From contig NZ_CP027806.1 of the NCBI RefSeq assembly GCF_003353065.1, positions 2,190,501-2,254,500 on the forward strand: 64,000 bases of DNA, in the 5' to 3' direction. Shown in pieces: positions 1 through 64,000 of this stretch (the stretch's first letter is position 1; every line of letters begins with the position of its first letter). Position numbers and translations under genes: made by a program. Under the pieces are notes generated by a model that made no database searches, was not told the DNA's origin, and saw only the letters and a program-made list of their open reading frames with translations. This DNA comes from Cyclonatronum proteinivorum. GTDB lineage: Bacteria > Bacteroidota > Rhodothermia > Balneolales > Cyclonatronaceae.

Positions 1-2496
1 GATTTCATCGTGCAGGAATACGGTCGTGAGAAAATCGCGGAAGTTTTCGACCGCATGAAACTGAACCGCAACTTTGAGCTGAGCATGCGGCAGTCAACCG
101 GTCTGACGATTGAAGAACTCAGTGAGCGCTGGAAAGACTGGCTGCAGCGGAAATATTTCCCGGAAGTAACCGACCGCGAAAACCTGCGCAATATCGGCAC
201 CAACATCACCCGCCGTGAATTCCGGGGAAGCTTCAACACAAGCCCGGCTCTCTCCCCGCAAGGCGACCGAATCGCGATGATAACCAACCGGCGCGGCTTT
301 TTTGATGTGGTTGTGATTGACGCAAATACCGGAAACCTGATCAAAACACTGGTGCGTGGTGAAGACAATGTGGATTTTGAAGAGCTCAACATCCTTCAGC
401 CCAACCTCTCCTGGTCACCGGACGGGCAGCGCATAGCCCTTTCAACCACAACCCGCGGTCGCAACGATATTGCTATTGTAGAGTACGAAACCGGACGCAT
501 ACAAAAGATTTTGTTCCCAACGCTTAACTCCATTCGCTCAGTCGCATGGTCGCCAGACGGAAAACGGCTTGCCTTTCAGGGAACCGAAGGCTCTTTCATC
601 AACATCTATGTGTATGAGCTCGAAACCGGCGATTTCGTGAACCTCACGAATGATGTTTTCAGCGACAGCGATCCCGCCTGGAGCAACGATTCGGAGTCCG
701 TACTTTTTGCGTCGGACCGCGGCGGCAGGGTTGACCTTGGCGTGCACCGCGAGAATTATTTCATGCTGGCAAACCCTAACCTGCACCAAACCGACATTTA
801 TAAAGTCAGGGTTGGAGACGACCGCGCAACCCGGCTGACCAACACGCCGACCTGGAACGAGAGCAGCCCGCAAATGACCAATGATGGCAGGGTAGTGTAT
901 GTGTCGGATCAGAACGGGATCAACAACGTTTACGTCATGAACCTGCAAACCCGCGTGTCCCGACCGGCAACGGATCTGATTACCGGCGTTATGCAGCTTT
1001 CCATCACCCCGGATGGTTCGAAGGCTGCGGTTAACAGTATTAATGAAGGCTTCCTTGATATTTTCGTCATCAACAATCCGCTGGAGCGCATTAAATCCGG
1101 AAACCTGCGGCCCAATCAGTGGGCGCAGCGCCGTGCCCGTGAAATGGAAGAGCAGCGGGTGCCGGCCGTTGGGTTTTCGCGGAATATTTTTGTGAGTGAG
1201 TTTCGGGATGATGGCTTTGTGGCCGATCTTCCGCAGGAAGAAGTTGAAGTAATTGTGGAGCAGCCGGAAGAGCGCGAAGAAACCCGTCGCTCAGACGTCA
1301 TTGACTTCCGCAATTATCAGTTTATGGATGATCTGGAAGAAGAATTCGCCGATACAGAGCGGGATGATCTCTTCCGCCTGACCGATAACCGCACGGAAGA
1401 CGGGCTCTTTATCCCCAAAGATTTCCGCCTGCAGTTTTCGCCTGACTTTGCGCAGGGGTCGGCCGGGGGAACCATTGGCTCACAGTTTGGTGCCTTTTCA
1501 TTCCTGCAGGCTTCTGTGAGTGATGTGCTCGGGTATCACCGCCTTACGTTTGCGGGCAACCTTGTCTTCGACCTGCGGAATGCCAGCTACTTTGTGCAGT
1601 ACGCCTATTTGAGAAACCGTACCAACTACTTTGCGAGCTTTGTCCACAACGGATTTGCATTCCAGACCTTTGGCGGTCAGCTTGTCCGGTACCGCATTTA
1701 TTCCGGAGATTTTGGGATTTCGTACCCCCTCAACCGATTTGAGCGCCTGGAATTTTCGCAGGCATTTATCGGCCTCTCAAGGGATTTGAGCAGCATTCAG
1801 ATCGGGACGCAGTCAACCCTCGAGCGGGACTTCATCCTGTATCCGCAGGCACGCTACGTGCGCGATGTAACCATCCCCGGATTTTTGTCGCCTCAGAAAG
1901 GGCACAGGCTCGCCATTGAGTTTTCAGGTGGTCTGCCCGTTTCTGACGCCTTTCTCGGTTTCGCCTCCCTCACAGGTGATGTGCGGCAGTATATCAGCCT
2001 TGGTCCCCGCTACACCATCGCACTGCGCGGCTCGGGCGGTGCCTCGTTCGGACCCGATCCCCAAAACTTCCTCCTTGGCGGGGTTTCCAACTGGATCAAC
2101 TTCAGGCAGGATCAGCGCCTGACCGCGGAAAATCTCGCGAACGTATTCTTCACCCTTCCTGCGCTGCCCATGCGGGGCTGGAACCTGAATGCAGGCATAG
2201 GTGACAAGTTTGCCCTTGCCAACGCGGAATTCCGCTTCCCCCTTGTCGCCGCGCTTATACCGGGACCGCTGCCCTTATTCCCGCTTTTCAATATTCAGGG
2301 ATCAGCCTTTGTGGATGTCGGCGGTACCTGGACCGGCTCTGATTTCAACGACCTACTCGTAGGTACCGGATTTGGACTGCGCACCATCCTGTTCGGCCTG
2401 CCCTTCCGCTACGACATCGCATGGCCCTACTCCGAGGACATCTTCGACGGCTTCGGCTCCCGCGTACACTACTTCAGCATAGGCCTGGATTTCTAA
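1..2496 (+). CDS. Beta-propeller (PD40/TolB-like) protein fused to an Omp85-like outer-membrane barrel, 5' end missing
   Basis: The reading frame is open from base 1, so the gene starts upstream of the window; the GTG at base 10 is internal. After about 55 residues resembling the end of a peptidase-MA-like region come at least six propeller blades with the WSPDG-type signature (for example around residues 80, 135, 180, 222, 290 and 335). An acidic linker follows at about 400-480. The last 340 residues are rich in alternating aromatic and hydrophobic strands and end in a terminal Phe, as outer-membrane barrels do. The C-terminal segment resembles the bacterial surface antigen (Omp85/BamA) domain. 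Periplasmic propeller plus membrane barrel suggests a surface or outer-membrane assembly role, but the substrate is unknown. Its TAA stop overlaps the CTAA that borders a MITE-like remnant. The family call is fairly sure; the function is not. Confidence 0.8.
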   Translation, partial: DFIVQEYGREKIAEVFDRMKLNRNFELSMRQSTGLTIEELSERWKDWLQRKYFPEVTDRENLRNIGTNITRREFRGSFNTSPALSPQGDRIAMITNRRGFFDVVVIDANTGNLIKTLVRGEDNVDFEELNILQPNLSWSPDGQRIALSTTTRGRNDIAIVEYETGRIQKILFPTLNSIRSVAWSPDGKRLAFQGTEGSFINIYVYELETGDFVNLTNDVFSDSDPAWSNDSESVLFASDRGGRVDLGVHRENYFMLANPNLHQTDIYKVRVGDDRATRLTNTPTWNESSPQMTNDGRVVYVSDQNGINNVYVMNLQTRVSRPATDLITGVMQLSITPDGSKAAVNSINEGFLDIFVINNPLERIKSGNLRPNQWAQRRAREMEEQRVPAVGFSRNIFVSEFRDDGFVADLPQEEVEVIVEQPEEREETRRSDVIDFRNYQFMDDLEEEFADTERDDLFRLTDNRTEDGLFIPKDFRLQFSPDFAQGSAGGTIGSQFGAFSFLQASVSDVLGYHRLTFAGNLVFDLRNASYFVQYAYLRNRTNYFASFVHNGFAFQTFGGQLVRYRIYSGDFGISYPLNRFERLEFSQAFIGLSRDLSSIQIGTQSTLERDFILYPQARYVRDVTIPGFLSPQKGHRLAIEFSGGLPVSDAFLGFASLTGDVRQYISLGPRYTIALRGSGGASFGPDPQNFLLGGVSNWINFRQDQRLTAENLANVFFTLPALPMRGWNLNAGIGDKFALANAEFRFPLVAALIPGPLPLFPLFNIQGSAFVDVGGTWTGSDFNDLLVGTGFGLRTILFGLPFRYDIAWPYSEDIFDGFGSRVHYFSIGLDF

Positions 2497-2705
2497 GCCG
2501 GCATTGTTCACATTGAAAAGGGTTTTTATAACCTAAATATGAGTTTAAATTTGTCTTAGCTTAAAACACCAATAGCCTTAAATCTGGGTGTAGTATAAAA
2601 ACTGCACACCGGGCGTAGCGATTTCCACGAAGTTCACCGAGCGTAGCGATTCCCGCGCAGCGAAATTTGCCCGCTGGCTATTCTGAATCTAAAAAACTCA
2701 GCGAA
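2497..2705 (+). repeat. Truncated MITE-like element, left part
   Basis: The segment begins right after CTAA (2493-2496, which includes the stop codon of the preceding gene) with an end resembling the left terminal repeat of the element at 7017-7242 (CATTGTTCACATTG here, CATTATTCACATTG there). The similarity continues through the AT-rich left arm and again at GCGAAATTT..CGCTGGC near 2660-2677, fading into hicA-like sequence at about 2690-2705. The right terminal repeat is absent. A short internal direct repeat, GAGCGTAGCGATT/GGGCGTAGCGATT, lies at about 2613-2652. The right edge is approximate. Confidence 0.6.
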
Positions 2706-2852
2706 GGTCGCGGATCACGTATTCGGGTTGCGCTGAACGGGGTTCGGGCTGTATTCCATCGCCCGCATCCGCAAAAAGAAACAGACAAAGGTGCGCTGAA
2801 GTCTGTTCGGAGATTTTTGAAGGAAGCCGGAATTACACCCTCTAAATTATAG
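2667..2852 (+). pseudogene. hicA: HicA-like toxin, 5'-truncated
   Basis: The C-terminal half matches the HicA mRNA-interferase fold: GSRIRVALNG followed by an HRPHP motif and RRFLKEAGI. In intact HicA-like proteins of this subgroup about 25-30 further residues precede this part. Here the upstream bases are MITE-like repeat sequence, and the only in-frame start candidate near 2667 is a TTG inside that repeat. The first residues of the open frame (PAGYSESKK) therefore appear to derive from the repeat. The stop at 2850-2852 lies 5 bp before hicB, keeping the usual hicA-hicB order. I infer a dead or altered toxin whose antitoxin survives. An alternative is a short functional variant translated from the TTG. 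Confidence 0.65.
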
Positions 2853-2857
2853 CAATT

Positions 2858-3178
2858 ATGTTAACCTATAAAGGATATCACGGGAAGGTCCTGTTCGATG
2901 AAGACAGCGGTCTTTTGCATGGTGAGGTCGTTTACCTGCGCGATGTAATTACGTTTCAGGGCAAAAGCACTGATGAAATTAAGCAGGCTTTTCACGATTC
3001 TGTTGATGATTATCTCGAGTTCTGCAGTCAGCGGAATGAAGAACCGGATAAGCCTTTTTCCGGACGACTGATGCTGCGACTTCCATCAGATACCCATCGG
3101 AAGGTGTATGTTCGGGCAAAAAAAGAAGGAAAAAGCCTGAATGAGTACATCACTGAAAAGCTATCCCTGGAAAATTGA
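2858..3178 (+). CDS. hicB: HicB family antitoxin
   Basis: The 106-residue protein has the two-part layout of HicB antitoxins. An N-terminal partial RNase-H-like domain (YKGYHGKVLFDEDSGLLHGEV) is followed by a C-terminal ribbon-helix-helix-type DNA-binding segment (GRLMLRLPSDTHRKVYVRAK..GKSLNEYI). HicB normally binds HicA, blocks its RNase activity and autoregulates the operon through the C-terminal domain. The gene starts 5 bp after the HicA remnant. Because the toxin lacks its N-terminal part, this is probably an orphan antitoxin. Length and motifs are typical, so the family call is strong; present function is uncertain. Confidence 0.88.
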   Translation: MLTYKGYHGKVLFDEDSGLLHGEVVYLRDVITFQGKSTDEIKQAFHDSVDDYLEFCSQRNEEPDKPFSGRLMLRLPSDTHRKVYVRAKKEGKSLNEYITEKLSLEN

Positions 3179-3275
3179 AGAGCTCGGATTACTGGCAGCT
3201 ATCTGTTTTCGGGCTCAACTTTCGCACACTGTAATTGCGTGAATAATCAGCTTAAAGTTAGAACAAGTCTAACCT

Positions 3276-3503
3276 TTAGTGAGAAATCCCCAGAAGATTA
3301 TCTATATCATCTTTCTCAATACGAGTGAATAGACCTCTTTTGTACTGTGCTTTACTTACTTCAATTTTTTCAACAAAGCCCAACTCATAGATATGCTCTT
3401 CATGGATTTCATAGGGTATATTGAACGCTTTCATGAATTTCAGTAAAGCTTTTTTTTGAGCGTGATTCTTTGGTTTTGTGATGTATTTTGTGGTCGACTT
3501 CAT
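3276..3503 (-). CDS. DUF2683 family small protein, antitoxin-like
   Basis: The 75-residue, lysine-rich protein has the pattern of DUF2683 proteins: AQKKALLKFMKAFNIPYEI at the N-terminus, then FVEKIEVSKAQYKRGLFTRIEKDDIDNLLGI. Members often sit upstream of RelE/ParE-type toxin genes and are treated as antitoxins. No toxin follows here: downstream on the minus strand comes a strong hairpin and then other genes. It is therefore orphan, like hicB next to it. Low GC compared with its neighbours fits a transferred accessory gene. The function is inferred from family and context only. Confidence 0.6.
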   Translation of the reverse strand: MKSTTKYITKPKNHAQKKALLKFMKAFNIPYEIHEEHIYELGFVEKIEVSKAQYKRGLFTRIEKDDIDNLLGISH

Positions 3504-3589
3504 TTAAAATATTGATTTTGAATTGCTGACTGTTTATCACAACGAATGCAAAAAAGATAAGATAAATGGAAAGCATTCAAACAGAAGCT

Positions 3590-3627
3590 GAAACAAAAAA
3601 CGCGTTACACAACGCGTTTTTTGTTTC
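3590..3627 (-). terminator. Perfect 17-bp inverted repeat, bidirectional terminator
   Basis: GAAACAAAAAACGCGTT and its exact complement flank a 4-base loop (ACAC). Runs of A and T lie inside the stem on both strands, so the hairpin can terminate in either direction. It lies 28 bp downstream of the pntB stop on the minus strand, and upstream of the DUF2683 gene start. Confidence 0.85.
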
Positions 3628-3655
3628 ATAGCAACAGATCAGGAAGCGTACGGAT

Positions 3656-5047
3656 CTACAACTCCTTAATCGCCCTCACAAGGTCTTCCAGCGTGCCTTT
3701 GGCGTCGCCGAAGTACATGTAGGTGTTTTCGTTGTAGAACAGATCATTTTCGATGCCCGCGTAACCGGTGTTCATGCTGCGTTTAAAGACAACGACCTGT
3801 TTGGCTTCATCCACATTGAGGATGGGCATGCCGTAGAGCGGGCTCTCCGGGTTGGTGCGTGCCTGCGGGTTTACGACATCATTTGCGCCAATTACGAGTA
3901 CGACATCCGTGCGGAAAAATTCATCGTTGATTTCTTCCATGTCGTAGAGCTGCGAGTAGGGGACGTTGGCCTCGGCGAGGAGCACGTTCATGTGTCCGGG
4001 CATGCGGCCCGCGACGGGATGAATGCCGTAGCGAACATCAACGCCTTTTTTCTGAAGCAAATCGGCGACTTCCCGGATAACGTGCTGCGCCTGCGCGACC
4101 GCGAGTCCGTAGCCCGGCACGACAACGACGCGCTTGGCGTAGGCCGTCATCACCGAAACATCTGCGGACTGCACCTCGCGAATGGTTTTGTCACCTGTAT
4201 CGCCTGCAGCACCCGCAGCGCCTGAGCCGCCGAATCTTGCAAAGAGAACGCTTGTGAGCTTGCGGTTCATGGACTTACACATGATGTCGGTCAGAATCAA
4301 ACCCGCTGCACCAACGAGCGCACCGCTGACAATCAGCAGGTTGTTGTCAATCACAAAACCAGCAAAAGATGCCGCAATTCCGGAAAGGGAGTTGAGCAGC
4401 GAAATCACAACCGGCATATCCGCGCCACCAATGCGGATTACGAACAATACGCCGAGCAAAAGGGAAATGCCGCTGATCAGTAAAATCGGGGCAACTTCCA
4501 GCGGCTGCAATATCAGCCAGCCGATGCCGACTATGGCGACCAGCAGCAGAATCTGATTCAGGGCATTCTGCAACGGAAACAGAATGGCATTGCCCTTAAT
4601 GAAGCCGTTCAGCTTGCCGAAAGCAACAAGGCTTCCGGTGAAGGTTACCGCGCCAATGAGAACGCTCAGTCCCATGATGAAGAGATCAGCGCCCGGCAGC
4701 GCCGTGTCGGTTACGCGGAACCATGCGCCGAGGGCGACGAGGGCGGAGGCAATACCGCCGAACCCGTTGAAGACCGCAACCAGCTCCGGCATTTTGGTCA
4801 TCTCCACTTTTTTGGCCGCTGCCGCACCGAGCAGCGAACCGACCACAATGCCGGCAAGGATGTATTCAAAGGCAATAATTTCGCGGTCGAGCAGGGTCAC
4901 AATCACCCCGAGCAACATCCCCAGCGAAGCCAGCTGATTCCCGGAACGGGCCGTCGCCGGAGAGCTGAGGCGCTTCAGGCCGAGGATGAAGAGAATGATG
5001 GCCGCGAGGTAGGCAAGCGCAATAAAATTGGGAATAAAGTCTTCCAT
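3656..5047 (-). CDS. pntB: NAD(P) transhydrogenase subunit beta
   Basis: The 463-residue membrane subunit belongs to the proton-translocating transhydrogenase, which uses the proton gradient to pass hydride from NADH to NADP+. The N-terminal 270 residues form about nine membrane helices. The C-terminal domain binds NADP(H), with the signature VPGYGLAVAQAQ near residue 312, followed by GIHPVAGRMPGHMNVLLAEA and the VIGANDVVNP segment. Length and motifs match the family throughout. The ATG overlaps the TGA of the preceding membrane subunit by one base (TGATG), indicating translational coupling. It is the last gene of the operon and ends at a strong hairpin. Confidence 0.97.
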   Translation of the reverse strand: MEDFIPNFIALAYLAAIILFILGLKRLSSPATARSGNQLASLGMLLGVIVTLLDREIIAFEYILAGIVVGSLLGAAAAKKVEMTKMPELVAVFNGFGGIASALVALGAWFRVTDTALPGADLFIMGLSVLIGAVTFTGSLVAFGKLNGFIKGNAILFPLQNALNQILLLVAIVGIGWLILQPLEVAPILLISGISLLLGVLFVIRIGGADMPVVISLLNSLSGIAASFAGFVIDNNLLIVSGALVGAAGLILTDIMCKSMNRKLTSVLFARFGGSGAAGAAGDTGDKTIREVQSADVSVMTAYAKRVVVVPGYGLAVAQAQHVIREVADLLQKKGVDVRYGIHPVAGRMPGHMNVLLAEANVPYSQLYDMEEINDEFFRTDVVLVIGANDVVNPQARTNPESPLYGMPILNVDEAKQVVVFKRSMNTGYAGIENDLFYNENTYMYFGDAKGTLEDLVRAIKEL

Positions 5048-5340
5048 CAGGCTTCATCCCCCTTTTTCTTTTTGAACATCTCGAGCATGCGGTCGGTCAC
5101 CATGAAGCCGCCTACAACATTGATGGTCGCAAACACGATGGCAAAAAAGCCGATGATGGTCGCTGCGGTGCCGGAGGAAGAGCCCGCAATGGCGAGCGCC
5201 CCGATCAGGGTGATGCCGGAGATGGCGTTGGCCCCGCTCATGAGCGGGGTGTGCAGGGTTGTGGGGACTTTCGAGATGACCTCAAACCCCACAAAACAGG
5301 CTAAAACGAAAATGAAAAGGTTGAAAATCAGGCTTTCCAT
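5047..5340 (-). CDS. pntA2: NAD(P) transhydrogenase subunit alpha, membrane part (PntA2)
   Basis: This small protein (97 residues from the preferred start) corresponds to the membrane C-terminal third of E. coli PntA, encoded as a separate gene as in many bacteria. Three or four hydrophobic helices are seen, with the conserved TPLMSGANAISGI segment. The ATG at 5338-5340 (MESLIFNLFIF) is chosen because the longer open frame, to 5403, would overlap the end of the upstream subunit and adds an uncharacteristic hydrophilic leader. The stop overlaps the pntB start by one base. Function and partners are clear from the operon. Confidence 0.94.
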   Translation of the reverse strand: MESLIFNLFIFVLACFVGFEVISKVPTTLHTPLMSGANAISGITLIGALAIAGSSSGTAATIIGFFAIVFATINVVGGFMVTDRMLEMFKKKKGDEA

Positions 5341-5380
5341 AGCGGAATTAAAAGTTGGATAAAATAAAAAGGGGATGCGT

Positions 5381-6523
5381 TCAGGCGTCGGCGTTGAGGC
5401 CAAGCTGTGCGCGAACGAAGGGGCTTACGACTTCACCTGCATGGGTGACCGTGCTGCCTTTCACGATTTCATCTTCGAAATCAAGGGTCAGTTTGCCTTC
5501 TTTGATGATGAGCTCTAACAGGTTGTTCAGGTTGCGCGCATAGAGCTGACTCGCATGCAGCGGGAGGGCTGCGGTGATGTTGGTCGGACCGAAAATGCGA
5601 ACGTTGTGGACTTCTGTGACTTCATCCGCTTTGGTGAGCTCGCAGTTGCCGCCCTGTTCGGCAGCAAGATCGACGATGACCGCGCCCGGCTTCATGCCTT
5701 CGACCGCGGAAGCCCGAACCAGCACGGGCGCTTTCTTACCGGGGATGAGCGCTGTTGTTATGACGAGATCCGACTGCTTCACCCGCTCCTGAATGGCTTC
5801 TTCCTGCAGCTTTTTACTTGCTTCGGAAAGTTCCTTCGCGTACCCGCCGGCAGTTTCTGCCTGCTGATCTTCTTCGGCGAGGGGCACATCCACGAAAGTT
5901 GCGCCGAGGCTTTCCACCTGTTCTTTCACAGAAGCACGCACATCGAAGGCTTCGACGACTGCCCCGAGGCGCTTCGCTGTTGCGATGGCCTGCAAACCCG
6001 CAACGCCTGCGCCGAGCACGAGCACTTTCGCCGGGGCAATGGTGCCGGCGGCGGTCATCATCATGGGCATGTATTTGGCAAGGGCGTCCGCGCCGATGAG
6101 CACAGCTTTGTAGCCCGCAATCGAGCCCATGGATGAAAGCGCGTCCATTTTCTGAGCGCGCGAAATGCGGGGCACCGACTCCATACCCAGCGAAGTAATG
6201 CCCGATTTGAGCAAGGCTTCAACCGTATCGCGGTTTTGGGCGGGCCACAGGAATCCGGCGAAAACGGCGCCGGATTTCATCCGCTTGATTTCATCGGGTG
6301 TCGGGCGGTTGACTTTCAGGATGATGTCAGCGCCTTCAATGGCATTATCGGTAATGACGCAGCCAGCTTCTTTGTAAGCCTCATCCGTAAAGAAAGAGGC
6401 GAGTCCGGCAGATTTTTCAATCCGCACCTCCAGTCCTTTATCGACCCACTTTTGGGCCGTTTCGGGGTTAAATGCTACCCTCGTTTCCCCGGGTCTTGTT
6501 TCTTTTGGTATTCCGATTATCAC
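5381..6523 (-). CDS. pntA: NAD(P) transhydrogenase subunit alpha, NAD-binding part (PntA1)
   Basis: The 380-residue soluble domain I binds NAD(H) and shares the fold of alanine dehydrogenase. Visible motifs are GIPKETRPGETRVAFNPE at the N-terminus and the dinucleotide loop VLGAGVAGLQAIATAKRLGA near residue 170. Later come VDLAAEQGGNCELT and NITAALPLHASQLYARN. The start codon is GTG (6521-6523); no better ATG exists before the conserved IGIPKE segment. It lies first in the pntA1-pntA2-pntB operon, 40 bp before pntA2. No clear promoter was recognised in the repeat-rich upstream region. Confidence 0.96.
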   Translation of the reverse strand: MIIGIPKETRPGETRVAFNPETAQKWVDKGLEVRIEKSAGLASFFTDEAYKEAGCVITDNAIEGADIILKVNRPTPDEIKRMKSGAVFAGFLWPAQNRDTVEALLKSGITSLGMESVPRISRAQKMDALSSMGSIAGYKAVLIGADALAKYMPMMMTAAGTIAPAKVLVLGAGVAGLQAIATAKRLGAVVEAFDVRASVKEQVESLGATFVDVPLAEEDQQAETAGGYAKELSEASKKLQEEAIQERVKQSDLVITTALIPGKKAPVLVRASAVEGMKPGAVIVDLAAEQGGNCELTKADEVTEVHNVRIFGPTNITAALPLHASQLYARNLNNLLELIIKEGKLTLDFEDEIVKGSTVTHAGEVVSPFVRAQLGLNADA

Positions 6524-7016
6524 GATAGATTCGCGAACTCCGTTTTATTGCTTTAAAAAGTAAAGCAAATGGTGAATGGGTTAGTAGAATTTATTTTCAG
6601 CTGAATTAACATCTCCAAAACACGAACAGATTTCAGCCGGATAAGCATTTCAAAATACAGCTTTTATTTGGGATTTGCAGATGTGATCAGGATGCGCAAA
6701 ACGGCAACTCATTAATATTCAGTCTATTAGATGGCGTGGTACTCATTTAGAAGCGCTTTTCAGGCTTTCAAAGTCAGCGGACAATGGATGTCTTACTAAC
6801 AGGCTCAGTCGTAGTATTGAGCAAAGTTACCCGGGCAAGGCTTCCAAAAAGTAAGGCGCCCGTCTTAGGTTTAGGATGCCCTGATCTTCCACGAAAGACC
6901 GTGATGTTCACGGAGTTTCCCCTAAAAATTAAAAAAGCGCGATGTGCCAAACAGGCCGGGTTCAGGCTGAACCATTTTGTCATACATTCTTGTTTAAACA
7001 ATTATTCGAACACTAA
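6524..7016. other. Intergenic region between divergent pntA and quinone oxidoreductase
   Basis: No credible gene was found. Short open frames at 6774-7065 on both strands have no recognisable family and overlap the dispersed repeat. The region holds one copy of the 95-bp repeat and ends at the MITE-like element. Confidence 0.6.
6841..6938 (-). repeat. Dispersed ~95-bp intergenic repeat, copy 1
   Basis: Read on the minus strand it runs from a T-rich start and GGGGAAACTC through GAACATCACGGTCTTTCGTGG to a GGGCGCCTTACTTTTTGG end. The middle part, GAACATCACGGTCTTTCGTG, is identical to copy 2 at 8371-8465. The small hairpin CACG..CGTG lies inside it. Confidence 0.75.
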
Positions 7017-7242
7017 CCCGCATTATTCACATTGGAAAGAGTTTAATTCCCTAAATGGTAGTTAAAATTTAGCTTAGTGAAAAGCTTAAGTTGCTCAAAT
7101 TTGGGTGCGATTCAGACGCTGCGAAATTTCCTCGCTGGCGGCGTTGAAACTGAAAACTCATGCTCAGGGTACTTAGGTACCCTTCCGCTGAGTTTTCAGC
7201 TTCGCCTTGCCAGCAATAAAATTTCTTGGTGAATAATGCGGG
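7017..7242. mobile_element. Complete 226-bp MITE-like element with CTAA target duplication
   Basis: Perfect 14-bp terminal inverted repeats CCCGCATTATTCAC (7017-7030) and GTGAATAATGCGGG (7229-7242) are flanked on both sides by CTAA (7013-7016 and 7243-7246), the pattern of a 4-bp target site duplication. No protein is encoded. The right half is a large imperfect palindrome (7121-7226). Nested arms are GAAATTT..GCTGGC / GCCAGC..AAATTTC, the perfect 11-bp pair CTGAAAACTCA / TGAGTTTTCAG, and GGGTAC-TTAG-GTACCC at the tip. A YTAR target of 4 bp is typical of the IS5 family, so mobilisation by an IS5-like transposase elsewhere is plausible but inferred. Confidence 0.8.
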
Positions 7243-7262
7243 CTAAACCCAAAACTAAAAAT

Positions 7263-7268
7263 CAGGAG
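7263..7268 (+). promoter_or_regulatory. Ribosome binding site
   Basis: AGGAGA lies a few bases before the ATG at 7273. This is a clear Shine-Dalgarno in a window where most starts lack one, and it supports that start. Confidence 0.6.
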
Positions 7269-7272
7269 AAGC

Positions 7273-8229
7273 ATGTCAACAACAATGAAAGCTGCCTTTT
7301 ATGAGCAATTCGGGACGCCGGAAGAGAAGCCGGTCAGGATTGGCGAACTGCCGAAACCAACGGCAGGGGAGGGCGAAATTTTGATTCGGGTGAAGGCTGC
7401 CGGCGTAAATCCCGTTGATGCCTACACCGTGCGCGGGATGCTGAAGGACGCCATTCCGTGCAGGTTTCCGCTGATTCCCGGCTGGGATGTCGCGGGGGTT
7501 GTCGAGGAAACGGGGCACGCAGCCCGTCGTTTCAAAAAGGGGGATGAGGTGTATGCCTACGCGCGGCGCCCGGAAATTCAGCACGGCACCTTCGCGGAGT
7601 ATATCAGTCTGCCGGAGGCGTACGTCGCCAAACGACCTGAAACGTTGAGCTGGGAAGAAGCCGGCGGCATTCCGCTGGTAGCGCTCACGGCCTGGCAGTC
7701 CCTGTTTGATGCCGGCAAGCTCGAAGCTGGTCAGACCGTGCTGATTATCGGGGCTTCCGGTGGCGTCGGTTCGGTCGCGGTGCAGCTTGCCAAAAACGCG
7801 GGCGCGAAGGTCATCGCCGTTGCAAGCGAGCCCAATCACGGATTCCTGAAAGAACTCGGTGCCGACAGCTGCATTGATTACACCATCGACGATGTAGCCG
7901 GTGCCGTCAAAGATGCCGCTGCCGGACCGCTTGATCTTATCTATGATTGTTCGCGCGGCGACGTGCTGTCCAAAACGCACGATTTGCTCAAGGAAGGCGG
8001 GCATTTGATTTCAATCACGAACAGCAAACCGGAGCGCCGGGATGATGTGAACTTTCAGTACGTGTTTGTAGAGCCGAACGCGCCGCAGCTTGATCAGCTT
8101 GCTGCCCTTGCTGATGCGGGCAAACTGAAGATTCACGTATCCAAAACCTACCCGCTCGATCAGGCCGCCGACGCCCTGCGCGATATCGAAAGCCTGCACA
8201 CCAAAGGTAAAATTGTGATTCGTATCTGA
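7273..8229 (+). CDS. NADPH:quinone oxidoreductase-like MDR protein (zinc-free)
   Basis: The 318-residue protein is a medium-chain dehydrogenase/reductase of the quinone oxidoreductase type. The N-terminal GroES-like domain carries GVNPVDAYTVRG and the GWDVAGVV segment. The nucleotide-binding domain carries IIGASGGVGSVAVQLAKNAGAKVIAV near residue 158. The structural and catalytic zinc cysteines of alcohol dehydrogenases are missing, which supports the zinc-free QOR subgroup. It probably reduces quinones or reactive enones with NADPH; the natural substrate cannot be read from sequence. It is transcribed alone, starts just after the MITE-like element and ends at a hairpin terminator, so the element may affect its promoter. 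Confidence 0.85.
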   Translation: MSTTMKAAFYEQFGTPEEKPVRIGELPKPTAGEGEILIRVKAAGVNPVDAYTVRGMLKDAIPCRFPLIPGWDVAGVVEETGHAARRFKKGDEVYAYARRPEIQHGTFAEYISLPEAYVAKRPETLSWEEAGGIPLVALTAWQSLFDAGKLEAGQTVLIIGASGGVGSVAVQLAKNAGAKVIAVASEPNHGFLKELGADSCIDYTIDDVAGAVKDAAAGPLDLIYDCSRGDVLSKTHDLLKEGGHLISITNSKPERRDDVNFQYVFVEPNAPQLDQLAALADAGKLKIHVSKTYPLDQAADALRDIESLHTKGKIVIRI

Positions 8230-8259
8230 CTGAGTCCATCCCTGAAGCGATGGCAGTAC

Positions 8260-8308
8260 AAAGGCGGCTTTTTTCAGGCAAAATAGCCGGAAAAGGCCGC
8301 CTTTTTTT
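8260..8308 (+). terminator. Rho-independent terminator
   Basis: AAAGGCGGC and GCCGCCTTT pair across an AT-rich loop and are followed by a T run. It lies 30 bp after the quinone oxidoreductase stop. Confidence 0.85.
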
Positions 8309-8370
8309 GTTCATCGCCCATTGGCACAGGTCTGCGAGGTCTGCAACGGACAGGGATGTTTGTGCCGGGT

Positions 8371-8465
8371 TTTATTTTTTTGGGTGAAATTTCGAGAACA
8401 TCACGGTCTTTCGTGGTGGCTTGGGAAATCCCAAATCGAAGACAGGTCCCTTGCTTTTTGGGATG
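8371..8465 (+). repeat. Dispersed ~95-bp intergenic repeat, copy 2
   Basis: The order of blocks is TTTTTTTGGGTGAAAT, GAACATCACGGTCTTTCGTG, TTGGGAAATCCCAA, CGAAGA, then TTGCTTTTTGGGA. TTGGGAAATCCCAA is a perfect 14-base palindrome. It sits between the convergent quinone oxidoreductase and pseudouridine synthase genes. Confidence 0.75.
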
Positions 8466-8530
8466 CAAGTTCACAGGCCTGGGGCTAAGGTGAATGTAGT
8501 GGTTCATCCTGCCTTCCGTTTTGCGGAGAT

Positions 8531-9208
8531 TCAAAACGGTGCCGGACTGTTGAGCCGCAGCAACTTACCCGTTTTCGGATGCCTTATGACGAGCCCGCTG
8601 CAGTGCAGCATTACGCGGGCTGCTTCGGGGCCGCCGTAGGTCGTGTCGCCCAGAATCGGGTGACCCATCGCGGCAAGCTGTGCCCGGATTTGGTGGTAGC
8701 GTCCGGTTTCCAGCGAAATGCGCAGGAGGCTTGTGTTTGGGTGCTCGCCGGATTTTTGGGAAGATGATTCGGAAGGGGGACTTGGCTCAGTCGTGTAGTG
8801 GAGGATGGCGGTTTTGCTGTTCCGGGTTTTACGCGGCAGGATTACGGCTTTTCGGGCGAGGTCGTCTTTTTCGAGCTCGTGCGTGAGGGTTGCAGCTGCG
8901 GGTTCCGGCGTACCGGTGACCCGCAAATGGTAGATTTTTTCAACCCGTCGTTCCGCGAAATCTGCGTTCAGCTGTTTGAGGATGGAGGGCTTCTTCGCCA
9001 TCACAACGAGCCCGCTCGTGACTTTGTCAAGACGATGAACAACGCCCGGCCCCGTTTTGATGTGGATGCCGTGTCCGCAGTGATCAGCCACGAAATCCTG
9101 CAGGCTGCGCTCGCTGAAAGGGTTGAACTCAACCGGCATACCGGCAGGCTTGCTGAGGACGATCAGATCGGCGTCTTCGTGTATGATTTCGGGCAGCGGC
9201 GTGAACAA
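8531..9208 (-). CDS. RluA-family RNA pseudouridine synthase
   Basis: The 225-residue protein has the RluA-family catalytic motif HRLDKVTSGL (catalytic Asp) near residue 58. It also has the N-terminal DLIVLSKPAGMPV and the C-terminal GRYHQIRAQLAAMGHPILGD region. It isomerises uridine to pseudouridine in rRNA or tRNA; which site is modified cannot be told. It is short for RluA/RluD and lacks an S4 domain, as in the RluA/TruC-like group. A proline- and serine-rich insertion (PSPPSESSSQKSGE) sits near residue 145. It appears monocistronic. Confidence 0.88.
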   Translation of the reverse strand: MFTPLPEIIHEDADLIVLSKPAGMPVEFNPFSERSLQDFVADHCGHGIHIKTGPGVVHRLDKVTSGLVVMAKKPSILKQLNADFAERRVEKIYHLRVTGTPEPAAATLTHELEKDDLARKAVILPRKTRNSKTAILHYTTEPSPPSESSSQKSGEHPNTSLLRISLETGRYHQIRAQLAAMGHPILGDTTYGGPEAARVMLHCSGLVIRHPKTGKLLRLNSPAPF

Positions 9209-9371
9209 TGGTGAAGGGATTTATGATGTAAGAAAAAAAGATGACCGCTGGACTGTTACTGACATACCCTGATAAGGTATCAGCTTCATCCGGCTTAGTA
9301 CATCCTGCGTACAACAAGCCCGGTAACCGATGGCGACCATAAATAAGGGTTTGTGGGCTTGTACTTTACAA

Positions 9372-12300
9372 TCAGTTTTTGTGTTCAAGGATAGAAGCTT
9401 TGGTGTGAATCCATGCTTCTTTGAGCGTCTCTATCATCGGCGTAATTTCTTCTGAAGCCTGTGTTTCAGCCTTCGTTTCTATTTCAGCTGCAATGGCGGC
9501 GAGCGCGTCAAAATTCATAGACCGGGCTATGCCATGAATGGAATGTGCCGTCAGTTTGATGGCCGTCTTATTATCGTCGTGCAGGGCTTTTTCCAGCGTA
9601 TCTGTTTTTGCCGGAAGTTCGCTCAGGGCTTCATTCAGCAATTTCTGCATGACAGTTGTGTTCCCGCCGAGATAGTCGAGCAGGGCATTATATCTGAAAA
9701 TATCGTGATCATCTGTTGGGGTTTCTGAAGCCTTCGTTTTGCCGGTGCTTTGGTCCGTAAGGTAGCCGGAGAGCACATCGCTTATTTTTTGGGCGTCAAA
9801 AGGCTTTGTTAGAAACGCGTCCATGCCGGCTGCGAGGCACTTTTGTTTTTCGTGTTTCAGCGCGCCGGCCGTTAATGCTATAATGGGTGTATGGGAATGC
9901 GTGTTACTTTCTAAAGCCCTTATTTTTTTGGTCACTTCAATACCATCCATTTCCGGCATGTGAATGTCCATGAAAATTACGGCCGGGGAAACAGTCTTAT
10001 ATTTTTCTAATGCTTCCAATCCGTCTTTTGCTTCAAAAAGCTCACTGTTAGGCAGAATCTGAGACAGAATGGTCTTGCTGAGGATCATATTCAGGGTATT
10101 GTCCTCGGCGATCAGGATTTTGATCTTCTCGTCAGAAACCCTGTTGTCCTCCGTAATTTTGGCTTGCTGCGGCGGCGTTATGGTTGATTCAGCATCTATG
10201 CCGGAGAGATATTGAAAAAGGTCATTGCTATGGATGGGTTTATTTAAGATGGCAATGTTTTCTGTGTCACTGAACGCTTCCCTTAAGTTTGAAAGATCAG
10301 AAGAATAGTGCAGTAGAATAAAGGGAAGCTTTCGCATGACATCTTTTTGCTTGTCCTGCAAAAGACGCCTTGTCTGCAGGCCATCAATATGGGGCATATC
10401 ATAATCGCAAATGATAACATCAAAATGCTGATTCGTCTCGAATTTTTGCAGCGCTTCAAAGGCATTGTGCGCCACTTCTGTTTCAATGCCCCATTGCGCG
10501 AGCATTGTTTCGAGCACATCGCTGGCAGGCTTGTTATCGTCAATAATCAAACATCGCTTGACGCCGTCTATGGAGGTATTGGCTCTTTCTTCGTCTTCGA
10601 AATCCGTTACAAGTTCAAAATAGAAAGTGCTTCCGGCACCGGGGGAGCTTTCGATCTCAATGTTAGCCCCCATTTGATCCGTGATCAGCTGGGAAATGAC
10701 GAGTCCGAGGCCGGTTCCTCCAAATGTGCGGGTTGTAGAGGTATCCGCCTGTGAGAAGGATTTAAACAGTTTTTCTTTTTGCGCCTCAGAGATACCGATG
10801 CCGGTATCACGGATGGAAAGGAAAAGTTTACCCTGTTTGCCGGGAAGCGCTTCATACAAAGCCTTCAGCTCTATTTCTCCTTCTTTGGTGAACTTCACGG
10901 CGTTACCCAGGAGATTTGCCAAAACCTGCTTCAGACGAATGCCGTCAAGCTTCGCATAGCGGGGCATTGATGGGTCGATATTCAGAATTAGTTCAAGATT
11001 TTTTTCTGAGGCGGGAAACTTGACGATATCTATACTGTTTTGCAACAGCTCAATCACATCCGTTTTTATCTCCTCGAGCTCGAGCATACCGGCCTCTATT
11101 TTAGAGAAATCAAGGATGTCGTTGATAATGCCAAGAAGTGTACGACCTGAAATATTTGCACTGTCAGCATATTGCTGTTGCACCGCATTTAGCGGCGTTT
11201 TGGCAAGTAAGTCTGTAAATCCAATTACACCATTCAGGGGTGTGCGTATTTCGTGGCTCATATTGGCCAGGAACTCAGATTTAGCTTTGCTTGCGGCTTC
11301 GGCCTGTTTTTTTGCTTCAATGAGGTTTTGTTCCAGCCTGATTTTTGAGATCCCGTCTGCAATGATGTTTGCAATGGAAGTTAAGCTGCCGATCGTATCT
11401 TCGTCCCAATCAGCCGTTTTCCCGGAATATGCGACGCCCAAAGCACCGGCCGCTTCACCCTTGATGTCAAAGCGAATGAAGGCAACAGACCTGATTCCAA
11501 GTTCAAGTAATTCGAGCTTCTCATTTTTAAAGGCTTCCGGCAGCGCATTCACATCGCTTACCTGCAGTGCATGCTGTTCGCTCAGTTTTTGTGTAAATCC
11601 CGGAAACTTGTCAAGGGGAGTTTGCTGAATCCGGTGTTTCACAGACGGAATACCGGGTTTACACCAGTCATGCTTAAGGGTAACAAGCCCCTTAGCCGCG
11701 TCAATCTGAAACAGTAAGCATAGGTCGGTTTTAAAAAAGCCTGCGCATTTTTCCAATGCGGTATGTATGGTGTGATCCGTATCTGACACCGTTGCCTTAA
11801 CGAGGGCGCCCGTAATTTCAGTAGTGAGCTTTCTGAAGCGGTTTTGTTTTTCGATTTTCAGCGCGGCGAGTTTTTTTTCTGTGATATCCTGAAATATCCC
11901 CGATATGCTGACACATTGTCCCTTTTCCATTATCGGTTCGGCAATGGTGCGTACCCATTTTTCTTTTCCGGTTGAGGTGACAATGATAAGCTCAAGGTCA
12001 TAACCTTTGCCTTCCCGCAGGGTTTCAGTGAAGGCTTCCGTTATTCGGGTTTGGGTTTTACCTTCCTTGTAGAATTGAATCCCGGATTTCGGGTCAGGCT
12101 CATAATCATAAGGCATTTCGTGTATGTCGTAGGTGACCTGAGTCCAGCTTAGCTTTTCATTTAAAACATCATAGTCCCAGCCCCCAACCCGGGCTGTCTG
12201 ACCTACGCTCTGCAACAGGTTTTTCTGGTTTTCCAGCTCCTGTGCTGCGCGCTTTTGTTCGGTTATATCTTTAATATTAGCAAAATAGCTGAGCGTATTG

Positions 12301-13820
12301 CCATTTACATCCTTAAGGGTGCCTGAGGATAACAGAACCGGAAACCGCTGCCCGTTTTTCTTTTGAAGAATAAGTTCAAATACACTTTCATCACCGGTAA
12401 TGGCCTGCTGAAATGCCTTATTGAGGTTTTCCTGTTCTTCTGCGGGCCTATAGGGGTAGGGCGCGGTTTGTCCAATGAGCTCATCTTCCGAAAAGCCCGT
12501 CATTTCGCAAAAGGCTTTGTTTACACCTATCTGCTTGCCTTCCGTATCAACTACTGAAAAGCCGTCGGCCATATTTTCAAGAAGCTGCTTTGAAAAGGAT
12601 TGTTCCCGGATGATGGATTCTTTAGCCTCTTCCTCTTCGGTAATATCTCTTAACATCCCGATCAGCCGCACAACCTTGCCGTCTTCTATGATGGGATAGC
12701 CGGAGGAGCGAACCCATCGCAGGTTGTTTTTTGCGGTTATAAACTTGCATTTGACATCAAACGGGATTTGTTGCTCAACACTATCAGATATAGCCCCGGT
12801 AAGCACGGATCTGTAATCCGGGTGGAAAAAATCTATGGCGTTTGACATGTTGTGGTCAAAATCACTTTCCACCTCATGAATCTTATACACTTCATCCGTC
12901 CAAAAAGTAGTATTGTTCACAACATCAATTTCCCATGCACCCATTTTGGCTATGCGTTGCGCTGCCTCCAACAGGATGGAGGTGCGATTTAACTGCTCCT
13001 GCGATTTCTTCCTGTCAGTTATATCCTGCGCAACGCCTCTTAAGCCAATAATGGTATTGTTTACATCCCTAACGACTTCCACTCTCACCCAGGTCCACAT
13101 TTTTTCCCCGTTTGGCAAGATATTGTTGACCTCTAACTCGTAGGGTCTGCCCGTTTCAAGCGTCTGCTGGACGGCTGCGGAGAGCTCTTCGGCGCTTTGT
13201 TTGGTAAATTGTTCATCGAATTTGTCAGGGGAGGGTGGGGGTAATGCAGGATCAAGTCCATAGATATGGTAGAGCTCATCTGACCAAAGCACTTCCTGAG
13301 ACTGAAAATTGTATTCCCAGGTTCCGATTTTTGCAATTCGCTGCGCTTGCTCAAGAAGACCCGTTTTTTTCAGGAGCGCTATTTCCTTCTCTTTTAAACG
13401 GGTGATATCCTGATGTGCCCCCAGCATTCGGACGGGCTTGCCCTGCTTATCCCTTATGGCCAATCCCCGGCACCTGATCCATACGGTTGACCCGTTTTTG
13501 TGCTTGTAGCGCACCGTCTGATCGTAGGGGTGTTCGGGGTTTTCACAATGCTGTTTTAAATTTTCTGCAGCTTCACGCAAATCATCAGGGTGAATGATAT
13601 CCTGCCATGCTGAGGATTTATGCGGCATCTCGCGATAGTCATATCCCAGTACAGCCCAGAACCTGGGGTTCATCCATTCTTCTTCAGGCCGCTCCAAATC
13701 CCAATACCACAACCCGTCGAGGGAAGACTCCTGAATGAAGTCAAAAATGGACTCATCTGCTTTGATGAGCTCATAAAGTTCTTTTTTTAGATAACTCATT
13801 CCGTAAAGTTGTTTGTCCAA
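9372..13820 (-). CDS. Soluble hybrid sensor histidine kinase with five PAS domains, GAF, two receivers and Hpt
   Basis: The 1482-residue protein has no membrane helix, so it should sense a cytoplasmic or diffusible signal. In order it has five PAS/PAC units (about residues 25-650, each ending in a DIT motif such as AHQDITRLKEKE), a GAF domain (about 670-830) and HisKA with the phospho-acceptor in MSHEIRTPLNGV (His near 855). HATPase follows (DTGIGIS, GGTGLGL). Two receivers come next (IICDYDMPHIDG near 1136; IFMDIHMPEMDG near 1283), then a C-terminal Hpt domain (AHSIHGIARS near 1423). All phosphorelay residues are present, so it can run a complete His-Asp-His relay internally. No partner regulator gene is adjacent. 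The ligand is unknown. Confidence 0.93.
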   Translation of the reverse strand: MDKQLYGMSYLKKELYELIKADESIFDFIQESSLDGLWYWDLERPEEEWMNPRFWAVLGYDYREMPHKSSAWQDIIHPDDLREAAENLKQHCENPEHPYDQTVRYKHKNGSTVWIRCRGLAIRDKQGKPVRMLGAHQDITRLKEKEIALLKKTGLLEQAQRIAKIGTWEYNFQSQEVLWSDELYHIYGLDPALPPPSPDKFDEQFTKQSAEELSAAVQQTLETGRPYELEVNNILPNGEKMWTWVRVEVVRDVNNTIIGLRGVAQDITDRKKSQEQLNRTSILLEAAQRIAKMGAWEIDVVNNTTFWTDEVYKIHEVESDFDHNMSNAIDFFHPDYRSVLTGAISDSVEQQIPFDVKCKFITAKNNLRWVRSSGYPIIEDGKVVRLIGMLRDITEEEEAKESIIREQSFSKQLLENMADGFSVVDTEGKQIGVNKAFCEMTGFSEDELIGQTAPYPYRPAEEQENLNKAFQQAITGDESVFELILQKKNGQRFPVLLSSGTLKDVNGNTLSYFANIKDITEQKRAAQELENQKNLLQSVGQTARVGGWDYDVLNEKLSWTQVTYDIHEMPYDYEPDPKSGIQFYKEGKTQTRITEAFTETLREGKGYDLELIIVTSTGKEKWVRTIAEPIMEKGQCVSISGIFQDITEKKLAALKIEKQNRFRKLTTEITGALVKATVSDTDHTIHTALEKCAGFFKTDLCLLFQIDAAKGLVTLKHDWCKPGIPSVKHRIQQTPLDKFPGFTQKLSEQHALQVSDVNALPEAFKNEKLELLELGIRSVAFIRFDIKGEAAGALGVAYSGKTADWDEDTIGSLTSIANIIADGISKIRLEQNLIEAKKQAEAASKAKSEFLANMSHEIRTPLNGVIGFTDLLAKTPLNAVQQQYADSANISGRTLLGIINDILDFSKIEAGMLELEEIKTDVIELLQNSIDIVKFPASEKNLELILNIDPSMPRYAKLDGIRLKQVLANLLGNAVKFTKEGEIELKALYEALPGKQGKLFLSIRDTGIGISEAQKEKLFKSFSQADTSTTRTFGGTGLGLVISQLITDQMGANIEIESSPGAGSTFYFELVTDFEDEERANTSIDGVKRCLIIDDNKPASDVLETMLAQWGIETEVAHNAFEALQKFETNQHFDVIICDYDMPHIDGLQTRRLLQDKQKDVMRKLPFILLHYSSDLSNLREAFSDTENIAILNKPIHSNDLFQYLSGIDAESTITPPQQAKITEDNRVSDEKIKILIAEDNTLNMILSKTILSQILPNSELFEAKDGLEALEKYKTVSPAVIFMDIHMPEMDGIEVTKKIRALESNTHSHTPIIALTAGALKHEKQKCLAAGMDAFLTKPFDAQKISDVLSGYLTDQSTGKTKASETPTDDHDIFRYNALLDYLGGNTTVMQKLLNEALSELPAKTDTLEKALHDDNKTAIKLTAHSIHGIARSMNFDALAAIAAEIETKAETQASEEITPMIETLKEAWIHTKASILEHKN

Positions 13821-14450
13821 TTCATGGTACCTAATACATGAAATACATCAAAAAAATCTGATGTCAATGGCTTAATTCATATGTCGGGTAGTATGGCAAC
13901 TTTGAAGCCAAAAACAGAAGTCAGCCTTAAGAGTCATAAACCTGATGATAAAGCATGAATTTGAGCACAAGCATGTAAGCAAATGACCCTCACGGTGTTG
14001 CAGTCAAACAAAGCTTATTAATATTTAAAATAGTCAAACAGAATAATATTTCAGCATTATTTTTCTGGACTGATGAAATGAATTCAGTCAACGTGTACAG
14101 GTAGCAGTCTTCTCAGTCGCATTATTTTAGGAAGCTATCTGCAATTCAGATTATAAATTATTCTGTCACAATTAGATAGACTTATATACGCCTTATTTTG
14201 CTGTTTCGTTCCTGAGCAGTCTCTTTCAATGAGGGTTCTGAAAAAACCGCTTACGGACCATCTGTTAGGGTGCTGTTTAACGGGAATGAGCGCTCAGTGC
14301 ATTGTAAACTTCTGCTGTTGCCATAGAATGAATTAGCGAGTATTGCCGGCAGGTATATTGTAAAGAAGATTTTAGCAGCAGCGGTAAGATTTGCTCATTT
14401 TTTCCGGGGTTTTCTTTCCCCCCCCCCACTATTGTTACAACCTGAGTTTG
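13821..14450. other. Intergenic region, 630 bp, no gene seen
   Basis: This AT-rich stretch must contain the promoter of the hybrid kinase, but I cannot place it. A run of ten C bases lies at 14418-14427, just beyond the 3' end of the DUF6398 gene. No coding sequence or structured RNA was recognised. Confidence 0.5.
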
Positions 14451-14930
14451 TTATTTCCCCCCCTTACTGCGTTCATACCTCACCAGTTCCTGTATGTCTT
14501 CAGGCAAAGAGGAGATTGGTACGAGCATACCGTCGATCATCACAATATCATTCAAAGGGTTGGAATCTTCCATGTGCCCCGTCGAGAACTCAGGGTCAAA
14601 GTGTTTTAATTTCAGCATTTTCCTGATCTGTGAAGCTTTGGTCGTTACCGTCGTGTTTTTGGTCCCGAAGTGTTCATGGATGATGCCGGGCGGGATGTAG
14701 GGCTCAAAGGATTTATCAAAAAGAAAATTGATCGAACCAATCGTGTACACTACGCAAGCGGCCCATATTTCAGGCTTACCTCTCTGAAAGGGCACATCCC
14801 GCTTTCGTCCCAGTTTTTTGATGAGTTTGTCGCAAAGATGTGCATACTCCTCATTGATATGTTCATGGCAGAATTCGGCCGTCATATCGCACAGTTGCTG
14901 TTCGATGCGCTTGATCTCTTCTTTGGTCAT
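14451..14930 (-). CDS. DUF6398 domain protein
   Basis: The 159-residue protein matches the DUF6398 family pattern: LCDKLIKKLGRKRDVPFQRGKPEIWAACVVYTIGSINFLFD, then a helix-turn-helix-like segment HEHFGTKNTTVTTKASQIRKML. The family function is unknown. The second half looks DNA-binding (a KTSTV-type helix), which is inference. The C-terminus is SKGGK, encoded across a homopolymer of seven G bases (C on the plus strand, 14457-14463) directly before the stop. A slip there would change the last residues. It is separated from lgt by 62 bp and is probably its own unit. Confidence 0.65.
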   Translation of the reverse strand: MTKEEIKRIEQQLCDMTAEFCHEHINEEYAHLCDKLIKKLGRKRDVPFQRGKPEIWAACVVYTIGSINFLFDKSFEPYIPPGIIHEHFGTKNTTVTTKASQIRKMLKLKHFDPEFSTGHMEDSNPLNDIVMIDGMLVPISSLPEDIQELVRYERSKGGK

Positions 14931-14992
14931 GTTTCGGTCCTTAAGCTTAGGTTGCGTTTTAGGTTAACAAGTCAAACCCGCTAAAACCACTG

Positions 14993-16069
14993 TCAGGCCG
15001 GACTATTACCGGCCCCCTCTTTCCAGTTCACCCGCGCAATCAGAATATACAGCCCTGCAATCACCAGCGGAATGCTTAGGAGCTGACCCATGCCGACAAT
15101 CCACTCAACCGCAAAATCGGCCTGTTCTACCTTGGTGATTTCCACAAGGAAACGGGCTGCAAAGAGAACGGTCAGGAACACGCCGAGCAGGGCGCCGGCA
15201 GGAGGAGTATGCTTCCAGTATTTGTACATGCCCCAAAGGATGACGAACAGTACGAGGCCAACACCTGCTTCATAGAGCATGGAAGGATGACGCGGCAGCA
15301 TGTCAACGCGCTCAAAAATGACGGCCCAGGGCACATCGGTCGGCAGGCCGTAAATCTCGGAATTGAAGAAATTGCCCATGCGCACAAACACGCCACCTAT
15401 GGCGAAGGGGATGGTCATGCGGTCGAGTACCCACACATAGGTGATGTGCGGACGACGGCTCACGTACAGCCACATCGCCAGAATGTTGCCGATAAACGCG
15501 CCGTGACTCGCAAGGCCGCCTTTCCAGACCATCAGGATTTCGGCAGGGTTGCTGAAATAGTAGGCCGGGTTGTAGAACAGCACTTCCCCAAGGCGCGCGC
15601 CTGCGATGGTGCCCACAAACAAATACATGAGCAGGGCGTCGGCGTCTTCCTGTTTGAAGCCCGCATGACGAAACATGGTTGAGCCTAAAAAGTAGCCAAG
15701 GATAAACGCCAGCGCGAAACCGAAGCCATACCAGCGCATTTCGATGGGCCCGATTTGACCAATTCCGGGGGAGGGGATGACCGCAAAAATAAGCTGACCG
15801 AGCAGCAGTGCGCCAATCCATAAGCCCGCGACATGTGTGCCGGGAATAAGCGATTTCTGCGGTTCCTGCTTATCGCGCCGACGCGCACGGCGCTTGTCCG
15901 GCTGCGGATTAAATTTTTCGTCCAGCTTCTGATACCCGAACCAAATCAGCGCAGCTGCCAGAAGCAGGCCGAAAATGCTGATCTCGAAAGGCAAATCAAG
16001 CACGCCGCTGCGGAACATAACCGGGTCGCCGTGCCACACAAAATGAGAATCGCTAAGGGATTGCTGCAT
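14993..16069 (-). CDS. lgt: Prolipoprotein diacylglyceryl transferase
   Basis: The 358-residue inner-membrane enzyme transfers diacylglycerol from phosphatidylglycerol to the lipobox cysteine of prolipoproteins, the first step of lipoprotein maturation. About seven hydrophobic helices are visible. The Lgt signature appears as RMGNFFNSEIYGLPTDVPW, and the HPSMLYEA segment follows. An arginine-rich loop (KRRARRRDKQEPQK near residue 60) between the first helices makes it longer than the E. coli protein (291 residues). It lies 26 bp downstream of cysS in the same direction, so the two may be co-transcribed. Confidence 0.95.
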   Translation of the reverse strand: MQQSLSDSHFVWHGDPVMFRSGVLDLPFEISIFGLLLAAALIWFGYQKLDEKFNPQPDKRRARRRDKQEPQKSLIPGTHVAGLWIGALLLGQLIFAVIPSPGIGQIGPIEMRWYGFGFALAFILGYFLGSTMFRHAGFKQEDADALLMYLFVGTIAGARLGEVLFYNPAYYFSNPAEILMVWKGGLASHGAFIGNILAMWLYVSRRPHITYVWVLDRMTIPFAIGGVFVRMGNFFNSEIYGLPTDVPWAVIFERVDMLPRHPSMLYEAGVGLVLFVILWGMYKYWKHTPPAGALLGVFLTVLFAARFLVEITKVEQADFAVEWIVGMGQLLSIPLVIAGLYILIARVNWKEGAGNSPA

Positions 16070-16095
16070 GAAAAAAGAAAAAGGAGTTTAGAAAA

Positions 16096-17574
16096 TTAGC
16101 GGGACCAGCTCGATCCGGTGGGATGATCTTTTACGGTGATGCCGAGTGCGGTGAGCTTGTCGCGGATCTGATCGGCAACCGCCCAGTTTTTGGACTGACG
16201 GGCTTCCCGGCGCAGTTGCAGAATCAGCTCCATCAGGCCATCGACGGTTTCGGAATCGGAGCCGGAAGCTTCGCTCAGGTCCGGCAGGATGCCAAGCACC
16301 TCATCGAGGAAGCGGGTCGTCCAGCTCAGAAATGTATCGAGGTTGACCGGAATCTTACCGCTGTTGCAGGCCGCCCGCGCAGCCTTGATGCGCGTAAAAA
16401 GCCGCGCGACCGCCTGTGCTGTGTTGAAATCGTCGTTCATGGCCTGTTCTGTTTCGGACTGAATCTCAGCCAGGGGCAGCGCATCGCCTGTTTTGTTCGT
16501 TTGGGATGCAGCTTTGTGCAGGTCAATGAGGTAGGTGCGCAGGTTCGCAAACCCATTCTCCGCCGCCTGCAATGCGCCCTCACTGAAATCCGTCGTGCTC
16601 CGGTAATGGCTCTGCAGCAGGAAAAAGCGGATGACCTGCGGATCCCAGGCGCGGCTCAGCAGCTTGTGACTGCCATCATAAAACTGCCGCAGCGAAATCG
16701 CATTGCCGAGAGATTTGCCCATTTTCTGACCTTCGAGCGTCACCATATTGTTGTGCATCCAGTAGCGCACAAAGGGATGCGGATGCTCTGTGCCGTGGGC
16801 ACATGTGCTCTGCGCAATCTCGCACTCATGGTGCGGAAACTGATTCTCGAGACCGCCTCCGTGAATGTCAAAATTCTCACCCAGATACTTCGTGCTCATG
16901 GCCGAGCATTCGATGTGCCAGCCGGGGTAGCCCACCCCCCAGGGGGAGGGCCACTTCATCAGGTGCGAGTCATCGGCCTTCTTCCACAGCGCAAAGTCCG
17001 CCGGGTGCCGCTTGTCGCCCGCCGTCGCAACCCGCGTGCCGGACTCCGCCTCATCCAGCCGGCGTCCGCTCAGCTGACCATAGTTGGGGTCGGAGGTCAC
17101 ATCAAAATAAACATTGCCGTTGGCTTCGTAGGCGTGCCCCTTGGCAATCAGGGTCTCGATCATCGCAATCTGCTCGGGAATGTGCCCGCTCGCCCGCGGC
17201 GTAATATCCGGGCGAAGCAAACCGAGGCGGTCCATATCTTCGAAATAGCGGTTGGTGTATTTCTCGGCCACTTCCATCGGCTCCAGCCGCTCCAGCCGGC
17301 TCTGCTTCGCCAGCTTGTCTTCCCCCTCATCGGCATCATCGGTCAGGTGACCCACATCCGTGATATTCTGCACATATCGCACTTTTAACCCCAGATAGCG
17401 CAGGTAGCGCACCACCACATCGAAGGTTGTATAACTCTTGGCATGCCCCAGATGCGCATCGCCGTACACGGTCGGACCGCACACATACATGCCCACAAAA
17501 CCGGGCGTTTGCGGCTCAAAAAGCTCTTTTGTTCGGGTGAGGGTATTAAAAATATAAATCGGTTGCTGTGACAT
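16096..17574 (-). CDS. cysS: Cysteine--tRNA ligase
   Basis: The 492-residue class I synthetase charges tRNA-Cys. The N-terminal CGPTVYGDAHLGHAKSY segment contains the HIGH-type motif (HLGH) and the first zinc cysteine. WHIECSAM and the HHECEIAQS segment supply further zinc ligands. The KMSKS loop is KMGKSLGN near residue 268. The C-terminal half is the helical anticodon-binding region of the DALR type. Length and motifs are complete. The gene is followed by lgt with a 26-bp gap. Confidence 0.97.
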   Translation of the reverse strand: MSQQPIYIFNTLTRTKELFEPQTPGFVGMYVCGPTVYGDAHLGHAKSYTTFDVVVRYLRYLGLKVRYVQNITDVGHLTDDADEGEDKLAKQSRLERLEPMEVAEKYTNRYFEDMDRLGLLRPDITPRASGHIPEQIAMIETLIAKGHAYEANGNVYFDVTSDPNYGQLSGRRLDEAESGTRVATAGDKRHPADFALWKKADDSHLMKWPSPWGVGYPGWHIECSAMSTKYLGENFDIHGGGLENQFPHHECEIAQSTCAHGTEHPHPFVRYWMHNNMVTLEGQKMGKSLGNAISLRQFYDGSHKLLSRAWDPQVIRFFLLQSHYRSTTDFSEGALQAAENGFANLRTYLIDLHKAASQTNKTGDALPLAEIQSETEQAMNDDFNTAQAVARLFTRIKAARAACNSGKIPVNLDTFLSWTTRFLDEVLGILPDLSEASGSDSETVDGLMELILQLRREARQSKNWAVADQIRDKLTALGITVKDHPTGSSWSR

Positions 17575-19441
17575 GCGGCTGCAAAAATGCGGTAATAAAT
17601 AAGGATGAACGGTTTTCAGTCAAGCTTGTAAAATACGAAAAGCAACGCACCTATCGAAGCACAAACCGCTTTCATGCCCGGCTTATCAGCCCGCTTAACA
17701 ATTCCATATTTTTACTCCACACAACGGCACCGTAGTCCCGCAGGCTCTGTTTATGCGGGGGGATGCGTGCTGAGTCAGCACCACTAACGGATACTTATAC
17801 TACTTAAGGCAGCGCAGACCTATGTAGCAGCTTTCAGAGGCAAAACGCCCGCAGGCACTCGCAAAGCTGAGCCAGGCATGGAAATCGCCCGAGAAGATAT
17901 CCTGTAAGGGATTTTTTTAGTTGCCGTGCTGTCGAACCCCGGCACCAGAATTGAAGAAAAGCTACCCGGTTTCCGGCTTTAGCAGGGTGATCATCACGCG
18001 GTCAGAAAAGTGCTGTTATTGGACGACTTATTCGGAGATAAGCCAGCTTAAATCAAGCTGCCCTGTAGGATGAAGCAGTACAAAAACAAGGGAAGTAATC
18101 GTACGCGAGCTTGACGAAACCAGTGCCTTCGGGTAATCCATCCTGAGGTCGGGCCGAATAGCCGTTAACGCAGGGCTGTAATTGCGGCGGTGTGCAAAAT
18201 CATGGAATGGGTTTCCAACCGGCATTTCCGCGAAGTCGGACCGCAGCATGATTCAGAGCTGCCTTAGCAGAGGTGAAATGAGGCTCAGCCGCGCACACGC
18301 AACCTGCTCCGCCGGGGTTATTTCATGCCGGTATTGCTCCGGTTTGGTGCGCACACAGGGTTTGCCAAGCCGGCTGCTGAAAACCAGATTTGCACGGGAG
18401 TCTTCCGGCTGCTCAAAAATACTATTTTTATATTCGTGCCCTGCTGCTTTCGAAATTCAGGATTTGGGGATTGAAAACATGCTCAACGTTCAGGATAAGC
18501 ATCGGTCTGAGACCTCACTAATTGAGACTTCTACTTTCCGGGAAGATGCTGTTTTTTTGTCTGCTCAAAAATGAGACATAAACAAGTCAAAAATTATTCA
18601 AAGTCAGTTCAAAGACAGGTAAAAAATGTCTTTGATACGTCTTTGACCTGTGTTTGATTTGTATTTATAGCGAATCAAAGAGGCGGATGTATCAGGTTCA
18701 GCTGCAGAGTTCAAAATCCTTAAACAAAAAGAAGGATAAAAAAAATATCAGGTTCGGGTCGTAGTTGGGTCAAGGTCGGGTCATGCTTTGCAGAGCCTGC
18801 TGTATGGGTTCGGGTAAACAGGGGCGGCTCCGCTTGGGTACAAATGCATACCCGAAGGATACCAAAGCGAAACAAGAAGGTGATCTACACAGAGTTCAGT
18901 GAGGTTAAGGGTGCACTTGCCACAGAATCGGTACACATTCTCATTTGTCAAAAAAAAATTAAAGGATTACGCCTGGAAGTATGCCTGATAATTATTGCTC
19001 ATATCACGATTTTTTGTAAAAAAGGACTGCTTGATAGCTCACTTATGATCAGGCTGATGGGTGATTCGTCCCAAGAGAAAAAAAGACAGCTGAGAATTCT
19101 GCGTGTATGGTTTTCAAGCTCGAAATAATTTTGCGGTCAATTCGGAGGAGTACCTTCTTCTTTTTTTTGAACCGTAATTTGGGCGCTAATGTGGGTCAGT
19201 CCTAAAAATTACCTTGTGGAAGTAGGTCGGTCTGCCTTATATTGGCTGACTAATTAAAAAAGAGTGTGTTCTTTATTTTGTTGCCTTATTCGTTGCTATC
19301 GCAATCTTTTTGCTGTTTGAAGGATAGATCGATTAAGATCAAGTACTTCAAAAATAAGTGCCAAAAAGCACAATTTTTGAGCGAAAAAGCTCCAAAAGCA
19401 GCCTGCGCAACAGGCATCAAAAAAAAGTAGTTTAGTGCAAT
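17575..19441. other. Gene-poor region, 1.87 kb
   Basis: Open frames such as 18028-18249 (minus), 18182-18574 (plus) and 18844-19128 (plus) have no recognisable family, unusual composition and no ribosome-binding signal, so I do not call them genes. The segment holds a TCAAAGAC/GTCTTTGA inverted repeat around 18608-18636 and several GGGTC-rich direct repeats at about 18745-18800. Three tiny hairpins lie just upstream of the tRNA. Confidence 0.5.
19357..19420 (+). other. Three consecutive short hairpins upstream of tRNA-Leu
   Basis: GTGC-CAAAAA-GCAC, GAGC-GAAAAA-GCTC and GCCTG-CGCAA-CAGGC follow one another with short A-rich linkers, and an A8 run ends the series. They could be processing or termination signals in the tRNA precursor. 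No known RNA family was recognised. Confidence 0.4.
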
Positions 19442-19528
19442 GCCGCTGTGGTGGAATTGGTAGACACGTTGGACTTAAAATCCAATGGAGCTTAAAACTC
19501 CGTACCGGTTCGAGTCCGGTCAGCGGTA
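19442..19528 (+). tRNA. tRNA-Leu (anticodon UAA)
   Basis: The 87-base class II tRNA has the acceptor pair GCCGCTG/CAGCGGT (one G-U pair). Its D-arm is TGGTGGAATTGGTAGACACG. The anticodon arm is TTGGA-CTTAAAA-TCCAA, with TAA at 19476-19478. A long variable arm follows, then the T arm CCGGTTCGAGTCCGG. The discriminator is A, as in leucine tRNAs, and CCA is not encoded. It reads UUA and UUG codons. Confidence 0.97.
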
Positions 19529-19531
19529 CAG

Positions 19532-19569
19532 AAAGCCCTGTAAGTCATTGATTTGCAGGGCTTTTTTTG
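19532..19569 (+). terminator. Rho-independent terminator of tRNA-Leu
   Basis: AAAGCCCTG and CAGGGCTTT pair with a short loop and a following T run, starting 4 bases after the tRNA. Confidence 0.88.
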
Positions 19570-19679
19570 TGGCAGGTACAAATAAGGGGGGCGGGTGGTG
19601 ATGGAATATTTTATCGGTTTGCCAAGCGCATCATCCTACTGCAGACGCTACACCCGTTATGAACTCCGGACTTTAACCC

Positions 19680-19718
19680 AAAAAGGCCGACGCTCCCGGT
19701 GGAGGTCAGCCTTTTTTG
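19680..19718 (-). terminator. Terminator downstream of the FadL-like gene
   Basis: AAAAAGGCCGAC and GTCAGCCTTTTTT form a nearly perfect stem with A/T runs on both sides, so it can act in both directions. It lies 45 bp beyond the minus-strand FadL-like stop. Confidence 0.75.
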
Positions 19719-19762
19719 GTGTAAGAGGGTTGTTCGTTTTGCGCTTTAGCGGAGCAAGCTTA

Positions 19763-21079
19763 TCAGAAGCGGTAGCCTACAGATACGCCGGGGATGAAGG
19801 CGTTGGTCTGGAACTTGCCGATGGGCACGACGGAAGGGGTGCCTTCAGCGGAAGCGTTTTGTATGTTTTGTTCCCGCTCGAAAGAGGTGATGAAGAGGAG
19901 GGAGGCGTTTAGGTCGAGGTTTTCAATCAGCTCGAAGCCCAGACCCGCGGTGATGCCGTAGCGGTGTACATCAGGGGTTTCGGGGGTAATGAAGCCGCGG
20001 GATACGGGCGACTGATCAATATAGGTGCCAAGACGGAGCTGCAGGCGGCTTGTTGCATCGTATTCTGCACCAACGCGCAGGGAGAAGGAATCGCGGAAAT
20101 TACGCGGCTCATCAGAATCCTGCAGGGCAGGGGTGTTGGTTTCGAAATCGAAGGCGAGGCTTTCGTAAGCGCTCCAGAACGTCAGGTTGAAATCAATGGC
20201 AAGCCGCATGACGTCAGAGGCGCGGATACCGGTACCAATGCTGAGTACGGCAGGCAGCGGCAGGCTTGCATCAAAGGTATTGCCTTCCGGAAACAGCTGC
20301 TGAGCCGCAGCTTCGGGTACGGTTTCGGGCAGGGTGAAGATCGCGTCGCCGCCGTCAAGGTCCATGTTAATTCTTGAGCGGTACGACACACCTACGCTAA
20401 ACGCGCTATTGTGCTGATAATAAACCCCTACGTTGTAGCCAAAAGCGGTCGTTGTGCCGTCAAGCTCAATTTCAAGGGGTACCGGATTCGGGATACCCAG
20501 CTGACTCAGGTCAATATCCGGGTTGCGCTGCAGGTTGACCGATCCGATCGCATAAATAAGGCCTGCACCTACGCTGAGGCGCTCGCTGAGCTGATAGCTC
20601 ACGGTAGGCTGTATGTAAATTGCGGAAAGGGAAATGTTGGTGAGCAGACCGCGGTAGAGCCAGTTATCGTCCCATTCAATAGAGTTGCCGTATGGGGTGT
20701 ACACGCCGAGTCCGGCTTTGAGTCCGTTCAGCCCGGTGTCGAATCCGGCATAGACGGAAAACGGGGTGCGGACATTGCGAATCGTTTTTTCTTCGATTTC
20801 ACCCGGCAGTACCGGCAGCAGGTCCGGACCGGTGCGGAAGGTTGTGTTGAGGAAGGTTGCGCTTGTTCCAAACAGCAGGCCGTTGCCGTCCACAAAGGAC
20901 ATCCCGCCGGGATTCATGGAAATGGTCGCATAATCGAGGGCAAGTCCGGTTCCGGTGTGGGCCATCCCGATTTGGCGCTGCCCAAACAGGTTGAGCTGAT
21001 AGCCTCCGGCAAAGAGTTCAGATGCCGAAAAACAGGTGAGAAGGATGATAAGCGAAAAGGATTTGAGAGTCGTTTTCAT
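19763..21079 (-). CDS. OmpP1/FadL family outer-membrane transport protein
   Basis: The preferred start, ATG at 21077-21079, gives 438 residues beginning with a signal peptide (MKTTLKSFSLIILLTCFSAS..FAGG). The longer open frame to 21193 adds a hydrophilic leader and is rejected; GGAG lies upstream of the chosen ATG. The mature N-terminus GYQLNLFGQRQIGMAHTGTGLALDYATISMNPGGMSF is the classic FadL/TodX pattern. It is followed by 14 or so amphipathic strands and a C-terminal aromatic residue (SVGYRF). Family members let hydrophobic compounds such as long-chain fatty acids or aromatic hydrocarbons cross the outer membrane; the substrate here is unknown. It appears monocistronic and ends at a hairpin. 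Confidence 0.9.
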   Translation of the reverse strand: MKTTLKSFSLIILLTCFSASELFAGGYQLNLFGQRQIGMAHTGTGLALDYATISMNPGGMSFVDGNGLLFGTSATFLNTTFRTGPDLLPVLPGEIEEKTIRNVRTPFSVYAGFDTGLNGLKAGLGVYTPYGNSIEWDDNWLYRGLLTNISLSAIYIQPTVSYQLSERLSVGAGLIYAIGSVNLQRNPDIDLSQLGIPNPVPLEIELDGTTTAFGYNVGVYYQHNSAFSVGVSYRSRINMDLDGGDAIFTLPETVPEAAAQQLFPEGNTFDASLPLPAVLSIGTGIRASDVMRLAIDFNLTFWSAYESLAFDFETNTPALQDSDEPRNFRDSFSLRVGAEYDATSRLQLRLGTYIDQSPVSRGFITPETPDVHRYGITAGLGFELIENLDLNASLLFITSFEREQNIQNASAEGTPSVVPIGKFQTNAFIPGVSVGYRF

Positions 21080-21664
21080 GAGCTGCTCCGTTATCAAATA
21101 TTTTTTTACAGAAGCATGCCCGGTCATTTTGCGGGTAGCGTTATGTTTTAGAAGCTTCCCGCTTGCGTTCAGGCGTTGAAGCCGTACCTGCAAAAAACCG
21201 GGTACAACGCCTTTTTTTTGGGGCTGTTCGGAGGTTTGAAGGATGGATACGGATTCATAAGTCGATTAGCCGGGCCGTCTGTTTAGTGAAGGTTAAGGTA
21301 TAAAGCGTAGGTTTGCGGAAGGTTTACCATCTAACCGGAAGGGCTTTGCTTGCCCCGACGGATTCAGAATCGAAAGCTGCCGTGTTAAAATGATTCTTTA
21401 TTCTCAGGCAAATCAGGTCGCATTGCATACCGGATGAGCCCTGCAAAAACTTAGATTTTTGCTATGCTTAAAGGTAAGAAACACGGCCTTGCGGGTAAAC
21501 GGTAGGGGTTTTAAAAGATGTTTCCATATTCAAATATGTTACTTAGATTTTAACATTTCGCAGTGTGACCCAATGTATATATAAGCGGGAATTTGCTTAG
21601 GATGGTTACAGCCCTAATCTTTATTAGCCGGATTTTCTAACACATCATTCGGGTGAAAACCTGT
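21080..21664. other. Intergenic region, 585 bp, no gene seen
   Basis: This should include the promoter of the FadL-like gene and the 3' flank of xseA. It is AT-rich around 21480-21600. No repeat of the window's families, structured RNA or coding frame was recognised. Confidence 0.45.
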
Positions 21665-22864
21665 TCATCTCGAAACCCGCGCATCATGCCATTCAATGGA
21701 AAACGGTTTGTCGGTTTCAAAAGCGGAGGCCTGTTTTACCCACGTATTCTCCTGCCAAATCCGCGTGTAGCCTTGCTCGAGGGCGATGTTGGGATTCAGT
21801 TCGCGCAGTCTCGCGTTGAGCTTTTCATACTGGGAGCGGGCTTTGAGCAGCCGCATTTCGGTAAGCGAGAGGCTGCGGCTGGAAAGATGGGCTACCTGTG
21901 CATGATGGCGCTTCAGCTTGTCCAAAACCGCATGAAGCGCATGCGTTCTGCCGAGTGCCTGCACGTGATTTTTGAGCCGGTCAATCCGCTGTGTGATGGT
22001 GCGGTGCAGTTTTTCATGCTGCATATCAAGGGTGAAGCGCAGATCATTGATGTCCGGCACGAGCAGGGCAACAGCCTGAGTTGGGGTAGCAGCCCGAAGG
22101 TCTGCTACAAAATCAGCGATCGTAAAATCGGTTTCGTGCCCCACCGCGCTCACCGTCGGTATCGGGCTTGCGAACAGTGCCCGCGCCACGGCTTCCTCGT
22201 TAAATGGCCACAAATCCTCCAGTGAACCGCCGCCACGGGTTATAATCAGGATATCCACGTTGCCGCGCGTACTGAACCATTCGATCCCGCGCACAATTTC
22301 GCCCGCGGCCTGTACCCCCTGCACGGCCGCATGATGCACCATTAGGGTCACCAGCGGGTATCGTTTTTGGAAGGTGGAAATGATATCCTGCAGGGCAGCT
22401 CCCTGCGCGGAGGTCACAATGCCAATACGCCGTGGCAACCGCGGCATCTTTTTTTTGTGGGAGGGATGAAAAAGTCCTTCCGCTTGTAATTTCTGCTTGA
22501 GCTGTTCAAAAGCCTGCTGAAGCGCGCCAAGCCCGGCCTGTTTGGCCGACCTCACAATGAACTGATACCGCCCGTGCGGCGCATATACCTGCACATCCCC
22601 GGTAAGGGTCACCAATTGCCCGTGCGCGAGCCGGAACCCCAGTCGCTGCACCGTGGAGCGCCACATCACGCACGGCAGCTGCGCCTTATCGTCCTTCAGC
22701 GTAAAATAAACATGACCTGCCGAGCTTTGCTGCGGCTTGCTCACCTCACCCTCAACCTGCGTATCCTGAAAGGAAGCTTCCAGCAAATCTTTGATGAGCA
22801 TCGTAAGTTCAGAAACGCCCGGTACCTTGGGGGCGGGCTGAGAAAACAAATCAGGAGCTTGCAT
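21665..22864 (-). CDS. xseA: Exodeoxyribonuclease VII large subunit
   Basis: The 399-residue protein has an N-terminal OB-fold DNA-binding domain (VEGEVSKPQQSSAGHVYFTLKD and the MWRST segment) and the catalytic domain with PRLPRRIGIVTSAQGAALQDI. The downstream ITRGGGSLEDLWPFNEEAVARALFASPIPTVSAVGHETD motif is also present. ExoVII degrades single-stranded DNA to oligonucleotides. The small subunit gene xseB is not adjacent. The C-terminal coiled-coil region is shorter than in E. coli XseA (456 residues). Repeat island 1 lies directly upstream. Confidence 0.95.
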   Translation of the reverse strand: MQAPDLFSQPAPKVPGVSELTMLIKDLLEASFQDTQVEGEVSKPQQSSAGHVYFTLKDDKAQLPCVMWRSTVQRLGFRLAHGQLVTLTGDVQVYAPHGRYQFIVRSAKQAGLGALQQAFEQLKQKLQAEGLFHPSHKKKMPRLPRRIGIVTSAQGAALQDIISTFQKRYPLVTLMVHHAAVQGVQAAGEIVRGIEWFSTRGNVDILIITRGGGSLEDLWPFNEEAVARALFASPIPTVSAVGHETDFTIADFVADLRAATPTQAVALLVPDINDLRFTLDMQHEKLHRTITQRIDRLKNHVQALGRTHALHAVLDKLKRHHAQVAHLSSRSLSLTEMRLLKARSQYEKLNARLRELNPNIALEQGYTRIWQENTWVKQASAFETDKPFSIEWHDARVSR

Positions 22865-23026
22865 AGCAGGCAGTTGAAATCAGTGTGATAGAATTAAGAT
22901 TGATGCCGAAAATAGGCAAATTGCTGCGGATTTTTCGAACGCGGATTTACTTGGTACGCTTAGCAACACGGAAAAACACCAACCGCTCGGATCAGCGCAA
23001 TAAATAATACCCACAACCTTACCATA

Positions 23027-23120
23027 GCCATGAAAGGGCGACATCCCAAAGCCCGGGGTGCCAACCCCGGGACTGCGGCCCAACAAGATCGGAGCCCTGT
23101 AAGGGCGGCATAACATCGGG
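23027..23120 (+). repeat. Triple-hairpin core, copy 1
   Basis: The first hairpin is degenerate (CCATGAAAGGGC). The second is CCCGGGGT-GCCA-ACCCCGGG (23052-23071). The third is GCCCTGTAAGGGC followed by GGCATAACATCGGG. Confidence 0.85.
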
Positions 23121-23344
23121 AGTTTGTTTAGCATGCCATCTTCGAACCCTACATGCGCTTTTCGGATATAGCTGGTAATTTGCGACCGAAGTCATATCCA
23201 CCTTGCTCCTTCCTTTCACAGCCAATCAGCTTGCACCGAAATCCACAGGCTTCGACCACCACTCCCACACCCCGGCCCGGTGGCATTGGGGCTTTGAAAG
23301 GGATTGGATGCTGTTCGGGCTTCATGGCCATTTAAACGCTTCTA

Positions 23345-23595
23345 CCGGGGCCACCCCTCTCGAGAGGGGAATTGGGAAGCCCTGTGTTAACAATTCTTTC
23401 GGGGTCGTATTGGCATTGTTTTTTTGGGCTTCAAAGTTCTGAGACGCCGCGGTGCCAAACTCCCCTCTCGAGAGGGGAATTGGAAAGCTCTGTGTTAATA
23501 ATACTTTCGGGGCCTTATTTGCATTGTTTTTTTTAGGCTTCAAATTCCTGAAACGTCACGGTGCCAAACTCCCCTCTCGAGAGGGGTGGCCCCGG
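23345..23595. repeat. Inverted-repeat cassette with tandem 109-bp units
   Basis: Perfect 25-bp inverted repeats (23345-23369 and 23571-23595) bound the cassette; each joins CCGGGGCCA to the palindrome CCCCTCTCGAGAGGGG. A third copy of the palindrome sits at 23462-23477. The two intervals of about 93 bp between palindromes are themselves direct repeats (both carry ATTGG, GTGTTAA, TTTCGGGG, GCATTGTTTTTTT, GGTGCCAAACT), so this is a tandem array of a 109-bp unit. Confidence 0.85.
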
Positions 23596-23762
23596 GAAAG
23601 ATGTTATCAGCGGCATGATGCCGGAAACAGCTAAAATGATAAAACAACCCAGATGGTGTCGGGTCGGGGTGTGACCGCCCAAATACCGGAATTTACCTCC
23701 TTACGCCACGGGAAAAAACGCGCACAGAGATCAGGGCAAAATTATGTACCACAACCCAACCC

Positions 23763-23859
23763 AGCCCTGAAAGGGCGGCATATCAAAGCCCGGGGTGCCA
23801 ACCCCGGGACTGCGGCCCAACAAGATCGGAGCCCTGAAGGGGCGGCATACTATCGGGAG
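23763..23859 (+). repeat. Triple-hairpin core, copy 2
   Basis: GCCCTGAAAGGGC, CCCGGGGT-GCCA-ACCCCGGG and GCCCTGAAGGGGC occur in order with the same linkers as copy 1 (GGGACTGCGGCCCAACAAGATCG type). A half copy, CCCTGAAGGGGCGGCATAAC, recurs near 24168. Confidence 0.88.
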
Positions 23860-24595
23860 TATGTTTCGCCTATATTCTTCGAAACTTGCACGCGCATTGC
23901 GTATACAGCCGGTAATTTACCATCGAAGCCGCACCCGTACCGCTCCTTCCATTCACAGCCAATCAGCTTGCACCGAAACCCACGGGCTTTGACCATCACT
24001 CCCACACCCCGGCCCGCCGGCATTGGGACGTTTAAAGGGATTGTATGCTGTTCGGACTTCATGGCCATTTAAACGCTTCTACCGGGGCCACCCCTCTCAA
24101 GAGGGGAGTTTTTTATCCCAAATAATAACAGTATGATAACCTAAAAATGGCAAACTGACAAAATCCCTGAAGGGGCGGCATAACATCGGGGGGGGATTTG
24201 CCGGGTATGTTCGAATTGTGTGCGGATAGGGCTGCTAATTTTGTTTACGGAGTCTCATCAGCCTCCTTTTTTCCTTTCATGACTTATCAGCTTGCACCGA
24301 AACCCACGGGCTTCGACCACATCTCCACACCCCGGCCCGCGGGCATTGGGGCGTTGGAAAGGTTCAAAAGCAATAAAACTTCACCAACCCTATCACACTC
24401 ATACAGGGGCCACCCCTCTCGAGAGGGGAATTGTTTAGCCCTGTTTTAAAAATACTTTTGGGGCCTTATTGCATTGTTTTTTTTGGCTTCAATGTATTGA
24501 TACGCCACAGTGCTACACTCCAATCCAAGAGAGGGGTGGGCAATCGGAGAATGAATTCGATCTATGAAATCCGTCCCCACTGAGGGTGCTTGTTT

Positions 24596-24690
24596 CGAAG
24601 AAAAAAAGCAACGCATTAATCTTCGATTTGGGATCCCGGATTTTACCCGGAAGCCCTTGATGTTCTCTGAGTTTTACCCAAAAAATAAAA
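24596..24690 (-). repeat. Dispersed ~95-bp intergenic repeat, copy 3
   Basis: On the minus strand: TTTTTTGGGTAAAACTCAGA, GAACATCAAGGGCTTCC, GGGATCCCAAATCGAAGAT, GCGTTGCTTTTTTTC. It lies just downstream of the tdh stop. Confidence 0.8.
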
Positions 24691-24735
24691 GTGCTGCGGC
24701 ATGGGCAGGCAGCGGGGCTTCCGGGGGAGGTGTGG

Positions 24736-25686
24736 TTACTGGGGTTGCCAGTGTTCGGGGATGCGGTTGAGCATCTCGGCGGTCATGGCGGGGAGGTCGT
24801 AGGCGGGTTGCCAGCCCCAGTCGGCGCGGGCGATGGCGTCGTCTATGCTGTTGGGCCAGGAATCGGCGATTTGCTGGCGGTAATCGGGATTATAGCTGAT
24901 TTCGAAGGCGGGCAGCTGTTGTTGGATGGAGGCGGCGATTTCTGCCGGGGTGAAGCTCATGGCGCCGAGGTTGTAGCTGGTGCGGATCGTAATGCGATCT
25001 GCCGGGGCGTTCATGAGATCGATGGTGGCTTTGACGGCATCATCCATGTACATCATGGGCAGGCGGGTGTCGGGGCCAAGGAAGCATTCGAAGGGCTCGC
25101 TGGCGAGGGCTTTGTGGTAGATATCGACGGCGTAGTCGGTAGTGCCGCCGCCGGGCAGGGTTTTGTAGCCGATCAGGCCGGGATAGCGCAGGCTGCGGAC
25201 ATCTACGCCGAAGGTGCGGTGATAGTAGGCGCACCATTGCTCGCCGGTGAGTTTGTTGATGCCGTACACCGTAGTCGGGTTGCAGGGGCTGTTCTGCGGG
25301 GTGTTGTCGGAATCAGCGTCCGGACCGAAAACGGCGATGGAGCTTGGCCAGAAGACGCGCTCAAGCTTGTGGTCGCGCGCGATATTGAGGATGTGGTGCA
25401 GGCTGCCGATGTTAAGCTTGCGCGCGAGCGGGATGTCCTTTTCGGCGCGGGCCGAGAGCAGGGCTGCGAGGTGATAAATCTGCGTGATGCCGTGCCGCTT
25501 CACACAATCGAGAATGGCGGCCTCGTCGGTGACGTCGAGGATTTCGAAAGGTCCGTTTTTGAGCTCGCCTTCAGGCTCACGGATGTCCGTGGCAATGACG
25601 GCTTCCGTGCCGAGTTCGGCCCTGAGTTTTGATATTATTTCTACCCCAAGCTGACCGGCAGCGCCGGTGAACAGTATTTTTTTCAT
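24736..25686 (-). CDS. tdh: L-threonine 3-dehydrogenase, short-chain (SDR/epimerase-like) type
   Basis: The 316-residue NAD-dependent enzyme is of the extended SDR type. It has the nucleotide loop FTGAAGQLGVEI at the N-terminus, NIGSLHHILNIARDHKLERVFWPSSIAVFG, and the catalytic Tyr-Lys pair in TVYGINKLTGE near residue 141. RYPGLIGYKTLPGGGTTDYAV is typical of the bacterial epimerase-like threonine dehydrogenase rather than UDP-sugar epimerases. It oxidises threonine to 2-amino-3-ketobutyrate. It follows kbl by about 45 bp on the same strand, whose product cleaves that unstable intermediate, so the assignment is supported by context. Confidence 0.88.
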   Translation of the reverse strand: MKKILFTGAAGQLGVEIISKLRAELGTEAVIATDIREPEGELKNGPFEILDVTDEAAILDCVKRHGITQIYHLAALLSARAEKDIPLARKLNIGSLHHILNIARDHKLERVFWPSSIAVFGPDADSDNTPQNSPCNPTTVYGINKLTGEQWCAYYHRTFGVDVRSLRYPGLIGYKTLPGGGTTDYAVDIYHKALASEPFECFLGPDTRLPMMYMDDAVKATIDLMNAPADRITIRTSYNLGAMSFTPAEIAASIQQQLPAFEISYNPDYRQQIADSWPNSIDDAIARADWGWQPAYDLPAMTAEMLNRIPEHWQPQ

Positions 25687-25731
25687 GTGTGATGAATGAA
25701 GAGTCGAATCAGTCAGTGGATTTTGTCACAA

Positions 25732-26922
25732 TCATTTGAGCACGCCAAGTTCTTTGCCGACTTCCGTGAAGGCCGCTATGGCGCGGTCGAGATGCTCCTG
25801 CTCGTGCACGGCAGAGATCTGTACGCGAATGCGCGCTTCACCTTTGGGCACGACGGGATAGTAGAAGCCGATCACGTAAATCCCTTTTTCGAGGAGGCGG
25901 GCGGCAAATTCCTGCGCAATTTTGGCGTCGTAAAGCATGATGGGCACGATGGGGTGCTCGCCGGGTTTGATGTCGAATCCGGCTTCGGTCATTTTGCTGC
26001 GGAAGTAGTGCGTGCTGTTTTCGAGCTTGTCGCGCAGCGCGGTGGTTTCGCTTAGGAGCTCGAGTACTTTGAGGGAAGCCCCGCAGATGGCCGGCGCGAG
26101 GGTGTTGGAAAACAGGTACGGACGTGAGCGCTGACGCAGCATGTCGATGATTTCCTGATGCGCGCAGGTGAAGCCGCCGAGGGCCCCGCCGAGGGCTTTG
26201 CCGAGGGTCCCGGTGATGATATCGACCCGGCCCATGACTTCCCGGTATTCGTGGACGCCGCGTCCGGTTTTGCCGATGAAGCCGGTGGAGTGGCATTCAT
26301 CGCTCATCACGAGCGCGTCGTATTTGTCGGCGAGATCGCAGATTTTGTCGAGCTGCGCGATGGTGCCGTCCATGGAAAACACGCCGTCTGTTACGATGAT
26401 GCGGCTTCGGGCGCCGGAGGCTTCCTTAAGCTTCTCTTCGAGGTCGGCCATGTCGTTGTGCTTGTAGCGGAAGCGCTGCGCCTTGCAGAGGCGTACGCCA
26501 TCAATGATGGACGCATGGTTGAGCTGATCGGAAATGATGGCGTCTTCTTTTTCGAAGAGGGGCTCAAACAAACCGCCGTTGGCGTCGAAAGCGGCGGCGT
26601 AGAGAATGGTGTCGTCAAAACCCAAAAACTCGGCCAGCTTTTGCTCAAGCTGTTTGTGGATGCTTTGCGTGCCGCAGATGAAGCGCACCGACGACATGCC
26701 GTAGCCGTATTCATCGATGGTGCGCTTGGCCTCTTCGATGACTTCGGGATGAGAAGAGAGTCCGAGGTAGTTGTTGGCGCAAAAGTTGAGCACCCCGTCC
26801 ATTTGGGTGGTTTGAATGGAGGCGCCCTGCGGCGTGGTAATAATCCGTTCGCTTTTGTAAAGCCCGTCGGATTTGATGCGGTTCAGTTCGTCAGAGAGGC
26901 GGATTTTGAGGGAACCGTACAT
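25732..26922 (-). CDS. kbl: Glycine C-acetyltransferase (2-amino-3-ketobutyrate CoA ligase)
   Basis: The 396-residue alpha-oxoamine synthase is PLP-dependent. It cleaves 2-amino-3-ketobutyrate with CoA to glycine and acetyl-CoA. Motifs are [16 protein letters not shown] at the N-terminus, the [20 protein letters not shown] segment (Asp and His contacting PLP) and the Schiff-base lysine in [17 protein letters not shown]. The length matches E. coli Kbl (398). The pair kbl-tdh makes a complete threonine-to-glycine route. It is first in the operon. Confidence 0.94.
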
Positions 26923-27345
26923 GTATAATAGTCGAATTAAATTTTAGGATGCGCCACAATATCCGCTTACTTACGCTTTAAATGCGGATTTGAGGCTGAA
27001 TAGATGGCTTTTTTAGGATGCACAAAAGTATGAAAAAGGGCGGTCAGATTTAGGTGTAATTCGGCTTTTTGAGGTTTTTAAAGCAAAAGTGTTTTTTGTT
27101 AACTTAGCTTAACAGATGATGCTTGTATCCAATGTTTTAACGCCGGTCTGCGATACCGTGCTTCTTACAGATGCAACTGTATCTTTTGATTTAATCCATA
27201 AACTATCTTTTTGGTTGTCTTTTCTTTTAGCCCGTTATGCCTTTTGCGTGACTTGGTTTCAGGTCTGTTTGCCTGAGACCGGGTTACCCGACCGGCACAG
27301 CCGGGCTTTTTTTGTGGGCAGCTGATTTTTATTTAAACCATTGTT
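26923..27345. other. Divergent intergenic region between kbl and the secreted protease
   Basis: T-rich sequence. The part from about 27115 contains a 69-codon open frame (27116-27325) without recognisable homology that runs through the hairpins. It is more likely untranslated leader than a gene. Confidence 0.45.
27255..27313 (+). promoter_or_regulatory. Leader hairpins ending in a terminator-like structure (possible attenuator or sRNA end)
   Basis: GGTTTCAGG/CCTGAGACC (9-bp stem, 27255-27280, one G-T pair) is followed by CGGGT-T-ACCCG. Then comes CCGGC-ACA-GCCGG (27292-27304), GC and seven T bases (27107+200 to 27313). No plus-strand gene precedes it, and the protease ATG is only 32 bp downstream. 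This suggests either a premature terminator in the protease mRNA leader or the 3' end of a small RNA. Confidence 0.5.
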
Positions 27346-30300
27346 ATGACACGTTTTTTACGCCCAATCCTTTTGGCTGTCGTATGCAGTTTTTTGCCGC
27401 TGATGGCAGCAAACGCACAGGTCAATGAGGGTGGCACTCCGCTCAGTTTCAAGCTTGAACACAAACAGACCCTGCAGTCCGTGCCGGAAGTATCCCTTGT
27501 TCCGCACGGCCTTGCACAACAGCGTGCCGAAGATGCACAGCTTGATTTTGAACCCAATACGCCATTCCGCTTTGGCTATAATATAGATACGGACCTTAAT
27601 CCGCAAAACGCCGGTGTTTGGGAAACCATGAAGGATGACTACCGCGTATGGCGGCTCGCTGTGAAAAGTGCGGGTGCCCGCAGCCTGAACTTACTGTTTG
27701 ATGACTTCGAGATTCCCGAAGGCGCGCAGCTTTTTGTGTACAGCAAGGACCGCTCCACCATTTTGGGCGCCTTTACTGCGCGCAACAATCAGGATGACCG
27801 CTATTTTGCAACAACCATGATCTGGGCCGATGAAGTTGTGATCGAGTATATTGAGCCTGTTGACGCCGCTTTTCAGGGCAGCATGAATCTGGCGCGGGTC
27901 ACGCACGGTTACCGCGATCTGAAAGACGGCAGCTTCGGTGCTTCCGGCTCCTGTAACCTGAACGTTGCCTGTGAAGCAGCTGAAGGCTGGGAAGAGCAAA
28001 TCAGCTCGGTCGCCCGCATGGTCGTTAACGGGAACAGCTGGTGTACGGGGCAGCTCATCAACAACACCGCAAATGACAGCACGCCTTACTTTCTGTCTGC
28101 CAATCACTGTTTCACGCAGCCGGGGCAGCTGGTGTTCATGTTTAATTATGAGAGCGAGACCTGTCAGAACCCTGCGACACCGCCTTCACACGATGCGATG
28201 TCCGGCGCGGTAAGCCTGGTGCGCCATTCCCCTTCTGATGTGTGGCTTCTTCAGCTCAATCAGGAAGTACCCGAAGAGTATGAGCTGTTTTTTTCCGGCT
28301 GGAACCGCACCATGGATGAAACCATAGACGGCTACATTTTCGGCGTTCACCATCCGCGCGGTGACATCAAGAAGTTCAGTTACTTGTTTGATGGCGTTAC
28401 GACTTCGAGCTATCTGGGCGCGCCCGGCAGCGGCAGCACGCACTGGCGGGTAGGCACCTGGGCCGACGGCACGACAACCGAGCCCGGCTCATCCGGTTCG
28501 GGATTGTTTGACGGAGAAGGTCGCCTTATCGGTCAGCTGCACGGCGGCTATGCGGCCTGTGGCAATGAGCTGGAAGACTGGTACGGCAAGTTCGGCGTAT
28601 CCTGGACCGGCGGCGGAACAGAAGCAACAAGCCTGGAACCCTGGCTTGATCCGTTGGGAACAGGAGCACTCGTACTCGACGCTTTTAATCCCTTCGATGA
28701 CCCGCTCGACAATGATGCGCAGCTTACTTCTATCCTTAGCCCGAACGGCATGTATCAGATTACGGATCCCATCATCCCCGAATTCCGCATTCGCAACGCG
28801 GGGCTTGAAACCATTACGGCACTCACAGTTGGCTATGAAATCACAGATGAGTCCGGTGAGATGGTAAACAGCGCGACGCAGGAATGGACGGGTGAACTGG
28901 AAAACCGTCAGTTTGCGAACGTTCTGTTTCCTGAGATTGAGCTTCCGGCGGGTTCTTTTGAAATACTCGCTTTTGTGGATTTACCCGGCGATGAAAATCC
29001 GGATAACGACAGCCGCACTGGTACCTTTAGTGTTGTGGACTGTACGCAGCCCGCGGGCGCACCTTTCTCAGAAAATTTCCTTGAAGGCCCCGGCGCACCG
29101 GATTGCTGGACGATAACCGACAATATTGGCAATGGTCAGGTCTGGCAGTTTGGAAACATCGGCTCGCGCGGGATTGACGGCGGCGTCCGCTACGCCTATC
29201 TCGACAGCGACGCCTACGGCAGCGGCAACAGTCAGAACTCAGACCTGATTACGCCCCGCCTCGACCTCACACATGCGGAAGATGTGACGCTTTCCTTCAC
29301 ACACTATTTCCGCGATTTCAATTCCTCAACCGCAACAGTGGCCTACAGCCTCGATGACGGCGAAACCTGGACGATCCTTGAAGAATGGAACAGTGGTCAG
29401 ACCGCTAATCCTGCGTTTTTCAGCATGGACGTGCCCGAAGCGGACGGCGAATCTGCCGTGCGTTTCAAGTGGAACTTCACCGGAAGCTGGGACTGGTACT
29501 GGTCTGTTGACGATGTGCTCGTTGATGCAACCGTTAATGAGCCTGAACCCGAGCCGGTGTTCGCGAACGTATTCTTCATCCACAATGCTTCTGATCCGGC
29601 GCTTGCCATGGCAGATTTATTTTTGGATGGTGAACTTGCCGGCGAAGGGGTACCGTACCGCGTTGCCCTTGAAGACGGACTTCTTCCCGCAGGTGAGCCT
29701 GTCACAGTTGGGATAGCACCCTCCGGTTCAGATGCGCCGGCTTTTGAACAAACGCTGACCTTTAGCGAAGACGGCAACTATGTAGTGCTGGTTTCCGGAC
29801 TTCTTGCCCCTGAGCTGTTTGCTGAGAATCCCGATAACCGCAGCACTGCCCTGCGTTTTGAAGTGTATAGCCGGGATATGATGCATGAGCCTTCCGAATC
29901 CATGCACGCCCTCTACCTGTATCACGGGGTAACCGACGCCCCCAATCTGGATATTGCCCTTAAAGGGGAAGCGCCCTTCATGCACGATTTCGGATTTGGC
30001 GATATGGTTACGCCGGATTTCGGGCTTCTCCCGGATGCGTACGAGCTGCATTTGACGGACGCGGTTTCCGGTGACATGCTCTTTGCCTTTACCGCCGACC
30101 TCAGCGGACATGAACCGCAGCTGGTAGGAATTGTGGCTTCCGGCTTTGCAAATCCGTCAGAGAATCAGGATGGTGCCCCGCTCACGCTTCTTGCCGTATT
30201 TGAAGACGGCGAAGTCACAGAACTGCAAAATGTAACCAGCACTGCGCCTGAGCTGCAGGATATCCCCGCCGAATTTTTGCTCGCGCAGAACTATCCGAAC

Positions 30301-30531
30301 CCCTTCAACCCCACGACACAAATCAGCTATCAGCTGACGGAAACCACTGAAGTGGTGCTCGAAGTCTTCAACCTCACCGGGCAGCGCGTCGCTAAGCTGG
30401 TGAACGGTACACAGCCTGCGGGCACACACACGGTAACATTTGACGCCGGCTCACTTTCAAGCGGCGTCTATCTGTACCGTATTCAGGCAGGCAGCTTCAC
30501 CCAAACCCATAAAATGCTTCTCCTGAAATAA
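27346..30531 (+). CDS. Lysyl-endopeptidase-like serine protease with T9SS sorting domain
   Basis: The 1061-residue secreted protein has a signal peptide (FLRPILLAVVCSFLPLMAANAQ), then a propeptide-like region. A chymotrypsin-fold domain carries His near 253 (FLSANHCF), Asp near 298 (SDVWLLQLN) and Ser near 383 (EPGSSGSGLF). The EPGSSGS form resembles the lysyl endopeptidase (Achromobacter protease I) branch. Next come a CARDB-like domain (about 460-560), a MAM/jelly-roll-like domain (about 570-730) and a DUF4397-like region (about 745-980). The type A sorting signal NYPNPFNPTTQISYQL..KMLLLK ends the protein. It is probably displayed on or released from the cell surface to degrade proteins. 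It is monocistronic. Confidence 0.9.
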   Translation: MTRFLRPILLAVVCSFLPLMAANAQVNEGGTPLSFKLEHKQTLQSVPEVSLVPHGLAQQRAEDAQLDFEPNTPFRFGYNIDTDLNPQNAGVWETMKDDYRVWRLAVKSAGARSLNLLFDDFEIPEGAQLFVYSKDRSTILGAFTARNNQDDRYFATTMIWADEVVIEYIEPVDAAFQGSMNLARVTHGYRDLKDGSFGASGSCNLNVACEAAEGWEEQISSVARMVVNGNSWCTGQLINNTANDSTPYFLSANHCFTQPGQLVFMFNYESETCQNPATPPSHDAMSGAVSLVRHSPSDVWLLQLNQEVPEEYELFFSGWNRTMDETIDGYIFGVHHPRGDIKKFSYLFDGVTTSSYLGAPGSGSTHWRVGTWADGTTTEPGSSGSGLFDGEGRLIGQLHGGYAACGNELEDWYGKFGVSWTGGGTEATSLEPWLDPLGTGALVLDAFNPFDDPLDNDAQLTSILSPNGMYQITDPIIPEFRIRNAGLETITALTVGYEITDESGEMVNSATQEWTGELENRQFANVLFPEIELPAGSFEILAFVDLPGDENPDNDSRTGTFSVVDCTQPAGAPFSENFLEGPGAPDCWTITDNIGNGQVWQFGNIGSRGIDGGVRYAYLDSDAYGSGNSQNSDLITPRLDLTHAEDVTLSFTHYFRDFNSSTATVAYSLDDGETWTILEEWNSGQTANPAFFSMDVPEADGESAVRFKWNFTGSWDWYWSVDDVLVDATVNEPEPEPVFANVFFIHNASDPALAMADLFLDGELAGEGVPYRVALEDGLLPAGEPVTVGIAPSGSDAPAFEQTLTFSEDGNYVVLVSGLLAPELFAENPDNRSTALRFEVYSRDMMHEPSESMHALYLYHGVTDAPNLDIALKGEAPFMHDFGFGDMVTPDFGLLPDAYELHLTDAVSGDMLFAFTADLSGHEPQLVGIVASGFANPSENQDGAPLTLLAVFEDGEVTELQNVTSTAPELQDIPAEFLLAQNYPNPFNPTTQISYQLTETTEVVLEVFNLTGQRVAKLVNGTQPAGTHTVTFDAGSLSSGVYLYRIQAGSFTQTHKMLLLK

Positions 30532-30580
30532 GCGGCTTTTTTTATGGGAAGGGGATGGGGAAGGAAAAGCGCCTCATCAC

Positions 30581-30619
30581 AAAAAAGTCCTGTCGGGGTA
30601 AACCGGCAGGACTTTTTTT
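30581..30619 (+). terminator. Rho-independent terminator after the secreted protease
   Basis: AAAAAAGTCCTG/CAGGACTTTTTT with an inner CGG/CCG extension forms a strong stem 50 bp past the stop. The A run allows action on the opposite strand too. Confidence 0.85.
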
Positions 30620-30759
30620 ATGGGATGTGTTTTCGGATGATTATCGAAATTGATAAGCTGTGGGCCTTAGTTCAAGCCTTGGCGGGACTTTGTTGGGTTG
30701 AAGAACCCAACAAAAACATGAGTTTAGATTTGCAGGGGCATGGGCTTCACAAAAATTGC

Positions 30760-31734
30760 CTATTGATCGTTTTGCGGAGTTTGCAACAAACTTTTCGGCA
30801 GATAAATGGTGAAGGTTGTGCCGGTTTCCGGAGAACTTGTGAATGAAATCTGCCCGTCGAGTCCCGTCACAATTTTGTGGACAATGGCCAGTCCTGAGCT
30901 TCTGCCCGTGAGATCACCATCTTTATCCGGGGAAAACAGCACAAAGATATGGGACTGCAAATCTTCGGGAATGCCGGGTCCGTTGTCTTTAACCGAAAAC
31001 ACAAGATATTGCTCCTGTTCTGAACAGCTGACGCGGACCGTCGGCCGGGTATTTTCATCGCTGTAAAGGAAGCTGTTGCGAACCAGAATCTCAAAAAGCC
31101 GGAACAGCCGATTTTGGTTTACGCGTATGAGTGGCAGCTTATCCCACGTAAATACACCCTTCTTCTTTTGAATCAGTCGGGCATTCCAGCGCCGGATATC
31201 TTCCATCAGGACATTCAGGTCAACGGTTGATACTTCATCCGACAGATATGCGCTAACTTCATAATAATTGTACATTTTGTTGATGATCTCCCGCATATCG
31301 ACCGTGCTCTTTTCAGCATTGCGCAGATACTGAACGCCTTTTTCATCGAGCACAGCTTCATATTTTCGGATGAGCTGACGCAGGGTCAGGCGCAGTACCT
31401 GAACGGGTTCCTGCAGATCATGCGAAATTACATAGCTAAACTGTTCCAGGTTTCGGTTGGCCTGACTCAGATGGATGGCTTCCCGATCAAAATCGCGGTT
31501 ATGTATTTCCAGCTTTTTGACATTCGCGCTGATCGACCTGTGATAGTGATTGGTCAGCAAAAACAGCATAAGGGCGGTCACGGTAACAAAAAAGAATCCC
31601 TTGTAAGACTGAATAATTGCATACGCTTCGACCTCAATCCCCTCAAAAAGAAGCAAGAGAAACTGATCGCTGAAAAGAATCCAAATATAGCCGACAGTAA
31701 GGTAGATTAAAGTAACTTTGATCGGTGGTCTCAT
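30760..31734 (-). CDS. Membrane sensor histidine kinase
   Basis: The 324-residue kinase starts with two membrane helices (about residues 8-26 and 44-62) and a very short outside loop, so it probably senses within or near the membrane. The dimerisation/phospho-acceptor region is FSYVISHDLQEPVQVLRL, the phytochrome-type H-box. The ATP-binding part has NRLFRLFEILVRNSFLYS (N-box), DNGPGIP (G1), FVLFSPDKDGD (F) and RSSGLAIVHKIV (G2). No receiver or response regulator is encoded next to it, so it is an orphan kinase. The signal is unknown. Confidence 0.88.
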   Translation of the reverse strand: MRPPIKVTLIYLTVGYIWILFSDQFLLLLFEGIEVEAYAIIQSYKGFFFVTVTALMLFLLTNHYHRSISANVKKLEIHNRDFDREAIHLSQANRNLEQFSYVISHDLQEPVQVLRLTLRQLIRKYEAVLDEKGVQYLRNAEKSTVDMREIINKMYNYYEVSAYLSDEVSTVDLNVLMEDIRRWNARLIQKKKGVFTWDKLPLIRVNQNRLFRLFEILVRNSFLYSDENTRPTVRVSCSEQEQYLVFSVKDNGPGIPEDLQSHIFVLFSPDKDGDLTGRSSGLAIVHKIVTGLDGQISFTSSPETGTTFTIYLPKSLLQTPQNDQ

Positions 31735-34283
<2,549 letters not shown>

Positions 34284-34305
34284 AACAAGGCGATCCCGGA
34301 ATTCA

Positions 34306-34347
34306 GCCGGTGTCCGAAAACCCAAAAGTACGGACACCGGCTTTTTT
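34306..34347 (+). terminator. Rho-independent terminator of icd
   Basis: A perfect 11-bp stem GCCGGTGTCCG/CGGACACCGGC is followed by six T bases, 22 bp past the stop. Confidence 0.92.
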
Positions 34348-34461
34348 CTCACGCTTTTATTGCTTTACGCATAGCGCACAAACGACCTGGTGCAGTCAGC
34401 TGCACCAAAAATGATTGGGGGCTGTAAGCATTTTCAACCTTAGCAAATTAATCTAACCTAT

Positions 34462-35451
34462 ATGATTCGATACTACGGAAAACTCGCCGGTTACGGGAAA
34501 GCCATTCCTGAGACTGTCATCACAAATGATGAGCTCTCCAAAAAAGTAGATACAACGGATGAATGGATCAGAGAACGAACCGGAATCAGGGAGCGGCATG
34601 TCGTAAAAGATGGGGAGCATTGCTCAGACCTTGCAACGCAGGCCGCTCAGGCCGCTATGGACAAAGCGGGCATTACCGCTGAGGAAGTTGATCTGATTAT
34701 TGTGGCAACCTCCAGTCCCGATTATCTCATGCCGCCCGTGTCTTCACAGGTACAGCACAACCTCGGTGCCGCAAAGGCGGGAGCTTTCTCAATGGTCGTT
34801 GGATGTACCGGTTTTGTGTACTCGCTTGTGACAGCAGATCAGTTTATCCGCTCAGGACAGTACCGCAACATCGTAGTGATTGGGGTAGAAGTCATCAGCC
34901 GAAATGTGGACTGGAACGACCGCAACACCTGTGTGCTCTTCGGTGATGGCGCCGCAGCTGTTGTGATACAGCGAACCGAAGACGAAAACAAAGGTATGCT
35001 CGCCCATCACCTCGGATCGGATGGCAGCGGACTCGAACACATCATTCAGGTTTCCGGCGGCACCCGCTACTCGGTTACTCCGGAGCGGCTCGAACAGGGC
35101 ATGCAGTACCTGAAAATGAACGGCCGCGAAGTTTTCAAATTTGCCTCAGTCAAAATGGGCGAAGCTCTCAAAATTGTACTCGATGAAACCGGCTACTCCA
35201 GCGCCGACATCGATCTGTTCATCCCCCATCAAGCCAACGCCCGTATCATCGAGTTCGCTTCACGACAGGCAAGGCTACCGGCTGAGAAAGTCTTCGTAAA
35301 CGTTGACCGCTACGGCAATACCTCCGCTGCCTCAGTACCCATCGCATTGACGGAAGCTTTCGAGCAAAACCGTCTAAAAGAAGGTGACCTTCTCGCCCTC
35401 GTAGCCTTCGGTGCCGGCCTGACCTGGGCGTCCTGTCTCTTCAGGGTGTAA
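34462..35451 (+). CDS. fabH: 3-oxoacyl-[ACP] synthase III
   Basis: The 329-residue condensing enzyme starts fatty acid synthesis by joining acyl-CoA to malonyl-ACP. The catalytic triad is in place: Cys115 in VVGCTGFVYS, His256 in IPHQANARI and Asn286 in RYGNTSAASVP, matching E. coli Cys112, His244 and Asn274. The N-terminal TTDEWIRERTGIRERH segment is also typical. The gene stands alone, away from plsX or fabD, with its own terminator, so it could be a second FabH copy; other copies would lie outside the window. Confidence 0.95.
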   Translation: MIRYYGKLAGYGKAIPETVITNDELSKKVDTTDEWIRERTGIRERHVVKDGEHCSDLATQAAQAAMDKAGITAEEVDLIIVATSSPDYLMPPVSSQVQHNLGAAKAGAFSMVVGCTGFVYSLVTADQFIRSGQYRNIVVIGVEVISRNVDWNDRNTCVLFGDGAAAVVIQRTEDENKGMLAHHLGSDGSGLEHIIQVSGGTRYSVTPERLEQGMQYLKMNGREVFKFASVKMGEALKIVLDETGYSSADIDLFIPHQANARIIEFASRQARLPAEKVFVNVDRYGNTSAASVPIALTEAFEQNRLKEGDLLALVAFGAGLTWASCLFRV

Positions 35452-35468
35452 GAAAAAATACCTCATTC

Positions 35469-35512
35469 AAAAAAAGCCTGACGCGAACCAACTGCTGCGT
35501 CAGGCTTTTTTT
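35469..35512 (+). terminator. Rho-independent terminator of fabH
   Basis: AAAAAAGCCTGACGC and GCGTCAGGCTTTTTT form a perfect stem around a 12-base loop with a T run, about 20 bp after the stop. Confidence 0.92.
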
Positions 35513-35761
35513 ATAATGGAAAGGGGGCATTCCGGAAGCCCAAACGCAGCGTAAGTTACAGACACTTTTCTTGGGTACTATCATCTTTAGACCACTTAAC
35601 CCTGAACCGCCAAAACGCCCTTCTGCAAGAAGGACGCCCGGGTGAGCGCAGCGAACGGGCGGAGTGTGACAGCCCGAATGACTGAATTGGCACCCTCAGG
35701 CCACAGATAAACACTGCGTAAATCAAATTGGTGCAAATAATAATTTCCACAATCTGACCAA

Positions 35762-35856
35762 AGTCCTGAAAGGGCGACATACCACAGCCCGGGGTACCAA
35801 CCCCGGGAAGAGACCCGACCACACAAGTTGAGCCCTGAAGGGGCGGCATATCATCG
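35762..35856 (+). repeat. Triple-hairpin core, copy 3
   Basis: The outer hairpins are TCCTGAAAGGGC (slightly degenerate) and GCCCTGAAGGGGC. The central hairpin is CCCGGGGT-ACCA-ACCCCGGG. The linker GAAGAGACCCGACCACAC replaces the one used in island 1. Confidence 0.85.
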
Positions 35857-36392
35857 TGATTACTTTTTGCTGGCCATGTTTGAATCGTGGATGTTCATCG
35901 CGGATAAGGCCGGTAATTTATTTTGTGATTCGTATCAGCTATGTTCCTTGCTTTCACGGTTTATCGGGTTGCACCGAATTTCAAAGGCTTCGACCGGCAC
36001 TCCCACACCCCGGCCCGCGACCATTCGGGCGTTAAAATGCTTCAAAAGTGATACACCTTCATCAATCCAATCACACTTCTAACGGGGCCACCCCTCTCGA
36101 GAGGGGAATTGGGAAGTTCCGTATAAGTAATAACTTATATGCCTGATTTACAGTTTATTGGCCTCGAAGTCCTGAAACGCTACGGAACCAAAACTCCCAT
36201 CTGCGAGAGGGGTGCCCCTGGGAAAGATGTAATTAGCGGCAAGAGACCGAAAAAAACACATATTTAAAACAGCCCCGATGGTGTCGGGGCGGGGTGTGAC
36301 AACCCGGATATCGGGGTTCGCTACCCTCACGCCACAGATAAACACCGTGCATTACAAACAGGTGCAAAAAGTAATTTCCACACCCTAACCAA

Positions 36393-36490
36393 AGCCCTGT
36401 AAGGGCGGTATATCACAGCCCGGGGTACCAACCCCGGGAAGAGATCCGACCACACAAGTTGAGCCCTGAAGGGGCGGCATATCATCGGAG
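36393..36490 (+). repeat. Triple-hairpin core, copy 4
   Basis: GCCCTGTAAGGGC, CCCGGGGT-ACCA-ACCCCGGG and GCCCTGAAGGGGC in order. Confidence 0.88.
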
Positions 36491-37045
36491 ATAATTTTTA
36501 CCGGATTTGTTTGAATCGTGCACGTTCATCGCGGATAAGGCTGGTAATTTATTTGTGAGTCGCACGAGCCCCGCTCCTTCCTTTCACGGTTTATCGGGTT
36601 GCACCGAATTTCAAAAGCTTCGACCGGCACTCCCACACCCCGGCCCGCCACCATCCGGGCGTTGAAATGGTTCAAAAGCTATACAACTTAATCAATCCTA
36701 TCACATGCGTACTGAGGCCACCCCTCTCGAGAGGGGGAATTGATAAGTTCAGTGTAAATAATGACTTATATACCTGTTTTATGTCTGATTTTAGCCTGAA
36801 TTACACTTTATTGGCCTCGAAGTCCTGTAACGCCACGGAAATCAAACTCCCATCTGCGAGAGGGGTGCCCCTGGGAAAGATGTAATTAGCGGCATGAGAC
36901 CGAAAAAAACACCTATTTAAAACAGCCCCGATGGTGTCGGGGCGGGGTGTGACAACCCGGATATCGGGGTTCGCTACCCTCACGCCACAGATAAACACCG
37001 TGCATTACAAGCAGGTGCAAAAAGTAATTTCCACACCCTAACCAA

Positions 37046-37140
37046 AGCCCTGTAAGAGCGGTATATCACAGCCCGGGGTGCCAACCCCGGGAAGAGACCC
37101 GACCACACAAAATGAGCCCTGAAGGGGCGGCATATCATCG
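37046..37140 (+). repeat. Triple-hairpin core, copy 5
   Basis: GCCCTGTAAGAGC (one mismatch), CCCGGGGT-GCCA-ACCCCGGG and GCCCTGAAGGGGC in order, embedded in a near-identical duplicate of the unit around copy 4. Confidence 0.88.
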
Positions 37141-37690
37141 GAGATAATTTTTACCGGATTTGTTTGAATCGTGCACGTTCATCGCGGATAAGGCTGGTAA
37201 TTTATTTGTGAGTCGCACGAGCCCCGCTCCTTGCTTTCACGGTTTATCGGGTTGCACCGAATTTCAAAGCCTTCGACCGGCACTCCCACACCCCGGCCCG
37301 CCGGCTTTGGGGCGTTGAATGGGATTTGGTGCTGTTCAGTCTTCATTGCTCTTCACACGCTCCTACCGGGGCCACCCCTCTCGAGAGGGGGATTGGTAAG
37401 TGTTGTGATAATAACACCTTAGAGACCATACTTACATTTTTTTGGCATTGAAGTATTAAAACACCACGGCCCCATCATCCATTAAAAATAAAACTGTATT
37501 CTGAAAACGAAACGCATCCCAAAACCTTCCAAAGTTTAAAAAAACCCTTGGAAGGTTGATTTGGATCCGAAGAAAATTAAAACAAAACTATCATCCCATC
37601 ATCCCGCTGAATTAACGGTGCTGTAAATGCCTACAGCTTCTTGGGTATTGCGGGATATCGTTTCAAAATATTGGATGTTGTAACCGGTGC

Positions 37691-38572
37691 TCAATCTCCC
37701 AGAACAGCTTCACGGGCGGATTCCAGTCTTTCGGTGAGCTCTTCTCCTAAATGCCGCTCCAGAATACCGCGGTATACGTTTGACGTGCGGAAGCCTACGC
37801 CGCGCTCGAAAAAGTCACTTATCACCGGCTGCCAGTCGCTGTTAAGCGGCATGATGATGCCGAAACGCTCGCTCGCCAAATCACCGGCTGTGTGCTGACG
37901 CAGCGGCTTGCCCCGCTCTGCGGCACGCCAGAAGTTGTAAATATCGATGTAGGCAAACAGATCTTCCCGCTCGCTGAGCTGCTCAAGAATTTCGGCATTC
38001 GAGCGGGCGAACTCCATGGAAGCTTCCGGGATGTAGTTGCTGATCAGCCGTTCGATCCGCTCCTGATGAAGGGTGCCTTCAAAGGCAAGTCCGTTCATGC
38101 CCGCAAAGTGCTGCGATAATTCAGACATTTCGCCCAGTTCATCAATCGCATCATTGGTGATCAGGACAGCAATGTTGGTGAGATAGGGCGGGCTGAAACG
38201 GAGTTCGGATTTCCGGGCTTCCGTAATGGTCACGTTGCCAAGACCGAAAACGCCGCCTTTTGACTGCACAACATCCCCGTAAAACTCCTGAAAGCTGTCA
38301 ACAGGCACAAAGTTGTAGGTGATGTCCAGACCCATGGAAACATCCAGAAACTCACGGAACTCTTCCATAATGTCAATGGTGACACCCGTAAGGTTGCCGC
38401 GCTCATCAATATAAGCAAAGCCCTCTGCGGGCACGTAAACAACCGTCAGCGTTCCATAGCCGCGCTGTTTGACCTGTTCAAAGGAATCACCTTCAAAACG
38501 AGGCGCTTCTGAACAGGCGGTAAAAAGTACAACCAGAAAAAGGGTAGCTAATAGTATCTCTTTTAACTTCAT
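37691..38572 (-). CDS. Family 3 extracellular solute-binding lipoprotein
   Basis: The start at 38570-38572 gives 293 residues beginning with a lipoprotein-type signal (MKLKEILLATLFLVVLFTAC-SEAP). The longer open frame to 38659 would overlap the upstream gene. The mature part has the two-lobed fold of amino-acid-type binding proteins: GTLTVVYVPAEGFAYIDERGNLTGVTIDIMEEFREFL, then VTITEARKSELRFSPPYLTNIAVLI and a second-lobe segment FAYIDIYNFWRA. No permease or ATPase is adjacent, so it may be an orphan ABC component or a sensor or enzyme-associated domain. The ligand is unknown. It follows the next upstream gene by 40 bp and may be co-transcribed. Confidence 0.82.
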   Translation of the reverse strand: MKLKEILLATLFLVVLFTACSEAPRFEGDSFEQVKQRGYGTLTVVYVPAEGFAYIDERGNLTGVTIDIMEEFREFLDVSMGLDITYNFVPVDSFQEFYGDVVQSKGGVFGLGNVTITEARKSELRFSPPYLTNIAVLITNDAIDELGEMSELSQHFAGMNGLAFEGTLHQERIERLISNYIPEASMEFARSNAEILEQLSEREDLFAYIDIYNFWRAAERGKPLRQHTAGDLASERFGIIMPLNSDWQPVISDFFERGVGFRTSNVYRGILERHLGEELTERLESAREAVLGD

Positions 38573-38612
38573 TGAATAGGGATGGGGCTTTTTGTGTAGG
38601 ATTGATTCAAAT

Positions 38613-39521
38613 TTACAGCACGGCTTCAGGCGCATGCTGTGCATGGTAAAGTTCATCATGCAGCTGCGTGAGAACGGAAATCAAGGCGTCGCGCAGCGGT
38701 TGGGATTTGCTGTAAAGTTCGGCCTGCCGCTTCTTGTAGATACGGCGACCGGCTTCGGTTTCAATACAGACCGGACTGTAGCCGATGGCGCGCAGATCGT
38801 AGGGACCCGCCTGCATGTCTAAAGTACGGGCTTCGCAGGCCAGTCGGAAGGCCTGCAGGGTGAGCGATGACGGCACCCAGGGCGTTAGTTTATAGCACCA
38901 TTTATACAAATCCATGTTGGTGTGCAGACAACCGGGTTGCTCGTAATCATGCATGTTGTCGCGGGTAAGCTGTACGCTGTTTTTGGGACGCGCTGAGGGC
39001 GTGAAAAAGCGGAATGCGTCAAAATGAGAACAGTTTACGGGGCTGTTGTCAACCAGCACCCGGATTTCGCCGGGGCTCAACCTGAGCGGGAAATCGCCGT
39101 GCCGGACATCTTCTGCCTCATAGACCATCGCCCACTCGTGCATACCGCAGCACCCGAAGTTCGGGGGCCTCGAAGCGGTTGCCCGCAGAAGTTCGGTGAT
39201 CCAGCGAAGTCCGCGCTGTTTTTTTGCAGGAAAGCGGTTTAAATCCAGGAAGGCTCCTTCATCCGTAACCGAAAAAAAGCGGTCATCAAAACCATCAGCT
39301 TCAGTCGCTCCCTCAAGCATAACTCCAAATCCGGGTGTCCACTGCATGAGTTTGGAAGGCCTGAACTTGTAATAGGTGAACATAAAATCCATCACCGGAT
39401 TCTGCGCCTGCCGCGACTTCGCCTGCAGGTATCCGCCCGTCAGCTGTTCTACAGCTTCCCGGTGTGAAGCGGCCTGTGCCAGCCACTTCTTACGTGACAG
39501 ATTTTTTAGCTGTATGATCAT
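38613..39521 (-). CDS. Conserved protein of the family often labelled '3-methyladenine DNA glycosylase'
   Basis: The protein has 302 residues from the ATG at 39519-39521 (MIIQLKNLSRKKW); other starts lie at 39560 and 39614. The segments NPVMDFMFTYYKFRPSKLMQWTPGFGVML, CCGMHEWAMVY and CLHTNMDLYKWCYKLTPW resemble a family seen mostly in Actinobacteria. That family is commonly annotated as 3-methyladenine DNA glycosylase, to my knowledge without experimental support. None of the known AlkA/Tag/AAG active-site signatures is visible to me. Conserved His, Cys and Trp residues suggest an enzyme, possibly metal-dependent. The product is best treated as unknown. Confidence 0.7.
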   Translation of the reverse strand: MIIQLKNLSRKKWLAQAASHREAVEQLTGGYLQAKSRQAQNPVMDFMFTYYKFRPSKLMQWTPGFGVMLEGATEADGFDDRFFSVTDEGAFLDLNRFPAKKQRGLRWITELLRATASRPPNFGCCGMHEWAMVYEAEDVRHGDFPLRLSPGEIRVLVDNSPVNCSHFDAFRFFTPSARPKNSVQLTRDNMHDYEQPGCLHTNMDLYKWCYKLTPWVPSSLTLQAFRLACEARTLDMQAGPYDLRAIGYSPVCIETEAGRRIYKKRQAELYSKSQPLRDALISVLTQLHDELYHAQHAPEAVL

Positions 39522-39698
39522 AGCTTGTTCAGAATTACTACCTGCCGGTTTGTTATCCATCCGGATGAAACAAAGGTGAATGTATTGCCCCTCAGTACTG
39601 TTTGATGAATTCAAATATAGAGTAAGGTCGTGTTTTACAAAAACGATAAGGCCGACTAAAAACTGATTTTAACATAAATCACAAATTCATACGCTTAA

Positions 39699-40316
39699 AT
39701 GAAAGAACTTCAGACTGCCCCGCAGGAAATTACCGGTGAAATGAGCTATCAGATGTATAGGGAAATGACAGACGCACTTCTTGCTGCCGGCAAAACAACG
39801 GGTAATAACCATTCAGAAATGATGATCAGCTACACCAAAATGAATGTAACCCGCATGAAGCGCATTGACAAACATACGCCGCTTCTTGATGAGCTTGCCG
39901 GATTTGTGGCAGCCATGGAACGTCCCCAAAAATGGGTTGTCATTACCGAACCCTGGTGCGGAGACGCCGCGCAGATTGTTCCGGTATTCAACAAAATTGC
40001 CGAAGCTTCGAATGGTAACATCGAAATGGTTCTGGTGCTGCGCGATCATCATGAAGCGCTCATGAATCAATATCTCACAAACGGTGGTAAGTCCATTCCC
40101 AAGCTCATCGCGTACGATGCCGCTTCAGGAGAAGAACTCTTTAACTGGGGTCCGCGACCTGTACCCGCTCAAAAACTGTTTCTGGAGCTTAAAAATGCGG
40201 AAGCCCCTTTTCAGGAGCTTTCCGAAAAACTTCACAAATGGTATGCCGACGACAAAACCATTACCACGCAGTCTGAGCTTCTCAGCTACCTTATGAATTT
40301 TACTTCAGAACCGTAA
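39699..40316 (+). CDS. Thioredoxin-fold family protein with a single-cysteine WCGD motif
   Basis: The 205-residue cytoplasmic protein resembles the Thioredoxin_9 group. The strand-turn KWVVITEPWCGDAAQIVPVFNKIAE occupies the place of the thioredoxin active site, but CxxC is reduced to one Cys followed by Gly-Asp. The cis-Pro loop is GGKSIPKLIAYD. With one cysteine it cannot form the usual intramolecular disulfide, so a monothiol, binding or peroxide-related role is possible but unproved. The 3' end overlaps the convergent T9SS gene by 17 bp. Confidence 0.8.
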   Translation: MKELQTAPQEITGEMSYQMYREMTDALLAAGKTTGNNHSEMMISYTKMNVTRMKRIDKHTPLLDELAGFVAAMERPQKWVVITEPWCGDAAQIVPVFNKIAEASNGNIEMVLVLRDHHEALMNQYLTNGGKSIPKLIAYDAASGEELFNWGPRPVPAQKLFLELKNAEAPFQELSEKLHKWYADDKTITTQSELLSYLMNFTSEP

Positions 40317-41472
40317 AACGTCCGCTTGTAATAGATTGCGCGCCGCTTTGGTTTCCGGTAGCTGTTATGCGATACGTGTACAGGCCGGAAGCCAAAGCCG
40401 CAGCGTTAAACGGCAGATGGTGCGTGCCCTGCCCAAAATGACCATCAGCGGCTACCGCAACCTGTCTTCCCTGTACATCATACACCGCAATCCGGAGCTG
40501 TGCGCTTTCATGCAGGGAGAACACGAGATTGGTCGTCGGATTAAAGGGGTTCGGATAGTTAGGGTAAAGTGAAATCAGCGACGCCATTTCTCTTTCATCC
40601 TGCGGCCCGAGTTGTGTGCCAAGCGGCGTCAGGGATTGCTTCTCATATACACTGCCATCAATTTCAGCAATTGGCTGATTGATTTCGGCAAATGGTGGTA
40701 AGTCCAGGCGTATGGCTATTTCTGTCGGCGGCAGTTCTTCATACACAAGTCCCAATCCCTCAGCCATGTAGAATTCCGGCCCGAAATCTTCAAGTATAGG
40801 AATGGTGATGGGCTGAGGCCCGAAAATGGGTACAATTATGCTCAATGTGACATCAACACTCAGCAAAAGCTGTCCGCCTTCTGCGGAAAAAACCCCAAGG
40901 CTGTTATCGAAAGTTCTGGCCTCCAAACGCTCATAGGTGAGTCCGATACCGATATCAAGGGAATCGCCTAAACTGATACCATCAGGCAGATCAATCAAAT
41001 CACCGATTTCTTCGGGGACCTCGAAACGCAGGGTTTCATCCACGAGCTGAACAACAGTGCCGGGATCAAGCTCAAAATTGATCAGGTCAACTTCCGCATC
41101 GAAACTGATCGGAAGACCAAACTCATCAAGTGCGCCCAAATCAATCAGGTCGCTCAGGCGTGCAAATACCCGGTTTCCTTCCGCTTTAATCAGGCGCTCC
41201 GGTACCGGCGGATAAGGGGTGATCTGATAGGTTAGGGTTTCGTTGGCAAGATCCCCTTCAAAGCCCACTGTTTCGATGGAGGAAAACAGGGAATCGGCAA
41301 TAACTTCATCATCGAGATTCGTGACAATTACCCGCCATTCGGAGGCAAAAGCGGCTTCCGAATCAGCCGGAAAAAGCTGCGCAGCCTGACGGGCCTCAAG
41401 CTGCAGGGTCGCAGTGCACATCAGCAAAAAAATCAGAAACAAAGAAGAAAAAAAAGTAGCGGTAGGTTTCAT
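40300..41472 (-). CDS. Secreted protein with T9SS type A sorting domain
   Basis: The 390-residue protein begins with a signal peptide (FFSSLFLIFLLMCTATLQLEA) and ends in a sorting domain of about 85 residues: LYPNYPNPFNPTTNLVFSL, YDVQGRQVA, GTHHLPFNAAALASGLYTYRI, GRFTVLK. The 280-residue middle is rich in Asp, Leu and Ile (DLIDLPDGISLGDSLDIGIGL) with no recognised domain, and looks like beta-rich adhesin or structural sequence. It is likely exported through T9SS to the surface. It lies 31 bp downstream of the metalloprotease-like gene and is probably co-transcribed with it. Confidence 0.8.
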   Translation of the reverse strand: MKPTATFFSSLFLIFLLMCTATLQLEARQAAQLFPADSEAAFASEWRVIVTNLDDEVIADSLFSSIETVGFEGDLANETLTYQITPYPPVPERLIKAEGNRVFARLSDLIDLGALDEFGLPISFDAEVDLINFELDPGTVVQLVDETLRFEVPEEIGDLIDLPDGISLGDSLDIGIGLTYERLEARTFDNSLGVFSAEGGQLLLSVDVTLSIIVPIFGPQPITIPILEDFGPEFYMAEGLGLVYEELPPTEIAIRLDLPPFAEINQPIAEIDGSVYEKQSLTPLGTQLGPQDEREMASLISLYPNYPNPFNPTTNLVFSLHESAQLRIAVYDVQGRQVAVAADGHFGQGTHHLPFNAAALASGLYTYRITATGNQSGAQSITSGRFTVLK

Positions 41473-41503
41473 AGCGTTAGTCGGGTTTTAGATCATAAAT
41501 AAG

Positions 41504-44203
41504 TTAGCGTAATCTAATCATTTTACGGGCCTTAGTGAAGCGCTCATCGCTGTTCACCGCTTCGGCATGAATGCGGTAAAAGAACAGGCCGTTGGCCATC
41601 CAGCGTGACTCCCATTCATACTCGTGAATACCAGGCTGCAGGAGTTCGCCGCTGAGCACGGTGCCCACCAGGCGACCCTGAACATCATGGATGGTAAGGC
41701 CCACCACGGCTTCCTCGGGCAGAATGAAGCTGATGGTCGTGCTCTGACGAAACGGGTTCGGGAAATTCTGAGACAGGGTGAAATCCTCAAGCCGCAGGAG
41801 CACCTGCGTCTCCGAGCTCAGTACCGAACCACCCGGATTCGACACCCGGACCGTGTAAATTCCTTCATCGGCAGTGTCCATGTCATCAATCTGATACATC
41901 CGTCCGGTTTCGTCGTAAAGGGGCAGGCCGTCTTTAAACCACTGATATACCGGCTCCGGCGTACCGGTTGCGGCGACTTCCAGCGTGAAGCTGCCGCCGG
42001 GGACTACCGTGCCTGAAACCGGCTGACGCGTAATCTCGGGCGCTTCAACGGGTCCTTCATAGCTGCCGGAAATGCGCACAGAAGCCAGCAAATTGTTGCG
42101 GTTGGTGTAGCGGAACCAGTCCGCCGGGTCAGCGCTGGGCGGCTCAATAAACAGACGCGTTCGCACCGGGAAATAATTGCTGTCGCTGGCATTGTTACTG
42201 CCCCCATCAAGCAAAAACTCCACCCGTGAAGCCGGGTTCAGCACTTCAAACACGATGAAAAAATCGCCGTCAGCCGGCGTCGTCCAGGCCGCGGCACTCA
42301 GGTTAATACTGTTGGCACCGCGCACAAGCTGATTCAGGGGCACGGTAACCGCTTCAATCTCAGTGCCGGGAACAGGACCCGATGTAGAGCCGACAACCGT
42401 ATGCAGGCTTATCCGCAAATCGCCACCGCCCACAAGGCTACTGTCGCGCCCGTTAACCGTGAAGCCAACCTCCGTTATGCGACCGGGCAGCTCGGGCGAA
42501 AACCGTTTTGCAAGCTTGCGGATACCGCGCCGCGACTCCTGCCGCTGATCTCCGGGAAGTTCGGCAAAAGCCGTCGGCTGACCGGCATAACTCAGGGTTC
42601 GCGTCACAATCGGCAGGGTCTGCCAGCTTGCACTGTAGGAAAAACTGAGTGTCGGGGCATTCAGCGGAAACACAGACCCGCCGCTGCCTTCACCGGACAA
42701 ATCGGCGGCCATGCCATCAGCCAGAAACGAAGCCGGCACGCCCGTTTCAGGCGGTGTGACAGCAACGGCCGTCAAAACCACACGCTCGAAAGGTCCCGGC
42801 AGCTCATAACTCCCCGGCTCAAAAAACATCACCTCAGGATCAAGATTCACATCCTCCGGAAAACCAATCACCGCAAAATGAACGCCGTCCGATCCGCTGA
42901 TGGTCAGGTTCAAGTTTTCCACCCCAATAAACTCGCTATACTCGGCACCGCCGTAAAACAGCGTAGCACTTCGGCTTGCCTCCGTCTGTCCGCTGAAATA
43001 CTGAAAGGTTGGAAAGGTAACCCGATTTGCCCGTCGGCGGATATCCCCGTAGCTGAACCGGGTATCGGCTCCAAGCGGCAGGTTGATGAAATTGGCGATG
43101 TGGAAATCACGCAGGATCTCCTCAAAACTGAGTCCCTGTGCCGCAGCAAGTGCTTCGTAAGCCTGAAGCCGTCCGCCGGATGAACGTGTAAGGGCACCGG
43201 TGGCTTCCGGACCAAACCGCTCAAACAAGTACGAATGCAGCAAGGACGCCCGCTGATAGTCAATGAGAACCTCCGGACTGTTCCGACGCCAGGTGTAAAG
43301 CTCCTGATCAATCTCGAGCGGATCAGAAAGATAAGACGGACTCCGCCCCGGAAAGCCTGTCAGCAATTCCGCCCATTCGCTTTGGCCCTCGTTCTGAAAA
43401 ATATGGAGCCCCCCGTAATTGGCATGGATCAGGTGCTGCAACTCATGCGCGGCAACGCTCCGAACCCGAAGCGCATTGACCTGCCCCTCATTATAAATAA
43501 GCGGTCGGGAATTCAGGTAGATGATATCGGCTGCGTTGCTGTTACTGTTATCCGGCACCAAATCAACCGGATCAAAAAAACCCGCCACAAAGCCGCGGGT
43601 ACTGCCCGGCGTCCAGCCGTCAATCACATCGGTGATCAGGATATTCAGAATGCCTGAACCGTCAATGTTGGGCATATTGCCAAAAACTTCGGTACCGATC
43701 TCAATAATCCCCCGCTCCGGATCGATGGAAAGCGCGGGCGTGCTGTTGCTCATCACCTCCAGAAGCCCCTCGATCACCTCCTCATTCACCTTATCCGGCG
43801 CAAACTCCCCGTTTTCGACCCATATACGGATTTCATCACTCAACCCGCGCAGCGTAAACCCAAGCGTTCGCCAGGTATTATTCGTAAGGTTACGCACCCG
43901 AAAATTACGCGTATCACCCAAGGCAGCGTCAGCATGCAGGGCCTCGGTCAGCGCCCCTTCCGGCTGAAGCCTGCGCAGTTCCCTGTACTGCCGCAGCGCC
44001 TCCTGAGACTGCGCATCCTGCAAAACCCCGTCTGCGCTGCACATCAAACGCGCCCCAAGACCCAGGTCAATCCGGTCCCAAAACCCCGGCTGCACACTAT
44101 GCTCCGCCCCCTCATGCGGCAGACTTTGAGAGACATACTGCCCCTGCGCCGGAGCAACACAAAGCGCACAAAACAACGCAACAAACAGGAAATAACGAAC
44201 CAT
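41504..44203 (-). CDS. M30-like zinc metalloprotease with Ig-like and T9SS sorting domains
   Basis: The 899-residue secreted protein has a signal peptide (YFLFVALFCALCVAPAQG). A catalytic region contains HELQHLIHANY at residues 253-263 (HExxH zinc site) and NEGQSEWAELL from residue 271, whose Glu could be the third ligand. This arrangement resembles the M30/hyicolysin group. The centre (about 420-690) is beta-rich with no recognised domain. An Ig-like domain follows at about 715-810 (PEPVYQWFKDGLPL..DEGIYTVRVSNPGGS), then the sorting domain NFPNPFRQSTTISFIL..MIRLR. It probably acts on extracellular proteins. It is first of a two-gene unit; repeat island 3 lies upstream. Confidence 0.82.
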   Translation of the reverse strand: MVRYFLFVALFCALCVAPAQGQYVSQSLPHEGAEHSVQPGFWDRIDLGLGARLMCSADGVLQDAQSQEALRQYRELRRLQPEGALTEALHADAALGDTRNFRVRNLTNNTWRTLGFTLRGLSDEIRIWVENGEFAPDKVNEEVIEGLLEVMSNSTPALSIDPERGIIEIGTEVFGNMPNIDGSGILNILITDVIDGWTPGSTRGFVAGFFDPVDLVPDNSNSNAADIIYLNSRPLIYNEGQVNALRVRSVAAHELQHLIHANYGGLHIFQNEGQSEWAELLTGFPGRSPSYLSDPLEIDQELYTWRRNSPEVLIDYQRASLLHSYLFERFGPEATGALTRSSGGRLQAYEALAAAQGLSFEEILRDFHIANFINLPLGADTRFSYGDIRRRANRVTFPTFQYFSGQTEASRSATLFYGGAEYSEFIGVENLNLTISGSDGVHFAVIGFPEDVNLDPEVMFFEPGSYELPGPFERVVLTAVAVTPPETGVPASFLADGMAADLSGEGSGGSVFPLNAPTLSFSYSASWQTLPIVTRTLSYAGQPTAFAELPGDQRQESRRGIRKLAKRFSPELPGRITEVGFTVNGRDSSLVGGGDLRISLHTVVGSTSGPVPGTEIEAVTVPLNQLVRGANSINLSAAAWTTPADGDFFIVFEVLNPASRVEFLLDGGSNNASDSNYFPVRTRLFIEPPSADPADWFRYTNRNNLLASVRISGSYEGPVEAPEITRQPVSGTVVPGGSFTLEVAATGTPEPVYQWFKDGLPLYDETGRMYQIDDMDTADEGIYTVRVSNPGGSVLSSETQVLLRLEDFTLSQNFPNPFRQSTTISFILPEEAVVGLTIHDVQGRLVGTVLSGELLQPGIHEYEWESRWMANGLFFYRIHAEAVNSDERFTKARKMIRLR

Positions 44204-44406
44204 GAACAGATATTTAAGATGAAAACACAGCTACCAAACAAAGGGATTAATGCAACAAACTACAACAAACCAACCAAACCCAAAATAGTTCTTTCACACG
44301 AACAACAAAGCCCCTAACAATATCAAACACAAAAACCCAATCTCCTCATCAGAACCAGCCAACAACATCATCACCCTGCCACCCGCTGCATGCCCATGCC
44401 GCAGCA

Positions 44407-44505
44407 TTTTTTATTTTTTTTGGAAAACTCAGAGAACATCAGGGGCACCGTGACAGATTGAAAGCTCCCAAGTCAAAGATGAAGGCGTTGCTTTTTTTCT
44501 TCGGA
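44407..44505 (+). repeat. Dispersed ~95-bp intergenic repeat, copy 4
   Basis: TTTTTTTTGGAAAACTCAGA, GAACATCAGGGGCACCGTG, CTCCCAAGTCAAAGATGAAG, GCGTTGCTTTTTTTC, in the same block order as the other copies. Confidence 0.8.
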
Positions 44506-44564
44506 GGCAGTCTGCCGTCAGCGGGGGCGGATTACAAAAAACGAACTCACACTCCGTGGACCGC

Positions 44565-44690
44565 CCTTTTTTCAGTGCGTCATGATACAGTATGTCAGTG
44601 TGTCATTTTTGGTTTATACTATTGTTATTATCAGGGATACAAAATTCCCCTCTCGAGAGAGGTGGCCCCGGCAGCAGCGTGTAAAGACCC
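44565..44690 (+). repeat. Direct repeat, left copy, ending in the palindrome
   Basis: CTTTTTTCAGTGCGTCA, GATACAGTATGTCAGTGTG and GGGATACAAAATT lead into the CCCTCTCGAGAG palindrome and GGTGGCCCCGG. The same order recurs about 332 bp downstream. Confidence 0.75.
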
Positions 44691-44896
44691 TTAAAGCCCG
44701 AACAGCATCCATTCCTTTTCAAAGCACCGAATCCGGCGGGCCGGGGTGTGACACGATGCTGCTCGAAGCCACGAACCGAATTTCCAGCACATTACAAGTA
44801 ATGGTCAACCGGCGCGAGAGAACTCCGTGGCGTAAGGCGTCGAATACCAGCACCGAAGCGGTCACACCCCGCCCGTTCGCTACGCTCACCCGGGCA

Positions 44897-45015
44897 CCCC
44901 TTTTTTCAGTGCGTCACGATACAGTATGTCAGTGTGTTGTAATTTGGTTATCGTGCTGTTATTATTTGGGATACAAAATTACCCTCTCGAGAGGGGTGGC
45001 CCCGGTAGTAGCGTG
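44897..45015 (+). repeat. Direct repeat, right copy, ending in the palindrome
   Basis: This second copy of the CAGTGCGTCA..GATACAGTATGTCAGTGTG..GGGATACAAAATT block again abuts the palindrome and GGTGGCCCCGG. Between the copies stands another palindrome-distal block containing GGGCCGGGGTGTGACA. Confidence 0.75.
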
Positions 45016-45235
45016 TGAAGAGCCTTGAAGCCCGAACAACATCCATTCCCTTTCAAAGCACCGATGCCGGCGGGCCGGGGTGTGGGAGTGGTGATCGAAG
45101 CATGTGAGTTTCGGTGCAACCTGATTACCCGTGAAAGGAAGGAACGGAGCGGATCCGATCTCCAAAAATCAAATTACCGGCTTTTTACCGCAATGAGTAT
45201 GCACAATACGAACACCTGTGGTAAAATCACCCGCG

Positions 45236-45326
45236 ATGTTATGCCGCCCTTTCAGGGCTCCGTTTTGATGGGCCGTGATCCCGGGGTTGGCACCCCGGGC
45301 TATGGTATGTCGCCCTTTCAGGGCTG
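45236..45326 (-). repeat. Triple-hairpin core, copy 6 (reverse)
   Basis: GCCCTTTCAGGGC, CCCGGGGT-TGGC-ACCCCGGG and GCCCTTTCAGGGC appear in the opposite orientation to copies 1-5. The central stem is intact and the linker resembles island 1. Confidence 0.88.
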
Positions 45327-45721
45327 TTTCACGACGATTTACGCAATGGAACCAAACCTACAGCGCCCAGGCAAACTTTCAGGGTTTCCGAAACCTTGAG
45401 GTTTTTTTCGACCCTGTGGCATGCATTGGCTGACATCGGCCAAGCGGGGAGGCTCCTTGGCGTAAGGGGGCCAAATTGGTCATCGAGACTGTCACACCCC
45501 GCCCAGACACCATCCGAGTCGTTTTAACAGTTTTGGCTGTTTTCAGCTTCTTGCCCTTGTTCACGTATTTCCAGTGGGCACCCCTCTCGCAGAGGGGTGT
45601 TTGGCTTCGAGGTTGATTATGGCTTCCACCTCAAAAAAAAAGAATGCAGGCAGGGTGCGAAAATTGCTGTTAATGCATTACTTACAAATGCTTATGTCGA
45701 TACGGGCTAAGGTAATGTCTT

Positions 45722-46348
45722 TTAACTGTGCCGTTTTTCGAGTTCTTTGACGAGATCTGTAAGGTGCATTTTTTTTTCGGTTAGCAGCAGCATGAGGTGG
45801 AAAAGGAGGTCCGAGGCTTCATAGATAAATTCTTTTTCGTCCTCATTTTTGGCCGCAATAACCGTTTCGACCGCTTCTTCGCCTACTTTTTGGGCGATTT
45901 TGTCGAGGCCTTTTTTGAACATACTTGTCGTATAGGAACCTTCCGGAAGCGTTGATTTGCGGGTTTCAAGGAGGTGCTGAAGTTTGATCAGAAATCCGAG
46001 CTCGTTTTCAGGTGCAGGGCTTTCACGGTAGAAACAGCTGGTTTCGCCCGTGTGACAGGTAGGTCCTTCAGGGTGGGCCGTTATGAGAAGAGCATCGGCA
46101 TCACAGTCGTAGCGGAGGCTTTGCAGGTGCAGAAAATTACCTGAACTTTCACCTTTGATCCAAAGCTGTTGACGGCTGCGGCTGAAGAAGGTGACTTTGC
46201 CACTTTCGAGAGTTTTTTCGAGGGAGGCAGCATTCATATAACCCAGCATGAGTACGCGTAGGCTTTCAGCGTCCTGCACTATGGCGGGAATCAGACCTTT
46301 TTCATCGAATTTGAGGGTGTCAACGGGAAAGTTCCGGGAAGTGCTCAT
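45722..46348 (-). CDS. hisI: Bifunctional phosphoribosyl-AMP cyclohydrolase / phosphoribosyl-ATP diphosphatase
   Basis: The 208-residue HisIE fusion catalyses steps two and three of histidine synthesis. The cyclohydrolase half (about 1-110) carries FFSRSRQQLWIKGESSG, LRYDCDADALL and the zinc-binding GPTCHTGETSCF. The pyrophosphohydrolase half (about 115-205) carries GSYTTSMFKKGLDKIAQKVGEEAVETVIAAKN and DLLFHLMLLL. It follows hisF by 44 bp in the same direction. The remaining his genes are not in the window. Confidence 0.96.
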   Translation of the reverse strand: MSTSRNFPVDTLKFDEKGLIPAIVQDAESLRVLMLGYMNAASLEKTLESGKVTFFSRSRQQLWIKGESSGNFLHLQSLRYDCDADALLITAHPEGPTCHTGETSCFYRESPAPENELGFLIKLQHLLETRKSTLPEGSYTTSMFKKGLDKIAQKVGEEAVETVIAAKNEDEKEFIYEASDLLFHLMLLLTEKKMHLTDLVKELEKRHS

Positions 46349-46392
46349 GATGTTGTATCAGCGTTTGGAATGGTTCAGATTCTTTGGTTGGG

Positions 46393-47166
46393 TCAGAGCC
46401 GGACCGGGATGCCGGCATCGCTCACTTGTTGTTTTAGGTCGGGTATTTCAATCTCTTTGAAGTGAAAAATACTTGCGGCAAGTACCGCATCAGCCGTTCC
46501 GTCCTTGATGGCTTCTATGCAGTGCGCGATGGTGCCGGCGCCTCCGCTTGCAATGAGAGGCAGGCTGACTGCAGCCGAGACCGCACGAAGTAAAGGAATG
46601 TCATAGCCGGATTTGGTTCCATCCTTATCCATGCTCGTGAGCAGAATTTCCCCGGCGCCACGGCGCGTTACTTCTTTGACCCAATCAATGGCATCGAGAC
46701 CTGTATCGTAGGTCCCCGACCTGGTAAAGATGTGCCAATGCGGGGCATCAGCCGGAGATTCGGGGCGCAGTCGGGCATCGATGGCGGCAACAACACATTG
46801 GCTTCCAAAGCGGGCCGCAGCTTCACTGATGAGGCCAGGGTTTACGACAATGGCACTGTTCAGCGAAACTTTATCGGCACCGGCTGCAAGCAAATCGCCG
46901 ATTTCATCCGCTGCTTTAATACCGCCGCCAACTGTGAAGGGAATGGTGATGTTTCGGGAGATTTCCCGGACCAGATCTATCAGCGTTTTACGCTTTTCAT
47001 TTGTAGCGGTGATGTCTAGGAAAACGAGTTCGTCAGCACCTTCCTCACTGTACCGAACGGCGAGCTCAACGGGATCCCCTGCATCACGTAGTCCGAGGAA
47101 GTTGACGCCTTTTACGGTACGCCCGTTTTTGATATCAAGACATGGAATAATTCGCTTGGCTAACAT
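46393..47166 (-). CDS. hisF: Imidazole glycerol phosphate synthase, cyclase subunit
   Basis: The 257-residue TIM barrel joins the HisH-derived ammonia to the ribulotide to make imidazole glycerol phosphate and [28 protein letters not shown] is at the N-terminus (catalytic Asp in CLDIKNGR). FTVGGGIK and [12 protein letters not shown] follow, then VVAIDAR near residue 129 (second catalytic Asp). [15 protein letters not shown] and LIASGGAGT bind the phosphate. The glutaminase partner hisH is not adjacent. It is upstream of hisIE in a two-gene unit. Confidence 0.97.
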
Positions 47167-47257
47167 GCAGTGCTAATGGGTAGAAATTTTCTTTCGAAAT
47201 AAAGGTCAAAAAAAGGAGGTGTACGGAAGTATGCGGCCGTGAAAAAGCAGATCATAT

Positions 47258-48247
47258 TTATAATTCTGTCCGAAGCCAGCTTTTTTCAAGCAGCAATACA
47301 GTGAAGAGTAACAGCACACCGGGCAGCAAAAAAAGGGCGTAGCGGTCACGTACATCAATGTAGAAGTCTTCTTCAAAAGAAGAGGTTTCCAGCTGATCGA
47401 TTTCAGCATAAATATCTTCAAGTTCCCGGTTATCACGAGCCCTGAAATAGCGTCCGCCCGTCATTTCGGCCATCGTGATAAGCAGCGGCTCATCTATTTC
47501 TATCGGGATGTTAATATACCTCCGTACGAGTACCGGATCGGCTACCGGGTAGGGGGCTGAGCCTTCCCCGCTTGCGCCAATGGTGTACATGCGCATGCCG
47601 AGGGAGCGTACGATTTTTGCGGAGGTGAGCGGGTCTAATTCGCCTGCGTTATTCTCTCCATCCGTGAGCAGTACGATAACACGGCTTGCGGCCTCGCTGT
47701 CGCGCAGGCGGTTGGCCGCGGTCGCAACGCCCATGCCTATAGCGGTTCCGTCGCGAACAATGCCAATATCAAGCAGGTCAAGCTGCGTTTGTACGAGCCG
47801 GTGATCTAAGGTAGGGGGGACAAGCGTGATGCTTTCCCGGGCAAAAACGACAACGCCAATGCGGTCGTTGGAACGCTGACGGACAAAGTTTTGCGCAACT
47901 TCTTTTACCGCTAAAAAACGGTTAGGCCGGATATCTTCAGCAAGCATGGAAGAGGATATATCAATCACCAGAACAATATCAATGCCCTCGGTTGTGCGGT
48001 CTATGCGTACATTTTCCTGCTGCGGCCGTGCCAGGGAGATGATAATGAGGGCAACTGCAAGTACCTTCAGTATGCGTACGGCAATTAAGGCTTTGCTTCG
48101 CAGACCGGGGTTGATTTCACCAAAATGATCTGTGCGGGTAAAAACAAAGGCTGGTTTTCTCTTCCGCCATTTCCAGAAAAACTCGGTTCCGAGCCAGACC
48201 GGTATCAGAAGGAGGGCAAACAGCCATTCAGGGTTTAGCCAAATCAT
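47258..48247 (-). CDS. BatA-like VWA domain membrane protein
   Basis: The 329-residue protein has an N-terminal membrane helix pair (about 6-24 and 55-75), a von Willebrand A domain at about 88-285 and a C-terminal helix (YALFLLPGVLLLFTVLLL). The metal-site motif DISSSM lies near residue 95, with VPPTLDHRLVQTQL and LLTDGENNAG completing the MIDAS. It belongs to the Bat (Bacteroides aerotolerance) type operon, where VWA and DUF58 proteins work with a MoxR ATPase. Its ATG overlaps the preceding TGA by four bases. The molecular function of Bat proteins remains unclear; chaperone or envelope stress roles are proposed. Confidence 0.88.
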   Translation of the reverse strand: MIWLNPEWLFALLLIPVWLGTEFFWKWRKRKPAFVFTRTDHFGEINPGLRSKALIAVRILKVLAVALIIISLARPQQENVRIDRTTEGIDIVLVIDISSSMLAEDIRPNRFLAVKEVAQNFVRQRSNDRIGVVVFARESITLVPPTLDHRLVQTQLDLLDIGIVRDGTAIGMGVATAANRLRDSEAASRVIVLLTDGENNAGELDPLTSAKIVRSLGMRMYTIGASGEGSAPYPVADPVLVRRYINIPIEIDEPLLITMAEMTGGRYFRARDNRELEDIYAEIDQLETSSFEEDFYIDVRDRYALFLLPGVLLLFTVLLLEKSWLRTEL

Positions 48248-49245
48248 GCGGGCACCGCCTCCTTCGTTACTGATTCATTAGTACGATAGCGGCGCAGGTG
48301 TTCAAGTTCCATTTGCTGAATAAGACCGGCATTCATCTTTCGAAGCTGCGTACAAGCCTCACGAAGGGTAGCCAAATCCTGAGCAGTATCGCTTTTTTCC
48401 GGAATAAAACCCGCAAACTTAACCATGTCCGAAGTCATCAGCAGCCCGCTTATGGTATCGTAGTGGGTTTGCATAACTTTCCGGTGCTTGAGGCTTTGCA
48501 GTACTTCTGTACTTGTTTGTTCCAAAGCGGGGAAGGCGTACACGCGTTCGTAATATTCACGAATTATATAGCTGAGCCTGAGGTAAAGGGTTTCAGCATC
48601 CATACTTTCATCCTTAAATCCGGCTTCAAGTTCATTTATACCTTTTTCAAGTCGTTTAAGCGGGCTGTCAAAAGGGGGGGCTTCTTCCCTGACCGGCTCA
48701 GGTGGCGGTGGTGGTTTTTTGAAGTACCGCTGGTACAAATGCCATGCCGAGAACGCAGCAAGCATGGCAAGCAGAAAAGCAATGATAAGACCCTGAATGC
48801 CGTACGGAAATTCAAAGAGGGGTTTCATAGGCCTCAGGTTATCCTGCGGCGCAAGTACAGTCTGAAACTCAAAGCTGACGGAGGGTACAGCATAACGGAG
48901 GGTATCGCTGTTTCGGACGGCCTGAATGTGCAATTCGCTAAGATTAGTTTCCGCTGCGCCAAAAAACTGAAGGTCGTAAGTAGCTCTGCGCCCGCGTCTG
49001 CTTAGTTCTTTGTTGCGGATGAAAAACTGATTCCCGAATAATGTGCTGTCGGGGTAGATCACACTGTCGTAGCGCCGTGCCTCATCAAAATCAATCTGAA
49101 GCTCAAATATTTCACCGGGCCGGAGCGTATCCGCAGATGTCTGTACACCAATCTGCCGGGCGACAGCCATGTCGCTCATAAGCAGAACAATAGTCAGAGC
49201 GAGCCAGGTAAATATCTTTGAATGTATGGAAGCGGTGTAATCCAT
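48244..49245 (-). CDS. Bat-operon membrane protein of BatD/DUF4381-like type
   Basis: The 333-residue protein has a signal-type N-terminus (FTWLALTIVLLMSDMAVA) and a beta-rich outside domain of about 120 residues (TSADTLRPGEIFELQIDF). A membrane helix lies near 155-175, followed by a proline-rich tail (KKPPPPPEPVREE). The C-terminal helical cytoplasmic region (LYLRLSYIIREYYERVYAFPALEQTSTEVLQSL) resembles the DUF4381/BatD C-terminus. Position between DUF58 and VWA genes with 4-bp and 6-bp junctions supports one transcript and a shared complex. The exact function is unknown. Confidence 0.75.
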   Translation of the reverse strand: MDYTASIHSKIFTWLALTIVLLMSDMAVARQIGVQTSADTLRPGEIFELQIDFDEARRYDSVIYPDSTLFGNQFFIRNKELSRRGRRATYDLQFFGAAETNLSELHIQAVRNSDTLRYAVPSVSFEFQTVLAPQDNLRPMKPLFEFPYGIQGLIIAFLLAMLAAFSAWHLYQRYFKKPPPPPEPVREEAPPFDSPLKRLEKGINELEAGFKDESMDAETLYLRLSYIIREYYERVYAFPALEQTSTEVLQSLKHRKVMQTHYDTISGLLMTSDMVKFAGFIPEKSDTAQDLATLREACTQLRKMNAGLIQQMELEHLRRYRTNESVTKEAVPA

Positions 49246-49251
49246 TAAAAA

Positions 49252-50133
49252 TCAGAAGCGCCGGTGTCTTTGCTGAAACAGTGAGGAAAGTCGCTCAATA
49301 TACGACTCATTCGTGTTAAGCATGGTATAATCAATGTGCATTCGGCTCAGACGATCCCTCAGCTGCTGACGCTCACGGGCCCGGCGTTTTTCAAAGGCAT
49401 GGCGCAGGTTTCTGTCGGAGGTATCAACCATTACATAGCGGTTGGTTTCTGAATCGAGAAAAGGTATCAGCCCTGCGTCGGGTAGTTCGGTTTCATGGTG
49501 ATCATCCACACAGAGACAAATCAGGTCATGCCGCCGGTTCAGAACTTTGAGAGAAGTCTCATATCCGGTATCCTGCATGTCGCTGATGAGTGTGATGATT
49601 GACCTTCGCGGGATGATACGGCTCACATAATCGAGCGCCCGTTTTACAGATGTGCCCGGATTTTTGGGCTGTGTGGTGTACAACTCGCGGATAATGCGTA
49701 ACACGTGTAAACGGCCTTTGCGGGGCGGAATGAATTTCTCAACGTCACCGGCAAACAGCAGCAGTCCGACTTTATCATTGTTTTTGATGGCGCTGAAAGC
49801 AAGCACGGCCGCGAGCTCGGTTGCAAGATCAAGCTTACGCTGTGACTGACTTCCGAAAAGTCCGGATGAAGAAATATCGGCACAAATCATCAGCGTTTGT
49901 TCGCGCTCTTCTTCAAAAATTTTGACATAGGGCTCATCAGCACGGGCCGTCACATTCCAGTCAATCAGCCTGATATCATCTCCGAACTGATAGGGACGAA
50001 CCTCCGAAAACGTCATTCCACGACCTTTAAACGCTGAGTGATATTCTCCCCCAAATAAATTATTAACAAGGCCTTTCGTTTTGATTTCCAGAAAGCGCAC
50101 CTTTTTCAGAATATCAGCTGAGGCAGAAGCCAT
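49252..50133 (-). CDS. DUF58 domain protein (Bat operon)
   Basis: The 293-residue soluble protein shows the DUF58 signature FSEVRPYQFGDDIRLIDWNVTARADEPYVKIFEEERE near residues 40-78. A VWA-like fold follows (LMICADISSSGLFG near 85; LISDMQDTGYE). It is the first gene of the operon DUF58 - BatD-like - BatA-like. In many bacteria a moxR ATPase gene precedes DUF58, but here 499 bp without a gene and then the divergent ald gene lie upstream. MoxR must be elsewhere if it is used. Confidence 0.9.
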   Translation of the reverse strand: MASASADILKKVRFLEIKTKGLVNNLFGGEYHSAFKGRGMTFSEVRPYQFGDDIRLIDWNVTARADEPYVKIFEEEREQTLMICADISSSGLFGSQSQRKLDLATELAAVLAFSAIKNNDKVGLLLFAGDVEKFIPPRKGRLHVLRIIRELYTTQPKNPGTSVKRALDYVSRIIPRRSIITLISDMQDTGYETSLKVLNRRHDLICLCVDDHHETELPDAGLIPFLDSETNRYVMVDTSDRNLRHAFEKRRARERQQLRDRLSRMHIDYTMLNTNESYIERLSSLFQQRHRRF

Positions 50134-50632
50134 GAATCAGGAAAATTTGATGGTTGATGGGGTATAAAAATAATTTCTTCTTGCAGACTTTCAATGAATA
50201 CGGTGCCCGTAGGGATGGTGTAAGCTCAATTTTAACCTTCATGGTAAGACGAAGAACGAGCGCTATCCGAATAACTCAAACAGAAAAATCATGTTGTACA
50301 ATTTCACAATAAATAATCTGCCAAAATAGGAAACTGAAGCTATTGATGTGGTATCGTTTACAAATTTAAAAAGAAACTTTAAGGGCGCAGGAACTGCAGG
50401 ATGGGCATCAGCGTAACACATTTTTTGGGTCATAAAGCAATGGAATCCCGCGCAGACCTTCTGCGAAAATCGGCTGAACTTCCATATCTTTGGGCAGCTG
50501 TTATTTCGAATTGCTGCGCAATTCAGATCACACACAAGAAACGCTTGCATGTGGTCTATTTCAAATTATTTACTATCACCCACAGTCTTCGGGCTGTGAA
50601 TCACATTAAAACGATACCCACAGGATTCAGCC
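50134..50632. other. Divergent intergenic region, 499 bp, no gene seen
   Basis: It separates the Bat operon from ald and holds both promoters. The open frame 50263-50550 (minus) is low-complexity at its end and unrecognised. No repeat-family member was found here. Confidence 0.4.
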
Positions 50633-51757
50633 ATGCTAATTGGTGTACCTAAAGAAATAAAAACCCACGAAAACCGCGTAGCCCTTTTGCCATCAGGCGT
50701 AACCGAACTGCTCAGACACGGCCATCAGGTAATGGTTCAGAAAGACGCGGGTCTTGGCAGCGGTTTCCCAGACGATTTGTACAAAAAGGCCGGCGCAACT
50801 ATTATTGATTCGGCAGACGATATTTGGGAAAAAGCTGAAATGATCATGAAGGTGAAAGAACCCATCGAACAGGAATACCACCTCATGCGCGACGGGCAGA
50901 TCATTTTCACCTACTTCCACTTTGCGGCAAGTCAGGAGCTCACCGAAGCCGTTAAACTCTCCGGTGCGATCGCGATTGCCTATGAAACAGTAGAAAAGCT
51001 TGACGGCTCACTGCCGCTGCTCATCCCGATGAGTGAAGTTGCAGGTCGCATGGCTACACAGGAAGGCGCCAAATATCTCGAGCGTCCCATGGGCGGTAGG
51101 GGCGTGCTTCTGGGCGGTATCCCCGGTGTGCGCCCCGGCAATGTGATGGTGCTCGGCGGCGGCATCGTAGGCGTAAACGCAGCCCGCATGGCAGCCGGAC
51201 TCGGTGCAAATGTCACCATTTACGATATCAGCCTGCCCAAACTGCGCTACCTCGATGAAGTGCTTCCCGCGAACATCACCACCATGTTCTCCTCCACAGC
51301 CAACATCCGCAACGATATCGCGAACGCGGATTTGGTTATCGGGGCCGTCCTCATCCCCGGTGCAAAAGCGCCCAAGCTTGTCACCCGCGATATGCTCTCC
51401 CTCATGAAACCCGGCGCCGTACTCGTAGATGTCGCCATCGATCAGGGCGGTTGCTTTGAAACTTCCAAAGCCACCACGCACGAGCACCCGACCTATGTAG
51501 TTGATAATGTTGTACATTACTGCGTAGCCAACATGCCTGGCGCTGTGCCGTACACCTCCACCATCGGCCTTACCAACGTGACCCTTCCTTATGCGGTGCA
51601 AATCGCCAACAAGGGCTGGGTTAAAGCCATACGCGAAAACCGCGAGCTCGAATTCGGCCTCAACATCGCCAACGGCAAAATTGTGTACCGCGATGTAGCG
51701 GAAGCCTTCGATCTCGAATGGACGCCCCTCACCAAATTTTTGTCTTCCCTCAACTGA
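50633..51757 (+). CDS. ald: Alanine dehydrogenase
   Basis: The 374-residue enzyme interconverts L-alanine and pyruvate with NAD+. [26 protein letters not shown] is at the N-terminus. The catalytic Lys and His lie in MIMKVKEP and FTYFHFAAS. The NAD loop [22 protein letters not shown] starts near residue 169. [23 protein letters not shown] and the [16 protein letters not shown] segment complete the family pattern. It is homologous to the soluble part of PntA at 5381-6523 but clearly the amino-acid enzyme. Monocistronic with its own terminator. Confidence 0.96.
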
Positions 51758-51777
51758 GTTAAGGCAACTCCCGCTCC

Positions 51778-51817
51778 AAAAAAAAGACAATCTCAAATCC
51801 GGGATTGTCTTTTTTTA
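51778..51817 (+). terminator. Rho-independent terminator of ald
   Basis: AAAAAGACAATC and GATTGTCTTTTT pair around a 10-base loop with a T run, about 20 bp after the stop; A and T runs allow bidirectional action. Confidence 0.88.
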
Positions 51818-51875
51818 TGCGACGACTTTTTTGCCAAACTTCTCAACCTGCGACCAACCGTCTTGCCGGTCAAGG

Positions 51876-51968
51876 CTTTATTTTTTTGGGTAAACTCAGA
51901 GAGCATCAGGGGTTTCGTGGCATATTAGAGTCCCCAAAACGAAGATAAGGGCGTTGCTTTTTTTCAGG
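51876..51968 (+). repeat. Dispersed ~95-bp intergenic repeat, copy 5
   Basis: TTTATTTTTTTGGGTAAACTC, GAGCATCAGGGGTTTCGTGG, TCCCCAAAACGAAGATAAGG, GCGTTGCTTTTTTTC, in the shared block order. Confidence 0.82.
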
Positions 51969-51994
51969 ATGGGGCAGGGCAGAAGGCAGACTTC

Positions 51995-52024
51995 GGACCG
52001 CAGACCGCAGACCGCAGACCGCGG
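51995..52024 (+). repeat. Heptanucleotide tandem repeat
   Basis: GACCGCA is repeated three times and a partial fourth copy follows, in the intergenic gap between ald and the phosphohexomutase. The open frame that crosses it (51954-52637) lies mostly antisense to the mutase gene. Confidence 0.8.
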
Positions 52025-52106
52025 GCGACTGCCCTATACAGGCAACATCCCGCGCGATCCCCAAAGAACATCTGCCATTCCTGCGCAGCTGTACCTGAAT
52101 TCAGGG

Positions 52107-53504
52107 TCAGACCATGGCGCTCACATCATCTACAAGTTGCTGCGCGCGCTCGGGGCTGTCTGCCTCAGAATAAATGCGCAGCACGGGTTCCGTGCCGGAA
52201 GCTCTCACAAGAAGCCAGCTGCCGTCAGCGAGCCAGTGCTTTATACCATCGGTATGTTCCACTTTTGTAACCGCCTTACCACTGATTTCCTTCAGCTCTT
52301 CAGCTTTACAAAGCGCAATCATCCTGTTCTTACGCTCTTCGGTTGTATGCAAATCATTGCGGCGGCAGTAGTGCGGGCCGAATTCTTCGAAAAGTTCATC
52401 AACAAGCGCACTAAGCGATTTTCCGCGACGCGCGCACATTTCTGCGACAAGCAAACCGATATAGATTCCGTCACGCTCAGCAAGGTGTCCCTTAACCGCA
52501 ATACCTCCGGATTCTTCCCCGCAAACCAGCACATCGCCCTCCAGGATTTTTTCAGTAATGTACTTGAATCCAATAGGCGTTGTGTGGATGGGAAGTCCGT
52601 ATTTTTCGGCCTGTTTGCGCATCATATCGGTCGTTGAAAAAGTCTTTACGAGCTCCCCTTTCATACCTTTGGTGTCGGCCATGTACTTGGCCAGAAGCGA
52701 CAATATCTGATGAGAATCCACATAGTTGCCGTTTTCATCGAACATAGCAACCCGGTCTGCGTCGCCGTCATTGGCGATACCGAGCATGCAGCCCTCTGAG
52801 ACGATAATTTCGGGCAGTTCGGTCAGATTTTTCTCGATGGGTTCAGGCGGGACACCGTTGAAACCGGGATTGTTTTCACAGTTAAGCTCAACGGCAAGCT
52901 CACCCAGCAACTCACCGATCAGTCCGGCTCCGGAACCGTACATCGCGTCATGCGCAATGCGTTGCCCGGTTTCCCGAATACGCTGCAGGTCGATCCGCTC
53001 CCGAATGATATCGAGATAGCGGGCATTGAGATCCAACAGCTCAATTTTGCCTTCTTCCGTGAAGTCTTCAAAGGAAGGGATCTGAGAATAGTCATAGGTT
53101 TCCGGAATCCGTATTTCAACCTCTGAAATCTGCGCAGGCGACGCTGATCCCCCGAAGGGAGCCTTAATTTTAAATCCGTTGTATGCCGGCGGATTATGAC
53201 TCGCGGTAATCACAATGCCAACGGCGTCGAATTGCTGCGCTCCGAGACTGACCGCAGGCGTAGGACAAATGCTGTCGGCAAATCGCACGGCAATACCTTC
53301 GTGCGCCAAAATACGGGCTGCGAGCTTTGCAAAGGCTTCACTCTGAAACCTTGCGTCATACCCGACGACAACGCCGTTTTTGCTTACTTCGCTGTCTTTA
53401 ATCCATGCAGCTGTTGCCGCTGCAACCCGCGCTACATTGGTAAAGGTGTACTGATCGCCAATAACGGCACGCCATCCGTCTGTTCCGAATTTTATAATTG
53501 ACAT
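52107..53504 (-). CDS. Phosphoglucomutase/phosphomannomutase family protein
   Basis: The start at 53502-53504 (MSIIKFGTDGWRAVIG) gives 465 residues; the longer frame to 53561 adds an atypical leader. All alpha-phosphohexomutase motifs are present. The phosphoserine loop is ITASHNPPAYNGFK near residue 92 and the metal loop is IANDGDADRVAMFDENG. The sugar loop is CGEESGGIAVKGH, and the phosphate-binding end is VRASGTEPVLRIY. It moves phosphate between C6 and C1 of glucose, mannose or similar sugars; the exact substrate cannot be told. It may feed the glycosyltransferase gene upstream, though they are 361 bp apart. Confidence 0.93.
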   Translation of the reverse strand: MSIIKFGTDGWRAVIGDQYTFTNVARVAAATAAWIKDSEVSKNGVVVGYDARFQSEAFAKLAARILAHEGIAVRFADSICPTPAVSLGAQQFDAVGIVITASHNPPAYNGFKIKAPFGGSASPAQISEVEIRIPETYDYSQIPSFEDFTEEGKIELLDLNARYLDIIRERIDLQRIRETGQRIAHDAMYGSGAGLIGELLGELAVELNCENNPGFNGVPPEPIEKNLTELPEIIVSEGCMLGIANDGDADRVAMFDENGNYVDSHQILSLLAKYMADTKGMKGELVKTFSTTDMMRKQAEKYGLPIHTTPIGFKYITEKILEGDVLVCGEESGGIAVKGHLAERDGIYIGLLVAEMCARRGKSLSALVDELFEEFGPHYCRRNDLHTTEERKNRMIALCKAEELKEISGKAVTKVEHTDGIKHWLADGSWLLVRASGTEPVLRIYSEADSPERAQQLVDDVSAMV

Positions 53505-53865
53505 AATGTATGGTATTGAATGAGTAAATAAATCTGAATCTAACAGTCGCCCTTCGGGCAAAATAAGTGCGGTTTCCGAAACTATCCCTGGTTTACATAC
53601 AACAAGTTTTGGGGCGTCGGAATGGTTTTAAAATAGGTACTTAAGTATCGTTAATCACCTGAATATTTTTAAATATGACAAGACTTTTTGATGACAAGGC
53701 TTCATTGGTGTACCCCTTCATAAGATTATCGTAAATGCCTGACCGGTGTACTTGATTTGCTGTATCAAGTCTATCTGCGGTTTTGCTGAAAGGCAATATG
53801 TTCTGAAGTTTGTCTCACACTGAAAAAATCATGAATGAATCTCAAAAAAAAGAGTCTCAACGCCC
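53505..53865. other. Intergenic region, 361 bp, no gene seen
   Basis: AT-rich sequence between the glycosyltransferase and phosphohexomutase genes. No repeat-family member or structured element was recognised. Confidence 0.4.
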
Positions 53866-55005
53866 TTATAACAGCTCCCGGTAAATGGCAAGCAATCTTT
53901 CTTTTTCGGTCTGCCAGTTCAGCGTTTCCGAAGCTTTTTGAAGCCCATGCTGAAACTGATTTGGTGCTGCACCAATTTCATGGAGTGCTTCTGAAATTTC
54001 AGCCGCTTCAAAGCGGTCAGCCGAAATAATTTTACCCGTGCCGTAACTTTCAACAATATTCCTGATTTCAGGAAGGCCGGTAGCAACGACCGGCAGTCCG
54101 TAATGAATATACTCGGTGAGCTTGTTAGGAAGCGAATAGAAGTGACTCAGGCCTACAGGTTCGGTCAAAAGAAAAGCTGCATGACAATGCCGGCTGATTT
54201 TCCCGATATGATCCCGGCTGACCATGCCGGTAAAGCGAACGCGGTCACCTATCCCGAGTTCTGCCGCCAGGGATTCCATGGCGGGCTTTTGGGCACCGTC
54301 TCCGCAAATCACGAAGCCCCAGTCGGTTGTTTGGGCAATGGCTTCAAGCATGGCCGGAATTCCGCGCCCATGCTGAACGACGCCCTGATAGAGCGCAATA
54401 TGTTTTGTTTGGGGAAGGTGCAGGCTTTCCCGTGTAGTGGGCTCGGTGTCCTTAAACCGCAGCCGGTCAGTGAAATTTCGGACCACATCCGGTTTTGCGC
54501 GCAGCTGATACCGCTGTTGGAGAACGTCTGCAATGCCGTCTGATACGGTTATGATACGGTCAGCCTTCCGGATGTAGCGACGCTCGATTTGTTTCCAAAC
54601 CCAGCGTGTAAAAGGGCGACCCTGGAGGGAATGCACTTCGGTATGCAGCTCATGACTATCATAGATGAGCATTTTGTTTCTTCGCTTCGCAAAGGCGGCA
54701 ACTGCCATAAGCCCGTCAAGATCATGCGCGTGATACAGCGCAGCGGGTTGAAGCTGATTCAGCCTGGATTTGACCGCCCGAATAAAGGCAAGATAACGCG
54801 CTTTACCAGATTGCTGAAGTAGCGGGATACGGTGAATGACTGCCCCGTCCAGGCTTTGATCTGAAGCCTCGCTGATTTGTGGTGCGGCAGCTATGACTTC
54901 GAGCGCGATGCCGGTATCGGTCAGGGCTTTTGCTTCCCGTCTTACCCTGTGATCGTGCACATAATCACTGTGTACCGCCATTATGACCCGTTTGGGCGTG
55001 TGCAT
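53866..55005 (-). CDS. Family 4-like glycosyltransferase
   Basis: The 379-residue GT-B enzyme has an N-terminal acceptor domain (DYVHDHRVRREAKALTDTGIALEVIAA; LYHAHDLDGLMAVAAFAKRRNKMLIYDSHEL). The C-terminal donor domain carries IALYQGVVQHGRGIPAMLEAI, FVICGDGAQ and the GT4 EX7E-like region VGLSHFYSLPNKLTEYIHYGLPVVATGLPEI. It likely adds a sugar to a surface polysaccharide or glycolipid. It lies 10 bp after the PorV-like gene in the same direction, so it is the last gene of that cluster, which is unusual company for a glycosyltransferase. Confidence 0.88.
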   Translation of the reverse strand: MHTPKRVIMAVHSDYVHDHRVRREAKALTDTGIALEVIAAAPQISEASDQSLDGAVIHRIPLLQQSGKARYLAFIRAVKSRLNQLQPAALYHAHDLDGLMAVAAFAKRRNKMLIYDSHELHTEVHSLQGRPFTRWVWKQIERRYIRKADRIITVSDGIADVLQQRYQLRAKPDVVRNFTDRLRFKDTEPTTRESLHLPQTKHIALYQGVVQHGRGIPAMLEAIAQTTDWGFVICGDGAQKPAMESLAAELGIGDRVRFTGMVSRDHIGKISRHCHAAFLLTEPVGLSHFYSLPNKLTEYIHYGLPVVATGLPEIRNIVESYGTGKIISADRFEAAEISEALHEIGAAPNQFQHGLQKASETLNWQTEKERLLAIYRELL

Positions 55006-55015
55006 GCGGGCAGCT

Positions 55016-55987
55016 CTACAAGTTGAAGCTGTAGTTCAGGCCGATGGAATGTACCATCCCAAAACCGGTTTCAAACGGGATAAAACTGTAGTAAAACTTT
55101 ACGGGATGCACATTCACGGAAGCCCCGAAAGACCAGTTCCGGGCCGTTTCACCGGTGCGGTAGCCCGCGCGTACGCCTACCAGGTCGTACAGTTCAGCCT
55201 GCAGGCCAAAAGCAAGAAAATTGCCGGATTCTATGGCACGGTCATCATCGCCGGCGTCCCGGATAAACTCCTCCTGCAAGGGCACAACAAAGTCAGCGCT
55301 CAGATTTATGACTACCGGCACCTCTGCCCCGGAGACGGTCGAGATCTGAACGGCATTCACATCAAAACCAGTTCGCCAGCGCGCAGGCACGGTGGTCCGC
55401 TCATTTTGCAGCTCTCCCATTCGTCCGGCATTGGTAATTGCTGAAGCTATGCGTAAGCGCTGATCCAGAAATTCTCCGGTTATTCCGCCTGAAAAGGCAT
55501 AGCCGGATGCGTTTTGCTGAAACAACTGTTCGTACAGGTAGGAAACAGAGCCTCCGACAGAAAGAAAGGATACCGAGCGGGCATAGGCCGCGGTCAGGGC
55601 CAGATACTGCACGGAAAAACTGCCGGTTGAAGGACCTGGTGTCTGACGTGCCTCGAAGTCATCAATCAAAGATGAAAGCACCCCTAACCCAAACACATCC
55701 CGCTCCCGTCGTACGGAAGCGGATGCCTGCGTAATTTGGGTGTCCGCAATCCACAGCGAGTAGGCCAGTCCGAGCGCTGATGACTCGGTCAGCATGAGAT
55801 TGGCCGGGTTTGTGAAAACGCTCGCTGACCCCAGTGGTACAGCGGTGTGCGCTTCTGAAATGCCAAGGGATTGCGCATTTGGCCCGATATTTAAAAAATC
55901 AAGTCCGGTTTGTGCTTTTGCTGTCCCGGCGACGGCAAACAGGAAAGCGAGACAGAAAAGCGAAATACGTTGCAGAAATAGGTTCAT
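55016..55987 (-). CDS. PorV/PorQ-like outer-membrane protein (first of two)
   Basis: The 323-residue barrel has a signal peptide (FLQRISLFCLAFLFAVAGTAKA). The mature N-terminus TGLDFLNIGPNAQSLGISEAHTAVPLGSASVFTNPANL is the PorV/PorQ (UPF0164-like) pattern, related to FadL. It ends with SFNL after amphipathic strands. PorV acts with the T9SS translocon by receiving cargo and passing it to the attachment enzyme; PorQ-like proteins share the fold. A second, divergent homologue lies just upstream, so this may be a specialised pair for the propeller protein. The gene is separated from it by 18 bp. Confidence 0.82.
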   Translation of the reverse strand: MNLFLQRISLFCLAFLFAVAGTAKAQTGLDFLNIGPNAQSLGISEAHTAVPLGSASVFTNPANLMLTESSALGLAYSLWIADTQITQASASVRRERDVFGLGVLSSLIDDFEARQTPGPSTGSFSVQYLALTAAYARSVSFLSVGGSVSYLYEQLFQQNASGYAFSGGITGEFLDQRLRIASAITNAGRMGELQNERTTVPARWRTGFDVNAVQISTVSGAEVPVVINLSADFVVPLQEEFIRDAGDDDRAIESGNFLAFGLQAELYDLVGVRAGYRTGETARNWSFGASVNVHPVKFYYSFIPFETGFGMVHSIGLNYSFNL

Positions 55988-56005
55988 AACAGCGGTTGGA
56001 AGGGT

Positions 56006-57085
56006 TTATCGGATGATACGCAGGCCAAATACGTGCATGAAGCTGATGCCTTCGGGTTCGCGCACAAAGGCGTAATCGATAGCTGAATTAATGCGCTGCA
56101 GGGGCAGCTTCAGACTGAAACCTCCCATGAAGCGCTGGGATTCACTCAGGGCAGACAAATCGCCCGAATCCCATCCGGCCCGAAGGTCTATGCGCTCATG
56201 AATGCCGTACTGCACCCCAAGACGCAGCATTTGAGAACCGGTTGTGATGTCGCTGAATCTGTTGCGAACAACAGGCTGACCCGTGCTCGTGTCAAGCAAG
56301 CGTTCCTGTATTTGCGCGCTTTCAGAGCGGGTTTCAAAATCAGCTGAAATAAGGAGACGATGCGCAGGAATTTCATAGGCAGCCCCGATTTTGTAGCGAA
56401 CCGGGAAACTGTCGGAGCGGTTGCTCAGCGACCCGCCATACACCCCGGATGTGCTCCAGGTGTAGTTGGCGAACATATCCTGCACGCTTGCGCCAATAGT
56501 GAACTGTTCGCTAAGCTGATATAAAAAACCTACATCAAGCCCGAAACCGAGCGGATTATCAACATTCTCAAAATAACTGGCATAGTACAAATTGGCGGCA
56601 AAACCGAGACTCAGCCGGCGGCCCGGGTTGAGACCAAAGGCAATGAATGCATTAAATTCATTGGTTGAGAAGCGTGATGTTGGAACGCCAGATGTGGTGC
56701 GTCCATCGAAATCAGACACGCCTGCGTGCAGCAAGCCAATGTTGATACCGGCATTGGGCGGCAGAATAAAGGCGGTATTGATGAGATTGAGCTGCCGGTC
56801 AAAACTCATTGAAGAAGCGGAGAAATCAAACTGCGTATCCTGTACCGTAGAAGCAATTGCCGGGTTGTAATGGGCAAATACGCCCTGATGGTGTACTGCC
56901 GTCATGGCATTTCCCATACCCATGCCACGCGGACCAAAGCCCATCCGGCTGAATGCGCCCGCGAAACCTCCGTTTTGTGCCATGAGATCCGCTGAAAAAA
57001 ACAACGTTATCAGGCTGAACAATACCAGGCCGCGGAATCGGATTTTCATGAAAGATGTCCGGTGTTGTGTGCTGTGATGCTTCAT
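56006..57085 (-). CDS. PorV/PorQ-like outer-membrane protein (second of two)
   Basis: The ATG at 57083-57085 overlaps the preceding TGA by one base and gives 359 residues. A start at 57049 (MKIRFRGLVLFSLITLFFSADLMA) would place the signal peptide at the very N-terminus and is equally possible. The mature sequence GFGPRGMGMGNAMTAVHHQGVFAHYNPAIASTVQ has the same pattern as the downstream barrel. The C-terminus is YAFVREPEGISFMHVFGLRI. It belongs to the lipoprotein - propeller - barrel - barrel - glycosyltransferase operon. The role in export is inferred from family and neighbours. Confidence 0.8.
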   Translation of the reverse strand: MKHHSTQHRTSFMKIRFRGLVLFSLITLFFSADLMAQNGGFAGAFSRMGFGPRGMGMGNAMTAVHHQGVFAHYNPAIASTVQDTQFDFSASSMSFDRQLNLINTAFILPPNAGINIGLLHAGVSDFDGRTTSGVPTSRFSTNEFNAFIAFGLNPGRRLSLGFAANLYYASYFENVDNPLGFGLDVGFLYQLSEQFTIGASVQDMFANYTWSTSGVYGGSLSNRSDSFPVRYKIGAAYEIPAHRLLISADFETRSESAQIQERLLDTSTGQPVVRNRFSDITTGSQMLRLGVQYGIHERIDLRAGWDSGDLSALSESQRFMGGFSLKLPLQRINSAIDYAFVREPEGISFMHVFGLRIIR

Positions 57086-58626
57086 CAATCAAGTACCAAA
57101 ATTTTTCCGGTTGTTTCTGACCCTCCGACGGAGATCACATAAAAAACGGGGCCGTTGGCAACAATGCGTCCGCTGCCATCGGTACCATCCCAGACGGCTT
57201 CGTAAGTTTGCCCTTCGGTAACAGGCACGCCGCTGTCGAGTTCGCGTATGAGATTCATGCCGAAATCAAACAGCCGGATCCGGGCATTGCCGTTTCGTTT
57301 GGCTTCAAATTTAATGCGTACCAGCTCGTGTATCCGCTTTGAAAAAGGATTAGGGTATGCATAGCTGTCGGTATCGCGGGCGTCCGGCACGAACTGATTG
57401 CCGCCGGTTAAGGGGAAATTGACGCGAGTGAGCTGCCAGCTTTCCCCGCCGTCATCGGTGGAAGCAAGTCCGTCGGTGGTGCCCACCCATAGGCGGTCGG
57501 TGGTTGTCGCCAGGCTCAGATAGTCTGCATTGGCGCGGATGAATCCGTTTGGCGTGCTGATCTGCCGTATTTGGTTCCAGCTTTGCCCGTTATCAGGACT
57601 AATAAACAGCCCGTTATTTCCTGCCGCATAAATGCGTTCACCCTCAAAGGCGAGATCATAAATCTGCTCCCCGATGAGGTACTGTGTGAAGGTTTGTCCT
57701 CTGTCGTAAGTGACAACGATGCCTTGCTGATCGGAACCTTCAGCAATCCAGTTGGTCATCCATACCCCTCCATCGAAGGTGTTTTCTTTGATGCGGATAA
57801 TCCAGTTGCCGAGCAATCCGCTGCTGCTCCCGCTGCGTCTTGTTTTGTTCCAGCGAACCAAATGCGCCGGATCCGTGAGTGCGTTTTCGGAGATATTCAG
57901 GCCCCCGGCGGTTCCGGCCCAAACATATCCATCGCTGTCTATCATGACCGAAAAGCCCAGGAAGTTATTGTCGAGGCGCGGATCAAAGACAAAATTATAG
58001 GTTACTTCAGGGTTGAGCGTATTTACATCGCGGGGTGGGAGCAAGAGCCGCTCCCAGGTTTGCCCAAAATCCAGGCTTCGTCTGATGCCGGAAGCCCATC
58101 CTGCAAAAAACACCCTTTCCCCGCGAAAAGCTACATTGTAGGGCGGCGATTGCTGCGGTACAATTACAGGAACCGCTTCAAGGAACTGATCCCCGTAACG
58201 AATGCTTGTTGCGGTCTCATCATCGAGGGGAGGCGGAATGTACCCCCAGTTCAAGCCCCCGTCCGTAGAGACATGGAATCCAAGGCTTGTTTGCACGCTT
58301 GATCCGCCGCTTTGAAAGTTGAAGCCGAGTCCCGCAAAAACGGTATCAGCTGCCAGCGCGATCGAAAACAAACGACCGGGACCCGCTGCAATGGAGTCGG
58401 CTCTTTCGGGAAAAATAAAATCGAGGCTGTTGTTCACATTGAGCATCATCAGGGGTCCAACCCACAGGGAATCACCGATGGCGCCCATGTTAGACACGCT
58501 GTTCTGACTCAGGGAGTTGAAGGTCTCGGGAGGTGTGGGGCCTGTGATTTGTGCCTGAACCATTGGGAAAGAACCGAAGAGCCATGCACAAACAAGAAGT
58601 CCGAAAACGGAAAAACGTAGCTGCAT
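57085..58626 (-). CDS. Secreted beta-propeller protein with FlgD-like C-terminal domain
   Basis: The 513-residue protein has a signal peptide (MQLRFSVFGLLVCAWLFGSFPMVQA). BNR/photosystem-assembly-like propeller blades follow, with S-DGG-W motifs (VSTDGGLNWGYI, SPDNGQSWNQI, STDDGGESWQLT). The C-terminal region YPNPFSKRIHELVRIKFEAK..GSGRIVANGPVFYVI is a FlgD-Ig-type domain that in this lineage can act as a T9SS-like sorting domain. The start overlaps the stop of the lipoprotein gene by one base (TAATG). It is likely exposed at the surface and may depend on the downstream PorV-like barrels. No enzymatic motif of sialidases was seen. Confidence 0.8.
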   Translation of the reverse strand: MQLRFSVFGLLVCAWLFGSFPMVQAQITGPTPPETFNSLSQNSVSNMGAIGDSLWVGPLMMLNVNNSLDFIFPERADSIAAGPGRLFSIALAADTVFAGLGFNFQSGGSSVQTSLGFHVSTDGGLNWGYIPPPLDDETATSIRYGDQFLEAVPVIVPQQSPPYNVAFRGERVFFAGWASGIRRSLDFGQTWERLLLPPRDVNTLNPEVTYNFVFDPRLDNNFLGFSVMIDSDGYVWAGTAGGLNISENALTDPAHLVRWNKTRRSGSSSGLLGNWIIRIKENTFDGGVWMTNWIAEGSDQQGIVVTYDRGQTFTQYLIGEQIYDLAFEGERIYAAGNNGLFISPDNGQSWNQIRQISTPNGFIRANADYLSLATTTDRLWVGTTDGLASTDDGGESWQLTRVNFPLTGGNQFVPDARDTDSYAYPNPFSKRIHELVRIKFEAKRNGNARIRLFDFGMNLIRELDSGVPVTEGQTYEAVWDGTDGSGRIVANGPVFYVISVGGSETTGKILVLD

Positions 58627-59480
58627 TATTCTATGATGAAAGTTGAGGTGAGGGTATCACTCGAGAGACCCTGCCGGTCGAGGGCATAGGTGCGTACATC
58701 ATACACTTCCGGCTGATTTTCGGGACCAATGAAAAAAGCCCGGGTAAAGATTCCGTCACCGGCTTCAAGGTCGCCGCTGTTCTCGATATCACCGTCATCC
58801 AGCATACTGAAAGGTTCACCGCCCAGAAGGTTTCCTTTTGAATCGAAGAGTTCAAGCAATACAAGTTCGATATTTTCCTGCCCTTCCGGGTGAAATACTT
58901 CGGTTTCGAACCTGAAGGAAACCGTACCCTCCGTCGGGATATTTACAAGGGGCGGGTGTTCAAAGCCAAGGATTTCAGGCGGCTGTGTGGTGAAACCGGT
59001 TTGCGTAAAATTTCGCTGAAGGGTGTTGGACAGAACCCCTGAATCTGTCTGATCAAAAACATAGACCGTGAGGGCAAAACTACTGTTGGTCGTAGTGCTG
59101 AAAGAGAAGCTTGCAGTTAGCGAAACGTCCTGATTCAGGTTGAGAGAACCTTCACGAAAGGTACCCGGGAAACCCTGCCGGACGACGGTGAAAACCGGGT
59201 TCTCGGGCAGCTGCCCATCACGCAGCTGCACATTTATATCTACCGTAACCGTTGTATCCCGAATACCCTGCGCTGGATCAAACTGTAAGCCTTCCGGAAT
59301 CAGGGTGAGACTTCTGAAGGGCTCCGGACTCACCTCGTAGGGTGCCGCGCCGGGCGGGGTCTCACAGCCGGAAATGGTGCTGATAAGAAGCACGATACCC
59401 AGAAAAAGTGGTATCAGAAATGGTGTTGGCAGGTTTCTCGGAAAAAAGTAGCGGAGCTTTTGCCCTTCAGGCTGAAGCAT
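58626..59480 (-). CDS. Putative lipoprotein of the surface-propeller operon
   Basis: The 284-residue protein has a hydrophobic N-terminal segment (FLIPLFLGIVLLISTISGC) ending in a lipobox-like SGC, so it is likely a lipoprotein. The mature part is beta-rich: two Ig/cadherin-like regions with DTTVTVDINVQL and PPEILGFEHPPLVNIP, then LLDDGD..DLEAGDGIFTRAF, which resembles calcium-stabilised Ig repeats. I do not recognise a named family. It is the first gene of the operon and is translationally coupled to the propeller gene. A role in anchoring or assembling the propeller is inference. Confidence 0.7.
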   Translation of the reverse strand: MLQPEGQKLRYFFPRNLPTPFLIPLFLGIVLLISTISGCETPPGAAPYEVSPEPFRSLTLIPEGLQFDPAQGIRDTTVTVDINVQLRDGQLPENPVFTVVRQGFPGTFREGSLNLNQDVSLTASFSFSTTTNSSFALTVYVFDQTDSGVLSNTLQRNFTQTGFTTQPPEILGFEHPPLVNIPTEGTVSFRFETEVFHPEGQENIELVLLELFDSKGNLLGGEPFSMLDDGDIENSGDLEAGDGIFTRAFFIGPENQPEVYDVRTYALDRQGLSSDTLTSTFIIE

Positions 59481-59639
59481 AAAGGCGGATTATTTTGCTT
59501 AAAAGTTGAGCTGTAAGGTATTAAAAAAGCGGCTTAGTTCTGTAGGGTATCTTCGCTTGCGTTTTCCGCATGATGAACAGCCTTGATTGGAACCTAAGGT
59601 AGGCAGCTTTGTTCCGTAATTGTCGGGAAAAGTCCAATA

Positions 59640-59676
59640 AAAAAAAAGCCCGGTTCGCGCTAACTAACCGGGCTTT
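59640..59676 (-). terminator. Rho-independent terminator after the TPR gene
   Basis: AAAGCCCGGTT/AACCGGGCTTT pair around a 10-base loop. On the minus strand a run of T follows, so it serves the TPR protein gene. Confidence 0.85.
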
Positions 59677-59748
59677 GATGGAGATAATCTATCTCGAGGT
59701 CATATACCAATAGTTAGACGTGATATAACCCCAAGAGTTTCAAAAAAA

Positions 59749-60435
59749 TTAACGTCGTGCGGAAAGCATTCCTTCAAGCCGCTGCGCATTTGCCGCAAAC
59801 TGCGAATTAGGATAATCGGTCTTAATCCGGCGGGCGAGTGTTGCTGCACGGTCGTAATTTCCGGCGGCGTAGGCAGCTTCAGCGGCATTCAATAGGTTGA
59901 AAGGCGTTGTAGCGCTGTTTACATCCCAGTTTGCAGCATTTTCGAACATGCGGGAAGCGTCGCTGTATTGCTCAAGTTGCATGAGTATCATGGCATGCAG
60001 GCTTTTAGGCGCTACGCCCATTACACCTGAAGGCACATTAAACCGATTAATTTTGCTAAGTGCAGATTCGTAATCGCCAATTTCAGCAAAACTTACCGCG
60101 GCATAGTAGAATGCAAGATTTCCCGCCGCGGTACGCGGAAAGCGGCTTGTGATCTCAATCAAACCGGGTTCCATTGCTTCATCATCACCGAAAAGAGCGT
60201 TTTCGAAATTGCCGCCTAAAAACTGTTCTTCAGCGAATGACATGGCTTCCCGTGCATTGTTTTCTGCAGAAGCCGAACTGGTGACAAACCAAATAATTCC
60301 ACTGATTAGCGCAATAACGGCAATCAAACCACCGATGATTGAGCCTTTATTTTCCTTATAGAATGCGAGCGCTTTAACGTAGCTGGTTACGAGAGCATCC
60401 TGTTCGAGTTCTTCCTTAGAAAGTCTGTTGGACAT
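59749..60435 (-). CDS. TPR-like membrane-anchored protein (YfgM-like layout)
   Basis: The 228-residue protein has a cytoplasmic N-terminus, one membrane helix (SIIGGLIAVIALISGIIWFV, about 31-50) and a periplasmic helical part with TPR-like repeats (AFYYAAVSFAEIGDYESALSKI; LNAAEAAYAAGNYDRAATLARRI). The layout matches the YfgM / Tol-Pal-associated 'tetratricopeptide repeat' family, which interacts with the Sec translocon and periplasmic chaperones in E. coli. The match is by architecture only. Neighbouring lolD suggests an envelope role. Confidence 0.72.
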   Translation of the reverse strand: MSNRLSKEELEQDALVTSYVKALAFYKENKGSIIGGLIAVIALISGIIWFVTSSASAENNAREAMSFAEEQFLGGNFENALFGDDEAMEPGLIEITSRFPRTAAGNLAFYYAAVSFAEIGDYESALSKINRFNVPSGVMGVAPKSLHAMILMQLEQYSDASRMFENAANWDVNSATTPFNLLNAAEAAYAAGNYDRAATLARRIKTDYPNSQFAANAQRLEGMLSARR

Positions 60436-60504
60436 TTTATTTTGGGCGAAATTTAAGTTGTTTACAGAACGGCTAAAATAAAGCGTATTAGATGATTAGA
60501 CAAG

Positions 60505-61200
60505 TCAAAAATTCATTTCACCGGCTACAATATTGCCTTGCTCAATGCGCAGCACACGGTCGCAGCGGGACGCTATTTTGCGGTCGTGCGTTACCATAAC
60601 TACGGTTATACTGAGCGCATTGCGCAGCTCAAAAAGCTGATCGAGCAAGGTTTGGGTGTTGTGCTCGTCGAGGTTGCCGGTTGGTTCATCAGCAAGTAAA
60701 AGGTCCGGTTCATTCATCAGTGCGCGTGCAACAGCAACCCGCTGCTGTTCACCACCCGAGAGCTCCGACGGCCGGTGATGGCCGCGTTTGGCAAGGCCGA
60801 ACTGACCGAGCAACATTTCTGCGCGCTCGTTCCGTTTTTCCGCAAAGTGATTACCGATCAGGGCCGGCATCATGACATTTTCAAGGGCAGAGAATTCCGG
60901 AAGCAAATGATGAAACTGAAATACGAAGCCCATGTTTTTATTCCGGAAACCAGCAAGGGCCGCGGTGTTGAGGGTGCTCATATTTGTACCCCGAAAAAAA
61001 ACATCACCTGAATCAGCGCGGTCAAGGCCCCCAAGGAGATGGAGAAGGGTACTTTTGCCGGAGCCGCTTGCGCCAACGATGGCTACAATTTCATTGGCCG
61101 CAATATCAATATTTACCCCTTTCAGGACTTCGAGTTTTTCTCCTGATCCTTTCTCTTCGTATGATTTTTTCAGGTCACGGGCGTAAAGTATCGGTTCCAC
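60505..61200 (-). CDS. lolD: LolD-type ABC transporter ATP-binding protein
   Basis: The 231-residue ATPase has Walker [10 protein letters not shown] near residue 44, the Q-loop [25 protein letters not shown], the signature [15 protein letters not shown], Walker [10 protein letters not shown] and the H-loop VMVTHD. The Q-loop region is characteristic of LolD, which powers release of outer-membrane lipoproteins from the inner membrane with LolC/E. No LolC/E gene is adjacent, so another MacB/FtsE-like partner cannot be ruled out. With lgt at 15 kb it supports an active lipoprotein pathway. Confidence 0.88.
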
Positions 61201-61242
61201 GAGCTGTCTTGGTAAATGTGAGCGGGGAAAGGCAGGGGAGGG

Positions 61243-62058
61243 TTACGATAAATTGGAGCTTCTGAAACCAGGATATGCAAAGGGTTCAATATGCTCGCAT
61301 TTGCCGTTTTCAGTATTGATGAGGGTATGAATGCCGCACATACGGTTATCGCCATTGGCCGAGCTGTACTTGTGCGGGGTTTGCAGCAAGAAGCGTTTGA
61401 TGGCTGTATCCTTATCCATGCCGATTACCGAGTTGAACGCGCCGGTCATGCCCACATCCGTAATGTAGCCGGTACCTTTCGGTAGAATGCGGGCATCGTT
61501 TGTCGGCACATGCGTATGGGTTCCGGCAACGACAGAAACCCGGCCGTCAACATACCAGGCAAAAGCCTGTTTTTCAGCTGTTGCTTCGGCATGAAAGTCC
61601 ACAAATATCAGATCTGTCTCTGTCTTAATTTTATCAATTACCCAGTCGGCAGTGCGAAACGGGCAGTCTATGGACTGCATGAAAGTGCGCCCCTGCATAT
61701 TTATAACGCCAATTTTCAGGCCGGTTTCGGGTATGTCATAAATACCATAGCCATACCCATGCGCACCTTTCGGATAATTCAGGGGGCGTAACAAATTGGG
61801 ATCTGTTTTCATGTACGGGTAGATCTTCCATTTTGCAAAGCTATGATTGCCGCCGGTTACAACGTGCGCCCCGAGGCGGTAGAAGTTTTTGACAATTTGC
61901 TCATTGGTTCCCATGCCTTCATGAGCGTTCTCCCCATTAATGACTACAAAATCGGCGCTGTATTTCTTGATGATTGTTTGGAGGAAGGTATCTGTAAGCG
62001 CGATTCCTGCGTCGGATACGACATCACCGACGAATAAAAGACTGATTGTATTGGGCAT
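61243..62058 (-). CDS. YmdB family metallophosphoesterase
   Basis: The start at 62056-62058 (MPNTISLLFVGDVVSDAG) gives 271 residues; the longer frame to 62094 adds a leader that reaches the 6S RNA terminator. Metal ligands lie in FVGDV, VINGENAHEG, VTGGNHSFAK, FHAEATAEK and VAGTHTHVPT, the complete YmdB/TIGR00282 pattern. Relatives hydrolyse 2',3'-cyclic nucleotides and affect gene expression and biofilm in Bacillus. Only the enzyme class, not the cellular role, can be claimed here. It lies 11 bp downstream of the 6S RNA. Confidence 0.92.
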   Translation of the reverse strand: MPNTISLLFVGDVVSDAGIALTDTFLQTIIKKYSADFVVINGENAHEGMGTNEQIVKNFYRLGAHVVTGGNHSFAKWKIYPYMKTDPNLLRPLNYPKGAHGYGYGIYDIPETGLKIGVINMQGRTFMQSIDCPFRTADWVIDKIKTETDLIFVDFHAEATAEKQAFAWYVDGRVSVVAGTHTHVPTNDARILPKGTGYITDVGMTGAFNSVIGMDKDTAIKRFLLQTPHKYSSANGDNRMCGIHTLINTENGKCEHIEPFAYPGFRSSNLS

Positions 62059-62068
62059 GTGGGATAAA

Positions 62069-62238
62069 TAAAAAAAGGACAGCGGGAATTGCAAAGAACC
62101 GTTTTACACACGGTGGGAACCCTCTCATGCGAGTTCGTCTTCCACTATTTCCCGAAGGAACATGAGGCACGACGTTGTCGCACAAAGCCGGACTCCCTGT
62201 TGATTAAATATCGTTCAAGCAATAACCAAACGCTGTCC
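62069..62238 (-). ncRNA. ssrS: Probable 6S RNA
   Basis: On the minus strand the roughly 170-base sequence is closed by GGACAGCG at its 5' end (62231-62238) and CGCTGTCC at its 3' end (62077-62084), followed directly by a T run that would end transcription. Between them are long paired arms with a large internal bubble; CTTCGGG-type loops (TGTTCCTTCGGGAAAT) lie in the middle. Position between zapA and a ymdB-type gene matches the known locus of 6S RNA in Bacteroidota. 6S RNA mimics an open promoter and binds RNA polymerase. Length, closing helix and synteny support the call; a covariance search has not been run. Confidence 0.72.
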
Positions 62239-62251
62239 TTAATTGAATATA

Positions 62252-62569
62252 CTACTTTTTTTTGATTTTGGTAGTGTTAATTTGATTCAGGCTTTCCTGC
62301 AGGCTCTCGGCGACTTCACCGAAAAGCACATTATTCAGGTCTTTATCGAAAGAATCGGGCATGTTTTTTTTCAGAAGAAAAATTTCTTCCGCAAGGCTCA
62401 AACAGCTCAGAACCATGATGGTGTCGTTGGGCTGCCCTGCAAAGTGCTTTTTCATGTCTTTCAGACGCCGGTCCACAAATTGCGCTACTTCTTCCATCAG
62501 AAGCTCGTCTCCGGGCTGCACCTTGAGCGGGTACTGCTTGTTGAGTATGGTGACTTTGATGGATTTCAT
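62252..62569 (-). CDS. zapA: Cell division protein ZapA
   Basis: The 105-residue protein has the ZapA pattern. An N-terminal beta hairpin (SIKVTILNKQYPLKVQPGDE) is followed by helix LLMEEVAQFVDRRLKDMKKHF and a coiled coil (DTIMVLSCLSLAEEIFLLKK). It binds and bundles FtsZ protofilaments at the septum. Its ATG overlaps the stop of the upstream coiled-coil gene by four bases (ATGA). The 6S RNA follows only 13 bp after its stop and may be processed from, or transcribed next to, this mRNA. Confidence 0.92.
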   Translation of the reverse strand: MKSIKVTILNKQYPLKVQPGDELLMEEVAQFVDRRLKDMKKHFAGQPNDTIMVLSCLSLAEEIFLLKKNMPDSFDKDLNNVLFGEVAESLQESLNQINTTKIKKK

Positions 62570-62850
62570 TCTTTCACTTCGAGATGGCGGTCAAGACGGC
62601 GAATCATGCGCAGTAATTGCTGCTTCAGGATGAGCCGTTCTTTTTGGGTTAAAACCGGCTCTCCTTCACGCAGCACAAGCTGATCTTTCAGCTTGTCGTT
62701 TTCTTTTTTTAAGCGCTGATTCTCCTGCACAAGATCATGATAGCGTTGCGTAAGATCAGCGGTTGCGGCCTGCATTTCGGCCAGCAAACTGCGAAGCTCC
62801 TGCGCCCGCTGTGCTGATTTTACGCTATGTAGAACTTGTTTGTCTTTCAT
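62566..62850 (-). CDS. Coiled-coil protein (ZapB-like)
   Basis: The 94-residue protein is mostly heptad repeats (ELRSLLAEMQAATADLTQRYHDLVQENQRLKKENDKLKDQL), followed by a basic helix. It resembles small coiled-coil division proteins such as ZapB only in architecture. Tight coupling to zapA by a 4-bp overlap and placement 24 bp after pheT match the arrangement common in Bacteroidota, where a hypothetical coiled-coil gene separates pheT and zapA. A role with ZapA is inference. Confidence 0.75.
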   Translation of the reverse strand: MKDKQVLHSVKSAQRAQELRSLLAEMQAATADLTQRYHDLVQENQRLKKENDKLKDQLVLREGEPVLTQKERLILKQQLLRMIRRLDRHLEVKE

Positions 62851-62874
62851 TGCCGGTTGCTGTTTGCGGTCTGA

Positions 62875-64000
62875 CTATCCCCTGAGCTTTGCCCCGAATG
62901 TTTTATCAAGCCCTTTGGTGAGCTTGTTGATGATGGAGTTGACGTCATCAATGGTAAGCGTTTTTTCGCCATCCTGAAAGATGAGTCTGAACGCAACGCT
63001 CTTTTTCTCTTCACCAAGGCTTTTTCCTTCAAAGACATCGAAAACACTGACGGATTTCAGGCGCTTGCCCCCATGTGTTTTGATGTAGCTCAGTAATTGA
63101 AAGGCTTCGAGCTCTGCGTCAACAATTAACGCAATATCGAATTCAAATGCAGGAAATTTCGGAACAGACGCATAGCGGACCTGCGGACGCTCCCGCACAA
63201 GTTTGCTTAGTTCATCACAGTTGATCTCAGCTATGAATGCAGGGACTTCAAGGTCATGCAGCTTTGCTTCGGCGGCCGTTATCTGACGCGCGTACCCCAT
63301 GCGGGTGCTTCCGTTTTGGAGGTGCAGAATCTGATTTTCGTACGCAAAGCTGATTTTGTCTTCCAGCTGAAGATTTCTGAAGAGTCCGTTTAACAGGGCT
63401 TTAAGGTCGTGAAAGGTGAAGACCTGTGCCGGGTGCTGCCAGTGCTGCACCTGCTTGTTGCCGGCAATCCCGATCAGAAGGCTGGTCGTTTCCTGAATGC
63501 CGCTAATCCAGCTGCCTTCCCCGGAAGAAAAAACGCGTCCTATTTCAAAAGCCCGGAAGCTTTCAGCTTTGCGGTTGAAGTTGTAGGCCGCTGATTTCAG
63601 AAAGCCGTAGGTCAGGTCCGGGCGCAGGATAGCCTGGTCGCGAGAAATGGGATTCAGGGTTGGGATAAGCTGTGCTTCCTGCGCTTCGGTGAGCCACTTA
63701 CGGATGGTTTCGGGAAGGAGGGAGTTGTTGTACAGCTCCGTGAGTCCAAGCCGGATACAGGCGTCGTGCAGGCTGGTTTTGAACTGCTCTTCAAAGGGCG
63801 TGACCGGCGGCCGTGCAAAGGATATGCACCCCGGAGTTGGGATGTTGTTGTAGTCAAAAATCCGGGCGACTTCTTCTATGAGATCTACTTCGATACTCAC
63901 ATCCGGGCGGTAGGTCGGAACGGTGCAGTTAATGCGGTCACCCGCGGCCTGTGGGGCAAAGCCGAGGCGCGCTAAAATCTGAACCATGGTTTCCTGCGGT
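62875..64000 (-). CDS. pheT: Phenylalanine--tRNA ligase beta subunit, C-terminal part (5' end beyond the window)
   Basis: The frame is open to the last base of the window, so the first half is missing. The visible 375 residues cover the B5 domain (ILARLGFAPQ..VPTYRPDVSIEVDLIEEVARIFDYNNIP), the catalytic-like domain (SLHDACIRLGLTELYNNSLL, NPISRDQAILRPDLTYGFLKSAAYN) and the FDX-ACB domain (ASVPKFPAFEFDIALIVD..VFDVFEGKSLGEEKKSVAFRLIFQ). It charges tRNA-Phe with PheS. The order pheT - coiled coil - zapA - 6S - ymdB is consistent. Confidence 0.96.
   Translation of the reverse strand, partial: PQETMVQILARLGFAPQAAGDRINCTVPTYRPDVSIEVDLIEEVARIFDYNNIPTPGCISFARPPVTPFEEQFKTSLHDACIRLGLTELYNNSLLPETIRKWLTEAQEAQLIPTLNPISRDQAILRPDLTYGFLKSAAYNFNRKAESFRAFEIGRVFSSGEGSWISGIQETTSLLIGIAGNKQVQHWQHPAQVFTFHDLKALLNGLFRNLQLEDKISFAYENQILHLQNGSTRMGYARQITAAEAKLHDLEVPAFIAEINCDELSKLVRERPQVRYASVPKFPAFEFDIALIVDAELEAFQLLSYIKTHGGKRLKSVSVFDVFEGKSLGEEKKSVAFRLIFQDGEKTLTIDDVNSIINKLTKGLDKTFGAKLRG

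Follow-up and report, generated by a model that had tools for sequence, protein, structure and literature searches.

The pntA/qor interval

The window, a stretch of 64,000 nucleotides from the Cyclonatronum proteinivorum genome (contig NZ_CP027806.1, positions 2,190,501 to 2,254,500), carries a short repeated element between two divergent genes, pntA and qor. The features discussed here are, in window coordinates:

5381..6523, - strand: alanine dehydrogenase / transhydrogenase alpha gene (pntA-type), 380 aa, upstream (PF05222, PF01262)
7013..7016, no strand: left target-site duplication CTAA, read from the sequence (the 4-bp duplication is perfect in 100 of 138 family members)
7017..7030, + strand: left terminal inverted repeat CCCGCATTATTCAC
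7031..7122, + strand: left arm, fast-evolving; other copies carry one or two 28-bp modules at its right end
about 7123..7225, + strand: long hairpin with outer arms GAAATTT/AAATTTC and tip GGGTAC-TTAG-GTACCC, supported by folding and by compensatory changes across genera
7229..7242, - strand: right terminal inverted repeat, GTGAATAATGCGGG on the + strand
7243..7246, no strand: right target-site duplication CTAA, read from the sequence
7273..8229, + strand: zinc-type alcohol dehydrogenase / quinone oxidoreductase family gene (qor), 318 aa, downstream (PF08240, PF00107, PF13602)
23763-23808, 35762-35807, 36393-36438 and 37046-37091, - strand: Acido-Lenti-1 (RF01687) matches from Rfam
45280-45325, + strand: Acido-Lenti-1 (RF01687) match from Rfam

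The element is 226 bp long (7017-7242). The original prediction had described perfect 14-base terminal repeats, a CTAA duplication, this length, a nested cruciform and an end 26 bp before the oxidoreductase start, and all of these details hold. The sequence at 7017-7030 is the exact reverse complement of 7229-7242 (14 of 14 bases), CTAA stands at 7013-7016 and again at 7243-7246, the tip GGGTAC-TTAG-GTACCC (7167-7182) lies inside a hairpin of 103 bases, and 26 bases (7247-7272) run from the right duplication to the ATG at 7273. Exact CCCGCATTATTCAC occurs at only two sites in the window, the two ends of this element; with up to two mismatches there are four sites, against 0.56 in shuffles. As RNA the element has a folding energy with z = -8.3, and none of 200 shuffles folds equally well. 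No frame of at least 80 aa lies inside it, and the one overlapping frame (93 aa) matched no Pfam family. Rfam matches overlapping the element are two weak ones, far below the gathering score, and none above it. Acido-Lenti-1 is a second repeated family in the window: five matches exceed the gathering score, and three of these lie within about 1.3 kb.

The same gene pair occurs, also divergent, in the same-genus genome G005, the only one of three such relatives (L221-L223) with pntA/qor in the compared stretch. There it lacks the element and any terminal repeat, and the spacing is 398 bp against 749 bp in the window. When the element and one CTAA are taken out of the window sequence, its alignment score against G005 rises from 67.5 to 155.5, with flanks in G005 too diverged for a base-exact insertion point.

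A modular MITE family in the genome and the order

The window element is a copy of a short non-autonomous MITE family, and the original description as such, with a 4-bp YTAR duplication, is borne out by ends, duplication and copy number. The home genome is a single contig of 4.29 Mb, in which a search for the terminal repeat CCCGCATTATTCAC with at most one mismatch returns 107 forward and 110 reverse sites (0 + 0 for the backwards control). A covariance model built on the right half of the element gives 128 matches, opposite-strand self-matches included; counted from its table, 75 separate places score at least 86 bits, which corresponds to about 75 hairpin-bearing copies. The pairs of terminal repeats that the original prediction had proposed to look for are present in large numbers.

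Across 12 genomes, 138 distinct elements bounded by the terminal repeat were extracted (ends alike at 11 or more of 14 positions, 60-330 bp, one per place). The terminal repeats agree at 13 or 14 of 14 positions in 127 of them. Duplications of 4 bp are perfect in 100, match at three of four bases in 27 and at fewer in 11; a good duplication is missing in 6 of 70 home copies. The perfect ones comprise TTAA (48), TTAG (18), CTAA (14), CTAG (3) and others (17), so that 83 of 100 follow the YTAR pattern and TTAA is the commonest.

The main sizes in the home genome are 226 and 253-254 bp; the longer copies have an extra 28-bp module, GCACCGAGCGAAGCGATTCCCGCGCAGC or a near match, where the left arm ends. 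Copies of 280 and 282 bp carry two such modules in tandem. The family is therefore modular, with 0, 1 or 2 copies of the 28-bp unit, a feature that is new here. Short home copies (74 to 194 bp) lack the hairpin or an arm partly or wholly; since an internal deletion after insertion would also preserve the duplication, they are no proof that an element can move without its hairpin. Elements in relatives are mostly 224-228 bp, and sizes of 92, 239, 248, 254, 255 and 321 bp also occur. In one copy of 178 bp (L247, 1555-1732), another inverted repeat, CTCCGAAAAGTC...GACTTTTCGGAG, stands in place of the left part; it may be a second small element nested there. At about 327690-327767 of the home genome (L085, near 2690-2767), one end of an insertion sequence carrying a 484-aa frame falls within the hairpin tip of a MITE copy, of which only the right end was found.

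Placement was scored with a crude ORF caller on 64 of the 70 home elements, those in stretches 2500 bases long or longer. Of these, 63 are between open frames and one is inside a frame. Where both neighbours could be called (n = 60, same crude caller), the four orientations relative to the neighbouring genes number 17, 15, 14 and 14, without a preferred side or direction. In a number of home copies (L005, L008, L011, L012, L015, L028 and L030 among them) the frame that this caller draws next to the element stops exactly at the element edge. A stop codon for a neighbouring frame may come from the YTAR duplication, in which TAA or TAG is present.

Within the order, the covariance model matches 36 of 124 genomes, in 13 of 38 genera. 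In a sample of the phylum 8 of 198 genomes match, seven of them in the order and one, weakly (E 5.5e-4), outside it. The exact 21-base right-end pattern has no occurrence in viral_contigs, and plasmids gave no blastn match to the element. Among 42 home copies of 216-230 bp the median identity to the nearest copy is 94.5%, with three at 98% or more and none identical; the window copy is 93% identical to its nearest relative. The corresponding median for 11 copies in G039 is 99.1%. Judged by these identities, the home set appears to be ageing and the G039 set looks like a recent burst.

Ends and target of the IS1380 type

The family was very probably moved in trans, now or formerly, by a DDE transposase of the IS1380 family. 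A search of genome_contigs with three aligned transposases supplies the evidence; it yielded 311 IS1380-relative loci. In the best 80 of these 311, exact CCCGNATTATTCAY is found at 18 (25 sites; backwards control 0 of 80) and CCCGNATTATTCAY with up to two mismatches at 65 (backwards control 9), and many of the best 80 are complete elements with YTAR duplications. The elements at three Phaeodactylibacter xiamenensis loci (L151-L153) measure 1640 bp, have perfect CCCGGATTATTCAC ends and are flanked by TTAG or TTAA duplications, and at L142, L146 and L181 one end each is the exact window repeat. PF13701 loci also occur within the order: L117, 1702 bp long, has CCTGCATTTCTCAC at each end and is flanked by CTAG duplications, and L118 and L119 have CCCGGATTATTCAT. 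A MITE in G057 (L038) shows a similar variant, CCCGCATTTCTCAC, of the ends. All six transposases tested, the home genome's own included, pass the NCBIfam IS1380 cut-off (NF033539).

IS1380 elements (NF033539; PF13701) thus resemble the MITE in having CCCGNATTATTCAY at one or both ends and a 4-bp YTAR duplication, and target and duplication length are equal in the MITE family and the IS1380 elements with such ends. Since these ends and this target are found on elements with an IS1380 transposase, the end type and target of the MITE match those of one part of the IS1380 family. The two differ in that the MITE has no transposase gene and, among the elements examined, shares no sequence with them outside the 14-bp ends: a comparison by eye with 12 IS1380 loci revealed no sub-terminal similarity. 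As the inner sequence is unmatched in these elements, shared ends and target are claimed and not derivation from IS1380; an IS1380 parent outside the sampled elements is possible. The right end of L151 has an inverted repeat just inside, as does the MITE, with no sequence similarity between the two.

The target of piggyBac is TTAA. IS1380 transposases are described in PMC10140906 as distantly related prokaryotic transposases of piggyBac, and the TTAA preference of the MITE family fits this kinship.

An insertion sequence with the MITE ends was not found in the home genome. The home IS1380 copies (L071, L079, L080 and L081; 1731-1732 bp, six open frames of 477 aa) have CCTNAATCCGTGA ends and, where readable, duplications of 5 to 7 bp. 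Ends and duplication length rule them out as the partner, and with these differences the home MITEs now look orphaned. Two target behaviours therefore exist within the IS1380 family, 5-7 bp for the home element and 4-bp YTAR for the MITE-type elements. An IS1380-type gene near a repeat in G008 (L070) was also rejected as partner, the repeat being followed by the MITE's own right-end sequence, and an isolated repeat in L067 is a MITE remnant. IS1380-type genes are present in 21 of 128 genomes of the order and the element in 36 of 124, with 12 having both, in genome sets that may differ.

YTAR duplications are also made by IS5-family (IS5 group) and IS701-type elements, and the original prediction had taken the target as fitting IS5-family enzymes. 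Mobilisation of the same MITE by a transposase of either kind could draw on the 28 PF01609 and 9 PF13546 matches in the home genome. Six home IS groups (PF01609, PF13546 or PF13701 type) had their ends mapped by copy comparison, and none has ends like CCCGCATTATTCAC, so IS5/IS4-type and IS701-type partners do not fit. The proposed search for an IS5-family transposase with the same ends gave none among these mapped elements; at other PF01609-type loci, not each of which is assigned to IS5, the exact repeat occurs in one of 23, and that one is a MITE remnant, against 18 of the best 80 of 311 IS1380 loci. Mobilisation by an IS5 or IS701 transposase is accordingly highly improbable, and the assignment to IS5 lacks support: CCCGNATTATTCAY ends together with YTAR belong to IS1380-family elements. 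A YTAR duplication does not by itself identify IS5, and an easy error is corrected here.

Under the IS1380 reading, a transposase of this family would recognise the CCCGNATTATTCAY ends, insert the element at YTAR (mostly TTAA) and duplicate four bases. The matching transposase would since have been lost from the home genome, and the window copy presumably reached the space between pntA and qor by an ordinary intergenic insertion.

The hairpin, possible host roles and known repeats

In 21 of 21 genome pairs, conservation is higher in the right 120 bases than over the element as a whole. In an alignment of 66 right halves from 10 genomes (56 of 61 from relatives, where six elements had been omitted earlier, and 10 of 57 from the home genome), the hairpin structure pairs 91.5% of cells, against 81.0% in shuffles. 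Changes on both sides occur in 23 of 37 pairs and amount to 236 cells, compared with 74.6 ± 8.4 in shuffles (0 of 500 with as many), in a MAFFT alignment that was not fitted to the structure, although the structure was derived from it and kinship inflates the double-change counts. Sliding the pairing partner by 1-3 columns leaves 20-48 double-change cells, and the pair of columns 36-116 uses four Watson-Crick types. These substitution patterns indicate that the hairpin is preserved by compensatory changes across genera, which is new here.

Such conservation could mean that the element has been domesticated as a regulatory or RNA-coding repeat, its hairpin kept for a host role (a transcribed structured RNA, an RNase III site or a terminator) and its mobility secondary. 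Both the compensatory pairs and the better conserved right part speak for this. Against it stand the even orientations relative to genes (17/15/14/14), the lack of an Rfam family above the gathering score on the element, and the use of wobbles. With the terminal-repeat pairs and one near-invariant U-G pair left aside, the cells of the per-pair table sum to 42 G-U and 94 A-C, with a single pair contributing 24 of each, and the reverse strand of the hairpin set folds better as a set. G-U is not above A-C on the + strand, and with the better folding of the reverse strand this gives no sign of one transcribed strand, so wobble use lends no support to a one-strand RNA function. Long palindromes may also be maintained by template-switch correction or by a need in transposition. 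A domesticated repeat is unlikely, and selection on the hairpin in hosts across the bacterial order is somewhat less likely still. If such selection did operate, an IS1380-mobilised element would now be a widespread structured unit that acts in regulation or in DNA folding, and the 28-bp module would be an addition to it.

At the locus itself, the window copy lies 5′ of qor and so, by position alone, within its leader or promoter region, to which it is predicted to add strong secondary structure. That it serves as promoter or regulatory leader of the oxidoreductase gene is a tentative and rather doubtful proposal. The right end lies just those 26 bp before the AGGAGA-ATG start, and the qor gene of G005 manages without the element, so that the insertion changed the 5′ region. 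However, promoter-like sites are no commoner than in shuffles (two sigma-70-like sites in the element region versus 1.6), and placement upstream of genes is not conserved across the family. Nothing distinguishes the qor copy from the rest of the family, and an ordinary insertion of an IS1380-type MITE remains the preferred account of it.

The family is apparently new, of a kind that is well known; in the parts of the literature that were accessible to the search, no IS1380-type MITE is described. It is a large MITE family with ends and target pointing to IS1380, present in many genomes of one order, burst-like in one relative and aged at home. With compensatory change in the hairpin and both burst and aged sets at hand, it could serve as a test case for the forces that maintain long palindromes in mobile repeats.

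ERIC (or IRU) sequences are about 127 bp long, contain a long palindrome and occur in several genera, and BOX elements are modular, their middle unit varying in copy number. The review PMC10969869 names ERIC/IRU as enterobacterial elements and also names the BOX elements of pneumococcus. Like ERIC/IRU, the MITE family is intergenic and present in tens to hundreds of copies; the hosts belong to an unrelated group, and terminal repeats and target duplication point here to a named IS family. The modular build is shared with BOX, whereas the unit here is 28 bp, is seen 0, 1 or 2 times and lies between 14-bp repeats with a YTAR duplication. MITEPye1 (PMC11578231) has ends that assign it to IS1182, forms a long stem-loop and has 1-3 chromosomal copies. 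The present family resembles it in that the ends place a MITE in an IS family and in the long stem-loop fold, and differs in having IS1380-type ends and about 75 hairpin-bearing copies.
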